In this document: positions 1 through 44,431 of the stretch, in pieces
Position numbering within the stretch: position 1 is the first letter of the stretch
How the letters are laid out: every line of letters begins with the position of its first letter
Virus record (IMG/VR): IMGVR_UViG_3300022538_000096
Coordinates: 1 to 44,431 of that record
Reading direction: 5' to 3' (one strand)
Source of the DNA: a virus
Length of the DNA: 44,431 bases
Translations under genes and position numbers: made by a program
The notes under the pieces: model-generated
The model's input: the letters and a program-made list of their open reading frames with translations, nothing else
What the model was told of the DNA's origin: nothing
The model's database searches: none

Positions 1-51
1 ATACAGGTTCAAACCTTGAAGCGTGGAAAAGACATTATAAATGTGAGGTGA
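1..51 (+). CDS. 3' end of an upstream gene (partial)
   Basis: The window opens inside an open frame that ends in TGA at 49-51 (16 residues visible, last residues IINVR). A second frame is also open to a TAA at 66-68. Either could be the tail of the previous gene; the piece is too short to identify. The first gene with a visible start follows at once. Confidence 0.3.
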   Translation: MQVQTLKRGKDIINVR

Positions 52-60
52 TTAACCTTG

Positions 61-474
61 ATGGATAAAGAAGCAACCTATCAGGATATAAGGGGAGGGA
101 TAGTTATTAAGTTATTGGCTGATGATGAGGATATGGCTATCCTTGAGGCTACTGACTTTTGGGATAGATGGAAAGTAGAATTAGGGAAAAACCCCGAACA
201 TTTCGGTGATTGCACAAATGAACCAAATATCTGTAATCGTTGTCTTATAGAAGATTATTACAGACGGGCAGATGAAATCCTCTCTCTCCAAGTCGGTAAT
301 CTCAAGGTAGGGGTGTATGAAGTGGAGAGTGAGTTACCTAAATGGCCTAGCGGAGCACCAGTCAATGAACCTGTAACCGTATCGGAGATGGTATTCAATG
401 CAGAATGGCGGGGTTATATCAAAGCACAGACAGATATGGAGAAGGCTAACTACCAAAAGATTGTGGAGGAATAG
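61..474 (+). CDS. Hypothetical phage protein with Cys motif
   Basis: A 137-residue protein. ATG at 61 is preferred over the in-frame TTG at 58 because the GAGGTG ribosome site at 44-49 is better spaced. The middle holds a Cys cluster (GDC...NICNRC) followed by a charged helix (DYYRRADEIL), which may bind a metal. Followed five bases later by the HNH gene. No family recognised; function unknown. Confidence 0.7.
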   Translation: MDKEATYQDIRGGIVIKLLADDEDMAILEATDFWDRWKVELGKNPEHFGDCTNEPNICNRCLIEDYYRRADEILSLQVGNLKVGVYEVESELPKWPSGAPVNEPVTVSEMVFNAEWRGYIKAQTDMEKANYQKIVEE

Positions 475-478
475 AAGG

Positions 479-847
479 ATGAAGAAGAAGACGTTTGAGC
501 AGTTAGGTGCTAAGAAGCAGGATAAAATCCTTTTAGATTTGTGGGCTAAGATAGTTAAGCGTAAGGGTTTATGTGAGAAGTGTGGCAAGACAACGAACTT
601 AAATGCTCATCATATCTACGGGAGGACAAATTATAATGTCAGATATGACCTTCAGAATGGGAGTTGCCTCTGCTCAGGTTGCCACAAATTTAGAAAAAAC
701 TCTGCCCATAATGCCCCTATGGATTTTGCCGAGCTAATGGTAGAGAAAAGAGGGATAGACTGGTACTTAACCCTCCAGGAAAAGGCTATTAAAGATATAT
801 TCAAAGTAGATAAATCTGAAATTAAAAAGGAACTGGAGGCAAAATGA
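479..847 (+). CDS. HNH-type endonuclease-like protein
   Basis: A 122-residue protein. Start chosen at ATG 479 with AGAAGG just upstream; an extension to 398 would overlap the previous gene heavily. The core has two Cys pairs (C32/C35 and C65/C68), the AHHIYGR segment at 43-49 and a later CHKFRKNSAH segment. This CxxC-HH-N-H layout is that of zinc-bound HNH nucleases and NinG-like phage recombination proteins. It lies among early small genes rather than next to the terminase, so a role in recombination or DNA processing is more likely than in packaging. Stop overlaps the next start (ATGA). Confidence 0.75.
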   Translation: MKKKTFEQLGAKKQDKILLDLWAKIVKRKGLCEKCGKTTNLNAHHIYGRTNYNVRYDLQNGSCLCSGCHKFRKNSAHNAPMDFAELMVEKRGIDWYLTLQEKAIKDIFKVDKSEIKKELEAK

Positions 848-1020
848 CAGACGAAGAGGCGAGGGAATTAGCAGAGAAACATTGGGAATATAGCAAGAGG
901 TTGATAGATATGGGCGTATATAAGCCAGACAAAGAGCCTATTATACCTATGAGTGATATAAGATGGCTGTGTATTGAACATTTCGTACATGGTGCTAAAC
1001 ACCAAAGGGGCGAGAAATGA
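844..1020 (+). CDS. Small hypothetical protein
   Basis: A 58-residue acidic/helical protein (starts MTDEEARELAEKHWEYSKRL). It begins in an ATGA overlap with the HNH gene and ends in an ATGA overlap with the next gene, a pattern that supports translation. The C-terminal stretch WLCIEHFVHGAKH is a common kind of ending in small phage proteins. Function unknown. Confidence 0.7.
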   Translation: MTDEEARELAEKHWEYSKRLIDMGVYKPDKEPIIPMSDIRWLCIEHFVHGAKHQRGEK

Positions 1021-1199
1021 AATACATGTTAATGGGTATTGGTATTTGGGTTTTGAATTTGATTATTGCTGTGATTTCAGGATATATATATGGCAAGGTT
1101 TATGCCCTTGACCCCTGGATGTATTGCGTTAATTTTACTTTAATAGGTATTGGGTTTATTGTCTTTGTCTATGGTATTATTAAGGAGGTAGGGGAATGA
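1017..1199 (+). CDS. Small membrane protein, two TM segments
   Basis: A 60-residue protein with two hydrophobic segments (about residues 4-24 and 36-55) separated by a short polar turn. Coupled by ATGA overlaps to both neighbours. Likely an inner-membrane protein; nothing indicates holin function specifically, as it is far from the lysis region. Function unknown. Confidence 0.7.
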   Translation: MKYMLMGIGIWVLNLIIAVISGYIYGKVYALDPWMYCVNFTLIGIGFIVFVYGIIKEVGE

Positions 1200-1372
1200 A
1201 AGCAGGGTGGTTTTCGGTCTTTTTTATTTTAATCCTAGCTGTTATACTAACGGCATTTATGATAGGATATTCTTTAGACAGGGGGCAGATAGTGATATTA
1301 GAAAAGGAAAACTCTATAGAGATATACCGTAACGGGGAACTATTAAGAGAGGTGTATTTAAATGGAGATTAA
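1196..1372 (+). CDS. Small protein with N-terminal membrane anchor
   Basis: A 58-residue protein: one hydrophobic segment at residues 5-25 and a charged C-terminal tail (REVYLNGD). It starts in an ATGA overlap with the preceding membrane protein and runs 11 bases into the phosphoesterase gene. The pair 1017/1196 may act together at the membrane. No family recognised. Confidence 0.65.
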   Translation: MKAGWFSVFFILILAVILTAFMIGYSLDRGQIVILEKENSIEIYRNGELLREVYLNGD

Positions 1373-2186
1373 AGACCATATTATAAAGTATAAGCGTAGC
1401 TATCCTGATTTGAAACTATACTGTATAGGGGATATTCACGCAGGGACAATCCACTGTTTAGAGAGAGAAGTTGAAGAGAAAATAAAAGAAATACGAGATG
1501 ATGAAAACGCTTTATGGGTTGGTATGGGAGATTACGCTGAGTTCATTACCCCTAGAGATAACAGGTTTGACCCTCATCAGAGGTCTATAGCGGAGTGGGT
1601 GGAAACAGACGATATTGCTAAAACACAGACAGATTGGGTTATTAAACTTTTTGAACCTATTAAGGATAAGTGTTTAGGTTTATTGTATGGGAATCACGAA
1701 GAGGCTATAAGAAAACATAACCATGATAACGTTCAGAAGTGGATATGTGACGGCTTAGGTGTAGATAACTTGGGGTTTTCGTGTCATTTGAGGCTGTACT
1801 TCCATAGAAAGAACAGTAATGAGAGACATTTGGTCACAGGTTCTATCACTCACGGGACAAGTGGTGCTATTACAGATGGGGCAAAACTTACAGCGTTGAG
1901 AAGGTTTATGGAAAATTCTGACGCTGACTTTTATGCCTATGCTCATGTGCATGATTATATCTCTAAGTCAAAGCCTATCCTTGTAACAAAGGGGGCTTAT
2001 GATGAAGGTAAAATTAAATCAAGGGAGATTATAGGGGCTACAACAGCATCATGGTTTAGGACATACACTAGGGGGATAGTAGCATCTTATGGTGAGCAGA
2101 AACTTTATCCTGCAACAGTTTTGGGTTGTGCTAAGTTTATCATTAACCCTGCCGAGCATGAAATAGACGTAATGAGGTCTAAATGA
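1362..2186 (+). CDS. Calcineurin-like metallophosphoesterase
   Basis: A 274-residue protein with the full metallophosphoesterase signature in order: GDIHAG (D24, H26), GMGDY (D57), GNHEE (N111, H112), THGTSG (H164) and AHVHD (H195, H197). These residues normally hold two metal ions and hydrolyse phosphomonoesters or phosphodiesters. The substrate cannot be told from sequence. Phage members may act on nucleotides, DNA ends or RNA; the neighbourhood of an HNH protein and a TSCPD domain favours nucleic-acid or nucleotide metabolism. The length is normal for a single-domain member. Confidence 0.88.
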   Translation: MEIKDHIIKYKRSYPDLKLYCIGDIHAGTIHCLEREVEEKIKEIRDDENALWVGMGDYAEFITPRDNRFDPHQRSIAEWVETDDIAKTQTDWVIKLFEPIKDKCLGLLYGNHEEAIRKHNHDNVQKWICDGLGVDNLGFSCHLRLYFHRKNSNERHLVTGSITHGTSGAITDGAKLTALRRFMENSDADFYAYAHVHDYISKSKPILVTKGAYDEGKIKSREIIGATTASWFRTYTRGIVASYGEQKLYPATVLGCAKFIINPAEHEIDVMRSK

Positions 2187-2344
2187 ATATTAAATGTAAA
2201 AGATGTGGTAAAGAGGGTGGGTATGGTGGGTACTGTGTAGATGAGGGGAAGGATTTGTGTATAGTGTGCCACGCTGAATATATAAGGATAAAAAATAACT
2301 ATCATAGAGAGATTACGAGGTTTTGGGATGAAAAAACGGCCTAA
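2183..2344 (+). CDS. Small zinc-ribbon protein
   Basis: A 53-residue protein with Cys pairs CKRC (5-8) and a later C...CIVCH, spaced as a zinc ribbon. Starts in an ATGA overlap with the phosphoesterase gene and overlaps the TSCPD gene by 17 bases. Possibly a nucleic-acid-binding or protein-interaction module; function unknown. Confidence 0.65.
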   Translation: MNIKCKRCGKEGGYGGYCVDEGKDLCIVCHAEYIRIKNNYHREITRFWDEKTA

Positions 2345-2675
2345 GTCAGTCCCTTCAACAAGCACTAAAGTCAAGGTGGGTTGTGGCAGTTTATATGTTA
2401 CAATCGGGGTAGCAGATGGTGAGATAATTGAGGTGTTTGCTGTGCTTGGCAAGGCCGGTGGTTGCGCTACTTGTTTTCTTAAATCTGTAGTTATGTGTAT
2501 TGCCATTGGTATCAGAGGTGGTGCGCCAGTAGAAGACTTTATTAAACACTTGATAGGTCAGCGTTGCCCAACTCTCTCTATTGAGAACGGTATAACTTAT
2601 CTAAGCTGCTCAGACGCTATAGGGCAAATACTAAGAGACAGGCAAAAGGAACTAAAATCTAATATGGGGGAGTAA
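2328..2675 (+). CDS. Stand-alone TSCPD domain protein (NrdJ C-terminal-like)
   Basis: A 115-residue protein that matches the C-terminal domain of adenosylcobalamin-dependent class II ribonucleotide reductase: GCGSLYV (18-24), GKAGGC (41-46), RCP (79-81) and SCSDAI (93-98). In full enzymes this domain follows the catalytic barrel. Here it is a separate gene with its own start and no barrel in the window. It may dock on a host or phage reductase, or bind metal through its Cys residues. The gene runs straight into the next (stop at 2673-2675, start at 2676). Confidence 0.82.
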   Translation: MKKRPKSVPSTSTKVKVGCGSLYVTIGVADGEIIEVFAVLGKAGGCATCFLKSVVMCIAIGIRGGAPVEDFIKHLIGQRCPTLSIENGITYLSCSDAIGQILRDRQKELKSNMGE

Positions 2676-2963
2676 ATGAAAGCTAAAGATACAGTAATCC
2701 ACAATGATGGCTGCCCTGCTAATGGATATATTACGGGTGGTAGTCTTGGGGAAGAGAAGTTTCATTATGATTGCACCTGCGGAAGGGCGGAGCAGGCTGA
2801 AATATCCTTCAAGGCAGGGATAAAGGAAGTGACGGACTGGATAGATGCGAATGAACCTTACTGGCGTTCTGTTTCTACCACTAAACGTGATTACTACATA
2901 CCACTATCTTTGGCGGATACATGGCAAGCCAAACTAAAAGAGTGGGGTATAGATGAAGTGTAG
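2676..2963 (+). CDS. Hypothetical protein with Cys/His cluster
   Basis: A 95-residue protein. The N-terminal half carries DGCPANGY and HYDCTCGRAEQ, a possible metal site; the rest is helical (FKAGIKEVTDWIDANEP). A GGGGGAG ribosome site lies just upstream. Ends inside the next gene by 11 bases. Function unknown. Confidence 0.65.
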   Translation: MKAKDTVIHNDGCPANGYITGGSLGEEKFHYDCTCGRAEQAEISFKAGIKEVTDWIDANEPYWRSVSTTKRDYYIPLSLADTWQAKLKEWGIDEV

Positions 2964-3408
2964 TAGAAGGTGTGATTGGAACGCTTGCGAGGGTAAGGAA
3001 TACTTTAGCTATGGAGAGATTGTATACTGTCGGCATCAAATCCTCTGGATTATCGAAAACAGGCATACTCTTAAAAAGGGTGAATGGGTAGCTACTCCCG
3101 AACACATTGATAAGGTACAAAGGTCACGTTCCAAAGAAGCCCCCTATGAAAAAGCGTTAAGAGTCATAGGAGACGTAGAGAGTAGATTGGACAAGTGTAT
3201 GCCCGATAGAAAGGAGTTGTGTTTCAGTGCCGTTGATTTGATGGCTTCTCAGGGGGGTACATATAAGGATTTAAGCCCTAATGTTAAAGATATTATAAAT
3301 TACATCAGTGGATGGTGGTCTAAGGCTGACGTATTCACGCATTGGCGTTCTAATAGAGACTATAGAAATCGCAAAAAAGTGGATAAAACTTATCGTCAAA
3401 TTCCTTGA
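2953..3408 (+). CDS. Hypothetical protein
   Basis: A 151-residue protein starting MKCSRRCDWNACEG, an N-terminal Cys cluster with a further YCRH at about residues 25-28, so a small zinc site is likely. The C-terminal part is rich in aromatic and basic residues. It is the last gene before the noncoding block that starts at 3409. No family recognised. Confidence 0.65.
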   Translation: MKCSRRCDWNACEGKEYFSYGEIVYCRHQILWIIENRHTLKKGEWVATPEHIDKVQRSRSKEAPYEKALRVIGDVESRLDKCMPDRKELCFSAVDLMASQGGTYKDLSPNVKDIINYISGWWSKADVFTHWRSNRDYRNRKKVDKTYRQIP

Positions 3409-3433
3409 CATTTTATTCTTTATAGTGTAAACT
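3405..3433 (+). promoter_or_regulatory. Possible sigma70-type promoter
   Basis: TTGACA at 3405-3410, a 17-base gap, then TAAACT at 3428-3433 (4 of 6 consensus positions). The -35 is perfect and the -10 weak. It overlaps the stop codon of the gene ending at 3408 and would read into the noncoding stretch that follows. Confidence 0.4.
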
Positions 3434-3609
3434 CAGGGTATACCCTCCCCACCACGCCCTTCCACCCGTAACCCAGCCACCGCAGGTATATTCCTTTCGT
3501 ACCACGTAATTGGGGGTGGTATATTTAAAGAGGGGGTACGCTCCCGCCCTTCGGTTGGGTCTGATAAGGTAAGAGATTCTTAAAAAGTGGATACATTCTA
3601 CCTCTTTTT
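3434..3609 (+). ncRNA. Noncoding stretch, possible small RNA ending in a hairpin
   Basis: No convincing gene lies here. It contains a short palindrome (GGGTATACCC), a hairpin at 3500-3521 (TACCAC/GTGGTA) and, at its end (3582-3609), a stem of A-rich/T-rich arms (AAAAAG/CTTTTT plus GG/CC) that could terminate transcription. With the promoter-like sequence at 3405 this would make a transcript of about 170 nt. This is inference from short matches. Confidence 0.25.
3582..3609 (+). terminator. Possible rho-independent terminator
   Basis: Stem AAAAAG at 3582-3587 with CTTTTT at 3604-3609, one T-T mismatch, then GG/CC. The descending arm supplies the T-run. It sits four bases before the strong promoter at 3613, so it would insulate that promoter from upstream reading. 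Confidence 0.4.
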
Positions 3610-3612
3610 CTA

Positions 3613-3641
3613 TTGACATACGAGTAAATCCGTGATATGAT
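3613..3641 (+). promoter_or_regulatory. Strong sigma70-type promoter
   Basis: TTGACA at 3613-3618, exactly 17 bases, then TATGAT at 3636-3641 (5 of 6). This is one of the best promoter matches in the window. Transcription would start near 3648 and meet a terminator-like hairpin within about 15 bases. Confidence 0.75.
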
Positions 3642-3659
3642 AAAGACAATTATTAGTGT

Positions 3660-3684
3660 ACCCGCTAAGGAGGCGGGTTTCTTT
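3660..3684 (+). terminator. Terminator-like hairpin right after the promoter
   Basis: ACCCGC at 3660-3665 pairs with GCGGGT at 3673-3678 around a seven-base loop TAAGGAG, followed by TTCTTT. The loop carries a Shine-Dalgarno-like AAGGAG. It may be an attenuator, the end of a tiny transcript, or a hairpin that presents the ribosome site. Confidence 0.55.
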
Positions 3685-3693
3685 GTATGTGTG

Positions 3694-3822
3694 ATGAAAA
3701 ACCCCGGTATGATAGTACATCAATGGAAAATAGAGCAGGAAAAGATAGACGAGAAGCTAGATTTAAAATACGGCTATGTTAAGAAAAGGAAGGTGAAGTA
3801 TGTCAGAAGATTGCCAACATGA
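3694..3822 (+). CDS. Small basic hypothetical protein
   Basis: A 42-residue Lys/Arg-rich peptide (ends KRKVKYVRRLPT) read from ATG 3694; GTG 3691 is also in frame. The only ribosome-site-like sequence is in the hairpin loop at 3667-3672, too far for normal spacing. An overlapping ATG frame at 3687 (31 residues) is a less likely alternative. Overlaps the next gene by 23 bases. Confidence 0.4.
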   Translation: MKNPGMIVHQWKIEQEKIDEKLDLKYGYVKKRKVKYVRRLPT

Positions 3823-3928
3823 AAACGTATGGTGCTGTGACTGTTGTGGTGATATAATCTGTTATGACTGCGGTGAGTTATGGGTAAAAGCAGAGAGAGA
3901 GTCCATACCTGACGTATTTGAGGGATGA
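3800..3928 (+). CDS. Cys-rich miniprotein
   Basis: A 42-residue protein with six Cys in the segment WCCDCCGDIICYDCGEL, following an acidic N-terminus. Preceded by a good AAGGAAGGTGA ribosome site. The CC-x-CC...CxxC spacing suggests a small zinc- or iron-binding knuckle. It is the last rightward gene before the leftward block and ends five bases from the stop of the convergent gene. Confidence 0.6.
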   Translation: MSEDCQHENVWCCDCCGDIICYDCGELWVKAERESIPDVFEG

Positions 3929-3933
3929 ACCCC

Positions 3934-4095
3934 TCATCCTTTCCTGCCTGTAGGTGTTCTATTGGCTAGTATATCAAACTTCTCTACACACTTTACCTTA
4001 ACCTTGCAGAGTTCACAGCCGTTTCTTTCAGAACATCTTACTAATCTTTTAACGGTTTTCTCGAAGTGTGGTGAACCCTTACCCGTTGTTCCCAT
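3934..4095 (-). CDS. Small Cys-containing protein
   Basis: A 53-residue basic protein with C21, C27 and CELCKVKVKC at 27-36, a likely small metal site. Starts inside the end of the 4079-4423 gene (17-base overlap). Last gene of the leftward operon. Function unknown. Confidence 0.6.
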   Translation of the reverse strand: MGTTGKGSPHFEKTVKRLVRCSERNGCELCKVKVKCVEKFDILANRTPTGRKG

Positions 4096-4423
4096 TTCTC
4101 TCCTTTATTTTCTCTATAACCCAGTTGGTTATTTCTTCTTTGGTTTCACGAGTCAGATTCATCCACCAGTTAGTATCAGAACCATCGTGTATCTTATAGG
4201 CGATTTCCTTTTGATAATTCTTGGAATGGTAGGATAATTTACCACCCAGCGAGTTGCTTGGTTTGTAACCATGTTTGTCTTTCCTTGGTGAGAAGTTGAT
4301 TATTGGGCAAGTTGATGGGGAGTCGGGGGAATCAGGCTCTTCTCTTAATTTACCTCCAGTTAATTCCTCTACTTTCAAGAGGTGCATCCATAGACGGTCT
4401 AGTTTCTTTTGTGATACTTTCAT
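4079..4423 (-). CDS. Hypothetical protein
   Basis: A 114-residue charged protein: N-terminal helix (KKLDRLWMHLLKVEELTGG), a Pro/Ser-rich middle, and a C-terminal helix ending NGNNG. A GGAGAAG ribosome site precedes the ATG. Coupled by ATGA overlap to the gene upstream. No family recognised. Confidence 0.65.
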   Translation of the reverse strand: MKVSQKKLDRLWMHLLKVEELTGGKLREEPDSPDSPSTCPIINFSPRKDKHGYKPSNSLGGKLSYHSKNYQKEIAYKIHDGSDTNWWMNLTRETKEEITNWVIEKIKERNGNNG

Positions 4424-4560
4424 TTCTTCTCCTTATATTGGGCTAGTTTAATTAAAGCCCCGTTTAATCCCTGCCTTATCAGGTTATCCCTAAATAGTCT
4501 ATAAGTAGGTGTAGCCGGATACCTGGATTTTATGGCTTTAGGGTTGTGTTTGTATATCAT
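4420..4560 (-). CDS. Small basic protein
   Basis: A 46-residue basic protein (MIYKHNPKAIKSRY...), overlapping its upstream neighbour by 23 bases and joined to the downstream one by an ATGA overlap. Support is the operon pattern only; function unknown. Confidence 0.55.
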   Translation of the reverse strand: MIYKHNPKAIKSRYPATPTYRLFRDNLIRQGLNGALIKLAQYKEKK

Positions 4561-4732
4561 CTTTACCCTTTATTTTGTTTAATACCCCTCGTATTTGTGT
4601 TTTGGTTATTAGGGCATAGTTTTCATCTTCTACGGCGTATTCAATTTCTTCAAGCGCATCCTTTAATGCCTCCCACATCTCATATTTGTTCTCGTCTAGT
4701 CTCTTCTCTAGTTCTTGGCTCATTTTACTCAT
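4538..4732 (-). CDS. Small acidic helical protein
   Basis: A 64-residue protein almost wholly helical and acidic (MSKMSQELEKRLDENKYEMW...), possibly coiled-coil. ATGA overlap with the membrane-anchored gene upstream. Function unknown. Confidence 0.65.
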   Translation of the reverse strand: MSKMSQELEKRLDENKYEMWEALKDALEEIEYAVEDENYALITKTQIRGVLNKIKGKDDIQTQP

Positions 4733-4980
4733 AACCCCTCCTTCTTCCTGTAGAACTCTTCTAATTGGCGGTATTCCTCAGCTTCCTTTTTATATTCCCT
4801 TGCTTTTTCACCTGTACCAAAATCAAGTTGCAAGTGGTAGTTCATTTCAGCCTCTTCGGCCATGTGTTCGTAGTAGTGTGCTTGGTCTGCATAGTAGTTT
4901 GTTATATTTTCCTGAGGGTCGTTGCATATAAATAGTATTACGATGCCAGCTAAAATTAGTAAGGGAATGAGATATTTCAT
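4729..4980 (-). CDS. Membrane-anchored small protein
   Basis: An 83-residue protein with a hydrophobic N-terminal segment (residues 3-18) and then a long charged helix rich in Glu, Lys and Tyr. The segment may be an uncleaved signal anchor, leaving the helix outside the membrane. Its Cys (ICND) follows the hydrophobic run but there is no clear lipobox. ATGA overlap with the next membrane peptide. Confidence 0.65.
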   Translation of the reverse strand: MKYLIPLLILAGIVILFICNDPQENITNYYADQAHYYEHMAEEAEMNYHLQLDFGTGEKAREYKKEAEEYRQLEEFYRKKEGL

Positions 4981-5099
4981 AATCCCTCCTTAATTACTGG
5001 TATAATAGGTATACAGTAGAGTAAATCCAGTTCATATAATACCCCGATACCTATAGTGATAAACAGTAAAGTAAATATAATTCTTTTAAGTATTTTCAT
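4977..5099 (-). CDS. Single-pass membrane peptide
   Basis: A 40-residue peptide: basic start (MKILKR), hydrophobic residues 7-22, short tail. Sits directly before the anchored protein 4729-4980 with an ATGA overlap, so the two may work as a pair. Function unknown. Confidence 0.55.
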   Translation of the reverse strand: MKILKRIIFTLLFITIGIGVLYELDLLYCIPIIPVIKEGL

Positions 5100-5112
5100 T
5101 TTCGTTAAATTT

Positions 5113-5271
5113 CTAGTTCTGTTTCTGTAATATTTCTGATGGTCTTACCAGGCTTAACGGTAGGAATTGAATCTTCTCATAACACTGTCTACAGTCCCAA
5201 TACCTCCAGAATGCACGTGTTTTCAAACCATCAAACCATCCGTATTTATGCCAGTTATGTTTTATTTCCAT
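5113..5271 (-). CDS. Small aromatic-rich protein
   Basis: A 52-residue protein rich in Trp, Tyr and Arg with a WDCRQC pair. An AAAGGAG ribosome site lies six bases before the ATG. Function unknown; the CxxC pair could bind metal only if it dimerises. Confidence 0.6.
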   Translation of the reverse strand: MEIKHNWHKYGWFDGLKTRAFWRYWDCRQCYEKIQFLPLSLVRPSEILQKQN

Positions 5272-5296
5272 ATTACTCCTTTCTGTTGGTTAGGGT

Positions 5297-5587
5297 TTAT
5301 TCATAAGCCCCAACGACATAAGTGTGCCAAAGTATTTCATTTATATAATCGTAGAATTCCTTGGTTATAGCTAATCCTGATGCACCGCCTTCTATATGTC
5401 CCTCTTTTCTCAATACACTTAACACATTTCTATCATCTTGGTTGCACTTTCTAATGTCTATTATTTGCTCATTTTTCATCAGGAAATCTAAGTAAGGATA
5501 AAGCCGTAATTCAGTAGTGTCGATTTCTCTATTGAGAAACTTCTTAGCTATGTTTTGTGCCTTTTCATTCAATTGCCCCCTAGCCAT
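5297..5587 (-). CDS. Hypothetical protein
   Basis: A 96-residue protein beginning MARGQLNEKAQNIAKKFLNR. A longer reading to 5644 is rejected because GGAGGTG sits seven bases before ATG 5587. The sequence (helices, then EGGASGLAITKEFYDYINEIL) has the look of a winged-helix fold, but that is a guess. Function unknown. Confidence 0.65.
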   Translation of the reverse strand: MARGQLNEKAQNIAKKFLNREIDTTELRLYPYLDFLMKNEQIIDIRKCNQDDRNVLSVLRKEGHIEGGASGLAITKEFYDYINEILWHTYVVGAYE

Positions 5588-5589
5588 GT

Positions 5590-5736
5590 CTACACCTCCG
5601 ATATAATTGGCTCTTGCCAAAAGGGTGCGCAGTATTGCCACCATGTTTCGTCACAGTATTCCTCCCAATGTTCCTGACATAGAGATTCATCGTCTAAATC
5701 CAATTCAGCCTCTTGGTCGCATTTACAACATTTCAT
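5590..5736 (-). CDS. Acidic Cys-rich miniprotein
   Basis: A 48-residue very acidic protein starting MKCCKCDQEAELDLDDESLC, with further Cys at 28 and 36 and many Trp. AGGTGAG precedes the start. Probably a metal-binding knuckle; such acidic miniproteins in phages often bind host enzymes, but nothing here proves that. Confidence 0.6.
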   Translation of the reverse strand: MKCCKCDQEAELDLDDESLCQEHWEEYCDETWWQYCAPFWQEPIISEV

Positions 5737-5778
5737 AAAACCACTCACCTATTATTATTTACGCTATAAGGCCTAGGT

Positions 5779-5940
5779 TCAGTTATCGGGTAATTGTTCT
5801 ACATATTTCTCAAGTTTAGTTAGTCTTTCACTAAGCGGTGTATATGGGTTAAGGTTGGATTTTCTCTCAGCAATTAGAGCCAAGATAAGGTGTTTGCTTG
5901 AGAATTCTTGTAACTCTTTCATTGTCCATCTAAATTTCAT
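5779..5940 (-). CDS. Small helical protein
   Basis: A 53-residue protein (MKFRWTMKELQEFSSKHLIL...) with a GGAGGTG ribosome site. Two predicted helices separated by NLNPYTPLS. Function unknown. Confidence 0.6.
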   Translation of the reverse strand: MKFRWTMKELQEFSSKHLILALIAERKSNLNPYTPLSERLTKLEKYVEQLPDN

Positions 5941-5978
5941 GTCTGCACCTCCAATGGTATAATATTATTTATTGGGAT

Positions 5979-6155
5979 TTATTTAATCTTCTGTGATACA
6001 GCCCGGATAACCCTCAATTCTTCGTGAGCTTCATTCCGGAACGCTTTTAGTTGTTTATGGAGTGTTTCCTTGGCGTTCTCCCGTGCCGCCATTGATGCCC
6101 TATCTATCATGTCTAATGTCTTTTCGTATTCCTCAAATGCCTGTTCTTTATTCAT
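5979..6155 (-). CDS. Small coiled-coil-like protein
   Basis: A 58-residue charged, all-helical protein (MNKEQAFEEYEKTLDMIDRA...). Overlaps the upstream zinc-ribbon gene by 8 bases and has GGAGACC upstream. Probably a coiled coil; function unknown. Confidence 0.6.
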   Translation of the reverse strand: MNKEQAFEEYEKTLDMIDRASMAARENAKETLHKQLKAFRNEAHEELRVIRAVSQKIK

Positions 6156-6330
6156 TTCGGTCTCCTTTCTTATATTCTTTAGCTGGTATTCTATTATCTT
6201 TATATAAAGGTCTGGATGTCCGGTGTCCGTTTTTACATTGATACTGTTGAGCTATGAAGTTAAGATTTAGACGTACTCCACCTGCTTTATAAATCATAGG
6301 CTCTTTACAACGTGGGCAATAGTTAGTCAT
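6148..6330 (-). CDS. Zinc-ribbon protein
   Basis: A 60-residue protein with CPRC at 5-8 and a CKNGH segment near residue 32, the usual two halves of a zinc ribbon with His as fourth ligand. The tail is basic. Coupled to the gene upstream by ATGA overlap. Possibly binds nucleic acid. Confidence 0.68.
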   Translation of the reverse strand: MTNYCPRCKEPMIYKAGGVRLNLNFIAQQYQCKNGHRTSRPLYKDNRIPAKEYKKGDRNE

Positions 6331-6617
6331 TTACCCTCCGCTTTAGTAATAGCTGTTCTTATCATTTGGAATTCGTCTATTAACGTGTCTTGTTTAATGG
6401 GGTCGTCTGCAAAGAATAAGGCTTTGTCTATGGCCTTTAGTGCCTCATACATGCGTGGCGCCTGGGCGATTAAGTGGGCATCATCTTCGCAGCGAACACT
6501 AGCAATACGTGCTCGTCTATTGTTTACTAACTTTAATGGCTTAACAATATCAAATTTATCTTCTAAATAATTCCTTGTTTTCCTATGCTCTATTTCCCAT
6601 TCACCTTTAGTATACAT
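6327..6617 (-). CDS. Phage protein with 'AHLIAQAP' helix motif
   Basis: A 96-residue protein. The segment EDDAHLIAQAPRMYEALKAI matches a motif (ANAxLIAAAPxLLEAL) seen in many small hypothetical phage proteins, preceded here by a beta-rich N-terminus that begins with a YTKGEWE stretch typical of the same group. The molecular role of that group is not known. Confidence 0.72.
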   Translation of the reverse strand: MYTKGEWEIEHRKTRNYLEDKFDIVKPLKLVNNRRARIASVRCEDDAHLIAQAPRMYEALKAIDKALFFADDPIKQDTLIDEFQMIRTAITKAEGK

Positions 6618-6648
6618 ATTACTCCTTTCATATTTAATTAGTGGTTAG

Positions 6649-6828
6649 TTATTGTTTATCGTCTGGCATTATTTGGACTGACACCACTTCAGCCATATGG
6701 TCATTACCGTCATGTCCTATGTTGAATTGCCTGCCTATCTTGTAGTATTCTCGTATTTCCTCATCTGTCCCATTGATACCCGTGGTGATTGTGTCGTCAT
6801 TGTCAAATTTAACGATTGCTGTTTTCAT
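6649..6828 (-). CDS. Small hypothetical protein
   Basis: A 59-residue acidic protein (MKTAIVKFDNDDTITTGING...) with a central helix (DEEIREYYKIGRQF) followed by a beta-strand ending, a pattern common in small phage proteins. GGAGG lies 15 bases upstream of the ATG. The 79 bases between it and the next gene (6829-6907) show nothing further. Confidence 0.62.
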   Translation of the reverse strand: MKTAIVKFDNDDTITTGINGTDEEIREYYKIGRQFNIGHDGNDHMAEVVSVQIMPDDKQ

Positions 6829-6907
6829 TACTTCATAACCTCCTATAAGTATTCTGTTAGGTATTTACTACTGGAGCTAACCCTCCAATTAGCCCCAGGA
6901 TAAGTAT

Positions 6908-7153
6908 CTAACTGATATTCATTAAATGTTGTCTTACGCCATCCATGTACCAGACATACCAACAGGAGCCCTCAACCATTAACTTTGCTTTAATTGACTT
7001 CCAGCTTTCACCATCCCATAACTTGCGTAGGTATGCCCTTTCACTTGATCCACTGAACCTGAATGATTTATCAATGATGATATTCAAGTCCCCACTGGCG
7101 TATTCCTCGCTTGGTGTTTCTAGTGTCCATACATCTGTTAGTGTGTTGTTCAT
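6908..7153 (-). CDS. Hypothetical protein
   Basis: An 81-residue protein, mostly beta-like, with C-terminal CWYVWYMDGVRQHL. A GGAGGTAAAGGT ribosome site precedes ATG 7153. No family recognised. Confidence 0.65.
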   Translation of the reverse strand: MNNTLTDVWTLETPSEEYASGDLNIIIDKSFRFSGSSERAYLRKLWDGESWKSIKAKLMVEGSCWYVWYMDGVRQHLMNIS

Positions 7154-7183
7154 TACCTTTACCTCCTGTATTTATTTATACTC

Positions 7184-7414
7184 TTATTTCTGTGTTCTTA
7201 TCTCTGCACAAGCGCGAGATAGGGCACGGGCAGCATCTTTATCGTAATAAACTCCTGTTTGTTCATGGGTATATCCTTTGTTTTCCTCGTAAAAGTCGTA
7301 GTGTATGAAGCACCCCCAACCTTGGCTGGTTGAAGATAGGATAACTGAAACGTTTTTTATCCTTGGCAAGGTAAATTTAAAATAGTTATCAAGTGTTATT
7401 TCTTTGCTAGACAT
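7184..7414 (-). CDS. Hypothetical protein
   Basis: A 76-residue protein with a helix near the end (KDAARALSRACAEIRTQ). Overlaps the neighbouring gene by eight bases. Function unknown. Confidence 0.65.
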   Translation of the reverse strand: MSSKEITLDNYFKFTLPRIKNVSVILSSTSQGWGCFIHYDFYEENKGYTHEQTGVYYDKDAARALSRACAEIRTQK

Positions 7415-7685
7415 TTGTGAATTCCTCTTCCTCTTTCAATAATCTATTCCATGTTATTTCTGCGATATGGGGAGAATAGACTTCATAATCAAAAAATCCT
7501 TGATTATCTTCTGTAACTATGTACCATGTTTCGCTATTATATTTGATTAATCCATTCCACCCAAAACCCGGTACATCTCCTAATTCTTCATCGCATCCAT
7601 TAAGTGATATGTTATATAACTCCTCTCCTTTCTCTTGGTTAGTGCATCCCTCAAATTTACCTGGGTATCTGGTTTTGTTAGCCAT
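7407..7685 (-). CDS. Hypothetical protein
   Basis: A 92-residue acidic protein with two Cys and a Gly-Phe-Gly-Trp segment (DVPGFGWNGLIKY). GGGAGGTT precedes the ATG. Function unknown. Confidence 0.65.
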   Translation of the reverse strand: MANKTRYPGKFEGCTNQEKGEELYNISLNGCDEELGDVPGFGWNGLIKYNSETWYIVTEDNQGFFDYEVYSPHIAEITWNRLLKEEEEFTNV

Positions 7686-7734
7686 TGTATAACCTCCCTA
7701 TTTATTTACCTATATTATACAGTCTATGTATTAA

Positions 7735-7893
7735 TTACCATCTGGTGATTTTATCTCGTTTGCTGGCAGTCCATATATGGCCGCATATCGAACAATAGTA
7801 CGTTGTGGAATATCCAAACTCATCTTCACGTTTCTTTTTAACCATTAGTGTCTTGTGTTGGCAGGTTGGACAATCAATAAGCTTAAGTTTCAT
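7735..7893 (-). CDS. Zinc-ribbon protein
   Basis: A 52-residue protein with CPTC at 8-11 and CSIC at about 34-37, the classical spacing of a zinc ribbon, and a basic C-terminus ending ITRW. ATGA overlap with the gene upstream. Likely nucleic-acid or protein binding. Confidence 0.68.
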   Translation of the reverse strand: MKLKLIDCPTCQHKTLMVKKKREDEFGYSTTYYCSICGHIWTASKRDKITRW

Positions 7894-8075
7894 AACATCC
7901 CCTTTAGTTTTAAGTATCTAGTGGATAATTCATCTAATGTGAGTTTTCTTAAAGATTTACGCTTAGTATTAGTTGCATCCCACCATATTGAATGAGATAA
8001 TGTGGTGCTGTCATAAGGATAACCGTATTCAGCTTCTAGCAACCATTCAATTACAGTTGATTTAGTAAGTTTCAT
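7890..8075 (-). CDS. Small hypothetical protein
   Basis: A 61-residue protein beginning MKLTKSTVIEWLLEAEYGYP. It is joined by ATGA overlaps to both neighbours. Function unknown. Confidence 0.65.
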   Translation of the reverse strand: MKLTKSTVIEWLLEAEYGYPYDSTTLSHSIWWDATNTKRKSLRKLTLDELSTRYLKLKGML

Positions 8076-8203
8076 ACCCTCATTATAGACCCTATATCTT
8101 GAGTCAACTCCTTGGCTAATTTATCCTGATTAAGTTTAGCTTGCTTGAGTTCAAACTTCTTGAGTCTTTTGTCTAGTTCCCGGGGTGTTAATTTATTACT
8201 CAT
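8072..8203 (-). CDS. Small basic helical protein, first gene of the leftward operon
   Basis: A 43-residue Lys-rich helix (TPRELDKRLKKFELKQAKL...). CTTGAGGT precedes ATG 8203. As the promoter-proximal gene of the leftward block it would be the most strongly expressed. Function unknown. Confidence 0.6.
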   Translation of the reverse strand: MSNKLTPRELDKRLKKFELKQAKLNQDKLAKELTQDIGSIMRV

Positions 8204-8260
8204 ACCTCAAGTTATCATAGAAACTATGTCTTGTCAAGTAGTATTTGGCTTGACTTTATC

Positions 8261-8276
8261 TAGGGTGTTCACCCTA
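8261..8276. promoter_or_regulatory. Palindromic operator candidate
   Basis: TAGGGTG-TT-CACCCTA, a 7-base inverted repeat with a two-base centre, the size bound by a dimeric repressor. It covers the expected start point of the candidate leftward promoter at 8280-8307. Confidence 0.5.
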
Positions 8277-8279
8277 TCT

Positions 8280-8307
8280 TTTATATAAATATTTACATGG
8301 TTATTAA
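8280..8307 (-). promoter_or_regulatory. Candidate leftward promoter
   Basis: Read on the minus strand: TTAATA (8302-8307), 16 bases, TATAAA (8280-8285). The -10 is good, the -35 only fair (4 of 6). It would start transcription inside the palindrome at 8261-8276 and drive the small-gene operon 8203 to 3934. Confidence 0.4.
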
Positions 8308-8320
8308 AAATAAGTAGAAC
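8292..8320 (+). promoter_or_regulatory. Candidate rightward promoter with SOS-like box
   Basis: TTTACA (8292-8297), 17 bases, TAGAAC (8315-8320). The -10 overlaps GAACAAATGTTC (8317-8328), an exact GAAC-N4-GTTC as in the LexA box of Gram-positive bacteria. LexA binding here would block the promoter until DNA damage. It would read toward the gene at 8776. Confidence 0.4.
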
Positions 8321-8775
8321 AAATGTTCGTGTGTATCTATGGGACAACAGCACAATCTCTCTAAGGCGTTACGAGTGACACATGGGCGTGTAACGCAGTA
8401 CGACGTGACGGGTTGCCTATAAAATATCTATCCCTTAAGACAGTATACCCTGGGGGATGGGGGGATGATAACCATCGTTGTAAGTTGAATCTCCCCCCTA
8501 CCCATGATAAACGTTAGTTGTATAAATATATGTTATGGGTTACATTATTATTACTAATGGGTTCAACTCACCTAAATTCTCACAACATCACTTACACTAG
8601 TAGTGATAATGATGATTTATAGTGTAATATGAGTGTAACGTTACATAATGGTTATTGTGCGCCCCATGCGAAGGGGTTGAGGCTGGCGGATGTATATATA
8701 ATGGTTCAACCCCTACATAACGCAGGGTAAAATACGTCTATAGTAAGTTTAGTATAAGTATAATAGAGGTGAGAT

Positions 8776-8964
8776 ATGAGTTACTGGCAAAAGTGTCCTA
8801 TATGTGATGGTACTGGTTTGGTTTCAGGGGGATACTTTACTTCCCCAGGTTACCATGATGAGTATGGTAATTGGACATCTAATAATGCTGCTGAACGATG
8901 CAAGGTTTGTAATGGTGAGGGTATTCTGGCAACGCCCAAAGATGTGGAATATGCCAAGCAGTAA
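8776..8964 (+). CDS. DnaJ-type zinc-finger miniprotein
   Basis: A 62-residue protein with two CxxCxGxG-type repeats: CPICDGTG (8-15) and CKVCNGEG near residue 42, as in the cysteine-rich region of DnaJ. Two such repeats make one zinc site. GAGGTGAG precedes the ATG. A TATAAT at 8759 is too close to serve as its promoter. A similar gene lies at 10197-10385. Confidence 0.75.
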   Translation: MSYWQKCPICDGTGLVSGGYFTSPGYHDEYGNWTSNNAAERCKVCNGEGILATPKDVEYAKQ

Positions 8965-9304
8965 AGAAGTAAGAAGAGGCCAACAGCGTAAAAGACGTGA
9001 AGCCCCTCTTGAAGCCCCGACAAATGAAGCCCCTAAAACCTTGAAGCCCCGATCTAACGGTGATGATTATAACCCTGATGAGATGTTAGATGGACGTAAG
9101 AGATACTTGGGGCCGTTCACTGATGGCCGGGTATTAGATAGATTAAGTGTACCAGATACCGTCATACCTTCAGTGTTATTTGAAGGGAAGAAGAGTGCCA
9201 TACCAGGTCGTATATTTATAAAAAACATGAAAGCTCTCAATGAAAACACTAAATGGACGGGTAGATTCAATAGGGAGTCTTTCGAGAGGTTAAGGGGGAT
9301 TTAG
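8951..9304 (+). CDS. Basic hypothetical protein
   Basis: A 117-residue protein. ATG 8951 or 8942 overlaps the end of the zinc-finger gene; no clear ribosome site decides between them, and translation may be coupled. N-terminal 40 residues are highly basic with repeated EAP triplets; the rest is compact (GRRYL-like turn, then PGRIFIKNMKAL). Possibly nucleic-acid binding. Function unknown. Confidence 0.6.
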   Translation: MPSSKEVRRGQQRKRREAPLEAPTNEAPKTLKPRSNGDDYNPDEMLDGRKRYLGPFTDGRVLDRLSVPDTVIPSVLFEGKKSAIPGRIFIKNMKALNENTKWTGRFNRESFERLRGI

Positions 9305-9308
9305 TCCA

Positions 9309-9503
9309 TTATTCCTTGTTAGTCAAGAGTCTTATATTTTGGTAGTTAATAACCCCCGCTTCTATTAGTAAGGAAACCAACGCTTCTATTTGGGAACTTC
9401 TCATCCCCGTGATACGGTTGTGCGATTTAGTAAACTCTCCCTTATTCCCCTCCCAATGGTCTTGCAATTTATCCATTACATACCCCAAGAATTCATTATC
9501 CAT
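9309..9503 (-). CDS. Small hypothetical protein
   Basis: A 64-residue protein starting MDNEFLGYVMDKLQDHWEGN. GGAGGATAGAG before ATG 9503 decides the start against the in-frame ATG at 9524. Convergent with the gene ending at 9304. Function unknown. Confidence 0.62.
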   Translation of the reverse strand: MDNEFLGYVMDKLQDHWEGNKGEFTKSHNRITGMRSSQIEALVSLLIEAGVINYQNIRLLTNKE

Positions 9504-9505
9504 CT

Positions 9506-9634
9506 CTATCCTCCCATAGACCATGATTGTTCAAATTTATCTGCTCCGCACCTCTGGCAAACCCAATGTACTCCACAACAGGAACCACGGGGTCTTCTCT
9601 TGTGCCCTAGAATAAGACATATAATTCTTTTCAT
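9506..9634 (-). CDS. Small Cys-rich protein (phage 'RCWRCG'-type)
   Basis: A 42-residue protein: MKRIICLILGHKRR, then GSCCGVHWVCQRCGADKF. Small phage proteins with a LxGHxxR start and a C-terminal CxxCG are common and probably bind zinc. GGAGGAGAT before ATG 9634 sets the start. ATGA overlap with the gene upstream. Confidence 0.65.
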   Translation of the reverse strand: MKRIICLILGHKRRPRGSCCGVHWVCQRCGADKFEQSWSMGG

Positions 9635-10038
9635 ATCTCCTCCCACTTCTTTCCCGACCATTTCTTTCCGTACTTCTCGTGCATCAGAAAAGCCAACCAT
9701 AGTTGTTCCATAGATGTAAACTTAGAAAATACACCGTCCATGTATTCTATCGGATAGGTTTTAATAAATTTCTCAAAGGCATAATAAAGTTCAGGCAATG
9801 GAAGCCCTATCATCTCCTGTATCTGGTCTTGCTTGAAAAGTTTGATAAAGAATATATTTTTTATTGCTATAGTATCAGTCCATATTTTAGGTTTGAGATA
9901 ATCCCCGACACATTCATTTGGTGGATAGTGAAACGCTAGATTATTTCTATTAAGAGTATAGTAATCACCTTGAAATATACCACCAAATTGCAAGTCTTTC
10001 CAATCGCACATCTTTATATAAGTTTCTGTAGTATCCAT
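9631..10038 (-). CDS. Hypothetical protein
   Basis: A 135-residue aromatic-rich protein; N-terminus MDTTETYIKMCDWKDLQFGG, C-terminus basic. The middle (IGLPLPELYYAFEKFIKTYP) is helical. GGAGGAATAG precedes the ATG. No family recognised. Confidence 0.68.
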   Translation of the reverse strand: MDTTETYIKMCDWKDLQFGGIFQGDYYTLNRNNLAFHYPPNECVGDYLKPKIWTDTIAIKNIFFIKLFKQDQIQEMIGLPLPELYYAFEKFIKTYPIEYMDGVFSKFTSMEQLWLAFLMHEKYGKKWSGKKWEEI

Positions 10039-10200
10039 CTATTCCTCCATTTCTGGCTTGAATGTTTGTAATGCTTCTATTAAAGATTTGAAGCTATTTT
10101 CTGATATTTCGCCTTCTTCACGCAAGTGTTCTAAGAAAAAGAATATTTTACGCCAATCGTAATTTTTTTGTTCACGTTCTACTTCAGTGTATGTACTCAT
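10039..10200 (-). CDS. Small acidic protein
   Basis: A 53-residue protein (MSTYTEVEREQKNYDWRKIF...) with GGAGGAATAG upstream and ATGA overlap with the zinc-finger gene before it. Helical; function unknown. Confidence 0.6.
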   Translation of the reverse strand: MSTYTEVEREQKNYDWRKIFFFLEHLREEGEISENSFKSLIEALQTFKPEMEE

Positions 10201-10385
10201 CTATTCCTCCACAATCTTTTGGTAAGGGTGTAGCCAGTCCCGTTGCACTTCTCGCACTTTGTAGGTATGTAGCCGCCAGGCGGGCTATTCAGTCTTGGGT
10301 ATATAAATAGATATTCACCCTGCCCCTTACATTTGGAGCACTTTTTCTTAGCCACTTTTCTTATCTCTGATTGTTTGGTTTTCAT
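10197..10385 (-). CDS. DnaJ-type zinc-finger miniprotein
   Basis: A 62-residue protein with CSKCKGQG (16-23) and CEKCNGTG (44-51), the paired CxxCxGxG repeats of DnaJ, between basic ends. Paralogous in layout to the 8776 gene, though in a different operon. Probably binds one zinc; may contact nucleic acid or a host chaperone client, which is not shown. Confidence 0.75.
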   Translation of the reverse strand: MKTKQSEIRKVAKKKCSKCKGQGEYLFIYPRLNSPPGGYIPTKCEKCNGTGYTLTKRLWRNR

Positions 10386-10523
10386 TAGATTAATCCTTTA
10401 TTCATTTTTTTCATAATCACTCTATCATTTTCATCTAATCTGTTTACCAATAAATATACTTCCCTCACCATCAAATAATCCTGCAATATAATACAATTCT
10501 GCTATATCTTGCTCAATACTCAT
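10385..10523 (-). pseudogene. Broken LAGLIDADG homing endonuclease fragment
   Basis: From ATG 10523 (ATGA overlap with the gene upstream) a 30-residue frame stops at 10431. It contains AELYYIAGLFDGEGSIFIG, a textbook LAGLIDADG motif with its flanks, but the rest of the endonuclease fold is absent. A second short frame (28 residues, ATG 10471 to 10385) continues in another reading frame and ends on the start of the next gene; a single frameshift would join them into about 46 residues. The best reading is a decayed, truncated homing endonuclease. Alternatively two tiny unrelated genes. An intact LAGLIDADG gene lies at 21471. Confidence 0.5.
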
Positions 10524-10765
10524 ACTTCCTCCTCTGGGATAAAGCACCAAGTGCCTTTTACTAATTTACTCTCATCATCAGAATGGGGAGCAAAAGAGTG
10601 GTAGTCTTTCCTAAGAGCCTCTAAAATAGCATCAGCACCAGCTTCAAAGTTAAAATAAGATGAGCGTTCACCGCAAGATAGTTCACATTGATACCCGTAA
10701 TCATCTATGACGGCATCTTTACAAGTATCACATTTCAGATTCTTCCATCCATCAGGTCTCCACAT
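10520..10765 (-). CDS. Cys-containing hypothetical protein
   Basis: An 81-residue protein with CDTC (12-15) and CELSC (27-31) giving a probable zinc site, then an acidic helix (GADAILEALRKDY). TGGAGGTG precedes the ATG. First gene of the 10765-9309 leftward operon, behind a strong promoter. Function unknown. Confidence 0.68.
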   Translation of the reverse strand: MWRPDGWKNLKCDTCKDAVIDDYGYQCELSCGERSSYFNFEAGADAILEALRKDYHSFAPHSDDESKLVKGTWCFIPEEEV

Positions 10766-10826
10766 ACTACACCTCCAATTTAGTAGGGGCTGAGGTTTTA
10801 CCTAGTATTATCCTCACTATGAGGGC

Positions 10827-10840
10827 TGTATCCAGATACA
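10827..10840. promoter_or_regulatory. Inverted repeat in the leader, operator candidate
   Basis: TGTATC-CA-GATACA, six-base arms with a two-base centre, about 23 bases downstream of the start of the leftward transcript. A second small hairpin (CCTCA-cta-TGAGG, 10812-10824) follows. Either could be an operator or a leader hairpin. Confidence 0.35.
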
Positions 10841-10869
10841 ACCACATCATTCTTCACCCCTACATATTA

Positions 10870-10899
10870 ATTATACAACAAAATAAAAGGAAATGTCAA
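10870..10899 (-). promoter_or_regulatory. Strong leftward sigma70-type promoter
   Basis: On the minus strand TTGACA (10894-10899), 18 bases, TATAAT (10870-10875): both boxes are perfect. It drives the operon 10765 to 9309 after a leader of about 100 bases. The -35 box overlaps the first bases of the divergent gene at 10899, so expression of the two may interfere. Confidence 0.8.
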
Positions 10900-11204
10900 T
10901 GACAGAAGAAGAAATATTGGAAATAATGGATAATTTACTACCAGACACCACGCCTGAGAGGATTAAGGCCAACAGAAGTTATAAAGCCTCATTCCCTTCC
11001 GGGCAGACTAAAAGGGGAAGTCCTGTGCTTGGTTATAGTATTAAAGGTACGAGTGGTTTATCTTCCAAGGATAGAGACTTGAATGATTTGATTTATGAAT
11101 ACCAACATTACTTTGACAAGGGATATATAGCACCACACAGGATAGATGACTTACCCGATTTGATAAGGGGGAAATGTGAACAGAATATTAGAGGAAGAAC
11201 TTGA
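10899..11204 (+). CDS. Hypothetical protein
   Basis: A 101-residue acidic N-terminus (MTEEEILEIMDNLLPDTTPE) followed by a basic middle. ATG 10899 is preferred to ATG 10893 because AAAGGA then has normal spacing. It opens the late rightward transcription unit that leads to the terminase. No family recognised. Confidence 0.62.
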   Translation: MTEEEILEIMDNLLPDTTPERIKANRSYKASFPSGQTKRGSPVLGYSIKGTSGLSSKDRDLNDLIYEYQHYFDKGYIAPHRIDDLPDLIRGKCEQNIRGRT

Positions 11205-11205
11205 A

Positions 11206-11349
11206 ATGGAGATAGCCGAGGATTGTTGGGCTATCATACATGATATATGGCACGAACTAAATGATGAATATGGCTATACCCCTTTAATGTGTTTATTCAG
11301 AACTTCTGAATTTAGAGATAAGTGGCTTGAGTATGTTAGGGGGAATTAA
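11206..11349 (+). CDS. Small hypothetical protein
   Basis: A 47-residue protein from ATG 11206 (GAGGAAG upstream); GTG 11176, just after a GGGGGA, would give 57 residues and overlap the previous gene. Contains IIHDIWHELNDEYGYTPL. Function unknown. Confidence 0.55.
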   Translation: MEIAEDCWAIIHDIWHELNDEYGYTPLMCLFRTSEFRDKWLEYVRGN

Positions 11350-11426
11350 TGTCACGTAAATCAAAAAAGACTAATTATAAAAGTACCCCTAAACACCCGA
11401 AACCTAAAAAGAAGAAGGGATATTAA
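11349..11426 (+). CDS. Tiny basic peptide
   Basis: A 25-residue peptide, 11 of them Lys or Arg (MSRKSKKTNYKSTPKHPKP...). Its ATG overlaps the previous stop (TAATG) and its stop overlaps the next start in the same way, which suggests it is translated. Possibly nucleic-acid or phosphate binding; unproven. Confidence 0.45.
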   Translation: MSRKSKKTNYKSTPKHPKPKKKKGY

Positions 11427-11659
11427 TGAAAATAGTAGAAGTTGAATGGGAAGATGCTTGTGCAAACTCTGGTTACTTGGACAAAGAACATTGGGACACT
11501 AGCCATAGGCCTGTTCTATGTAAAACAGTCGGTCATTTGTACAAGAAAAACAGTGGTATGGTTCTATTGGCCTCTGAAAAGTTTGAGGATGGTGATTTGA
11601 GATACACCCATACAATACCTAGGAAGATGATAAAAAAGATTACTGTTTTAAAAGGATGA
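11426..11659 (+). CDS. Hypothetical protein, beta-rich
   Basis: A 77-residue protein (MKIVEVEWEDACANSGYLDK...) with alternating strands ending in RKMIKKITVLKG. This layout, ending with a K-I-x-x-L strand, recurs in small phage proteins of unknown role. Good gene by its overlaps. Confidence 0.66.
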   Translation: MKIVEVEWEDACANSGYLDKEHWDTSHRPVLCKTVGHLYKKNSGMVLLASEKFEDGDLRYTHTIPRKMIKKITVLKG

Positions 11660-11660
11660 T

Positions 11661-11780
11661 ATGCCTAAAGCATTACATGATAAGTTAAGACGACAAGCTG
11701 AGAAGAAAGGCTTAAAGGGCGAGAGGAAGAAAGCCTACATCTATGGAACTATGTCCAAAATAGAGAAACGGAAGAAATGA
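11661..11780 (+). CDS. Small basic protein
   Basis: A 39-residue Lys/Arg-rich protein (MPKALHDKLRRQAEKKGLKG...YIYGTMSKIEKRKK). The RQAEKKGLKGERKKAYIYGT pattern is frequent in phage miniproteins just before terminase genes, with a helix-hairpin look. AAAGGATGAT upstream. ATGA overlap with the next gene. Confidence 0.6.
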   Translation: MPKALHDKLRRQAEKKGLKGERKKAYIYGTMSKIEKRKK

Positions 11781-12259
11781 ACGACTACGACAAAATGGTA
11801 GAGATATGGGAAGTGGAGGGGTTAAGGTTAAAGCAAGATAGGATTAATGAGATATGCGGGGATTTACAGGTAAAGGTTTCCCAGTATTGGAAGTTCCTAA
11901 GAGAATACAAGAAATCCATAGGCATAGAGGTTAAAGAGGAAGAAAGTGACCCCGACAAGATTTTTGCCAATTATATTGAGAGTGTCAGGAAAAAGGCCCT
12001 TGGTGATAAGGATTGGGCGAGGATATATACTGGGTTACTCAGATTCACTAAGATAGAGGAGATTAATGACGAACTTAGCCCTGAACAATATCTTGAATTT
12101 AGCAGAAAACTCAGGGACACCCTCTCAGAAGAGTATAAATCTACAGGAATCTGCCCATTGTGCCAGTTCCGTGTTTTACTGGATTCGGAATCACGTATAC
12201 ATCCAGAACGAGAACACAATGAAAGTGGAGAAGTGGCAACCGTGGGATTACCTGATTGA
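11777..12259 (+). CDS. terS: Probable terminase small subunit
   Basis: A 160-residue protein immediately before the large terminase. The N-terminus (EIWEVEGLRLKQDRINEICGDLQVKVSQYWKF broken into two helices) resembles the DNA-binding helix-turn-helix of small terminases, followed by acidic central helices. It overlaps the large subunit by 194 bases in another frame, which is unusually long. In that overlap its tail contains CPLC. The call rests on position and helical layout, not on a diagnostic motif. Confidence 0.55.
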   Translation: MNDYDKMVEIWEVEGLRLKQDRINEICGDLQVKVSQYWKFLREYKKSIGIEVKEEESDPDKIFANYIESVRKKALGDKDWARIYTGLLRFTKIEEINDELSPEQYLEFSRKLRDTLSEEYKSTGICPLCQFRVLLDSESRIHPEREHNESGEVATVGLPD

Positions 12260-13682
12260 CCTCTTATGGGTGTTTTTAAACTATAATGACATAACAATAG
12301 AGAAAGCCCGACAGTTGGGTATTTCGTGGCTTGTAAACGCTTTTGCCGTATGGAGGGTAAACTTCTTCGCAAATGCCAAGGCTCTCGTTTTAAGCCAAGG
12401 GCAAGAGGAAGCTAACGAGATGGTTTCCAAGGCAAAGTTTATTTACGAACACATGCCCAAATATATGCAACAGCCCAGAGACAGGAACAGGACTTCATGG
12501 TTATACTTTGGGGATACGTATTCGGAATTAAAGAGCCTCCCCTCAACTGACAGGGCTGGTACGGGTTACAACGCAACTCTGATAGTCAGGGATGAATTAT
12601 ACAACCATCCTTCGGGTGAGGCTAATTTTATGTCCGTAGCCCCCGCTACTGACGCTGGCGGGCAGTTGATTGATTTAAGTGCCGTTTACAGGGATGATTT
12701 GAAAAATCACTTTGTTGACCGAATACAGCAAATGTATCCCAATATCCCAGGAACGGAGAAAAGAGTTTTAAAATCAGGGTTGGAAATGTATACAAACAAA
12801 CATATGCCCTCAAGGGCTTTAGTCTTTTTACCGTGGAATTTAAGGCCTGTCCGCTTAGAGGGGCTTACATTAGAAGAGTTCTATGACACTCGCCTCCGAC
12901 CTCGTTATACAGAGATGCAGTTGGACAGACAGTACCCCTCCAGGATAGAGGATGCCTTAAGAATTTCCCTAACAAGTTCCTACTTTGAGTGGCAAATCTT
13001 AGACGAGATGGGCTATGATGTCTGCCCCCCTATCAAACAGACCGAGATAAATACGTATAACGGTATTGTTAGAGTCTATAAACCTCCTATTACGGGAAGA
13101 ACGTATATTATCTACACCGACCCCTCAGACGGGCGTGTAGACCCCTTTGTTACGGGGGTGATGGATTATGTCACTGGGGAATTAGTATGCTCTGCTACGG
13201 GGATGGAGAGGGTTTCTAAAGTAGCTGAAATACATGACTATCTCTCTAGAACATACAAAGCCACTAATTCTTATGAAGCCAACGCTGTGGGGATAACAAT
13301 GGCACAATGTTTAGATGACTTGAAAACCCCCAACCAATCTCAAAGGAGAAATGCCAAGGGTGAGATTGTAGAAGGCAGAACTGGTTTCTACGTAGAAGGG
13401 AAGATGAAAAACGAGATTATGTTCCCTGATTTAGCCTTTGGCATAGCTCATAGGAAATACGTTGTCCACGACAGGGAATTCATACAACAGGCAAAGATGG
13501 TCACAAGGGAACTAGAGAACCATGACAGGCTTAACTTTCCAGTAACCCCTCCCAAGCAGAGTTTTGACTGGGTGATGATGTTTAATGGCTTGGTTCAATT
13601 ATGTAAATATGCACCTAGAGGTACGGCTTCATTCAAGACTTACAAAGCTGACTCTAGAGGGAAGTATGCGTTAGCGAGGTAA
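12066..13682 (+). CDS. terL: Terminase large subunit
   Basis: A 538-residue packaging motor with ATPase and nuclease. KARQLGIS at 80-87 is the terminase-type Walker A variant and LIVRDE at 172-177 the Walker B with its Asp-Glu. Farther on, TYIIYTDPSDG (around residue 345) supplies the first RNase-H-like nuclease Asp, and SFDWVMMF near the end another. The N-terminal CASSVFYWIRNHVYI segment matches family members, so the true start lies upstream of it. ATG 12066 has AGAGGAG just before it and is kept despite the long overlap with the small-subunit frame. Confidence 0.92.
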   Translation: MTNLALNNILNLAENSGTPSQKSINLQESAHCASSVFYWIRNHVYIQNENTMKVEKWQPWDYLIDLLWVFLNYNDITIEKARQLGISWLVNAFAVWRVNFFANAKALVLSQGQEEANEMVSKAKFIYEHMPKYMQQPRDRNRTSWLYFGDTYSELKSLPSTDRAGTGYNATLIVRDELYNHPSGEANFMSVAPATDAGGQLIDLSAVYRDDLKNHFVDRIQQMYPNIPGTEKRVLKSGLEMYTNKHMPSRALVFLPWNLRPVRLEGLTLEEFYDTRLRPRYTEMQLDRQYPSRIEDALRISLTSSYFEWQILDEMGYDVCPPIKQTEINTYNGIVRVYKPPITGRTYIIYTDPSDGRVDPFVTGVMDYVTGELVCSATGMERVSKVAEIHDYLSRTYKATNSYEANAVGITMAQCLDDLKTPNQSQRRNAKGEIVEGRTGFYVEGKMKNEIMFPDLAFGIAHRKYVVHDREFIQQAKMVTRELENHDRLNFPVTPPKQSFDWVMMFNGLVQLCKYAPRGTASFKTYKADSRGKYALAR

Positions 13683-13685
13683 TAT

Positions 13686-15392
13686 GTGGAGATAAAGGAA
13701 ATTAACGAATGGGTCAAGCATATAGAAAGTCTGCATACAGGCCGTATAAAAGAACAAAAGACTGACCTGGACTTTTATTTAGATAAATATAATATCCCGA
13801 TTATTGAGGATGAGAAGTATTTAATTAGAACGGGTTATGTTGCGGGTATGGCGAATGGTGTCACCCAACAGGCAATAGCCTATGTTCCCAAAGTTTATGT
13901 TGAGGGTAAAAATAAGACATCCCAAAAGGGTGCAGATAAGATATCCTCAATGGGGAATAAATGGCTCAAGCAGTTATCCAGACAAAGCGTCCAGCCTTTC
14001 AGGGAAACTTTTAAGAAAATAACATTCACAGATGGCGAAGCGTGGATTTATATAGCACATAATGAAGAACTGGCTATGTATGAGGGGGACTGGCGGGATG
14101 TATTCCCGAATCATTTACCCGTACACTTTATACGATACGACCCCAAGATAATCTTTCACGACCCCGCCGAAGAGATTGACGGTAAACCCAGAAGGATACT
14201 CGTTAAATATATGCGTAAAGCTGGCGACATTAAGGCAAGCTATCCACTCTGGCAAGGGAAGAAGGAATACGAAGCGAAAGATGAGGTTCTTTTTGAATAT
14301 TACATTGATAAGGATACAAGGTACGCTGTAGCTGATAGCAAGCCACTTTTTAGAAATGATGAAGGGGGATTGGCTAACGGCGATGGGAGATTAAGTAATA
14401 TCTATGGTTTCGTGAATATGGTTCACAAATATTCAGGCTACGGCGTAGACACTCAGGATAGAGACCCCGCTTTATTGGCTTTTACCAGAACCAGAATGAT
14501 ACGTGAGAAAATCATAGAAGACAGTTCAATGGCGACTGACTTTAGATATAACATGCATGAGTTAGCGTGGAAAATTAAAGATATCATTTGGCCGATGGAT
14601 GTTCCTGTGCCTGAAGATTTACTGGAGAATTACAGAAGGTCTCCTGGTACGCTTAATATTATAAAAATGCCTACAGGCGGTGAACCACCTAAAGTCGAGG
14701 AAACACAGGCTTTTGGTGCGGAGGCTTACGCTTACAGAGACAGGGTGAGGGCTGACTTAAATGCCCAATACCCACTTACGATACAAGGGCAAGCGCAGGG
14801 CACTTCAGGAAGACAAGAGGATATTCTTTCAAACGCTGGCATGGCGATGTACGATTCACCAATAGAGGCTAACGTTCTATTGTGGGCCGAAGCGTTAGAT
14901 ATGGGTTTTAAGATTTGTTCTAATGAGAAATTAGATTTACTCCCCAAAGGTCTTAGTAAAGATGATTGTAACTCTTATTCTGAATTAACCGTTGATATGA
15001 CTAAGGATGATTTAGTCGCCAGAGACAGGAAGATAAACGCTGGTGGTATCGCAGTTGGCAATATGCAGAGGAGTTTACGGACACATCTAATATTGGATTA
15101 CGGTATGACAGCCGGAGAAGCCGATGATGAGATTGATGAGATATTAGCTGAACAGTATATGCTAAAGAGTCCTGAAATCGCAGCCTTCTTGGGTGCTAAG
15201 GCTGCGGGCGAGTCGGGTATGAAGGAAGAACTTGAGGCGTACACGGCTGCAACTGGGCAAGGGGAGAAACTCGGTTCACAGATTGGTACTAGGGGAGGCG
15301 AACCACGGAGGGGGAATGTAAAAACCCAGACAGGCAGGGAGCAGGCTGATGTCAGTTCTAGCCCTTATGGGGTGAGGAGTAGGCGTGCCTAA
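13686..15392 (+). CDS. Portal protein
   Basis: A 568-residue protein directly after the terminase. It forms the dodecameric vertex channel for DNA entry. Evidence is position, length and composition: an N-terminal alpha/beta region with GYVAGMANGVTQQAIAYVPK, a wing region with the GDGEAWIYI-like strand (FTDGEAWIYIAH), then a long helical stem region (LVARDRKINAGGIAVGN...) and an acidic C-terminus. Start is GTG at 13686 with GCGAGG upstream; ATG 13684 is out of frame. Confidence 0.82.
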   Translation: MEIKEINEWVKHIESLHTGRIKEQKTDLDFYLDKYNIPIIEDEKYLIRTGYVAGMANGVTQQAIAYVPKVYVEGKNKTSQKGADKISSMGNKWLKQLSRQSVQPFRETFKKITFTDGEAWIYIAHNEELAMYEGDWRDVFPNHLPVHFIRYDPKIIFHDPAEEIDGKPRRILVKYMRKAGDIKASYPLWQGKKEYEAKDEVLFEYYIDKDTRYAVADSKPLFRNDEGGLANGDGRLSNIYGFVNMVHKYSGYGVDTQDRDPALLAFTRTRMIREKIIEDSSMATDFRYNMHELAWKIKDIIWPMDVPVPEDLLENYRRSPGTLNIIKMPTGGEPPKVEETQAFGAEAYAYRDRVRADLNAQYPLTIQGQAQGTSGRQEDILSNAGMAMYDSPIEANVLLWAEALDMGFKICSNEKLDLLPKGLSKDDCNSYSELTVDMTKDDLVARDRKINAGGIAVGNMQRSLRTHLILDYGMTAGEADDEIDEILAEQYMLKSPEIAAFLGAKAAGESGMKEELEAYTAATGQGEKLGSQIGTRGGEPRRGNVKTQTGREQADVSSSPYGVRSRRA

Positions 15393-15648
15393 GAGTAGAT
15401 ACGACCGAATCTTTGATAAGATAGAGACCCGTCTTGCCAGGGTTAATAAGAAAATAGGTATTGAATTTAAAGGTAAAGACCCGTTTGATTCCGTTAAGAT
15501 TACTGACGCTGAGAAAATAGCAAAATATCTAACTATGACACCCGATGTAAAACTTCAACTATATCAAGACTTCGGTGAAGAATACATCAATTACGAAAAG
15601 GATATGGAACAGAAGATAAGGGGGTATGGGAATGCCGCTAATAGGTAG
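15385..15648 (+). CDS. Small head-module protein
   Basis: An 87-residue charged helical protein, GTG start at 15385 behind GAGGAG, overlapping the portal gene by eight bases. Its position between portal and the 466-residue gene suggests a virion or assembly role. No family recognised. Confidence 0.65.
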   Translation: MPKSRYDRIFDKIETRLARVNKKIGIEFKGKDPFDSVKITDAEKIAKYLTMTPDVKLQLYQDFGEEYINYEKDMEQKIRGYGNAANR

Positions 15649-17026
15649 TAAAGAGGAACTGAAACAATGGCGAGAATACAAAGCAAATGGCGGTACTCTA
15701 GGGTTTGCAAGGTGGCTAGATGCAGATAAACCCGGCGCAGAGGGAGCCTTAGGGAAAGAAGGAGTTGAGGAAACTGAGGACGATTATGGTGTATTTTTTG
15801 GTTCGGAGGCTTCAGATGAAGCTACATTACCTGATGGAAGAGTAGTTTCTCGTAATTGGTGGTTGGGATTAAGTGATGAAGAAAAGTTAAAATGGGCTGG
15901 TGCCAAGGTTGAGGATGGTAAAATAACTTTTTATGGCGACCCGAATATTTACGATGTCAATAACATGCCCGAACAAGAGTTTGCCAGCCGTTCTGAAATG
16001 ATAGAAGCTGCGAGGGAGCATTTTAAACCAACAGCAACTACTGATTTTATGAATAAGCATCCCATGACTTGGACAGATGAAGAGTGGAGGCAAGTTGATG
16101 ATTGGAGGGCAACTACAGGACAAACTAGGGAAGAGTTCCTTTCGGAGATGGGTTTTGGTGGTGGCGAAGTGGGGGATGATGATTACGAAAAATGGTCTAT
16201 GGGGTTCCAAGAAAAACAGTTTGAATGGCAGCGAGATGAGGCTACTCGTGCCCGTACTCTAGCAGGGCAGACAGAAGCAAGACAATTCCAACTTGAACGA
16301 GAAGAAATCCAAAAAGACTATTATGCCCAGTTAACAGAGAGGATTAATGCCCCTGCCCAGACTGAATGGCAACGTGCATATAGCGAACAGGAAGCCAAAG
16401 CAGAATCATGGGAAGCTATAAAGCAGGAGATGTTAGCTGAGTTGAAAACAAGCCCTAGTGACTGGTTTCAATATAAGAAATTAGAAGCAACGCCCAACAA
16501 GTACAAAGGGGTAGAGCAACCTCCTGTAGAAGAGATAGAAAAGCAGTATCAAGGACAGATAGACTACTGGCAATCTGAGCTTGACAGGATAGAAGATGAA
16601 ATAGCAGACAGGGATAGCCCTATGTACTCTAGTTCTGATGTATATAACGTTGAACAAACCTTGAGGGATTACATAAGACGGGGGAAAGCGCAACTGGCTC
16701 AGATTAAAAGTGGTACTTTCTTTCCGCCTGCGGAGGAAGACCGGTCTCGTTATTATCAACCCGCAGAAGCAAAATTGGGTATCCCTTCTTGGTTGCAAGG
16801 TGGAATTGAAGGTTCACCGACTGAGACATCTTTCAGAGAACCCGCCCAAGCTCTTACCCCTAGCGGACAATCTTGGACTAGATATAATCCCGCACAGAAA
16901 GAGATGTGGGGTAGTTATGCGGTGGGGGCAGGGCAAAGACCTCAAGACTTACTGTGGGGTATGCAATCGTCTTTACCAAAAAACCTTAATCTTGGTAGGA
17001 CATGGAAATCATTTTCGCAGGTGTAA
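15632..17026 (+). CDS. Head-module structural protein, unknown
   Basis: A 464-residue protein. ATG 15632 is better spaced from the GGGGG ribosome site than ATG 15626. N-terminal third is acidic and Trp-rich (WWLGLSDEEKLKWAG), the middle (about 185-300) is a long Gln/Glu/Arg-rich helix likely to be coiled coil, and the C-terminus is Pro/Gly/Gln rich. It precedes the giant virion protein and may be a partner of it inside the capsid or at the portal. Not similar to a family I can name. Confidence 0.7.
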   Translation: MPLIGSKEELKQWREYKANGGTLGFARWLDADKPGAEGALGKEGVEETEDDYGVFFGSEASDEATLPDGRVVSRNWWLGLSDEEKLKWAGAKVEDGKITFYGDPNIYDVNNMPEQEFASRSEMIEAAREHFKPTATTDFMNKHPMTWTDEEWRQVDDWRATTGQTREEFLSEMGFGGGEVGDDDYEKWSMGFQEKQFEWQRDEATRARTLAGQTEARQFQLEREEIQKDYYAQLTERINAPAQTEWQRAYSEQEAKAESWEAIKQEMLAELKTSPSDWFQYKKLEATPNKYKGVEQPPVEEIEKQYQGQIDYWQSELDRIEDEIADRDSPMYSSSDVYNVEQTLRDYIRRGKAQLAQIKSGTFFPPAEEDRSRYYQPAEAKLGIPSWLQGGIEGSPTETSFREPAQALTPSGQSWTRYNPAQKEMWGSYAVGAGQRPQDLLWGMQSSLPKNLNLGRTWKSFSQV

Positions 17027-17029
17027 TGA

Positions 17030-20000
17030 ATGACAATAACATGGAAGCCTAAAACTAAATGGTATGAAGATGAGATTGCCTTAAAAGAGCAAGATGCTGC
17101 TTGGTATGAACAGCCTAAGAGATGGTGGGAGAGTGCTGAAGAGACTATGGGTGAAAAAATCTCTAAGATACCCGTCTTACCTAAAATATTAGAACCTATC
17201 GGGAAAGCCTTTGGGTGGGTACATGAGAATATTGAGAAACCCCTAGCTGCGATACTAACATCTCCCTGGTCTCCTGAAATCCCCTGGAAAGAGGGGGAGT
17301 CCTGGCTGGAACACCAAAAGAGGGAATACGAAGCATGGGATGCTCCCACTTATGTTAAAGGGTTTGCAGAGGTTCCTATATGGTTTTTGCCTTGGTTCTC
17401 ATGGATTGGGGCTGGTGCTAAAGCTCTAGGGGCTGGCACAAAGGTTGCGAGGTCAATGAAGGCTCTTAAAGTAGGGGAACAGGGTCTTCCTGTTAATGAA
17501 CTGTTATATGAAACACTTTTTAGGGCAGGTAGATTAACAAAGGCGATGAAGAAAGTCCCTGTTGTTAATCGTATCGTTACTATGCTAGGTGGGCCTGCTG
17601 CCTTTGTGACACAAAAAGAGGCCAAGAGGATTTTGGGACTTGTCAAGGAAGGTAGAAAACTGCCTTTATTAGAAAGGGCCAAATGGGGTTTACCGGAACA
17701 AGACGCTTTGACATTTAGCAAGATGAACCTAGTGACTTCGGGATTTATCTCCAGCAAGCGTGATGATATAGCACGACTTTTAGTACCCAAGTTGCAAGTT
17801 ATTGAGTATTCTGGCAAAGGAGGGATACAAAGGGTTTTAGGTATAGGTGCCGATAATACAGCTTCAAAGATAGTTTCCAAGGAAAGCGCCCACTGGTGGG
17901 ACGCATTAGAGGGCGCAGCGAGAGAATCTTACTCTAAAGTACCCAAATCTCAGAGAAAGTTTAAGATTGTTGACAAGGAAACTCAACAATATGTAGATAC
18001 CTTAGCGGATATATATGATGATTTATTTAAACTAGGTCAAAAAGAGGGTGTTAAGTTACCCAAGAAACTCACTTTACATAGACTGATAGACAGGAAAAGT
18101 AATGCTAAAACTGGGGCTGTCGAAAGAACGGAATTTGGTTCTGGAATGGAATATGAACGTATCTACGAAACCGTCAATGAGGCCTTGGAACATGCTGCTA
18201 AGGAGGGGTCTGTATTAAATTATAACTTCAATGTAGGTGAGAGTATTACTTCAACGATTCATTCCACTATTAATAAGATTGCTAAGAAACGATTTGAAAA
18301 AGAAGTTGGGCGAGTAGGGAAGACGGCTAAAAACTTATGGGAGACCTCCGTGGAGGGGCAGAGATACAATAAGCTAAAGTACGCCGAATCTATAGGTGTT
18401 ATCAACCAAACTGAAAGGGCTGAATTAAGGGTTCTTGTAAAGGAAAGGGAGATGCACTTCAAACATTATGCTGGCAGGGAAGCATTTAGCCGTGGTGAAA
18501 CACCACAATTAATGAAGTTTGATACAAAATCCCACGTTGCCTTTGGTGGTAAGTTGTTCCCCAAGGATGTTGTTAAATCTACTCAAAAGGTAATGGACAG
18601 CCAAGGGCAGGCGTGGTTGAGTGTTGCTTCAGGTGCTAGTGGACAATCTCGTATGTTAGTAGCTGCTATGGATTTATCCGCCCCTTTTATTCAAGGTGCT
18701 GCGGTATTTGGAAGAAACCCTGCTGCGTGGGGGAAGATGGTAGAAAAAAATATTGAGTTTTTCCTAAAGCCTGAGAATTATTACAAATGGCTAAACAAAC
18801 CAGAAGTCTTGGCTGCGAATTCAGAGATGATTTTAAAGGGTGGTATGTCGGCTTCTACATTTGAGTTCTTTAAAGCGTTGGCACCTTTACAGAGATTCTT
18901 CGGCAAGAAATTCTTTGAGAAGACAGGCACTACAAGACCAATTAGGGCTGGAATAACACAAACATACGGTAGGGCTGAGGTTGCCTTTAGTGGTGGTGGT
19001 TTAGCTGCGAGAACTTATATGTGGGACGCTATCAAACTAGGTAGGAAGAAACCTTGGACTGACGCTGAACTATTAGATTTAGGGCGTTCTTTGGATAGAA
19101 TGACTGGTGTGATGTCTACAGAGGCTATTGGTATTACACGCACTCAACAGGACTTTGAGAGTGCATTTATGTTCTTTGCACCCAGATATACAAGGGCGGG
19201 GCTTACTTTAACAGGGGATGTTCTTAAAGGTGGTCTTACTGGGGCAGAAGCAAGAAAAGCCTTTGGTGGTATGGCTGCTGGTGGGCTGTCGATGTATATG
19301 GGTATTACCAAAGCTCTAGGGCAACAACCTAATTTAGACCCGTCTAGCGCAAGATTTATGACTATCAAGATAGGGAACTCTTATGTAGGTGTTGGCGGTA
19401 TTATGACAGCTATCACCAGATTGGGTTACGATGTCGCTGCCGAGACCATAGAATCCATAGCAGATAAGAGGTTGCCTTCATACCTACAGTTCCCGATAAA
19501 AGATGGTAAATTAGACCGTAGGGATAATGCCTTTATCAAGTTTATGTATAACAGGACTTCCCCGTTAACGAGTGCTTTGTATGGAGGTGTGATAGAACAA
19601 GCGAATTACTTTGGCGAACCCTTTGAGAGTATACAAGATTGGGGTAAGTTCATGCTGGATAAAGTAACCCCGATTGCTTCGCAAGAAGTAACCGATTGGC
19701 TAGTTCAGGGGAAGGAAAGACCTGAAGCTACTGCACTGGGGGCTGAGTTTGCTGGTTTAAGACGGTTCCCTAAATCCGCTTGGGAACTCTTAGATGACCA
19801 GAGGGATGAAGCAAGTATCAGGGAATACAGCAAACCATATGAAGAATTGAATAATCTTGAAAGAATGAGAGTAAATAAAGAAGGCGCTGTTAAGGAATTA
19901 CAAACAGAAGTAGACAGACAGACTGTTATTCGTGGGGATAAAGAGCAAGTAGCCTTCATAGAATGGGAGAGAGAAAAGGATTATGCCCGTTCCGTTTACG

Positions 20001-20566
20001 AAGAACAGTTGTGGAACTTACAGAGAGCCTATGATGCAGGTGAGATAAACGGTTGGGAGTTCAAGGAAAAGATGGGTGATGCTGCTTATGGCATGGGGCA
20101 GACATACGAACACATCAATTCACAGTATCCTGAAGTTATGGAAATCTTCAAAGAACCCAAAAACCTACAAGACAGAAGTGTTGAAGACATAGCCTATCAG
20201 GAATACCAAGATAAGAAGTATTCCGAGGATGACTTCATAGACCAGTATGGTTTATTTGACTACGACAAGTATTACCAGTTTCTAGAGGACTTCAAGGGGA
20301 AATGGGGGGAGCAAGTATGGGGATATGTTAAAGAGATAGAGGCAGAGAGAAACGAGAACTTACCACCTTTAGCTAAGGAGTACCAAATCGCCAAAGAGGT
20401 ATTAAAGCCTTACTGGGATATTGAAAGGGAACTCATTGAAAGGAGGGGCAAGTTCTTTGTTGAAAGTCCTGCCGGTCAAAGGTTAATCACACAAATGAGA
20501 AGGCAATTAAGGTTGAGAGACCCACAGATTGCCTATTATTACGAGAAATTTTTAAAAAGGAGTTAA
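17030..20566 (+). CDS. Giant internal virion protein (ejection-type)
   Basis: A 1178-residue protein, the largest in the window. After a Trp-rich N-terminus comes a hydrophobic Ala/Gly stretch near residue 120 (WFSWIGAGAKALGAG). Around residue 540 the segment MDLSAPFIQGAAVFGRNP matches a motif found in large phage 'polyvalent' or internal virion proteins, followed by Gly/Ala-rich amphipathic helices (GGMAAGGLSMYMGI). The C-terminal 300 residues are highly charged helices. In short-tailed phages proteins of this size placed with head genes leave the capsid to form a channel for DNA entry. No lysozyme or protease motif is visible. Role is inference. Confidence 0.65.
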   Translation: MTITWKPKTKWYEDEIALKEQDAAWYEQPKRWWESAEETMGEKISKIPVLPKILEPIGKAFGWVHENIEKPLAAILTSPWSPEIPWKEGESWLEHQKREYEAWDAPTYVKGFAEVPIWFLPWFSWIGAGAKALGAGTKVARSMKALKVGEQGLPVNELLYETLFRAGRLTKAMKKVPVVNRIVTMLGGPAAFVTQKEAKRILGLVKEGRKLPLLERAKWGLPEQDALTFSKMNLVTSGFISSKRDDIARLLVPKLQVIEYSGKGGIQRVLGIGADNTASKIVSKESAHWWDALEGAARESYSKVPKSQRKFKIVDKETQQYVDTLADIYDDLFKLGQKEGVKLPKKLTLHRLIDRKSNAKTGAVERTEFGSGMEYERIYETVNEALEHAAKEGSVLNYNFNVGESITSTIHSTINKIAKKRFEKEVGRVGKTAKNLWETSVEGQRYNKLKYAESIGVINQTERAELRVLVKEREMHFKHYAGREAFSRGETPQLMKFDTKSHVAFGGKLFPKDVVKSTQKVMDSQGQAWLSVASGASGQSRMLVAAMDLSAPFIQGAAVFGRNPAAWGKMVEKNIEFFLKPENYYKWLNKPEVLAANSEMILKGGMSASTFEFFKALAPLQRFFGKKFFEKTGTTRPIRAGITQTYGRAEVAFSGGGLAARTYMWDAIKLGRKKPWTDAELLDLGRSLDRMTGVMSTEAIGITRTQQDFESAFMFFAPRYTRAGLTLTGDVLKGGLTGAEARKAFGGMAAGGLSMYMGITKALGQQPNLDPSSARFMTIKIGNSYVGVGGIMTAITRLGYDVAAETIESIADKRLPSYLQFPIKDGKLDRRDNAFIKFMYNRTSPLTSALYGGVIEQANYFGEPFESIQDWGKFMLDKVTPIASQEVTDWLVQGKERPEATALGAEFAGLRRFPKSAWELLDDQRDEASIREYSKPYEELNNLERMRVNKEGAVKELQTEVDRQTVIRGDKEQVAFIEWEREKDYARSVYEEQLWNLQRAYDAGEINGWEFKEKMGDAAYGMGQTYEHINSQYPEVMEIFKEPKNLQDRSVEDIAYQEYQDKKYSEDDFIDQYGLFDYDKYYQFLEDFKGKWGEQVWGYVKEIEAERNENLPPLAKEYQIAKEVLKPYWDIERELIERRGKFFVESPAGQRLITQMRRQLRLRDPQIAYYYEKFLKRS

Positions 20567-20570
20567 TTAA

Positions 20571-21332
20571 ATGAAAACCGAGGAGGAGACTCGGGTTACT
20601 AAAGACGCTCCCCAAGACACCAAAGAGGATGTGAAAGGGGAACCTGAAGTAACCGTTGATTCTTTAACTGAGGAAATTACACGACTAACGGCTGAAATTG
20701 AGAAATCAAACAAGTCAGCCGAGAAAGCGCAAAGTGACGCTAAATCTCACCAGAAAGCAGCTTTAGAAGCAGGGAAGTGGAAATCTAAAATTGATGGTAT
20801 AGAGGCTCAAATAGGAGTACTTGCCGAAATAATAGAGGAACGCCAACCTGAAACTGATGGATTCGAGCAACCAAAGCCGAGGGTTACTTTTCAGGAACGC
20901 CTGAAGGAAAAAACCAAGACGCAACCAGACCCCAAGAAAGTGGAAACAGATGCCCATAGAACATCTATAGCACAAGAGATTATGTCCCTAACGGATGCAA
21001 AGGGGAAACCGTTTGACAAAACTCCCGAATTTGATAGGGCTTATACAAAATTTATGCTTGGGGATGCTGACACTGCACTTGAATTAGTAAAGGAGATTAC
21101 TGAAAAGATGACTGAGGTTAAGGAAACTAAGGAATCTGAAGATGAACGGATTGAACGTTTAGTAACTGAACGTGTCAAAGCGAAACTAAAAAGCGAAGGT
21201 GAGTTAAAGTCGGAAACGGGTTCGCCCTCTGGGGCATCATTAGGTGACATGGAAGCTATCGAGAAATACAATCATGGCGAGATGGAGTTTAGTGAGTTAC
21301 CTGAATCCGCAAAGAAAAGAATAAAATATTAA
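20571..21332 (+). CDS. Capsid scaffolding protein
   Basis: A 253-residue acidic, low-complexity helical protein directly before the major capsid gene: Glu/Lys-rich N-terminus with a coiled coil (LTEEITRLTAEIEKSNKSAE), a basic-Pro middle, and a charged C-terminal helix ending KKRIKY. This composition and position are typical of scaffolds that bind coat protein through a basic C-terminal helix. It lacks a recognisable protease. Confidence 0.8.
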   Translation: MKTEEETRVTKDAPQDTKEDVKGEPEVTVDSLTEEITRLTAEIEKSNKSAEKAQSDAKSHQKAALEAGKWKSKIDGIEAQIGVLAEIIEERQPETDGFEQPKPRVTFQERLKEKTKTQPDPKKVETDAHRTSIAQEIMSLTDAKGKPFDKTPEFDRAYTKFMLGDADTALELVKEITEKMTEVKETKESEDERIERLVTERVKAKLKSEGELKSETGSPSGASLGDMEAIEKYNHGEMEFSELPESAKKRIKY

Positions 21333-21342
21333 GGAGTAAAAA

Positions 21343-22862
21343 ATGGCTTACACTACCGCCACTGACCTGGCAGAGGGTCAGATTGCAATGGTAGGTACGG
21401 CAAGGTGAACTAATTGCCTTGGGTAAATTCGGCTATTTGCTGGAACATCTGAGTATACGGAGGTGCTGATATGCAAGAATCCAAAGTTGCAGACAACCAG
21501 CAGGCAACAGTTTTAGAGACAGAAAAAGCGTGGCTTGCTGGAATTATTGACGGGGAAGGTTGTATAAGGATAGATTATCCTAATGGCAAAAACTCAAGCC
21601 CTTCACCTAGAGTAGCAATAACTAATACGGACTTTGCTATTATAGAAAAGGCTGCTGATATATGTCAAAGGTTAGAATGTAATCCCTATATACAAACAAG
21701 AGACAGACGCAAGGATAACCGCAGGATTATTAAGGATGTACTTGTTCTGAGGGTTTCTAAAATCCTCACAGTTCTTACGGCTGTTATGCCTTACTTAACT
21801 GGCAGAAAACACAAGCAAGCGTTACTATTGCATAAGTTTTGTAGAATTAGGTTAGCGAAAGACGTCAACCACTTATCTAATAAAGATAGAACATATACCA
21901 AGGAAGAGATTGACCTAATCTACGAAATAAAACAAGCTAAATACTAAAACTGAGTCCTCAACGACTATACGCCGAACTCTTTATGAGATGATATAGTCTG
22001 GTCTGCATAGCGATATGCAGAGGTTGGCAGAAATGACCGATCCCCTCTAGCGAGGAGTAACAAAAACGATACATATGAGCACGAAAACGTGCTCCCTGGG
22101 TTGTTTGACAAGCACACTCTAGGTGCTGGCGAGAAGTCTCTTTTCATCCCGAAATTCGGGAAAGCTACAGCTAAAGACCTAACCGATGGCGTTGATATGA
22201 CCGAAACTAATCTATTAACTATTTCGGGTACAGAACACGTCACGGATGAGGCTGGTTGTAAGGTGGTTATCACCAAGAAACTTCGTAACCAGTTAAAAGA
22301 GGATGCTTACAAGGCTGCGGGCAAAGTTATAGGCAATGCCATGCTCAAGAAAATTGAGCAGGATGGTCTGAGCTTATTCAGTGGACTATCAGGTGGTTTG
22401 AAATCTGGTACTACTACACTGTCAATACAGTACATACAAGCCCTTGTTACGCAGATGTACGGACAGGACGAACCTGCCCCCGACCCCATACATTGTGTAT
22501 TACACCCGTACCAATACCACGCTATAAAAACAAACATGGCTCTCCCCGGAACCTCAATGATGCCAGATAGCATCCAGGGTACTGCATTACAGGGTAAATG
22601 GCGAGGAAACGAACCTCTCTATGGTATCCCAATTTATATTGCAGGAAACATTGATGCCTCTGACGTTACTACGACCTACGGTGCTGTGTTCTCCAAATTA
22701 GCTTTCATCTACCTAGTTGGATGGGAGCCTGAGACTTGGATGGAGGAAGATGGTTCCTTGAGAGGTTGGGAAATCGGCATCGTTGCCGACTATGCTTGCG
22801 TTGAAGAAGATGACGGCTACGGAAGGTTCGCATTATTTGACGCAACCGCACCTATTACATAA
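21343..22862 (+). CDS. Major capsid protein, split by a group I intron: join(21343-21406, 22069-22862)
   Basis: Exon 1 (AAGGAG, then ATG 21343) encodes MAYTTATDLAEGQIAMVGTA plus Arg and one base. Exon 2 starts at 22069. Joining 21406 to 22069 gives ...GTAR-YTYEHENVLPG..., a continuous frame of 285 residues. The junction reads through the motif seen in such coat proteins (Tyr-x-Tyr-Glu followed by a Leu-Pro segment, then KATAKDLTDGVDMTE). The rest (HPYQYHAIK, WEPETWMEEDGSLRGWEIGI) fits a phage coat fold. Without splicing the message stops at TGA right after the exon (21406-21408 region). GTG 22089 could look like a start but has no ribosome site. The N-arm of the capsid is therefore made only from spliced RNA. 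Confidence 0.88.
21407..22068 (+). ncRNA. Group I self-splicing intron in the capsid gene
   Basis: 662 nt. P1 is clear: exon CAAGGU (21401-21406) pairs with internal guide GCCUUG (21416-21421), with the hallmark U-G wobble at the splice site. P7 is GACUAU (21963-21968) with AUAGUC (21993-21998), inside the conserved R (CAACGACUAUACGCC) and S (GAUAUAGUC) elements. A P8-like CUC/GAG lies between them. Downstream is a P9-like perfect 8-bp stem with GCGA tetraloop (22002-22021). The intron ends in G (22068), as required. The endonuclease gene occupies the loop between the P3-P6 and P7 parts. Confidence 0.9.
21471..21947 (+). CDS. Intron-encoded LAGLIDADG homing endonuclease
   Basis: A 158-residue protein with one LAGLIDADG motif, WLAGIIDGEGCI at 21-32, so it probably acts as a homodimer like I-CreI. 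It would cut intronless alleles of the capsid gene at the exon junction and so spread the intron; it may also help splicing as a maturase. A GGAGGTG ribosome site (21461 region) precedes ATG 21471, so it can be made from unspliced RNA. The body has alternating strands and basic helices (KHKQALLLHKFCRIRL), as the fold requires. Confidence 0.88.
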   Translation: MQESKVADNQQATVLETEKAWLAGIIDGEGCIRIDYPNGKNSSPSPRVAITNTDFAIIEKAADICQRLECNPYIQTRDRRKDNRRIIKDVLVLRVSKILTVLTAVMPYLTGRKHKQALLLHKFCRIRLAKDVNHLSNKDRTYTKEEIDLIYEIKQAKY

Positions 22863-22871
22863 AGGAGTAAC

Positions 22872-23177
22872 ATGGATTTAAAAACCGCATCGGATGTAAA
22901 TATCAATGACAATATTCTCTGGATAGGGAGAAGAAGGGAGAGGGCGGTTTACTATCGCCCTGATGGTTCACAGACCCTACCTTTACCCGCTGACCCCTTT
23001 AACCAAGCAATATACAAGAAAAAGGGATTCAGCCTTGAACCTATAAGAAAGGAAGTGGATGTTGTCATTAGTGGTATAAAGTGTCCGTACTGCGAATTTG
23101 AACCGAAAAATGCGTTAGGCTTACGAACGCATTTAAATACACACGTAAGCAAAATTAAAGAAAAGGAGGAAGATTAA
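22872..23177 (+). CDS. Head-module protein with C2H2 zinc finger
   Basis: A 101-residue protein just after the capsid gene. Residues 1-65 form a small domain (RRERAVYYRPDGSQTLPLPAD). Residues 71-91 are a classical C2H2 finger: C71, C74, H87, H91 (C-x2-C-x12-H-x3-H), with an acidic/basic tail. Such single fingers fused to a virion-associated domain occur in phages next to coat genes; they may bind DNA or a capsid partner. AAAGGAG precedes the ATG. Confidence 0.75.
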   Translation: MDLKTASDVNINDNILWIGRRRERAVYYRPDGSQTLPLPADPFNQAIYKKKGFSLEPIRKEVDVVISGIKCPYCEFEPKNALGLRTHLNTHVSKIKEKEED

Positions 23178-24032
23178 ATGAGTAATTTTCCATTTACTGT
23201 TCCATTAAGTCCCAGAGAGGTAATCTCAACAACTACTAACCAACGTGCCCCCCTTGGGACTAGGGGAGCTACTGCCGATGGCAGAATATACCGCTACGCA
23301 AAAGCTGGCGCAGCAATAGAAATTGCACACACGGTCAATTCACCAATCACTACTACAGCGTGGGGCAACGCCACTGGTGCTGCCCTGTCTACCGAGAGCA
23401 TTTCACCCACAGACGGAGCTACTGCTGTCCCAATCACCGCACGTACCCTTCGCCTGACTTCCACTTACGGGGCTACGAAGACCCTCACCGCAGACCTCTA
23501 TAAAGACGGGTGGCTCTGGGTAAGTGGTACTGCTACTCAACATGGTGGGCAGGTGCTTAAAATTAAGTCCCACGAAGCAGGAGTGAGTGGCTCTACGGGT
23601 TTGGGGGCAACTGGGGGTAAGTTCGAAGTCGTATTTGAAGATGGCTACTATTTGTCAAAAGCCCTTGATACTGACTGTTGGATTTCTATGTCCAAGAGTG
23701 AGTACGATGGGGTGATTGTCACCGCCATCTCTAATGTGATGGACATACTAGGTGTTCCTAACTGTGACGTTGCTTCTGACTCGTACTTCTGGCTCCAGAC
23801 ATGGGGTATTTGCTCCATAAAGTCAGAGGCGGAGGCTATCACATCAGGCAAAAATATTCTGAATAGTACGCAAACTGCTGGTTGTATTCAAGGTGTTACT
23901 GGCTCTACTGACTACACTGGTACCGGACAGGTGATGGGAGGGCACATAATTGGGACTGTAGCCCAGTCAACGGCGTTGACTGTACTACTAGCCTCCAACT
24001 GCATCCTAGTCAATCTAACCATCTCACCGTAA
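23178..24032 (+). CDS. Capsid decoration or second major structural protein
   Basis: A 284-residue, Thr/Ser/Gly-rich beta protein with few charges. The start (LGTRGATADGRIYRYAKAGA) matches a group of phage structural proteins encoded just after the coat protein. The composition and place favour an outer decoration protein or head fibre. Cys residues occur in the second half. It is a candidate acceptor for the sugar made by the adjacent cassette, but no glycosylation site can be read from sequence. Confidence 0.65.
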   Translation: MSNFPFTVPLSPREVISTTTNQRAPLGTRGATADGRIYRYAKAGAAIEIAHTVNSPITTTAWGNATGAALSTESISPTDGATAVPITARTLRLTSTYGATKTLTADLYKDGWLWVSGTATQHGGQVLKIKSHEAGVSGSTGLGATGGKFEVVFEDGYYLSKALDTDCWISMSKSEYDGVIVTAISNVMDILGVPNCDVASDSYFWLQTWGICSIKSEAEAITSGKNILNSTQTAGCIQGVTGSTDYTGTGQVMGGHIIGTVAQSTALTVLLASNCILVNLTISP

Positions 24033-24046
24033 AATAAATGGTTTTA

Positions 24047-24072
24047 GGGGGATTCGCCATAAGAAATCCCCC
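24047..24072 (+). other. Hairpin at the boundary of head and sugar modules
   Basis: GGGGGATT (24047-24054) pairs with AATCCCCC (24065-24072) around a ten-base loop. It is not followed by a T-run on either strand, so it is not a normal terminator. It may protect or process the late mRNA between the abundant capsid genes and the sugar genes. Confidence 0.5.
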
Positions 24073-24087
24073 AAATGAAAGGAAGAT

Positions 24088-24555
24088 ATGATTACATTAA
24101 GAGAAGCCACTTCTTCAGACTTATCCCTGATGTTCAAGTGGCGAAACGACCCAGAAATCTATCAGGGATTTTATCAACAAACAGAACCTTTACAATGGGA
24201 AGAACACGAAAACTGGTGGGCATCCAGACCCCCTTCATGGGAGACTTCTATTATAATGCTTGGTGAAGAACCGATAGGAGTTGTCAATATAGGTCAGATG
24301 GAACACTGGAGTCCTGAGATTGGCTATTACTTGGGTAGTTCTGAATACTTCGGCAAAGGTTACATGAAGGAAGCACTCTTACAGACCTTTGATTACCTGA
24401 AGGAAAGAGGTTACGATTACTGCCATACCACTATCAAGATAGAGAATGAACGAAGCTCTGGTTTAGCGTGGAGACTTGGTTTCACTATGCTAGGTGGTGC
24501 TAGGGAGGAGGAGGTATGGTTAACGAAAGACCTGAGACAGACCTGCCTGATTTAG
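24088..24555 (+). CDS. GNAT acetyltransferase, RimL/PseH-like
   Basis: A 155-residue acetyl-CoA-dependent N-acetyltransferase. MITLREATSSDLSLMFKWRN is the normal start of the RimJ/RimL group and YFGKGYMKEAL (about 88-98) forms the acetyl-CoA loop. PseH-type members of this group acetylate the 4-amino group of the UDP-sugar made by PseB/PseC. The neighbouring dehydratase, aminotransferase and nonulosonate synthase make that role likely. AAAGGAAG upstream; overlaps the next gene by 40 bases. Confidence 0.8.
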   Translation: MITLREATSSDLSLMFKWRNDPEIYQGFYQQTEPLQWEEHENWWASRPPSWETSIIMLGEEPIGVVNIGQMEHWSPEIGYYLGSSEYFGKGYMKEALLQTFDYLKERGYDYCHTTIKIENERSSGLAWRLGFTMLGGAREEEVWLTKDLRQTCLI

Positions 24556-25361
24556 ATTTAAGTGGGCTAGAAGAAGCAAAGGACAGACAACTAGGCTCTA
24601 TTGATGAAGAGATAGAATCAATGCTTGAGAGGGTAAGTAAATTAGACTTCCCTAAAGATGAATTAACAATCTGTGCTATGGGGAATACGAGAAAGTTCTG
24701 TCCATTTGATACGGAAACATGGGCTGTGAACATGGGGTACTACCAGATATTCCAGATATACGGTCACTTTGAAAAGACATTTCTAACACACACACAAGTC
24801 CACGATGTTCACGGTAGGGGGGCTTTTAACTGGGGTGATTTCAACAAGCTAGCCGAGGCTGGCATTGAGGTTTACAACACTCACAAAGTCAAGGGACTTA
24901 ATTCCACGCTGTACCCGTTTAAGAGAATTTCCAAGAAGTTCAACACTGAATACTTCTCAAATACAATCTCGTACATGATAGCACTTGCCATAGACATGGG
25001 TTACAAGAAGATAAACTTCTATGGGTGTGACATGATGACTACATCGGAGTACGCTTGGGAGAAGGGGGGATTGGAATACTGGCTGGGCAGATGTCATGGT
25101 ATGGGAATAGAGACTTTTGTAGCAGAAGGCTCCTCACTCTTAAAGACTATTACTGGGAAACCTTATGGTGTTAAGTATTTCAAGCTGAAGGATATTGACC
25201 CTACTGGTTCTATAAGAAGACAAGTAAAAAAATACACCCCTAAAAGCACTTCCACGGGTTATATGTTTGAAGACCCTATAAGACCCCCTGACCCCGAACC
25301 TACAAAGTGGTCTCAGGCGGTATCATTAGGAAGGCGAACAGGTGAATACATTGACGGGTAG
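24516..25361 (+). CDS. Maf/DUF115-like protein, possible glycosyltransferase
   Basis: A 281-residue protein. An acidic coiled N-terminus (to about 45) precedes a Rossmann-like domain with LTICAMGNTRKF, then SNTISYMIALAIDMGYKKIN-FYGCDM and an EYWLGR segment. These features recall the Maf/DUF115 family, whose motility-associated members transfer nonulosonic acids to flagellin, and a related phage group of unknown activity. If the relation holds, this is the step that attaches the sugar made by the cassette. GAGGAGGAGG upstream. Family assignment is uncertain. Confidence 0.5.
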   Translation: MVNERPETDLPDLDLSGLEEAKDRQLGSIDEEIESMLERVSKLDFPKDELTICAMGNTRKFCPFDTETWAVNMGYYQIFQIYGHFEKTFLTHTQVHDVHGRGAFNWGDFNKLAEAGIEVYNTHKVKGLNSTLYPFKRISKKFNTEYFSNTISYMIALAIDMGYKKINFYGCDMMTTSEYAWEKGGLEYWLGRCHGMGIETFVAEGSSLLKTITGKPYGVKYFKLKDIDPTGSIRRQVKKYTPKSTSTGYMFEDPIRPPDPEPTKWSQAVSLGRRTGEYIDG

Positions 25362-26154
25362 CGTTTTAATCACTGGCGGTGCTGGCTTTCTCGGTAGGGG
25401 TATAGCCAAGCGTCTCTTGGAGGAAGATTTAGAATCAATCAGAATCCTAGACCACAGTGAATACTTACTGTGGGAGATGGATACGCAATTTAACAATAGA
25501 ATATTCCGCTATTTCCTGGGTGACGTGAGAGACAGAGATAGACTAAACAGGGCTACGGACGGGGTGGATTGTGTGATACACTGTGCTGCTATAAAACATG
25601 TACCTATTGCCGAATATAACCCTATTGAGGCCGTGAACACAAACATTAACGGTTCAATTAACGTAATAGAAGCCTCTATAGAAAAAAGGGTTAAAAAGGT
25701 ACTTGCTATCAGTTCGGATAAATCAGTTCACCCTATAAATATCTACGGGGCTACGAAACTCTGCATGGAGAAACTAGTCATTCATTCCAACGTCTACGGT
25801 CTTACGAAATTCAGTTGTGTCAGAATGGGCAATATAGAAGGTTCAAGTGGGAGCGTGATTGAACTCTGGAGAAAACAAAGGATGAACGGAGAACCTGTCA
25901 CTGTTACAGAGAAGGATATGTCCCGTTACTGGATAGACCTTGACAAAGCCTCAGACTTCGTGGTAAACTCTCTAAAGAGGATGGAGGGTGGGGAAATCTT
26001 CATACCCTTAATGCCCAAACAAACACTGGAAGAACTGACTAAAATGGACGATGTTAAGATAATAGGCAAACGAAAAGGGGAGAAGAAGCACGAAGAACTA
26101 ATAGCCGAGGGTGAGGAAGTGGAGAGGCTTGAGGACTGTATGGTGATAAGATGA
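25342..26154 (+). CDS. NAD(P)-dependent sugar-nucleotide dehydratase, PseB/CapD-like
   Basis: A 270-residue extended SDR enzyme: nucleotide loop TGGAGFLG (11-18), AAIKHVPIAEYNP (82-94) characteristic of UDP-GlcNAc 4,6-dehydratases, SSDK (124-127) and YGATK (135-139) with the catalytic Tyr and Lys. PseB-type enzymes oxidise, dehydrate and epimerise UDP-GlcNAc as the first step to pseudaminic acid. GTG 25342 (AGGAAGG upstream) is used; TTG 25351 is possible. The C-terminus is shorter than usual for the family (about 330), so the substrate cap may be reduced. Confidence 0.85.
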   Translation: MNTLTGSVLITGGAGFLGRGIAKRLLEEDLESIRILDHSEYLLWEMDTQFNNRIFRYFLGDVRDRDRLNRATDGVDCVIHCAAIKHVPIAEYNPIEAVNTNINGSINVIEASIEKRVKKVLAISSDKSVHPINIYGATKLCMEKLVIHSNVYGLTKFSCVRMGNIEGSSGSVIELWRKQRMNGEPVTVTEKDMSRYWIDLDKASDFVVNSLKRMEGGEIFIPLMPKQTLEELTKMDDVKIIGKRKGEKKHEELIAEGEEVERLEDCMVIR

Positions 26155-26315
26155 ATGATGATAATATATGGTTATGGTGTAAACCCCCTTATTTCCCTAA
26201 GACTTGGTGGGGTAAATTATGGAAGGCTATAAAAGATGAACCACCTATAGAATGGGAGCATACAGAAACCCCTCAACCACCTACTATTTACTCTCCTAGT
26301 AAGACTGGATATTAA
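26151..26315 (+). CDS. Small Trp/Pro-rich protein
   Basis: A 54-residue protein (WLWCKPPYFPKTWWGKLW, then an acidic/Pro tail). It begins in an ATGA overlap with the dehydratase gene and ends three bases before the synthase gene. The aromatic amphipathic stretch might touch a membrane or a partner enzyme. Function unknown. Confidence 0.6.
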   Translation: MNDDNIWLWCKPPYFPKTWWGKLWKAIKDEPPIEWEHTETPQPPTIYSPSKTGY

Positions 26316-26317
26316 TA

Positions 26318-26965
26318 ATGATAATTTCTGAAATCGGACAAAACTTTCTAGGCTCAATGGACTTAGCACGTACCCTTATTCAGTTAAGTAAAAAGGGTGG
26401 CGCTGACCTAGCCAAGTTTCAACTATATGACCAAGACAAACTCTACAAAGACGATACACCCAACGTGGAACTATCCTTTAAGAACGCCAAGATGCTCTTC
26501 GACTACGGTAAAGAGATAGGTATGGAGGTATTCTTCTCAGTATTTAATGTAGAAAAGGTTAAGTGGTGTGAAGAGATAGGGGTTAAGAGATATAAGATTG
26601 CCTCTCGTATGCGTGATATTGATGTTTTAAGAGAGGTGGAACATACAAGTAAGCCAACAATAATTTCAGTTGACCCCAATTTGAGTAGTGCTAGAAACTT
26701 TGATGGCATACAATTATTTTGTTTAAGTGAATACCCTGCTAGTGTTAGCTTGAAATATATAGATTTCCCCTATGGCTGGCAAGGGTTTAGTGACCACACC
26801 ATAGGATTAGACTGCGCCAAGATAGCCCTAGCGAGGGGGGCTGAGATAATAGAAAAACACTTCTGTATCAACCACTCTACAGGGGTAGACGCTGAATGGT
26901 CTATGGACTATGACGAACTTGTAGAGTTGAAAAGATGGGAGACACTGTGCGAATCGGTATTATAA
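26318..26965 (+). CDS. Nonulosonic acid synthase, NeuB/PseI/LegI-like, short form
   Basis: A 215-residue TIM-barrel enzyme that condenses phosphoenolpyruvate with a six-carbon amino sugar. Catalytic features of the family are present: SEIGQN (E5), AKFQ (K33), YKIASR (K93), EYPAS (138-142), FSDHTIGL (H160) and IEKHF (K180, H181). The usual GQNH is GQNF here. Family members are about 340 residues and end in a SAF (antifreeze-like) domain that closes over the partner's active site; that domain is absent. The gene overlaps the next by 31 bases and no SAF fragment lies nearby. Confidence 0.85.
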   Translation: MIISEIGQNFLGSMDLARTLIQLSKKGGADLAKFQLYDQDKLYKDDTPNVELSFKNAKMLFDYGKEIGMEVFFSVFNVEKVKWCEEIGVKRYKIASRMRDIDVLREVEHTSKPTIISVDPNLSSARNFDGIQLFCLSEYPASVSLKYIDFPYGWQGFSDHTIGLDCAKIALARGAEIIEKHFCINHSTGVDAEWSMDYDELVELKRWETLCESVL

Positions 26966-27519
26966 CTTCACGCTGGCAATCTAAAAGACTCCCAGGCAAA
27001 GCCCTTTTAAAGATACAAGGCAAGCCCTTACTACAACATATAGTGGACAGGGCTAGGGGGAGTACACTAGATGATGTGGTTGTTGCTACAACGTTAAGTT
27101 CCTACTCAATCATTAAATACTGCATGGATAATCAAATCAATTACTACGCTTATCAGAATGATGAGAACGTACTGGGGAGACTTTTGGAAACTGCCCACTC
27201 TTACAAAGCTGATACGATAGTTTACTTATGGGGAGATTGTCCTTTCATAGACCCTGTTAAGATTGATAAAGGGTTAGAATACTTTGAATACGACCCGTTC
27301 TACTTCTTTGACATGTCACAACCTATGGCGATTATGAAGACTTCTCTATTAGAAGAACTCTCTCAAACTCACCTCTCCAAGCACAAGAAAGAGTATATCC
27401 ACGACCATATAATGAAGAATATATGGAGACCGAAAGTGGAAATAAATTCGAAAGAAGACTTGGTGAAAGCTAATGAAATTGAAAGACAAATTAGGCAAGA
27501 AGAAGGAACTGTACTTTAA
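26935..27519 (+). CDS. CMP-sugar cytidylyltransferase, NeuA/PseF/SpsF-like
   Basis: A 194-residue nucleotidyltransferase. IITSRWQSKRLPGKAL (9-24) is the CTP-binding signature (R-x-x-S-x-R-L-P-G-K), followed by GKPLLQHIVDRA and, later, GDCPFIDP for metal and sugar. These enzymes activate nonulosonic acids as CMP-sugars, which fits the preceding synthase. Somewhat short; closest in look to the SpsF branch. Confidence 0.82.
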   Translation: MGDTVRIGIITSRWQSKRLPGKALLKIQGKPLLQHIVDRARGSTLDDVVVATTLSSYSIIKYCMDNQINYYAYQNDENVLGRLLETAHSYKADTIVYLWGDCPFIDPVKIDKGLEYFEYDPFYFFDMSQPMAIMKTSLLEELSQTHLSKHKKEYIHDHIMKNIWRPKVEINSKEDLVKANEIERQIRQEEGTVL

Positions 27520-27841
27520 CAAACAAAGGCTGAGAATCCCAATCCGCATTTATGAGGCAATGGATAATGGGCTGGTGGGGTATAAAGTTAAAATAGGTGA
27601 TGAATGGTCTTATCTTTGTATCTGTTTTATGTGTGGGACGAAATTTGTGATACAGTGCCAACCCAATGATGCCCAAACACAAAGGTGGTCTCTGTTGGGG
27701 ACAAAATGCCCATTATGTGAGTGGCCCATAAGGGATGGTGTCCCTGACGGTGCTTTTAAGGTAATGGGTGAAATCGCAAAAGCAAATAAATTCTTAGCTG
27801 AAAATACGCCGAGACTATTTGGTGGGTTGTTTAGAAAATGA
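27473..27841 (+). CDS. Zinc-binding protein in the sugar cassette
   Basis: A 122-residue basic protein with CICFMC (near 49-54) and CPLC (near 79-82), a four-Cys zinc site, and a helical C-terminus (MGEIAKANKFLAENTPRLFGGLF). It overlaps the cytidylyltransferase by 47 bases; a later start such as ATG 27560 is possible. No enzymatic motif. Its place suggests a helper of the cassette or a small tail/virion factor. Confidence 0.6.
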   Translation: MKLKDKLGKKKELYFNKQRLRIPIRIYEAMDNGLVGYKVKIGDEWSYLCICFMCGTKFVIQCQPNDAQTQRWSLLGTKCPLCEWPIRDGVPDGAFKVMGEIAKANKFLAENTPRLFGGLFRK

Positions 27842-28980
27842 ACTACTGCAAGAGATGCGTTCAGCCTGATACCCGCCCAAATATTGAGTTCAAGGATGGT
27901 GTATGCGGTGCCTGTCTCTACGAAGACGAGAAGAAGAAGATTGATTGGGTAGAGCGTGAGAAAGAGTTAAGCGATGTTGTTTTAATAACTAAGGGTTTAG
28001 TCGAACATCATAATTACTATAGGGTTGAAACTAATTCTAATTTTGAATACTATTATGATTGTGTTCTAGGTGTGAGTGGAGGTAAAGATTCCACCTATTG
28101 TGCCATTTATGCCAGAGATAATCTGGATTTACACTGTCTGTTGGTCAACAGTGAACCTGAAGGCATCACCGAACTAGGAAGATATAACATTGAGAATCTA
28201 ATCAATCTAGGCTTTGATTGTATTAAACTCAGACCCAATCCTAAAGTAATGAAGTTCTTAATGAAGAGGGATTTCTACAAGTCCCTTAATCCTGTCAAGA
28301 TTACTGAGTTTTCTTTATGGTCTTCAGCTTATATAATTGCCGATATGCTTAACATACCATTGATTATACAGGGGGAGAACCCTGCCCTTACATTAGGGGT
28401 TACAAAGGGACTCCCGCCCAACTCAGACGCTCTCAATGCCGATAGGCAGAATACCCTGGCCGATGGGTGGAGACAATATATAGACCCCGCCGATGAAAAG
28501 GACTTATTCTTATTCCACTATGATAAGGAATCTCTTAAAAAGAAATCAACGGCTATATGGTTACAATACTACGCTAAAGAGTGGTCTCCGAGACATAATG
28601 CTGAATTCGCCCAAAAATATGGTCTAAAGTGGAGAGAGGATTTTAACCCAGAAGACATAGGTACTTACGTACCCTGGGCACAATTAGATTCTGACTTAGT
28701 ACCTGTAAATCAGATGTTCAAGTATTATAAATTCGGGTTTGGTCAGTGTACTGACTATGCGTGTTATGATATACGTGAAGGCACTTTAACAAGAGAAGAA
28801 GGTTTTGAATTAGTGGAGAAGTATGACGGTAAATGTGGTGCTTGGTATATTGAGAAGTTCTGTAAGTATATAGGAATTACAGAAACAGAGATGTGGAATG
28901 TAGTGGGAAAATTTGTTAATAAAGACTTATTCCACAGGGAGAACGGAAGATGGCAAAAGAGCTTCAAATTACCGAGATAA
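27838..28980 (+). CDS. N-acetyl sugar amidotransferase, WbpG/PseA-like
   Basis: A 380-residue ATP-dependent amidotransferase. It starts MNYCKRCVQPDTRPNIEF with a Cys-zinc knuckle (C4, C7, C23, C26) typical of the family, followed by the PP-loop SGGKDS (80-85) that binds ATP. Relatives convert an N-acetyl group into an acetamidino group on O-antigen sugars (WbpG) or on flagellar pseudaminic acid (PseA), using ammonia from a glutaminase partner. No glutaminase (HisH-like) gene is in the cassette, so it may use free ammonia or a host partner. ATGA overlap upstream. Confidence 0.85.
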   Translation: MNYCKRCVQPDTRPNIEFKDGVCGACLYEDEKKKIDWVEREKELSDVVLITKGLVEHHNYYRVETNSNFEYYYDCVLGVSGGKDSTYCAIYARDNLDLHCLLVNSEPEGITELGRYNIENLINLGFDCIKLRPNPKVMKFLMKRDFYKSLNPVKITEFSLWSSAYIIADMLNIPLIIQGENPALTLGVTKGLPPNSDALNADRQNTLADGWRQYIDPADEKDLFLFHYDKESLKKKSTAIWLQYYAKEWSPRHNAEFAQKYGLKWREDFNPEDIGTYVPWAQLDSDLVPVNQMFKYYKFGFGQCTDYACYDIREGTLTREEGFELVEKYDGKCGAWYIEKFCKYIGITETEMWNVVGKFVNKDLFHRENGRWQKSFKLPR

Positions 28981-29282
28981 AGGATAATGGCGGTTATGAG
29001 CATATTTTTGTGGGCACTGTAGGACATGACGTTATCGGAAGGTCTGCCTTATACATTGATAAGAATGAGGCGGAGTTAAGGGTTCATATAATCCCTGAAT
29101 ATCAAGGTTTGGGTTATGGGCAAGAATTGGTAACCCACGCTGTAGCGGAGGGGTTAAAGTATCTTGATAGAATATGGTTAGGCTTTGAAGAAGGTAATGA
29201 GGGAGCCAGGAAGATATACGAAGGTCTTGGCTTTAAATACACTACACACAGGATGGAGATATGTACCGAGTTGGAATTATAG
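28950..29282 (+). CDS. Second GNAT acetyltransferase
   Basis: A 110-residue GNAT domain with PEYQGLGYGQELV (49-61), the acetyl-CoA pyrophosphate loop, and a C-terminal EGARKIYEGLGF helix-strand typical of the fold. It may acetylate a second amino group of the sugar or another acceptor. GGAAG lies upstream; both ends overlap the neighbours. Confidence 0.78.
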   Translation: MAKELQITEIKDNGGYEHIFVGTVGHDVIGRSALYIDKNEAELRVHIIPEYQGLGYGQELVTHAVAEGLKYLDRIWLGFEEGNEGARKIYEGLGFKYTTHRMEICTELEL

Positions 29283-29935
29283 GTCTGGGCAGGATAGCTT
29301 GCGAACTTCCAGACAATCATTATCTCGCATATCATAATAACCCTGAAACCGCCTTGCTTTGTTTATGCGATAATAAGAAGGATTTAATATCTGAATGGGG
29401 TAAATGGAATCTATCTTTATGGAATGATTATTTAGGGATGGTAAAAAAGTGGAGTTTGGATATAGTTTCTGTCTGCACCCCACCTGAAACCCATAGAGAG
29501 ATTGTGTGTAATATAGCACCCTATGTTAAAGCTATTTACTGCGAGAAGCCCATAGCCGAGACTTTGGGAGACGCTGATGAGATGATAAGGATTTGTCATG
29601 AAAATAATGTCATCTTACAGATAAATCACCAACGGAACTTTCTCCCTGTAGATGTTTACTTTTCAAGGGGATGTTTGAACACAGGGACTCATATGTACGC
29701 CTTAATAGACCACTTTTTGAAGAACGACACAAAGGTTAACATACACTATATAGAGGGGGATGAACACGTTTTCCAATTGGAACTGGCTCACAATGGGGAA
29801 ATGATGATACCCTTGGGGGTGGAACACTTGGTGGATTGTATTAAGAATAAGAGAGAATCTATTGTATCAGGCGAGAAGGGATATGAGGCTTTAAAAATGT
29901 CACTTTACCTCAAAGAAAAAATGGGGTATCCTTGA
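29261..29935 (+). CDS. Gfo/Idh/MocA-family oxidoreductase, short form
   Basis: A 224-residue NAD(P)-dependent sugar oxidoreductase. YRVGIIGLGRIA is the Rossmann loop (2-13), VSVCTPPETH (69-78) and YCEKPIAETL (93-102) the family signatures including the EKP catalytic Lys. The substrate domain is about 100 residues shorter than usual, yet keeps a GTHMYALIDHF segment that corresponds to the metal/substrate helix. Members in glycan clusters oxidise or reduce UDP- or free sugars before amination. The stop overlaps the next start. Confidence 0.8.
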   Translation: MYRVGIIGLGRIACELPDNHYLAYHNNPETALLCLCDNKKDLISEWGKWNLSLWNDYLGMVKKWSLDIVSVCTPPETHREIVCNIAPYVKAIYCEKPIAETLGDADEMIRICHENNVILQINHQRNFLPVDVYFSRGCLNTGTHMYALIDHFLKNDTKVNIHYIEGDEHVFQLELAHNGEMMIPLGVEHLVDCIKNKRESIVSGEKGYEALKMSLYLKEKMGYP

Positions 29936-31017
29936 AGCATCCATACATAAACGAAAAGACTATTGGAGAGGTCTCCGAAATTCTAAGAAGCGGAGACCTC
30001 TCCTTATATAGAGGGTCTCCCGCAGGACATGACGGAGGATATTGGGTACAGAAACTAGAAGAGTTAATCCGAGAGACTTTTAATGTAAAGTACGCAGTAG
30101 TCATGAATTCAGCCACGGCTTGTCTACATTCTGCTTTATTGGCCCTAGGCATAGGCGAGGAGGATGAAGTTATTGTTTCGCCTTATTCGTTTGTTAGTTC
30201 TGCTTCTTGTACTCTCATGGTGGGTGCTACGCCTGTGTTTTGTGATATTGAAGACGAGACATTCTGTGTAGATGTTGATAAACTTGAGATTACGAACAGT
30301 TCAAATTTCAGGGCAATCATCCCTGTAGATTTGTGTGGGCATCCAGCGGACTATGATAAGATTAAAAAATTAAACATACCAATCATACAAGACTCTGCTC
30401 AAGCAATAGGAGGGAAATATAAAGGTCAATTTTGTGGGCTTCAAGGTGACTGCGGGATATACAGCTTCAATCAAAGCAAGCAGGTATCCTCTGGCGAGGG
30501 TGGGGCTTTAGTCACCAATAATAATGAAATCTATTTAAAAGCCAGGGCAATTAGAAACCACGCCGAAGTATCCATGCCTGAGTTAAATTTAGTCGGGTAT
30601 AACTACAGATTAAATGAAGTGGAAGCGTGTATAGTTTACAATCAATTATTAGACCTTGAGAACAATATAGGAACACGCCGAGAGTTATGCCAGTACATGT
30701 CCAGCAAACTGAGTGATATTGAGGGCATCATCCCACCGATAGACAAGGAATACCATTCATACTATACATATGCTGTTAAATGGGAACGGGAAGGCTCTAG
30801 AGATAAATTTCAAAAGAAGATGATAGATAAAGGTCTTTACTTTGGGATGGGCTACGTGAAACCTTTATACAGATTATCCATATTTAACAGTGATATAAGA
30901 CTCCCTGTAGTAGAAAGAATGTACGAGACTATAATGGTTACAGACCAGTTCAGATACCCAATGACTAAAAAAGACTGTGATAGATACTTGGAGGGAATAA
31001 ATGAATGCCTGACATAA
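29932..31017 (+). CDS. DegT/DnrJ/EryC1-type sugar aminotransferase, PseC-like
   Basis: A 361-residue PLP enzyme. It has NSATACLHSALLAL (59-72) for cofactor phosphate, QDSAQAIGG (153-161) with the Asp that binds the PLP nitrogen, and SFNQSKQVSSGEGG (178-191) with the Schiff-base Lys 183. It would add the 4-amino group to the keto-sugar made by the dehydratase at 25342. Start is TTG at 29932, forced by the tight overlap with the previous stop and by the family's usual start (HPYI). Last enzyme of the cassette. Confidence 0.88.
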   Translation: MKHPYINEKTIGEVSEILRSGDLSLYRGSPAGHDGGYWVQKLEELIRETFNVKYAVVMNSATACLHSALLALGIGEEDEVIVSPYSFVSSASCTLMVGATPVFCDIEDETFCVDVDKLEITNSSNFRAIIPVDLCGHPADYDKIKKLNIPIIQDSAQAIGGKYKGQFCGLQGDCGIYSFNQSKQVSSGEGGALVTNNNEIYLKARAIRNHAEVSMPELNLVGYNYRLNEVEACIVYNQLLDLENNIGTRRELCQYMSSKLSDIEGIIPPIDKEYHSYYTYAVKWEREGSRDKFQKKMIDKGLYFGMGYVKPLYRLSIFNSDIRLPVVERMYETIMVTDQFRYPMTKKDCDRYLEGINECLT

Positions 31018-31331
31018 TAGAGAACATACGGACAATGAGTGTCCGGATTAAGAATAAGGAACAACTACCCCTTGGTAATAAATCAAGGGGTAGATTCATT
31101 AAGACGGGCAAAGGGCAACCCGATATTCTCATACCCTCTTACGGGCTTCTTGAAAAAGAGGAAATTGATTATATAGCGGAGGCAAATATTGAGAAAGACA
31201 AGGACAGGGTGAGGAGAACGCCTATGAAAGAAAACTTGGAGAAGGTAACGAAAGCCTTATTAAATGCCCCGCAGGGGGAAAGGAGAAAACTATTGAACGA
31301 AATAAAGGGGGAAAGTAATGCCAGGAGCTAA
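31005..31331 (+). CDS. Hypothetical charged protein
   Basis: A 108-residue Lys/Glu-rich protein (MPDIIENIRTMSVRIKNKEQ...) that overlaps the aminotransferase by 13 bases and the next gene by 14. Helical C-terminus (APQGERRKLLNEIKGE). It marks the return from sugar to structural genes. Function unknown. Confidence 0.65.
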   Translation: MPDIIENIRTMSVRIKNKEQLPLGNKSRGRFIKTGKGQPDILIPSYGLLEKEEIDYIAEANIEKDKDRVRRTPMKENLEKVTKALLNAPQGERRKLLNEIKGESNARS

Positions 31332-31656
31332 TTTAGTAGAATATCAAACTGCTGCTGCCGTCATTGACGGTACAAGCGGGATAAACCTAGACGGAACTAC
31401 GGGTATATCTGGTATAGGGGCAATCCCCGTAGGTGCTAAAGGTGCTGTTATAACTGCGTTTGGTGCTGGTATCAGATGGCGACTTGACGGGACTAAGAGC
31501 ACGACAGGGGTGGGTCACTATCAAGCAGCTAACAGTATCATAACATTTGACTCATGGACTGCGCCAGGGAATGACTGGAGAAGCGTCTTGAAGGCAATGA
31601 AGTTCTCCCCGTCATCTTCGGGTACGGTCACACTAAGTATTTCATACTTTGATTAG
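31318..31656 (+). CDS. Small beta structural protein
   Basis: A 112-residue Gly/Thr/Ala-rich protein (VEYQTAAAVIDGTSGINLDG..., ending VTLSISYFD). This low-charge beta composition is that of virion decoration or fibre-tip proteins. GGGGGAAAG upstream. Precise role unknown. Confidence 0.65.
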   Translation: MPGANLVEYQTAAAVIDGTSGINLDGTTGISGIGAIPVGAKGAVITAFGAGIRWRLDGTKSTTGVGHYQAANSIITFDSWTAPGNDWRSVLKAMKFSPSSSGTVTLSISYFD

Positions 31657-31710
31657 ATTGATGAGATTGTCAATTTATAAAAAGACATAATCACAACAAA
31701 GGGAGGAATG

Positions 31711-32019
31711 ATGAATAGAGAAGAAATGGGCAAAAAATACATGATAAATCTTGGAATACAGGCTGAGGTGGAGGCAGCGAAGAAAGTATTGAAGGAATCC
31801 ACCGACCAGAAAACTGACGCTGACAAGATTGTTGAGGCAGGAAAGTCAGCTAAGACATTATCCGATAAACTAGCCGTTCAGATTAAAGATGCCAAAGTCA
31901 ATTTAGAATCGTTAGAAAATGACCTTGAAAAGTCTGATGGTGAAATAGAACGTGCAGGTGGGAAAGTTCCTAGAATGATAAACGAACCACAGGATGCCCC
32001 AACAATCTTAAAAATGTAG
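31711..32019 (+). CDS. Coiled-coil protein
   Basis: A 102-residue charged helical protein with heptad-like Leu/Ala spacing (KTLSDKLAVQIKDAKVNLES...). ATG 31711 is better spaced from GGGAGG than ATG 31708. Possibly a fibre chaperone or a trimerisation segment made separately. Function unknown. Confidence 0.65.
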   Translation: MNREEMGKKYMINLGIQAEVEAAKKVLKESTDQKTDADKIVEAGKSAKTLSDKLAVQIKDAKVNLESLENDLEKSDGEIERAGGKVPRMINEPQDAPTILKM

Positions 32020-32028
32020 GAGGTCACG

Positions 32029-33069
32029 ATGAAGGTAAAACCTCCTGGACATGATGAGTTCCTAGACCACGAAGATACCCCTGCGTCTTATTTAGGTGAG
32101 GGGTTGAATGTAGTCAGAGTAAACGCAGGTGAAACTGCGCTTGAATTTGCTGCTGGTGGTGGTGACGTAACTGGCCCTGCTTCGTCTGTAGATAGTACCA
32201 TAGCAAGGTTTGATGGTACTGATGGGAAGACGCTCAATGATTCTGGTATTATTGTTGATGAGTATGACTTAATTTTCGTTACTAATGGTGCCTTTTTTGA
32301 AGCTCATAACACAGATAACTATTCTGTAATATTCCGGGCACGTAATACTGGTAGCGGGCCCAGAGAAATAGCCCGTCTACAAGGTGCAGCCGACTCCTAT
32401 TTTGCAATGGGTGGTTCGCAACAATTCAAGTTCTACAATTCCGGTATAGCGGACTTGGGGAATGGTGCCCTTACTAATGTAAATATAGACTCAGGGGATA
32501 TAGCAGATGGAGTAACTATCAATGACGCTAAATTAGCAGGGATAACTGCTGGCGCTGATGTTACTGGTACAAATACTTGTGATACCCCAGGTGGTGCGGG
32601 AACAGATACTACAGCCATTCATGTAAATGTAGCTATGGCAGAGAACGAAGCCATAGTCCTTGATGCTGCTTTGAGTGTTGATGGGAAATACTGTGTCACT
32701 ATGGCAAAGACGGGCACGGCAGGAGAAATCCTAGATTTTGGTGAGTCAGTCTACTTTAAGGCTGGTGATAGTAAATGGTGGCTGGCTCGTGGTAATGCTG
32801 AAGCTACCATAAGTCCAATGACTGGTTTAGTTATTGTGGCTGGAGCAGCCGAGGCTGCCGTTACAATAGCCATAATGGGAGAAGTCAGGGCTGATTCACT
32901 ATACCCTGCTTTAACGGTGGGTGCACCAGTATTCATAGACCCCGATACCCCGGGTCAGGTATCAACTATAGAATTAACCACAGGTGAATACCAGAAATGT
33001 ATAGGATGGGCACCTACGGCTAACTCTGTATTACTTACAGGTAATCCTGACTGGGTGAAAATTTCTTAG
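32029..33069 (+). CDS. Tail fibre-like protein
   Basis: A 346-residue Gly/Ala/Thr/Asp-rich beta protein. VTGPASSVDSTIARFDGTDG (about 48-67) is the repeat element found in many phage tail fibres and head fibres. The C-terminal half (VGAPVFIDPDTPGQVST, ending in GNPDWVKIS) resembles the head of structural adhesins. GGAGGTCACG upstream. Probably contacts the host or decorates the virion. Confidence 0.75.
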   Translation: MKVKPPGHDEFLDHEDTPASYLGEGLNVVRVNAGETALEFAAGGGDVTGPASSVDSTIARFDGTDGKTLNDSGIIVDEYDLIFVTNGAFFEAHNTDNYSVIFRARNTGSGPREIARLQGAADSYFAMGGSQQFKFYNSGIADLGNGALTNVNIDSGDIADGVTINDAKLAGITAGADVTGTNTCDTPGGAGTDTTAIHVNVAMAENEAIVLDAALSVDGKYCVTMAKTGTAGEILDFGESVYFKAGDSKWWLARGNAEATISPMTGLVIVAGAAEAAVTIAIMGEVRADSLYPALTVGAPVFIDPDTPGQVSTIELTTGEYQKCIGWAPTANSVLLTGNPDWVKIS

Positions 33070-33080
33070 GTGAAGGTCGG

Positions 33081-34190
33081 ATGATAACTTATCCCAAGAA
33101 CATCAAAACTGATAAGGATAAACTTTTTGCTCTCTACCTTCTAATAGAGCAAGCGCGCCTTTGGCGCAATCAAGAAGGAGCAAGGGTAAGGTCTAATCCT
33201 GAATTGAAAGGTAAATGGCTAACCTATATTGGTCAGTTAAAGTTGCTCCATGAAAGTCCTTGTTGGAAGTCAGTATTACCACTATATAGGGAGAGGAATA
33301 AGCTTCGCAAAGCAATTAGAACGGCAAACTTTCCTACTTTGAAAGAGTGGAAATCACTATCCGAGCCCCAGAAATTTGATGCCTCTGAAACAATGTTTGG
33401 AGACAGGCAAGAGATAGTAAAAGGGATACAGCTTAAAGATAAGTTACGCATATCCTCTACTTCGTTCGACTGGCTCAAGGAACAGGATTTTATAACACTT
33501 CAAGGGATAGTACCCCCCGATCCGCTTGAGAACTGGTCAACTTATGTAGAAGATGATACGGCTGGGTGCGTAACTGTTGCTGATAATACTTTAACCATTG
33601 TGAACTTTGAACGTGATAGTGAATCTTTTGTTTATAAAGACTTTGGTGCTGGTCATTTCCCTATCGCATTTACAAACCCCCACTTGGTTTCTGCGGAGGC
33701 TACTGCTATTGAGACTAGTTCTGAATTTGGTTTTTGGGGACTCTCTAATGCTGTTACCCTCTATGTTGAGGCTGGCGAGAGTGACCCTGGCATCGGTGTT
33801 CATTGGTGGGATGTCAGTGGAGATAGAATGAGGTTTGCTGTAGTTGATGGTGCTGTAGACGACCAAGATTATACGGCAGCAGCCGGTGTTGCTATCAATA
33901 CCCAATACTGGTTGACAATTAATTTGGCAAACCCTTCAATCTGTATTATTTATGATGATGAACCACGAACATCAGAGGTTGATACGCTGTCCATTGACCA
34001 GTCTGCGACCACTATGAGATATATGCACAATGTCTTCTCCCGCACTCCGGGAGCGTCTGGCAATCTTGTTGGGGGGTGGGTTTACGACCTTGACATACAA
34101 GAAGCTGCAGCTGGTTGGGGTGGAGAATACTGTGGTGTAGCGGTAGCTGAATTTGACGGGGTAGTACCAGAAGAAATAACAGGAGTTTAA
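33081..34190 (+). CDS. Virion protein with lectin-like C-terminal domain
   Basis: A 369-residue protein: N-terminal 160 residues helical and basic (KTDKDKLFALYLLIEQARLW...), then from about 175 a beta-rich domain (ENWSTYVEDDTAG...DFGAGHFPIAFTNPH...) of the kind seen in concanavalin-like lectin/glucanase folds. The helical part may fix it to the virion while the beta part binds glycans. No catalytic residues identified. Confidence 0.6.
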   Translation: MITYPKNIKTDKDKLFALYLLIEQARLWRNQEGARVRSNPELKGKWLTYIGQLKLLHESPCWKSVLPLYRERNKLRKAIRTANFPTLKEWKSLSEPQKFDASETMFGDRQEIVKGIQLKDKLRISSTSFDWLKEQDFITLQGIVPPDPLENWSTYVEDDTAGCVTVADNTLTIVNFERDSESFVYKDFGAGHFPIAFTNPHLVSAEATAIETSSEFGFWGLSNAVTLYVEAGESDPGIGVHWWDVSGDRMRFAVVDGAVDDQDYTAAAGVAINTQYWLTINLANPSICIIYDDEPRTSEVDTLSIDQSATTMRYMHNVFSRTPGASGNLVGGWVYDLDIQEAAAGWGGEYCGVAVAEFDGVVPEEITGV

Positions 34191-35684
34191 ATGGGTAAAA
34201 TATCTCATGCTTCAGTGGGAATAGAATTATCAGATACAGAATTTCAAGCAGATACCCTCCACAGGGATTCACAGGGTAATGATTTTGAATTGTCAAGAAG
34301 TGCTACTTTAGTGTTAGCTGCCTCTAATGCCTCTGATAAGAGTAAGGCTGGTGCTGATATTGTTTGTGAAGGTACGGCTGCGACTGGTGGTGATGATGTT
34401 GACTATCAATCTCTCGTAACTGCACTACCCGCTTTTGGTGGTGGTATTCAATTTACCGAAGGTTACTATTACTTTAGTACCGAACCTGATACAACGAAAA
34501 GGATTCATCTTAACGGGGTAGGTAAATACAGTACAATAATCTATGCTGCTAATAGTTCAAACATAAACTTAATATCAAGCTCTGGCGCAAATGATAGCCT
34601 TGAAATATCCAACCTTATGCTAGACGGGAATAAAGCTAATAACCCCACATCTGGAAGCGGTATAGTTGCTACCAATTTTACAGGGGGAAACCTGAACAAT
34701 GTTATACTTCAAAATTTCAGAGAATACGGCATCACCCACACTGGCGCAAGTACTGGATGGCGATTGGATAGTGTTGTTATCGCTGCCTGTGAAAAGGATG
34801 ACTTTTCTTGGACTGGTGGGGGAGGGGTGTGGTTAGATAAGTGTTATTTTCTAACAAGCACTCTTAATGCCTGCAATATATGGTCAGCTAATGATATTTG
34901 GATAACTAATTCATGTTTTGACCAGTCTGGATATAATCAATGTGCTATTACAAGTTGCGGGCTTGTCTGGATTACAAATGACTATTTTGGCGCAGGAACA
35001 AGTGCCTCATACAATGGATTGCTTGTCAGTGCTGCAAATAACCTTACCCTAAGAAACAATAAGGCTTATCAAAATACTGGTAACGGGTTTTATATATCTG
35101 GGGCTATTAACGATGCCATTATTGATGGGAATGACGCTTATGATAATGGTCAATGGGGTTTTCGTTTCCCTGGTATGACAGCTACGAATGTTAAGATAAC
35201 CAATAATACCGCTAGATTAAACGGTGTTGGACAATGGAGTACCACCGAGCTAGGTACGGGGGCTGTCTATGAAGGAAATGCCGGGCTTATTGCTCCCGGT
35301 GAAGTCCGAACCGACTCTGGTGCTTTAACGGGTGGGGCACAAAATGCTATCCTTTTTGCTTGGCACAACCCAGAACTTCAAGATATTCTCATCACAAAGG
35401 TAGTTGTCAATATAACTACACTTGATGGTGATGCTGCCAATATAGATGTCGGTATAGCCGATAATGCCACATATACTAACGGCGGTACTGAGTTCTTTAA
35501 TGATTTAAAGGGTGAAACGGCACAGGTAAACGACTCATGGACTACTACTGAGGGGCAACAGTCACTTTGGGTTCTTTGCCAGGATTCGGCAAGCGCAACT
35601 GACGGTTGGATAGTCGGGAAAATATTGGATGATGATGGTACAAGTATAGTCGGCAGTTACTATATAGAATACGTAGGTAAGTAA
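34191..35684 (+). CDS. Tailspike, right-handed beta-helix
   Basis: A 497-residue protein. After an N-terminal linker, residues 90-370 show repeated short strands separated by Asn turns (LEISNLMLDGN, LNNVILQNF, NLTLRNNKAYQN, DAIIDGNDAYDN, VKITNNTARLN), the signature of a parallel beta-helix as in pectate-lyase-like spikes. The C-terminal 120 residues form a different, Asp/Thr-rich beta domain, probably a tip or trimerisation unit. It is expected to bind and possibly depolymerise a surface polysaccharide; catalytic residues are not evident. Confidence 0.82.
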   Translation: MGKISHASVGIELSDTEFQADTLHRDSQGNDFELSRSATLVLAASNASDKSKAGADIVCEGTAATGGDDVDYQSLVTALPAFGGGIQFTEGYYYFSTEPDTTKRIHLNGVGKYSTIIYAANSSNINLISSSGANDSLEISNLMLDGNKANNPTSGSGIVATNFTGGNLNNVILQNFREYGITHTGASTGWRLDSVVIAACEKDDFSWTGGGGVWLDKCYFLTSTLNACNIWSANDIWITNSCFDQSGYNQCAITSCGLVWITNDYFGAGTSASYNGLLVSAANNLTLRNNKAYQNTGNGFYISGAINDAIIDGNDAYDNGQWGFRFPGMTATNVKITNNTARLNGVGQWSTTELGTGAVYEGNAGLIAPGEVRTDSGALTGGAQNAILFAWHNPELQDILITKVVVNITTLDGDAANIDVGIADNATYTNGGTEFFNDLKGETAQVNDSWTTTEGQQSLWVLCQDSASATDGWIVGKILDDDGTSIVGSYYIEYVGK

Positions 35685-35698
35685 GGTGAGGTAAGTGT

Positions 35699-37528
35699 GT
35701 GTCTTCTTGGAATGATTATATTAAACATAAACTTGAAGGTTACAGGGGTTTCCCTTATTTATTCCCGTTTAGATTCGCAGAGCATAGGAGAAAATTTATG
35801 GATACAATAACTTTACTTGCGTTGTTACAGGATTTCGGGGAGAGTCACGGTGGGTTTCACTCATTCGCAACTACTACTAATATTACAACAGACCAAGATG
35901 TTATAAGTACCGCCTTAACCGATTATGATAACTCTGAAGATGACTTCTTTAAGGATTGGTGGCTCTGGATTAACACTATCGCTAATGCTACTAAACTGAA
36001 AAAGGTCACAGCATATACATCAACTTCTGGTACTTTAACAGTAGATGGTGTAGCCTACTCTTCTGAAAGTGCTGCTGCTACGTGTTACCTTTTTAAATAC
36101 AACCGTGACCAAATGAAAGAAGCCTTAATCCAAGCCGAGAAAGACATCTTCCCAACGCTATATAAAAGAGTGGATAACCAAACATTAAGTACAGGCAATA
36201 TCCTAAGGGATGGACATTTAGAAGAATGGTCTAGTACATCTGCTTTGACTTACTGGACGGTTTCCAACGTAACTTTAACACGTACTATTAATGCTGGTTC
36301 TACGAGGGGTGGGACGTACTCCGCCCATGCAGACGCAACAGCAGCCAACGGGAATATTTCAGTATCGTCTAATACTTTCCCAGAACTCCTACAATTGCAA
36401 GGTAAGACGGTTAATGCTTACGCTATGGCAAATGCAGAAACATTAGACGATGCAACCATAATAATAGATACCGTTTCCAAGGACGGGACAACTACGCAAA
36501 CATTAACCTCAACAACTTCATGCCCTGCGGGGTACTGGACAAGGATAGAATTTGAGAGCCAGACTCTAAACGATGACTTGCAGGAAATTAAATTTACCTT
36601 AAATACAGCAACAAGCGGGGAGTATGTCATCTGGGATAATGTGTGGTTCGGGTCTCAGCAGTTAAGTGAATATCTGTTACCTTTACAGTTTGTTGACGGG
36701 CATGTATCACAGGCTTTTGTGCAGACTAGAGGGCATGAAGACCCGATTATGTATGATTTAAGCCCTTTCACTGAAAACAAGGGTGAGCAATTTAACTATG
36801 AAATTTACAATGACGGGGCTTATAAATATATAAGAATCCCCAAGTTCCCCAATAAGAGGCTTATAAGATTAAAGGGGTACGAACCACTAGAGGCTTTAAG
36901 TGCGGATTCAGATACGATTACACTGGAAACCGAAAAAGCCCCCTTGTTAATCTCCAAGGCTGCGGAGAAACTATACGAATATGTAATAGACCCCTTGATA
37001 AACGAGATAGAAAGATTCAGAGCAGACATGACTTCTATCACCACTAATATAGCTACGGCTGATACTGCTATCGTAACCTTAGATACAGCACAGGCTACCT
37101 TCGATACTGGGATAGTCACCATTGTGGGAACAATAGATGGTCTAGCTGCGGGGATTGTCACGGATACAACCGCTTTAGATGCTTTGGTTGTATCTGCTGC
37201 CACGGCTGGTTCTGAGGATATTGCGGGGTATGATGAGCAGATTGAACGGTTAGATAAAAAGATAACCAGACAACGAACATTAAAAGCTGATTTAGACGAA
37301 CAAATCCAGCGTGACCGTAGCTCAAAGAAAGACAATGATGAGCAGCGGCAGAGACTCCAGGAGAAGAGGCAACGCTATGATGAGGATTTAAAGAGGCTTG
37401 ACGAGAGGATTCAAAGACTAAATGAAGTTATAGGATTTTATAATAATAAACTATTACTTTCAAGAGTTAAGACAAGGGAACTTATGTACTTAGGGATGAG
37501 TAGACCAAGCGAATTAGTGAGGAGATAA
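35699..37528 (+). CDS. Connector/tail protein with carbohydrate-binding-like insert and coiled coil
   Basis: A 609-residue protein, GTG start behind AGGTGAGG. Layout: N-terminal helical region (1-150), a beta-sandwich of carbohydrate-binding type (about 165-315: GHLEEWSS...YWTVSNV...EYVIWDNVWF), then a domain ending EPLEALSADSDTITLE-TEKAPLLISKAAEKL, which resembles the C-terminal part of head-tail adaptor proteins of short-tailed phages, and a long charged coiled coil (about 500-585). It may be the adaptor or a fibre-attachment protein. Confidence 0.6.
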   Translation: MSSWNDYIKHKLEGYRGFPYLFPFRFAEHRRKFMDTITLLALLQDFGESHGGFHSFATTTNITTDQDVISTALTDYDNSEDDFFKDWWLWINTIANATKLKKVTAYTSTSGTLTVDGVAYSSESAAATCYLFKYNRDQMKEALIQAEKDIFPTLYKRVDNQTLSTGNILRDGHLEEWSSTSALTYWTVSNVTLTRTINAGSTRGGTYSAHADATAANGNISVSSNTFPELLQLQGKTVNAYAMANAETLDDATIIIDTVSKDGTTTQTLTSTTSCPAGYWTRIEFESQTLNDDLQEIKFTLNTATSGEYVIWDNVWFGSQQLSEYLLPLQFVDGHVSQAFVQTRGHEDPIMYDLSPFTENKGEQFNYEIYNDGAYKYIRIPKFPNKRLIRLKGYEPLEALSADSDTITLETEKAPLLISKAAEKLYEYVIDPLINEIERFRADMTSITTNIATADTAIVTLDTAQATFDTGIVTIVGTIDGLAAGIVTDTTALDALVVSAATAGSEDIAGYDEQIERLDKKITRQRTLKADLDEQIQRDRSSKKDNDEQRQRLQEKRQRYDEDLKRLDERIQRLNEVIGFYNNKLLLSRVKTRELMYLGMSRPSELVRR

Positions 37529-39910
37529 ATGGCTTCGACTTATAGTTCGGCAAAATATGATTTCGGTCTGAAAGACCCAGTGACCACAGACGTAATAGGC
37601 ATGATGCTCAAGAAGCGTGTTGTAACGGATGAGCATGGCAGGAAAAGCAAAGCTCCTATCTGGGAAGTGTATGACGGGAAGCATTTAGTAGACTTATTCA
37701 CTCAATCACCCACCCAAATCTCAACCAACCCTGAAGAGGATTTACCCATAGGGCAATCAGACTGGAGGGGTGGGTTTGGGTTGGAGGTACAGAACTTAGA
37801 CGAGCCCCTAAGGTACCATAGGTCACTTGGTATGGATATGAGATTCAGGGGCAGGGGTATTTTAGGTTGGAGTACTACGGCTGTTACTTTGCCAGGGATA
37901 CCTGCTATAACAGACGCAGGGTTAGAAATATGGACAGACTCTACTTTAACTAACTGGCCATTCTCAACCAACGGTACTTCTACTTTAGCCAAAGAAGGGA
38001 CAACGAAAGATTCAGGGGATTGGTCAGCTAAGATAACCGTATCCAACGCTGTAGGAGAATACGGACAAATACTACAAGCTGCAACCAATCCCACAAGTTT
38101 TCAAGGTGCCACTATTACTGTAACTGCTAGATATTATAACACCGACGTAACCAAAGCTGCTGCCAAGTTAATAATAGATGATGGAGTGGGGGCTGCTACT
38201 GAAACCATTGGGGCTGTTGATGCTACATGGACGACTGTATCCGTTACTAAAAAGATAGCTGCCACCGCAGCAAAGGTTGAAGTTATTTGCAAGGGCTATT
38301 GGACGAGTGCTGCCTCAACTGTGTTCTTTGACTCAATAAACTTCCCCGAAGCTGGCGTTAAGGCTATAAAACACGCCGAGTTTGATTCAGACTTATTCTT
38401 TGCAAATGGCGAACTCTTAATGAGGATGAACAACTCTACTGGCGTGGTTACAGTTCAAGCGGGGTTTTTAAACACAATCACGGACATTAAGAAGTTCACT
38501 GTTAGTGGCACGGATTATCTATTCGTATTCTTTGGGACAAGTGTGACTTATCAATACATGACCACAGCCGAAGCGTTTACAACCTCCAATGCAACCGTTA
38601 AGACATTTCAGTTCGCAACATGGGTTAATACTACAGTGGATACTTTATATGCAAATGATGGAACAAACACCGTGAGGTCTACTGTAGACCCTCTCAATGC
38701 GGGTACAGCGTGGTCAGACCAAACAATAGTAGGTGATGCCGATAGTTCAATAACCCACTTACAGGGGAAAGATGGTGCTCTTTTAATAGATAAAGAGGAT
38801 ATGCCCTATTACTTGGACTCTTCGGGAAACGTACAAAAGGATTTAGCCCCTGAGTGTATACATAGTAAATCAACTCATTCGGGTAAGAACTCAACTATAT
38901 GGGGTGGTGAATACTTTAGACCAACGGGAGACCAGGAATTAGTGAGAATCGGAACCATAAACTCATGGATAAGCCCCTCTAATTATGGCACAGATATAGG
39001 GGATTTTGCAGGGCAAGTAGAAGCTGTAGTAGGGGATGGGAAATATCTATACTGTATAACGGATAATTCGACTGATATTGAAGTCTTAGCAGGTAGAGAG
39101 GAGACAATAGATTCTTCTACTTCCTGGAGATGGCATCCTATCCATGAAATTACCTTAACAGGCTGTGAGACTATCTTTATTTCCTCAATCTACAAAAAGA
39201 GACTTTATATATCATCTACATCTAGCGGTGATTCTCTATATTATTTCCCCTTACCTACTAAATACGGGGATATAGAAAATGATAACGAGGTTTCATTTAA
39301 AAATGGGGGTACATTTGAGACATCTTGGTTACATGGTGGTTTCCCTACTGAGGATAAATTAGCTTTAAGTGCTACCTTAACAATGGAACACTCTTATGAC
39401 GCTAATATTTATTTTAATGTTTATTATAAACTCTTGGGTGGTTCATGGAGTTCTGCGGTTAAGTTTGACGGCTCAGGGACTTCAATGATAGACACTCAAT
39501 TCCTATCGAGTGCAGCCACGGCAAGAACCTCCCCTATGATTAAACTAAAATTTGAAGGAATCACTGATACAACGGCAAAAACTCCTGTCCTCTTAGACTT
39601 CAAATTGAATACTATCTTATACCCTGATGTTAAGACTATCTATTCCTGTGTGGTAATGTGTCATAAAGCCCTGAGATTAAAGGACAACGCAACTGAAGCA
39701 GACAACGTAACTGTTATTAAAGCAGCCATAGCAAATGCCAAAGCAGCCACCCATCCTGTAACCATAACAGACATAGATGGTACTGAACACACTGTAAAAT
39801 TCCTCCCTATAGGTGATACCCCTCACTGGTTAGTGTCTAGTCATCAAGCCAGTACAGGTAGTATAGAAAGAGAATACAGGTTATACTTTATGGAAGTCCC
39901 AATGAGTTAG
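37529..39910 (+). CDS. Large tail/minor structural protein with carbohydrate-binding-like insert
   Basis: A 793-residue beta protein. After 120 residues comes a beta-sandwich (about 125-275: LEIWTDSTLTNWPFS...VFFDSINF) similar in layout to the insert of the preceding gene. From 275 to 700 are repeated strands with FANGELLMRM, SDQTIVGDADSSITHL and YLYCITDNSTDIE, reminiscent of the blade repeats of propeller-like tail nozzle proteins. The size, place and repeats fit a tail nozzle of a short-tailed phage; this is inference. Confidence 0.6.
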   Translation: MASTYSSAKYDFGLKDPVTTDVIGMMLKKRVVTDEHGRKSKAPIWEVYDGKHLVDLFTQSPTQISTNPEEDLPIGQSDWRGGFGLEVQNLDEPLRYHRSLGMDMRFRGRGILGWSTTAVTLPGIPAITDAGLEIWTDSTLTNWPFSTNGTSTLAKEGTTKDSGDWSAKITVSNAVGEYGQILQAATNPTSFQGATITVTARYYNTDVTKAAAKLIIDDGVGAATETIGAVDATWTTVSVTKKIAATAAKVEVICKGYWTSAASTVFFDSINFPEAGVKAIKHAEFDSDLFFANGELLMRMNNSTGVVTVQAGFLNTITDIKKFTVSGTDYLFVFFGTSVTYQYMTTAEAFTTSNATVKTFQFATWVNTTVDTLYANDGTNTVRSTVDPLNAGTAWSDQTIVGDADSSITHLQGKDGALLIDKEDMPYYLDSSGNVQKDLAPECIHSKSTHSGKNSTIWGGEYFRPTGDQELVRIGTINSWISPSNYGTDIGDFAGQVEAVVGDGKYLYCITDNSTDIEVLAGREETIDSSTSWRWHPIHEITLTGCETIFISSIYKKRLYISSTSSGDSLYYFPLPTKYGDIENDNEVSFKNGGTFETSWLHGGFPTEDKLALSATLTMEHSYDANIYFNVYYKLLGGSWSSAVKFDGSGTSMIDTQFLSSAATARTSPMIKLKFEGITDTTAKTPVLLDFKLNTILYPDVKTIYSCVVMCHKALRLKDNATEADNVTVIKAAIANAKAATHPVTITDIDGTEHTVKFLPIGDTPHWLVSSHQASTGSIEREYRLYFMEVPMS

Positions 39911-39919
39911 GAGTGTAGT

Positions 39920-40129
39920 ATGAACGGTAAGGAAAAGACAACCTTAGATGTAGTCGCTACTGATGTTAAGTGGTTAGTAAAGAACCTTGAGGAAATGAAG
40001 AAGGACGTAAAAGAACAAGGCAAATCTACCCAGAAGAATACTACATTCCGTAAAGTAACGACATGGATAGGGTCTATATTCTTCTTGACAATTATTGGAT
40101 TATGTGTTACGATATTAACAACAGCATGA
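39920..40129 (+). CDS. XhlA/holin-like membrane protein
   Basis: A 69-residue protein: charged helix (TDVKWLVKNLEEMKKDVKEQ) followed by one transmembrane segment near residues 48-67 (WIGSIFFLTIIGLCVTIL). This is the layout of haemolysin XhlA-type proteins in phage lysis modules, which help holins at the membrane. GGAGTGTAG upstream. Confidence 0.65.
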   Translation: MNGKEKTTLDVVATDVKWLVKNLEEMKKDVKEQGKSTQKNTTFRKVTTWIGSIFFLTIIGLCVTILTTA

Positions 40130-40191
40130 AAAGGCAAGCTGAAATTATATTAGAATTACCAGAAGTAGAGGAATATTTTAATGACAAATAA
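40126..40191 (+). CDS. Tiny peptide
   Basis: A 21-residue peptide (MKRQAEIILELPEVEEYFND plus Lys) whose start and stop overlap both neighbours (ATGA and TAATG). Supported by coupling only. Confidence 0.4.
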   Translation: MKRQAEIILELPEVEEYFNDK

Positions 40192-40382
40192 TGGAGAGTG
40201 CCCCCAACAACCATAGGGGATATTATACTGAGATTTATAGAGACAGGCATAATATATACTGGAAGTGCCAGTACGGAAGAGGCAAGGAGGTGTGTGGACA
40301 CATCGAGATTGAGAGGCTACCCTTGCCACCACAAGATTACGAGTCTAAGGAGAAGTGGAATGGGAGAATGGATAGAAGTTAA
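40191..40382 (+). CDS. Small Cys-containing protein
   Basis: A 63-residue protein with CQYGRGKEVCGHIEIERL, a possible small metal site, and a Pro-rich then acidic/basic tail. Preferred over a frame at 40198 because its start is coupled to the previous stop. Function unknown. Confidence 0.55.
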   Translation: MESAPNNHRGYYTEIYRDRHNIYWKCQYGRGKEVCGHIEIERLPLPPQDYESKEKWNGRMDRS

Positions 40383-40614
40383 ACCCAAGCCTTATAGCCC
40401 CTGTGATGGTTGCCAAATGGGATCTTGTAGCGTATCTCAGAAATATGAGAATGGCAAATTATATACCAAGACCGATGATTGTCATGAAACTTGTAAAATA
40501 TATGTAGATAATGATACTTTTGACCGATTCATGAACACTAAAGCCCGTAAACCCAATAAAGCTCTCTTGGATGCAAAGACTTTCACTGAGGAGAAATATG
40601 GAAAGGATATTTGA
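40360..40614 (+). CDS. Cys-rich hypothetical protein
   Basis: An 84-residue protein from ATG 40360 behind AAGGAGAAG. It has CDGCQMGSC near residues 14-22 and later C residues (CHETCKIY), likely a zinc site, then a basic helix. An upstream extension to 40198 would overlap another gene and is rejected. Function unknown. Confidence 0.6.
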   Translation: MGEWIEVKPKPYSPCDGCQMGSCSVSQKYENGKLYTKTDDCHETCKIYVDNDTFDRFMNTKARKPNKALLDAKTFTEEKYGKDI

Positions 40615-40906
40615 AGATAGCGAGTACCAATTATATAGGGTTAAATGTGATTGTATGTGGCCCGGGCACGCCCTAGATATTGGTATTGAAAAGAACAAAC
40701 TTGGTCAACTGGTGGATATTTCGCTAGATATATATTTGGATAGTAAGCCCTCTCTGTTATTTAGAATAAAACAGGCTTTTAGGTTACTAAGAGGTAAGAA
40801 GGGTTATATGGGAGATTTTTGTTTATCACCCGAGGATGTCCCAGACTTACACAGGATATTATCTATAGCATTACAATCACCTAATACAGCGACTAATTAT
40901 GCTTGA
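40598..40906 (+). CDS. Hypothetical protein
   Basis: A 102-residue protein starting MERIFEDSEYQLYRVKCDCM (GAGGAGAA upstream). Contains a CDCMWPGHALDIGIEK segment, strands, and a helical end. This pattern (R-C-x-C-x-x-x-x-H) is seen in small phage proteins of unknown role. Confidence 0.62.
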   Translation: MERIFEDSEYQLYRVKCDCMWPGHALDIGIEKNKLGQLVDISLDIYLDSKPSLLFRIKQAFRLLRGKKGYMGDFCLSPEDVPDLHRILSIALQSPNTATNYA

Positions 40907-41069
40907 TAAACTAAAAAGGTTTTATGAAGACCCTGAATCATTGGCATATTTTACTAATGCGCAACATGAATCTGAATTGGAACTATTTGAGTGTGGGGTA
41001 ATAAACAAGATAGATATAACGAGTAGTAACGATATAGTCTATAAAGAAGACTGGAAATATGTGCTTTAG
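40899..41069 (+). CDS. Small acidic protein
   Basis: A 56-residue protein (MLDKLKRFYEDPESLAYFTN...), overlapping both neighbours. Function unknown. Confidence 0.55.
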   Translation: MLDKLKRFYEDPESLAYFTNAQHESELELFECGVINKIDITSSNDIVYKEDWKYVL

Positions 41070-41562
41070 AAATTTATTCAGACGTAATCCAACAATCCCC
41101 TACCCCGAAGAACCCTTTAACCCTGATGCTACTATAGATAATGTAGATGTGGAATGGGTAGTATTTGAATGGAGTTTCAATTACAATGTCCCTTCTGAGT
41201 ATGTGGATTATTGGGATGAACACTTAACAATAGTTCTTAAACCAGACCTGCCTTATCCCGCAGGTTGTTGGGATGGTGGTCATGTTAGATATATTGAAGC
41301 ACAACCAGGGTACTTAAATCCAGGTGTAATAGCCCACGAACAGGCACACAATTCCTACGCTTTACTAACAGAGGGGCAGAAGGCAGCCTTTAATCATAAG
41401 TACATGACCTTAAAAGATACAGACCGTTTAATCTCTCACCTGTTTTCTATTAATACTTACGGGCTTTCCAATGCGATAGAAGGACATGCTGAGATTTACA
41501 GATATTTGGGTTCAAAGATGCCCGAAGAACTTTATCCTTTCTATCCAAAATTGTTAGTGTAA
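41059..41562 (+). CDS. HExxH metalloprotease-like protein
   Basis: A 167-residue protein with HEQAH at 93-97 in the setting NPGVIAHEQAHNSYALL, and EGHAEIYRYLG at 141-151 offering a third ligand (E141 or E145) as in gluzincin peptidases. The first 90 residues are acidic and aromatic with a DLPYPAGCWDGG segment. It lies between the XhlA-like protein and the holin-like gene, where an endolysin is expected and none of the usual endolysin families is visible. It may cleave cell-wall peptide or process a virion protein. No signal peptide. Confidence 0.65.
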   Translation: MCFRNLFRRNPTIPYPEEPFNPDATIDNVDVEWVVFEWSFNYNVPSEYVDYWDEHLTIVLKPDLPYPAGCWDGGHVRYIEAQPGYLNPGVIAHEQAHNSYALLTEGQKAAFNHKYMTLKDTDRLISHLFSINTYGLSNAIEGHAEIYRYLGSKMPEELYPFYPKLLV

Positions 41563-41565
41563 TAA

Positions 41566-41668
41566 TTGGGGGTGACGGATGAAATCCGTAAGCAAACAGC
41601 AGAAGGCTTGGTGTCCGTTCCTTATACGCTGCTGTGTGATAGGGAACCGAAACTTCACCCACCCCCAA
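41566..41668 (+). ncRNA. Structured RNA element between protease-like and holin genes
   Basis: Outer stem TTGGGGGTG (41566-41574) with CACCCCCAA (41660-41668), nine pairs. Inside: hairpin ACGGAT-GAA-ATCCGT (41575-41589), stem ACAGCAG (41596-41602) with CTGCTGT (41629-41635), and a possible pseudoknot GTTCC (41617-41621) with GGAAC (41643-41647). The holin ribosome site follows directly. It looks like a compact regulatory RNA; family unknown. Confidence 0.55.
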
Positions 41669-41682
41669 CATAAAGGAGTGAT

Positions 41683-41844
41683 ATGAGTATAACTAGAAGA
41701 ATAATAGCCTTGATATTTGCTGTAGTTGGTGCTGGTGTGCTGGCTTACTTGGCGGTATTAGAGAAGAACGAGATTGCATTGACGGCCCTGATTACTATTG
41801 TTACTGCTGTAGTTTCATTCTACTTTGGGACTAAATCACAATAA
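41683..41844 (+). CDS. Holin-like protein, two TM segments
   Basis: A 53-residue protein with hydrophobic segments at 8-25 and 31-49 joined by EKNE, and short basic/polar ends (MSITRRI...GTKSQ). This size and layout fit class II holins. AAAGGAGTG ribosome site. It stands at the end of the late operon, followed by a structured noncoding region and a terminator. Confidence 0.7.
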   Translation: MSITRRIIALIFAVVGAGVLAYLAVLEKNEIALTALITIVTAVVSFYFGTKSQ

Positions 41845-42073
41845 TAAATTAGGGTGGGGTAAAAAGTAATCTAGTGCCATAAGAAAGTACCAACTAGGTG
41901 AAACTGGCGGAGTAGGCTTAATTCGGGCAGCCAGCCCCACAGCCAGCTACCCAGATGGGTGCAATAACTTAGAGTTGAAAAGTGGGTATAGATTGTCCCA
42001 ATAGCTGGCTTAATTAAATATAGGTACAACCCCAATGTGAGTAGCATTGGGTCAACGGCTGAAGGGCTGTTTC
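41845..42073 (+). ncRNA. Structured noncoding RNA upstream of terminator
   Basis: No gene fits here. Pairings: GTGGGG (41854-41859) with CCCCAC (41935-41940), enclosing CTAGT/ACTAG; AGCCAGCTA (41941-41949) with TAGCTGGCT (42002-42010), nine pairs, enclosing TACCCA (41948-41953) with TGGGTA (41983-41988) or a shorter alternative; CCCAATG (42031-42037) with CATTGGG (42045-42051); and AACGGC with GCTGTT before the terminator. A compact folded transcript of about 220-250 nt is likely. Confidence 0.5.
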
Positions 42074-42100
42074 GGGGAGTAGAAATACTCCCCAATCTTT
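42074..42100 (+). terminator. Rho-independent terminator
   Basis: GGGGAGTA (42074-42081), GAAA tetraloop, TACTCCCC (42086-42093), a perfect eight-pair stem, then AATCTTTCTTT. It ends the late operon and the structured RNA. Confidence 0.82.
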
Positions 42101-42135
42101 CTTTGCTTAAGGGACGAAAATCATATGAAATTCGC

Positions 42136-42164
42136 TTGACAAACGCTACACAAACCCTTATAAT
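42136..42164 (+). promoter_or_regulatory. Consensus sigma70-type promoter
   Basis: TTGACA (42136-42141), exactly 17 bases, TATAAT (42159-42164): a perfect match. It drives the gene at 42197 and the HTH gene after it; AAAGGAGG lies before the first ATG. Confidence 0.9.
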
Positions 42165-42196
42165 ATACTTAAAGGAACGATACAAAGGAGGATAAA

Positions 42197-42508
42197 ATGT
42201 CTTGGGATAAGAATACAATAGATATGTCTAATTTGGATTCCATCAAAGAAATGTTAGATGAATTAGAAATACCCTATAAATTAGAGAACAAGCAAAGCGT
42301 AATGGGGCGTGGTTTAAATGATGATTCTGATAAATACTATGATTTAAGGCGGTTAGAATATCGGGATAAAGTTATTCTTGAATGTATGACACAAACCACA
42401 GACTGTGATTCAGATGATTGTTTAGTTTCATATAAACTAGACTCGAAAGACGAACCTAAAAGATGGAGATACATTAAAGTAATTAATAATTGCTTGGATG
42501 AACTATGA
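42197..42508 (+). CDS. Hypothetical acidic protein
   Basis: A 103-residue acidic protein (MSWDKNTIDMSNLDSIKEML...) with a DCDSDDC segment. It is transcribed from a perfect promoter together with the HTH gene, which it meets in an ATGA overlap, so both may act in one regulatory step. No family recognised. Confidence 0.7.
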   Translation: MSWDKNTIDMSNLDSIKEMLDELEIPYKLENKQSVMGRGLNDDSDKYYDLRRLEYRDKVILECMTQTTDCDSDDCLVSYKLDSKDEPKRWRYIKVINNCLDEL

Positions 42509-42888
42509 TAACAGAAATCAGACGTAAATTAGAATTAACCCAAAGCAAATTTGCTGAGAAGCTAGGTGTCTCAAGGATAACAGTAAACCGATGGGAGAAC
42601 CTTGTGCAGAACCCCTCTAAAAGAAACCTCAAGAAGATAGTAGGCTTAGAGGATATGATAGAAGGGTATGAAGAACTATCTAAAGGTGCAATAGAATATC
42701 GCAATGATGCCCCAAAAAGATTTGCTCTTGGTAGATATATAGCTGACACAGTGGATGAGACGTCCCATTATAAATCATATTACTTCTCACCTCTCTTTAA
42801 AATACACAAACCAACATTCAAAGAACGCTTATTCAAACGGTTAGAGAGTTTAATTAATAAGATAGATATACACAGAAGGAATAAATAA
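42505..42888 (+). CDS. HTH (XRE/Cro-type) transcriptional regulator
   Basis: A 127-residue protein. Residues 1-38 are a classical helix-turn-helix (LELTQSKFAEKLGVSRITVN-RWENLVQNPS). The remainder, about 85 residues, is basic and of unknown fold, unlike the peptidase-like tail of CI repressors. It probably regulates one or more of the phage promoters; the inverted repeat at 43100-43141, just downstream, is a candidate target. Strong and probably early expression from 42136. Confidence 0.82.
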   Translation: MITEIRRKLELTQSKFAEKLGVSRITVNRWENLVQNPSKRNLKKIVGLEDMIEGYEELSKGAIEYRNDAPKRFALGRYIADTVDETSHYKSYYFSPLFKIHKPTFKERLFKRLESLINKIDIHRRNK

Positions 42889-43094
42889 GGAGGATAATAA
42901 CTTATTTCGAGGTTTGCCGTTAAAAGCGGTCTAAGATTTTCGAGCCTCTAAGTAAGAGCCAGCCGAGGAGATGAGCCGATCATAATAGAACGGTAAAGGT
43001 GGAGATAGTATCAAAGCTGTTGGGTGTAAGGGTTGCTAACAATCAGGAGTAGCAAATTAAAGGTGCATAGGAAGTATGTGTGTAGGCTGGCGAC
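42889..43094 (+). ncRNA. Structured noncoding region after the HTH gene
   Basis: No gene is apparent. Pairings: CTTA..GAGG (from 42901) with CCTC..TAAG (to about 42955), GCCAGCC (42958-42964) with GGCTGGC (43085-43091) closing a long multi-branch, and TTGCTA with TAGCAA near 43034-43058. The multi-stem layout echoes the RNA at 41845. No terminator follows; a promoter begins at 43095. Confidence 0.4.
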
Positions 43095-43124
43095 TTGACT
43101 GTATGCCTCCTAGTATGTTATAAT
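43095..43124 (+). promoter_or_regulatory. Promoter embedded in an inverted repeat
   Basis: TTGACT (43095-43100), 18 bases, TATAAT (43119-43124). It would drive the small genes from 43211. Confidence 0.7.
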
Positions 43125-43141
43125 ATATTAGGAGGTATGCA
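43100..43141. repeat. Inverted repeat flanking the -10 box, operator candidate
   Basis: Arms 43100-43115 and 43126-43141 match at 13 of 16 positions (core CCTCCTA/TAGGAGG) around the -10 sequence. A dimer bound to these arms would cover the -10 box. As RNA only the right arm would be transcribed, so a DNA operator is more likely than a hairpin. The right arm also supplies a GGAGG ribosome site for a possible 10-residue leader peptide from GTG 43142. Confidence 0.55.
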
Positions 43142-43210
43142 GTGACAAAGAAAACAGAAAGGAGGAGAATCTAGTAAATACATGGAAAAAGAAACTAAGG
43201 AGGTTGGAAC
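43125..43210 (+). other. Leader with very short frames
   Basis: Two tiny frames with ribosome sites are visible (GTG 43142, 10 residues, Arg/Lys-rich; ATG 43182, 27 residues overlapping the next gene). Neither can be supported as a gene beyond its ribosome site. Confidence 0.3.
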
Positions 43211-43387
43211 GTGGAAAAACCAGTCAACAGGGGGGAATGGGATAACAGAAAGACCTGCCCGATAGCACCAGGGGATAATGGTCTAAAGAAATGCTCTAAG
43301 GATTGTGCTTGGTATTCCGAAAGATATGATTGTTGCGCAGTCCTGGCCTTAGCGGCCAAGTATTTTACATCGGAGGATATTGATTAA
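43211..43387 (+). CDS. Cys-rich small protein
   Basis: A 58-residue protein with GTG start behind AAGGAGG. Cys pattern CPIAPG...KKCSKDCAWY...DCCAVLAL, a motif common in small phage proteins with three Cys clusters and a WY pair; likely zinc binding. The stop overlaps the next start (TAATG). Confidence 0.68.
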   Translation: MEKPVNRGEWDNRKTCPIAPGDNGLKKCSKDCAWYSERYDCCAVLALAAKYFTSEDID

Positions 43388-43575
43388 TGGAACAAATAAT
43401 TATAAAATTTAAAGCGGATAAATGCAAGGATTGTATAGAGCAAACTATTTATGAAGTTTTGGATTTAATAGAAACTGCTGGGTATAAACCTAATGCTTCT
43501 TATACCTGGGGGAAGACTAATATTTATTTAGGTGAGAACTTAGGAGCAGAGGTGGTGAAAGATGTTAGAATATAA
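43387..43575 (+). CDS. Small hypothetical protein
   Basis: A 62-residue protein with an early KCKDC pair and a helix (IEQTIYEVLDLIETAGY). Coupled to both neighbours. Function unknown. Confidence 0.62.
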   Translation: MEQIIIKFKADKCKDCIEQTIYEVLDLIETAGYKPNASYTWGKTNIYLGENLGAEVVKDVRI

Positions 43576-43735
43576 AGAGAAGTGCCCCTATACTAGAGCC
43601 TTACGATACAAAGACGGACATGGGAACATTGAATACTCAGGCTATCACTGGTGTGACCTGTCAGATAACACATGCGACCATTATACTACAGGCAGTGAGT
43701 GCGAATCATGGGAAGATTTAAAGAAAGAGGAATAA
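43562..43735 (+). CDS. Cys-rich small protein
   Basis: A 57-residue protein: CPYTRAL, YHWCDLSDNTCDHY, SECESWED. Four Cys with Asp/His between suggest a metal site. It overlaps the previous gene by 14 bases. Function unknown. Confidence 0.6.
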   Translation: MLEYKEKCPYTRALRYKDGHGNIEYSGYHWCDLSDNTCDHYTTGSECESWEDLKKEE

Positions 43736-43756
43736 ATCAATATACGGAGGAAGATA

Positions 43757-44155
43757 ATGAGCGAAGAGCACTATTGTTCGATACATGACACGACATTTTT
43801 TATGAAAGGTAAGATGAAAGGATATGCCCACCCAATAAAAGATGATGATGGGGATGACACGGGTAAATGGTGTAATGAGGACGCACCCCCCCAACCACCC
43901 CCAGAAGCCGTACAATCAAAATCCGAGCCGGTTAAAGGGGGAAGTAATAATATCCCCCATGTTGACGCAAGAACTATGGATATACACCGCCAGGTAGGAT
44001 TTAAAGAAGCTAATAGATTATGTGCTTCGCATTTATTCCCCTTTGAGAAGTTATATTCCCTAGCAGACCTGAATACTAAGTGGCTTAATGGGGATATTAC
44101 CACTGATAAGGCAAACGGGCAGATAGTTTCAGCCGTAACTAAGATGACAAAATAG
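43757..44155 (+). CDS. Phage protein with N-terminal zinc knuckle
   Basis: A 132-residue protein. The first 40 residues (HYCSIHDTTFFMKGKMKGYA...KWCNED) form a C-x2-H...H...C type knuckle. A Pro-rich linker (APPQPPPEAVQ) leads to a helical C-terminal domain (MDIHRQVGFKEANRL, then LNTKWLNGDIT). The second domain resembles the C-termini of small phage proteins that sit near recombination or single-strand binding genes; assignment is uncertain. CGGAGGAAG upstream. Confidence 0.65.
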   Translation: MSEEHYCSIHDTTFFMKGKMKGYAHPIKDDDGDDTGKWCNEDAPPQPPPEAVQSKSEPVKGGSNNIPHVDARTMDIHRQVGFKEANRLCASHLFPFEKLYSLADLNTKWLNGDITTDKANGQIVSAVTKMTK

Positions 44156-44273
44156 CTACTAATTAACATCAGGGGTGAGTAGAATAGGCTGATACATCTG
44201 CTTAATGGTGGTAAATGGAGTCGTCAGTCTAGAGGGACACAGCAGCCCCAAATAAACATCAGCTAATAGTATA
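44156..44273 (+). other. Gene-free stretch
   Basis: 118 bases with no supportable gene. GGGG (44175 region) and CCCC (44247 region) could close a hairpin over about 70 bases, and AACATCAG occurs twice. No tRNA features (T-loop, CCA-side stem) are present. Confidence 0.4.
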
Positions 44274-44431
44274 ATGGATAAAGAAGAAATAGAAAAACGA
44301 TTGTCTCACTTAGAAGCGTTACATATAAAGTCCAACCCGCACATGGCTTTAACGGACGAGGACTTTCTGTTAGGGTTGGATAGAAAGGTTGAAGAAAACG
44401 AAATCATAGAGGCGGGGACGTTCATAGATAT
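44274..44431 (+). CDS. Start of a hypothetical gene (partial)
   Basis: From ATG 44274 the frame stays open to the window end (52 codons visible): MDKEEIEKRLSHLEALHIKS then an acidic segment. No clear ribosome site. The rest lies outside the window. Confidence 0.55.
   Translation, partial: MDKEEIEKRLSHLEALHIKSNPHMALTDEDFLLGLDRKVEENEIIEAGTFID

Follow-up and report, generated by a model that had tools for sequence, protein, structure and literature searches.

Why should a virus carry a run of sugar-modifying enzymes between its capsid and tail genes, and what would these enzymes make? We addressed this question in an IMG/VR virus record of 44,431 bases, which we will henceforth refer to as the window (i.e., the entire stretch of DNA analysed). 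An earlier note on this DNA had named eight sugar enzymes at 24088–31017 (a PseB-like dehydratase, a DegT aminotransferase, two GNATs, a NeuB/PseI-like synthase, a CMP-sugar transferase, a WbpG/PseA-like amidotransferase and a Gfo/Idh oxidoreductase), and profile searches found all of them there. The proposed setting between capsid and tail genes likewise held, as the terminase (12066–13682, upstream of the capsid gene), the capsid family and conserved tail-region genes could all be located. Specifically, 5' of the cassette lie the terminase, portal-like, large virion-like, scaffold-like and capsid genes, followed by a gene we call DEC; 3' of it lie x1 and x2 and then tail-region genes (35699–39910), the latter conserved in relatives. 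The major capsid protein (22089–22862, although its start may lie upstream) matched PF25209 weakly and has relatives at 28–74% identity in 80 viral loci. The border genes on the right (31005–31656; x1 31005–31331, x2 31318–31656) are kept in relatives both with and without the cassette (x1 36–58%, x2 32–52%). The cassette genes, the capsid gene and the features bordering the cassette are all on the + strand. Elsewhere in the window, a LAGLIDADG-type homing endonuclease gene (21471–21947) sits between the scaffold-like and capsid genes, and the left region encodes a TSCPD-domain protein and a metallophosphoesterase/exonuclease (2328–2675 and 1362–2186).

The enzymes had been described as one unbroken, overlapping run. 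Neighbouring genes do overlap, by 4 to 47 nt (with starts called mechanically), but the run is broken once, by a 163-nt gap between g3 and g4 (26155–26317), and it contains two further ORFs without a family, g2 (281 aa) and g6 (122 aa). Promoter-like sites were no more frequent than expected by chance.

The first gene, g1 (24088–24555), encodes a GNAT N-acetyltransferase (PF13302, 2e-21; relatives at 44–60%) for which PseH was the top NCBIfam model (8e-10 in the window, below cut-off; 39–48 bits in the window and relatives against a cut-off of 93). Downstream of g2, g3 (25342–26154) is a PseB/FlaA1-like UDP-GlcNAc 4,6-dehydratase of the C5-inverting type (TIGR03589, 6e-86), scoring 288 bits to PseB (cut-off 408; the protein is shorter), 189 to FnlA and 63 to LegB. 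Its nearest solved structure is the Helicobacter UDP-GlcNAc C6-dehydratase FlaA1 (2gn4, 7e-69), and its SDK...YGATK motif (SDK and YxxxK) is retained in five phages. The NeuB/PseI barrel encoded by g4 (26318–26965; PF03102, 5e-30) scored 104 bits to PseI vs. 94 to NeuB. For the SpsF/KdsB/PseF-like CMP-sugar synthetase g5 (26935–27519) the PF02348 match is clear (4e-21); in the window the PseF model is weak and KdsB-like models score best, and the homologue in the related contig G003 reaches 135 bits to PseF. A small cysteine-pair protein without a family match (g6, 27473–27841) precedes g7 (27838–28980), a WbuX/PseA-type N-acetyl sugar amidotransferase which matched TIGR03573 over its full length and above cut-off (285.9 vs. 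203.2 bits; relatives at 52–67%, n = 2) and which carries a PP-loop with an invariant SGGKDS motif as well as CxxC pairs. The last three genes encode a short GNAT (g8, 28950–29282; PF00583, 1e-10; 62% in contig G027), a compact Gfo/Idh oxidoreductase (g9, 29261–29935; PF01408, 2e-19; 42% in contig G028) with UDP-GlcNAc 3-dehydrogenase as its top match, and a PseC-like DegT aminotransferase (g10, 29932–31017; PF01041, 5e-72; TIGR03588, 2e-60; relatives at 42–50%) scoring 205 bits to PseC vs. 179 to the LegC type.

With the exception of WbuX, nearly all NCBIfam scores of the cassette enzymes fell short of the equivalog cut-offs, to which the smaller size of the viral proteins contributes (PseB 270 aa, NeuB 215, CMP transferase 194, Gfo/Idh 224); this includes PseC, the top model in the window, G003, G027 and G028 and below cut-off in all four. 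The top models across the window and its relatives were PseB, PseC, PseH and PseI, joined by PseF in G003, and this ranking points to the pseudaminic acid (Pse) branch. The profiles place the enzymes of both the window and its relatives in the Pse pathway, in support of the pseudaminic/legionaminic logic proposed earlier.

Related phages carry the same genes at the same place. A nonulosonic acid (NulO) cassette or a smaller module occupies the slot behind DEC in nine contigs, i.e., the window and eight other IMG/VR contigs of the capsid family (G003, G027, G028, G029, G031/L130, G032/L139, G033/L140 and L135), the recurrence for which the earlier note had advised looking. These relatives in viral contigs were found by alignment queries; single-sequence scans with WbuX, g2 and NeuB gave none, searches of a phage collection by DNA similarity and by tblastn with WbuX returned no match, and two genome-contig scans for a host yielded no relative. 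In the closest contig, G027 (capsid 74%), g1, g2, PseB, the CMP transferase, WbuX, a GNAT, a second GNAT, DegT and x1 follow in the window's order; Gfo and NeuB are absent, NeuB throughout the 29-kb record, and the CMP transferase is kept (67%). Contig G029 (capsid 36%) has g2, g1, PseB, NeuB and the CMP transferase before it ends, and G003 (capsid 34%) has g1, g2, a full NeuB with the SAF domain, a PseF-like transferase, WbuX, PseB, a short NeuB, DegT and then the tail. Both G028 and G033 (capsid 32–34%) carry g2, g1, GlmS, PseB, NeuB, the CMP transferase, Gfo, DegT and a second g2, an order displayed without a break in G033; in G028 the capsid gene lies at the far contig end. Their GlmS, an unusual gene for a phage, is full-length (GATase and SIS domains; L113 1275–2831 and L140 13122–14651), exceeds the NCBIfam cut-off in G028 and would feed the amino-sugar precursor. 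Smaller modules consist of NeuB (286 and 272 aa in L130 and L139, respectively) plus g2, with or without a CMP-sugar synthetase and with no PseB or DegT, and L135 has a CMP transferase and a NeuB truncated by the contig end. We also observed two radical-SAM-like proteins beside NeuB in the slot of L130 (11818–14595), possibly for further sugar tailoring, and another HNH/LAGLIDADG gene in that of L139.

No sugar genes were found in capsid relatives at 52–59% (L122, L124, L126, L127, L129 and L150); between their DEC and x1 lie genes of structural appearance, including those for collagen-like proteins and tandem paralogues. Given that these nearer relatives lack the cassette and others at 31–36% have it, it is not tied to one capsid type; rather, the site is a variable slot that adjoins virion surface genes within a presumably late structural operon. 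A contig related through its terminase (G001, 48%) has the same backbone and no sugar genes, and its capsid gene was not matched to the window's by tblastn. Sugar enzymes are often closer between phages than capsids are (e.g., between G003 and the window WbuX 52%, PseB 53% and NeuB 51% vs. capsid 34%), a pattern compatible with modules being swapped horizontally into a slot that itself stays in place.

Absence from nearer capsid relatives is also what one might expect if host-derived genes had been caught by chance, or an assembly were chimeric, and the cassette had no function for the phage. We find this hardly credible: gene order and slot are repeated in other contigs, so that chance is excluded and synteny rules out a chimeric assembly, and a comparison of all nine cassette genes between G028 and G033 gave dN/dS of 0.04–0.20 (e.g., 0.09 for the short NeuB and 0.04 for g2), values which are approximate for those genes whose dS is near saturation. 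In this tested pair the cassette genes are under purifying selection. Moreover, the enzymes did not fall into unrelated pathways and, among the capsid-family carriers found, NulO genes never lay outside the structural operon, these being the two outcomes that the earlier note had set against its own proposal.

Could the pathway run to a nonulosonic acid? The earlier note had overlooked g2, a likely transferase, and the fact that NeuB lacks its SAF domain. At 215 aa, g4 retains the barrel and the motif residues and has no SAF domain. The short NeuB of five phages keeps the EIG glutamate, the lysines, both metal histidines and the EKH glutamate (metal and PEP-site residues); the catalytic role of these residues, and of those conserved in PseB, we take from knowledge of the families. 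Loss of SAF is not unique to this lineage, as most viral NeuBs surveyed are also without it, and the match to a solved NeuB-family protein of 290 aa (6ncs), itself too short for a SAF domain, spans the barrel only. In Caulobacter NeuB, the SAF domain lends an arginine needed for activity, and R322A alone inactivates the enzyme (PMC7591256). We regard the SAF-less NeuB as the main biochemical doubt about the pathway, and G027, with its cassette devoid of NeuB, as the main genetic one.

Both doubts would be met if the cassette instead made UDP-linked amino-deoxy sugars by means of PseB, DegT, GNAT, Gfo/Idh and WbuX, with the SAF-less NeuB altered or dispensable and g2 using another donor. Besides the absence of NeuB in G027 and the essential SAF residues of the studied homologue (PMC7591256), the best scores of g5 to KdsB-like models and of Gfo/Idh to UDP-GlcNAc 3-dehydrogenase would agree with such a product. 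However, the same motif residues recur in the NeuB of all five phages compared, this gene is strongly constrained, two relatives have NeuB and g2 without PseB or DegT (making NeuB the recurrent part), and G027 itself retains the CMP transferase. We thus consider a UDP-sugar product improbable.

Profiles also confirmed the absence of the two partners that the earlier note had not seen: PseG (TIGR03590) and the HisH glutaminase (TIGR01855) were each found in 0/25 WbuX-bearing viral records, i.e., the window and 24 others. Their functions may either be supplied by the host or be performed by other enzymes in the viral pathway; the lack of PseG is a further weakness of the proposed pathway. In many unrelated viral contigs (L016 to L042) WbuX is accompanied by PseB, NeuB or DegT, and HisH and PseG are almost always missing; one of them (L042) has a HisF homologue.

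Taking these observations together, we lean, if only slightly, towards a phage-encoded Pse-type nonulosonic acid pathway that is expressed with the late structural genes and serves virion glycosylation. PseB (g3) and the PseC-like DegT (g10) would convert UDP-GlcNAc into a 4-amino-4,6-dideoxy UDP-sugar, which a GNAT (g1 or g8) would acylate. After removal of UDP by a host or unrecognised enzyme, the short NeuB (g4) would condense the sugar with PEP, g5 would turn the NulO into CMP-NulO, and WbuX (g7) and Gfo/Idh (g9) may tailor it (amidine, redox step). Finally, g2, as a soluble CstII/Maf-like enzyme, would transfer the sugar in the cytoplasm to a capsid, decoration or tail protein, such that the virion itself would be decorated. 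Each step of the pathway is open to assay with purified enzymes.

The candidate CMP-sugar transferase g2 (24516–25361) had no sequence matches in Pfam, PHROGs or PDB. An AlphaFold model built with 42 viral homologues, with a core pLDDT above 90, suggests a CstII/Maf/MptE-like fold: a Foldseek search against PDB ranked the sialyltransferase CstII first (1ro8, E 6e-4), an archaeal pterin pyrophosphokinase second and Maf 15th, with thiamin pyrophosphokinases also matched, and the likeness to CstII is at the level of the superfamily only (TM about 0.4–0.46, about 16% identity). Of the capsid loci, 36 extend downstream for 4.5 kb or more; g2 and NeuB/CMP genes were together in 5 of these and both absent in 31 (Fisher p 2.7e-6), and in a separate scan 12 of 55 g2 loci in other phages were near NeuB/CMP genes compared with 1 of 71 controls (p 2e-4), both tests ignoring shared ancestry. 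The one exception to the pairing, L135, emerged at a looser threshold. Against such a link, the majority of these g2 relatives (43 of 55) have no NulO gene nearby. Based on the fold match and the co-occurrence with NulO genes, we propose that g2 may be the transferase for NulO, within a superfamily broader than NulO transfer. In an unrelated phage (L033, 8071–9771), a g2-like gene split by an apparent intein adjoins a capsid gene; this phage also has, immediately 5' of its head genes, NeuB, a CMP transferase and WbuX.

What would be the acceptor? DEC (23178–24032), the left border of the slot, was modelled with pLDDT 77.5 and pTM 0.80, and its best fold matches were the base of the phi29 head fibre gp8.5 and the cement proteins of Pam3 and XM1 (probability about 0.8–0.97, E at least 0.13), which is suggestive of a capsid decoration-like or head-fibre-base protein. 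Between DEC and the cassette lies a hairpin (24047–24072; -14 kcal/mol, z -1.5), possibly a partial terminator or attenuator. A hairpin directly follows the DEC stop codon in 4/5 phages examined, and those of L052 (5525–5550), L116 (13133–13160) and L140 (11952–11981, followed by six T) stand at the same place with different sequences and are stronger. As a guess, such hairpins would be consistent with partial termination that keeps enzyme levels below capsid levels.

Alternatively, the pathway may remodel the host surface during infection, placing the sugar on LPS, capsule or flagella and thereby blocking superinfecting phages or freeing progeny from receptors. In favour of this reading, epaA-epaB of Acinetobacter prophages, the one case of phage NulO chemistry that the literature search turned up, modify the host capsule (PMC12053666), cyanophage Yong-DA has host-type polysaccharide genes, and virus AG-345-L05 encodes DegT and a short NeuB within a large cluster of sugar and glycosyltransferase genes. 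However, the cassette has no recognisable lipid-linked glycosyltransferase, flippase or polymerase, no tyrosine integrase (PF00589) was found in the nine records (all possibly incomplete), and remodelling would be of little use late, the cassette sitting among late virion genes beside a decoration-like protein. We therefore view host remodelling as unlikely.

More tentatively, and with somewhat less than even confidence, we suggest that the site is an exchangeable "virion glyco-slot". Its modules would amount, at their largest, to an almost complete Pse-type pathway (two phages include a GlmS of their own), and a viral CstII/Maf-like transferase would attach the product to the capsid. This would be the first virus-encoded NulO synthesis dedicated to the particle, with a SAF-less NeuB binding its substrate in a new way. 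It is customary to view phage particles as naked protein; if the proposal is true, phages build a sialic-acid-like coat of their own, with consequences for adsorption, persistence and recognition. It would also reveal compact NulO enzymes, including a synthase that has no SAF, a domain regarded as necessary to bind the substrate, and make g2 a candidate for a new family of transferases found widely among uncharacterised phages. The literature searched, which excluded preprints and most subscription journals, described neither a cassette for NulO synthesis within a virion operon nor any phage-encoded NulO synthesis beyond EpaA/EpaB.

Compared with the bacterial Pse pathway (PseB-C-H-G-I-F with PseA/WbuX tailoring), five steps are matched here by an enzyme, as a candidate in the case of PseH, PseI and PseF, with Pse models best or near-best, and a PseA/WbuX-class amidotransferase is present; unlike it, the viral pathway is borne in a capsid-tail operon, has no PseG and no HisH/HisF, and relies on compact enzymes including a 215-aa NeuB without SAF. 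The prophage enzymes EpaA/EpaB (PMC12053666) share phage-encoded nonulosonic acid chemistry, but they come from two genes for epimerising Pse that the host has made and puts in its capsule, not from a synthesis cassette in a structural operon. CstII is the top structural match of g2, although at the remote similarity given above. In flagellin glycosylation, a soluble cytoplasmic transferase puts Pse on flagellins (FlmG, PMC7591256); it and Maf resemble the system proposed here in the CMP-NulO donor, the soluble cytoplasmic transferase and a structural-protein acceptor, and g2 is weakly Maf-like in fold, but their acceptors are flagellins of the cell and not a virion, and g2 is without the FlmG targeting domain. 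Finally, mycobacteriophage capsids are glycosylated (Freeman 2023, cited in PMC11256854); glycosyltransferases only are involved, without NulO synthesis, and there, as we propose here, phage genes place glycans on the virion.
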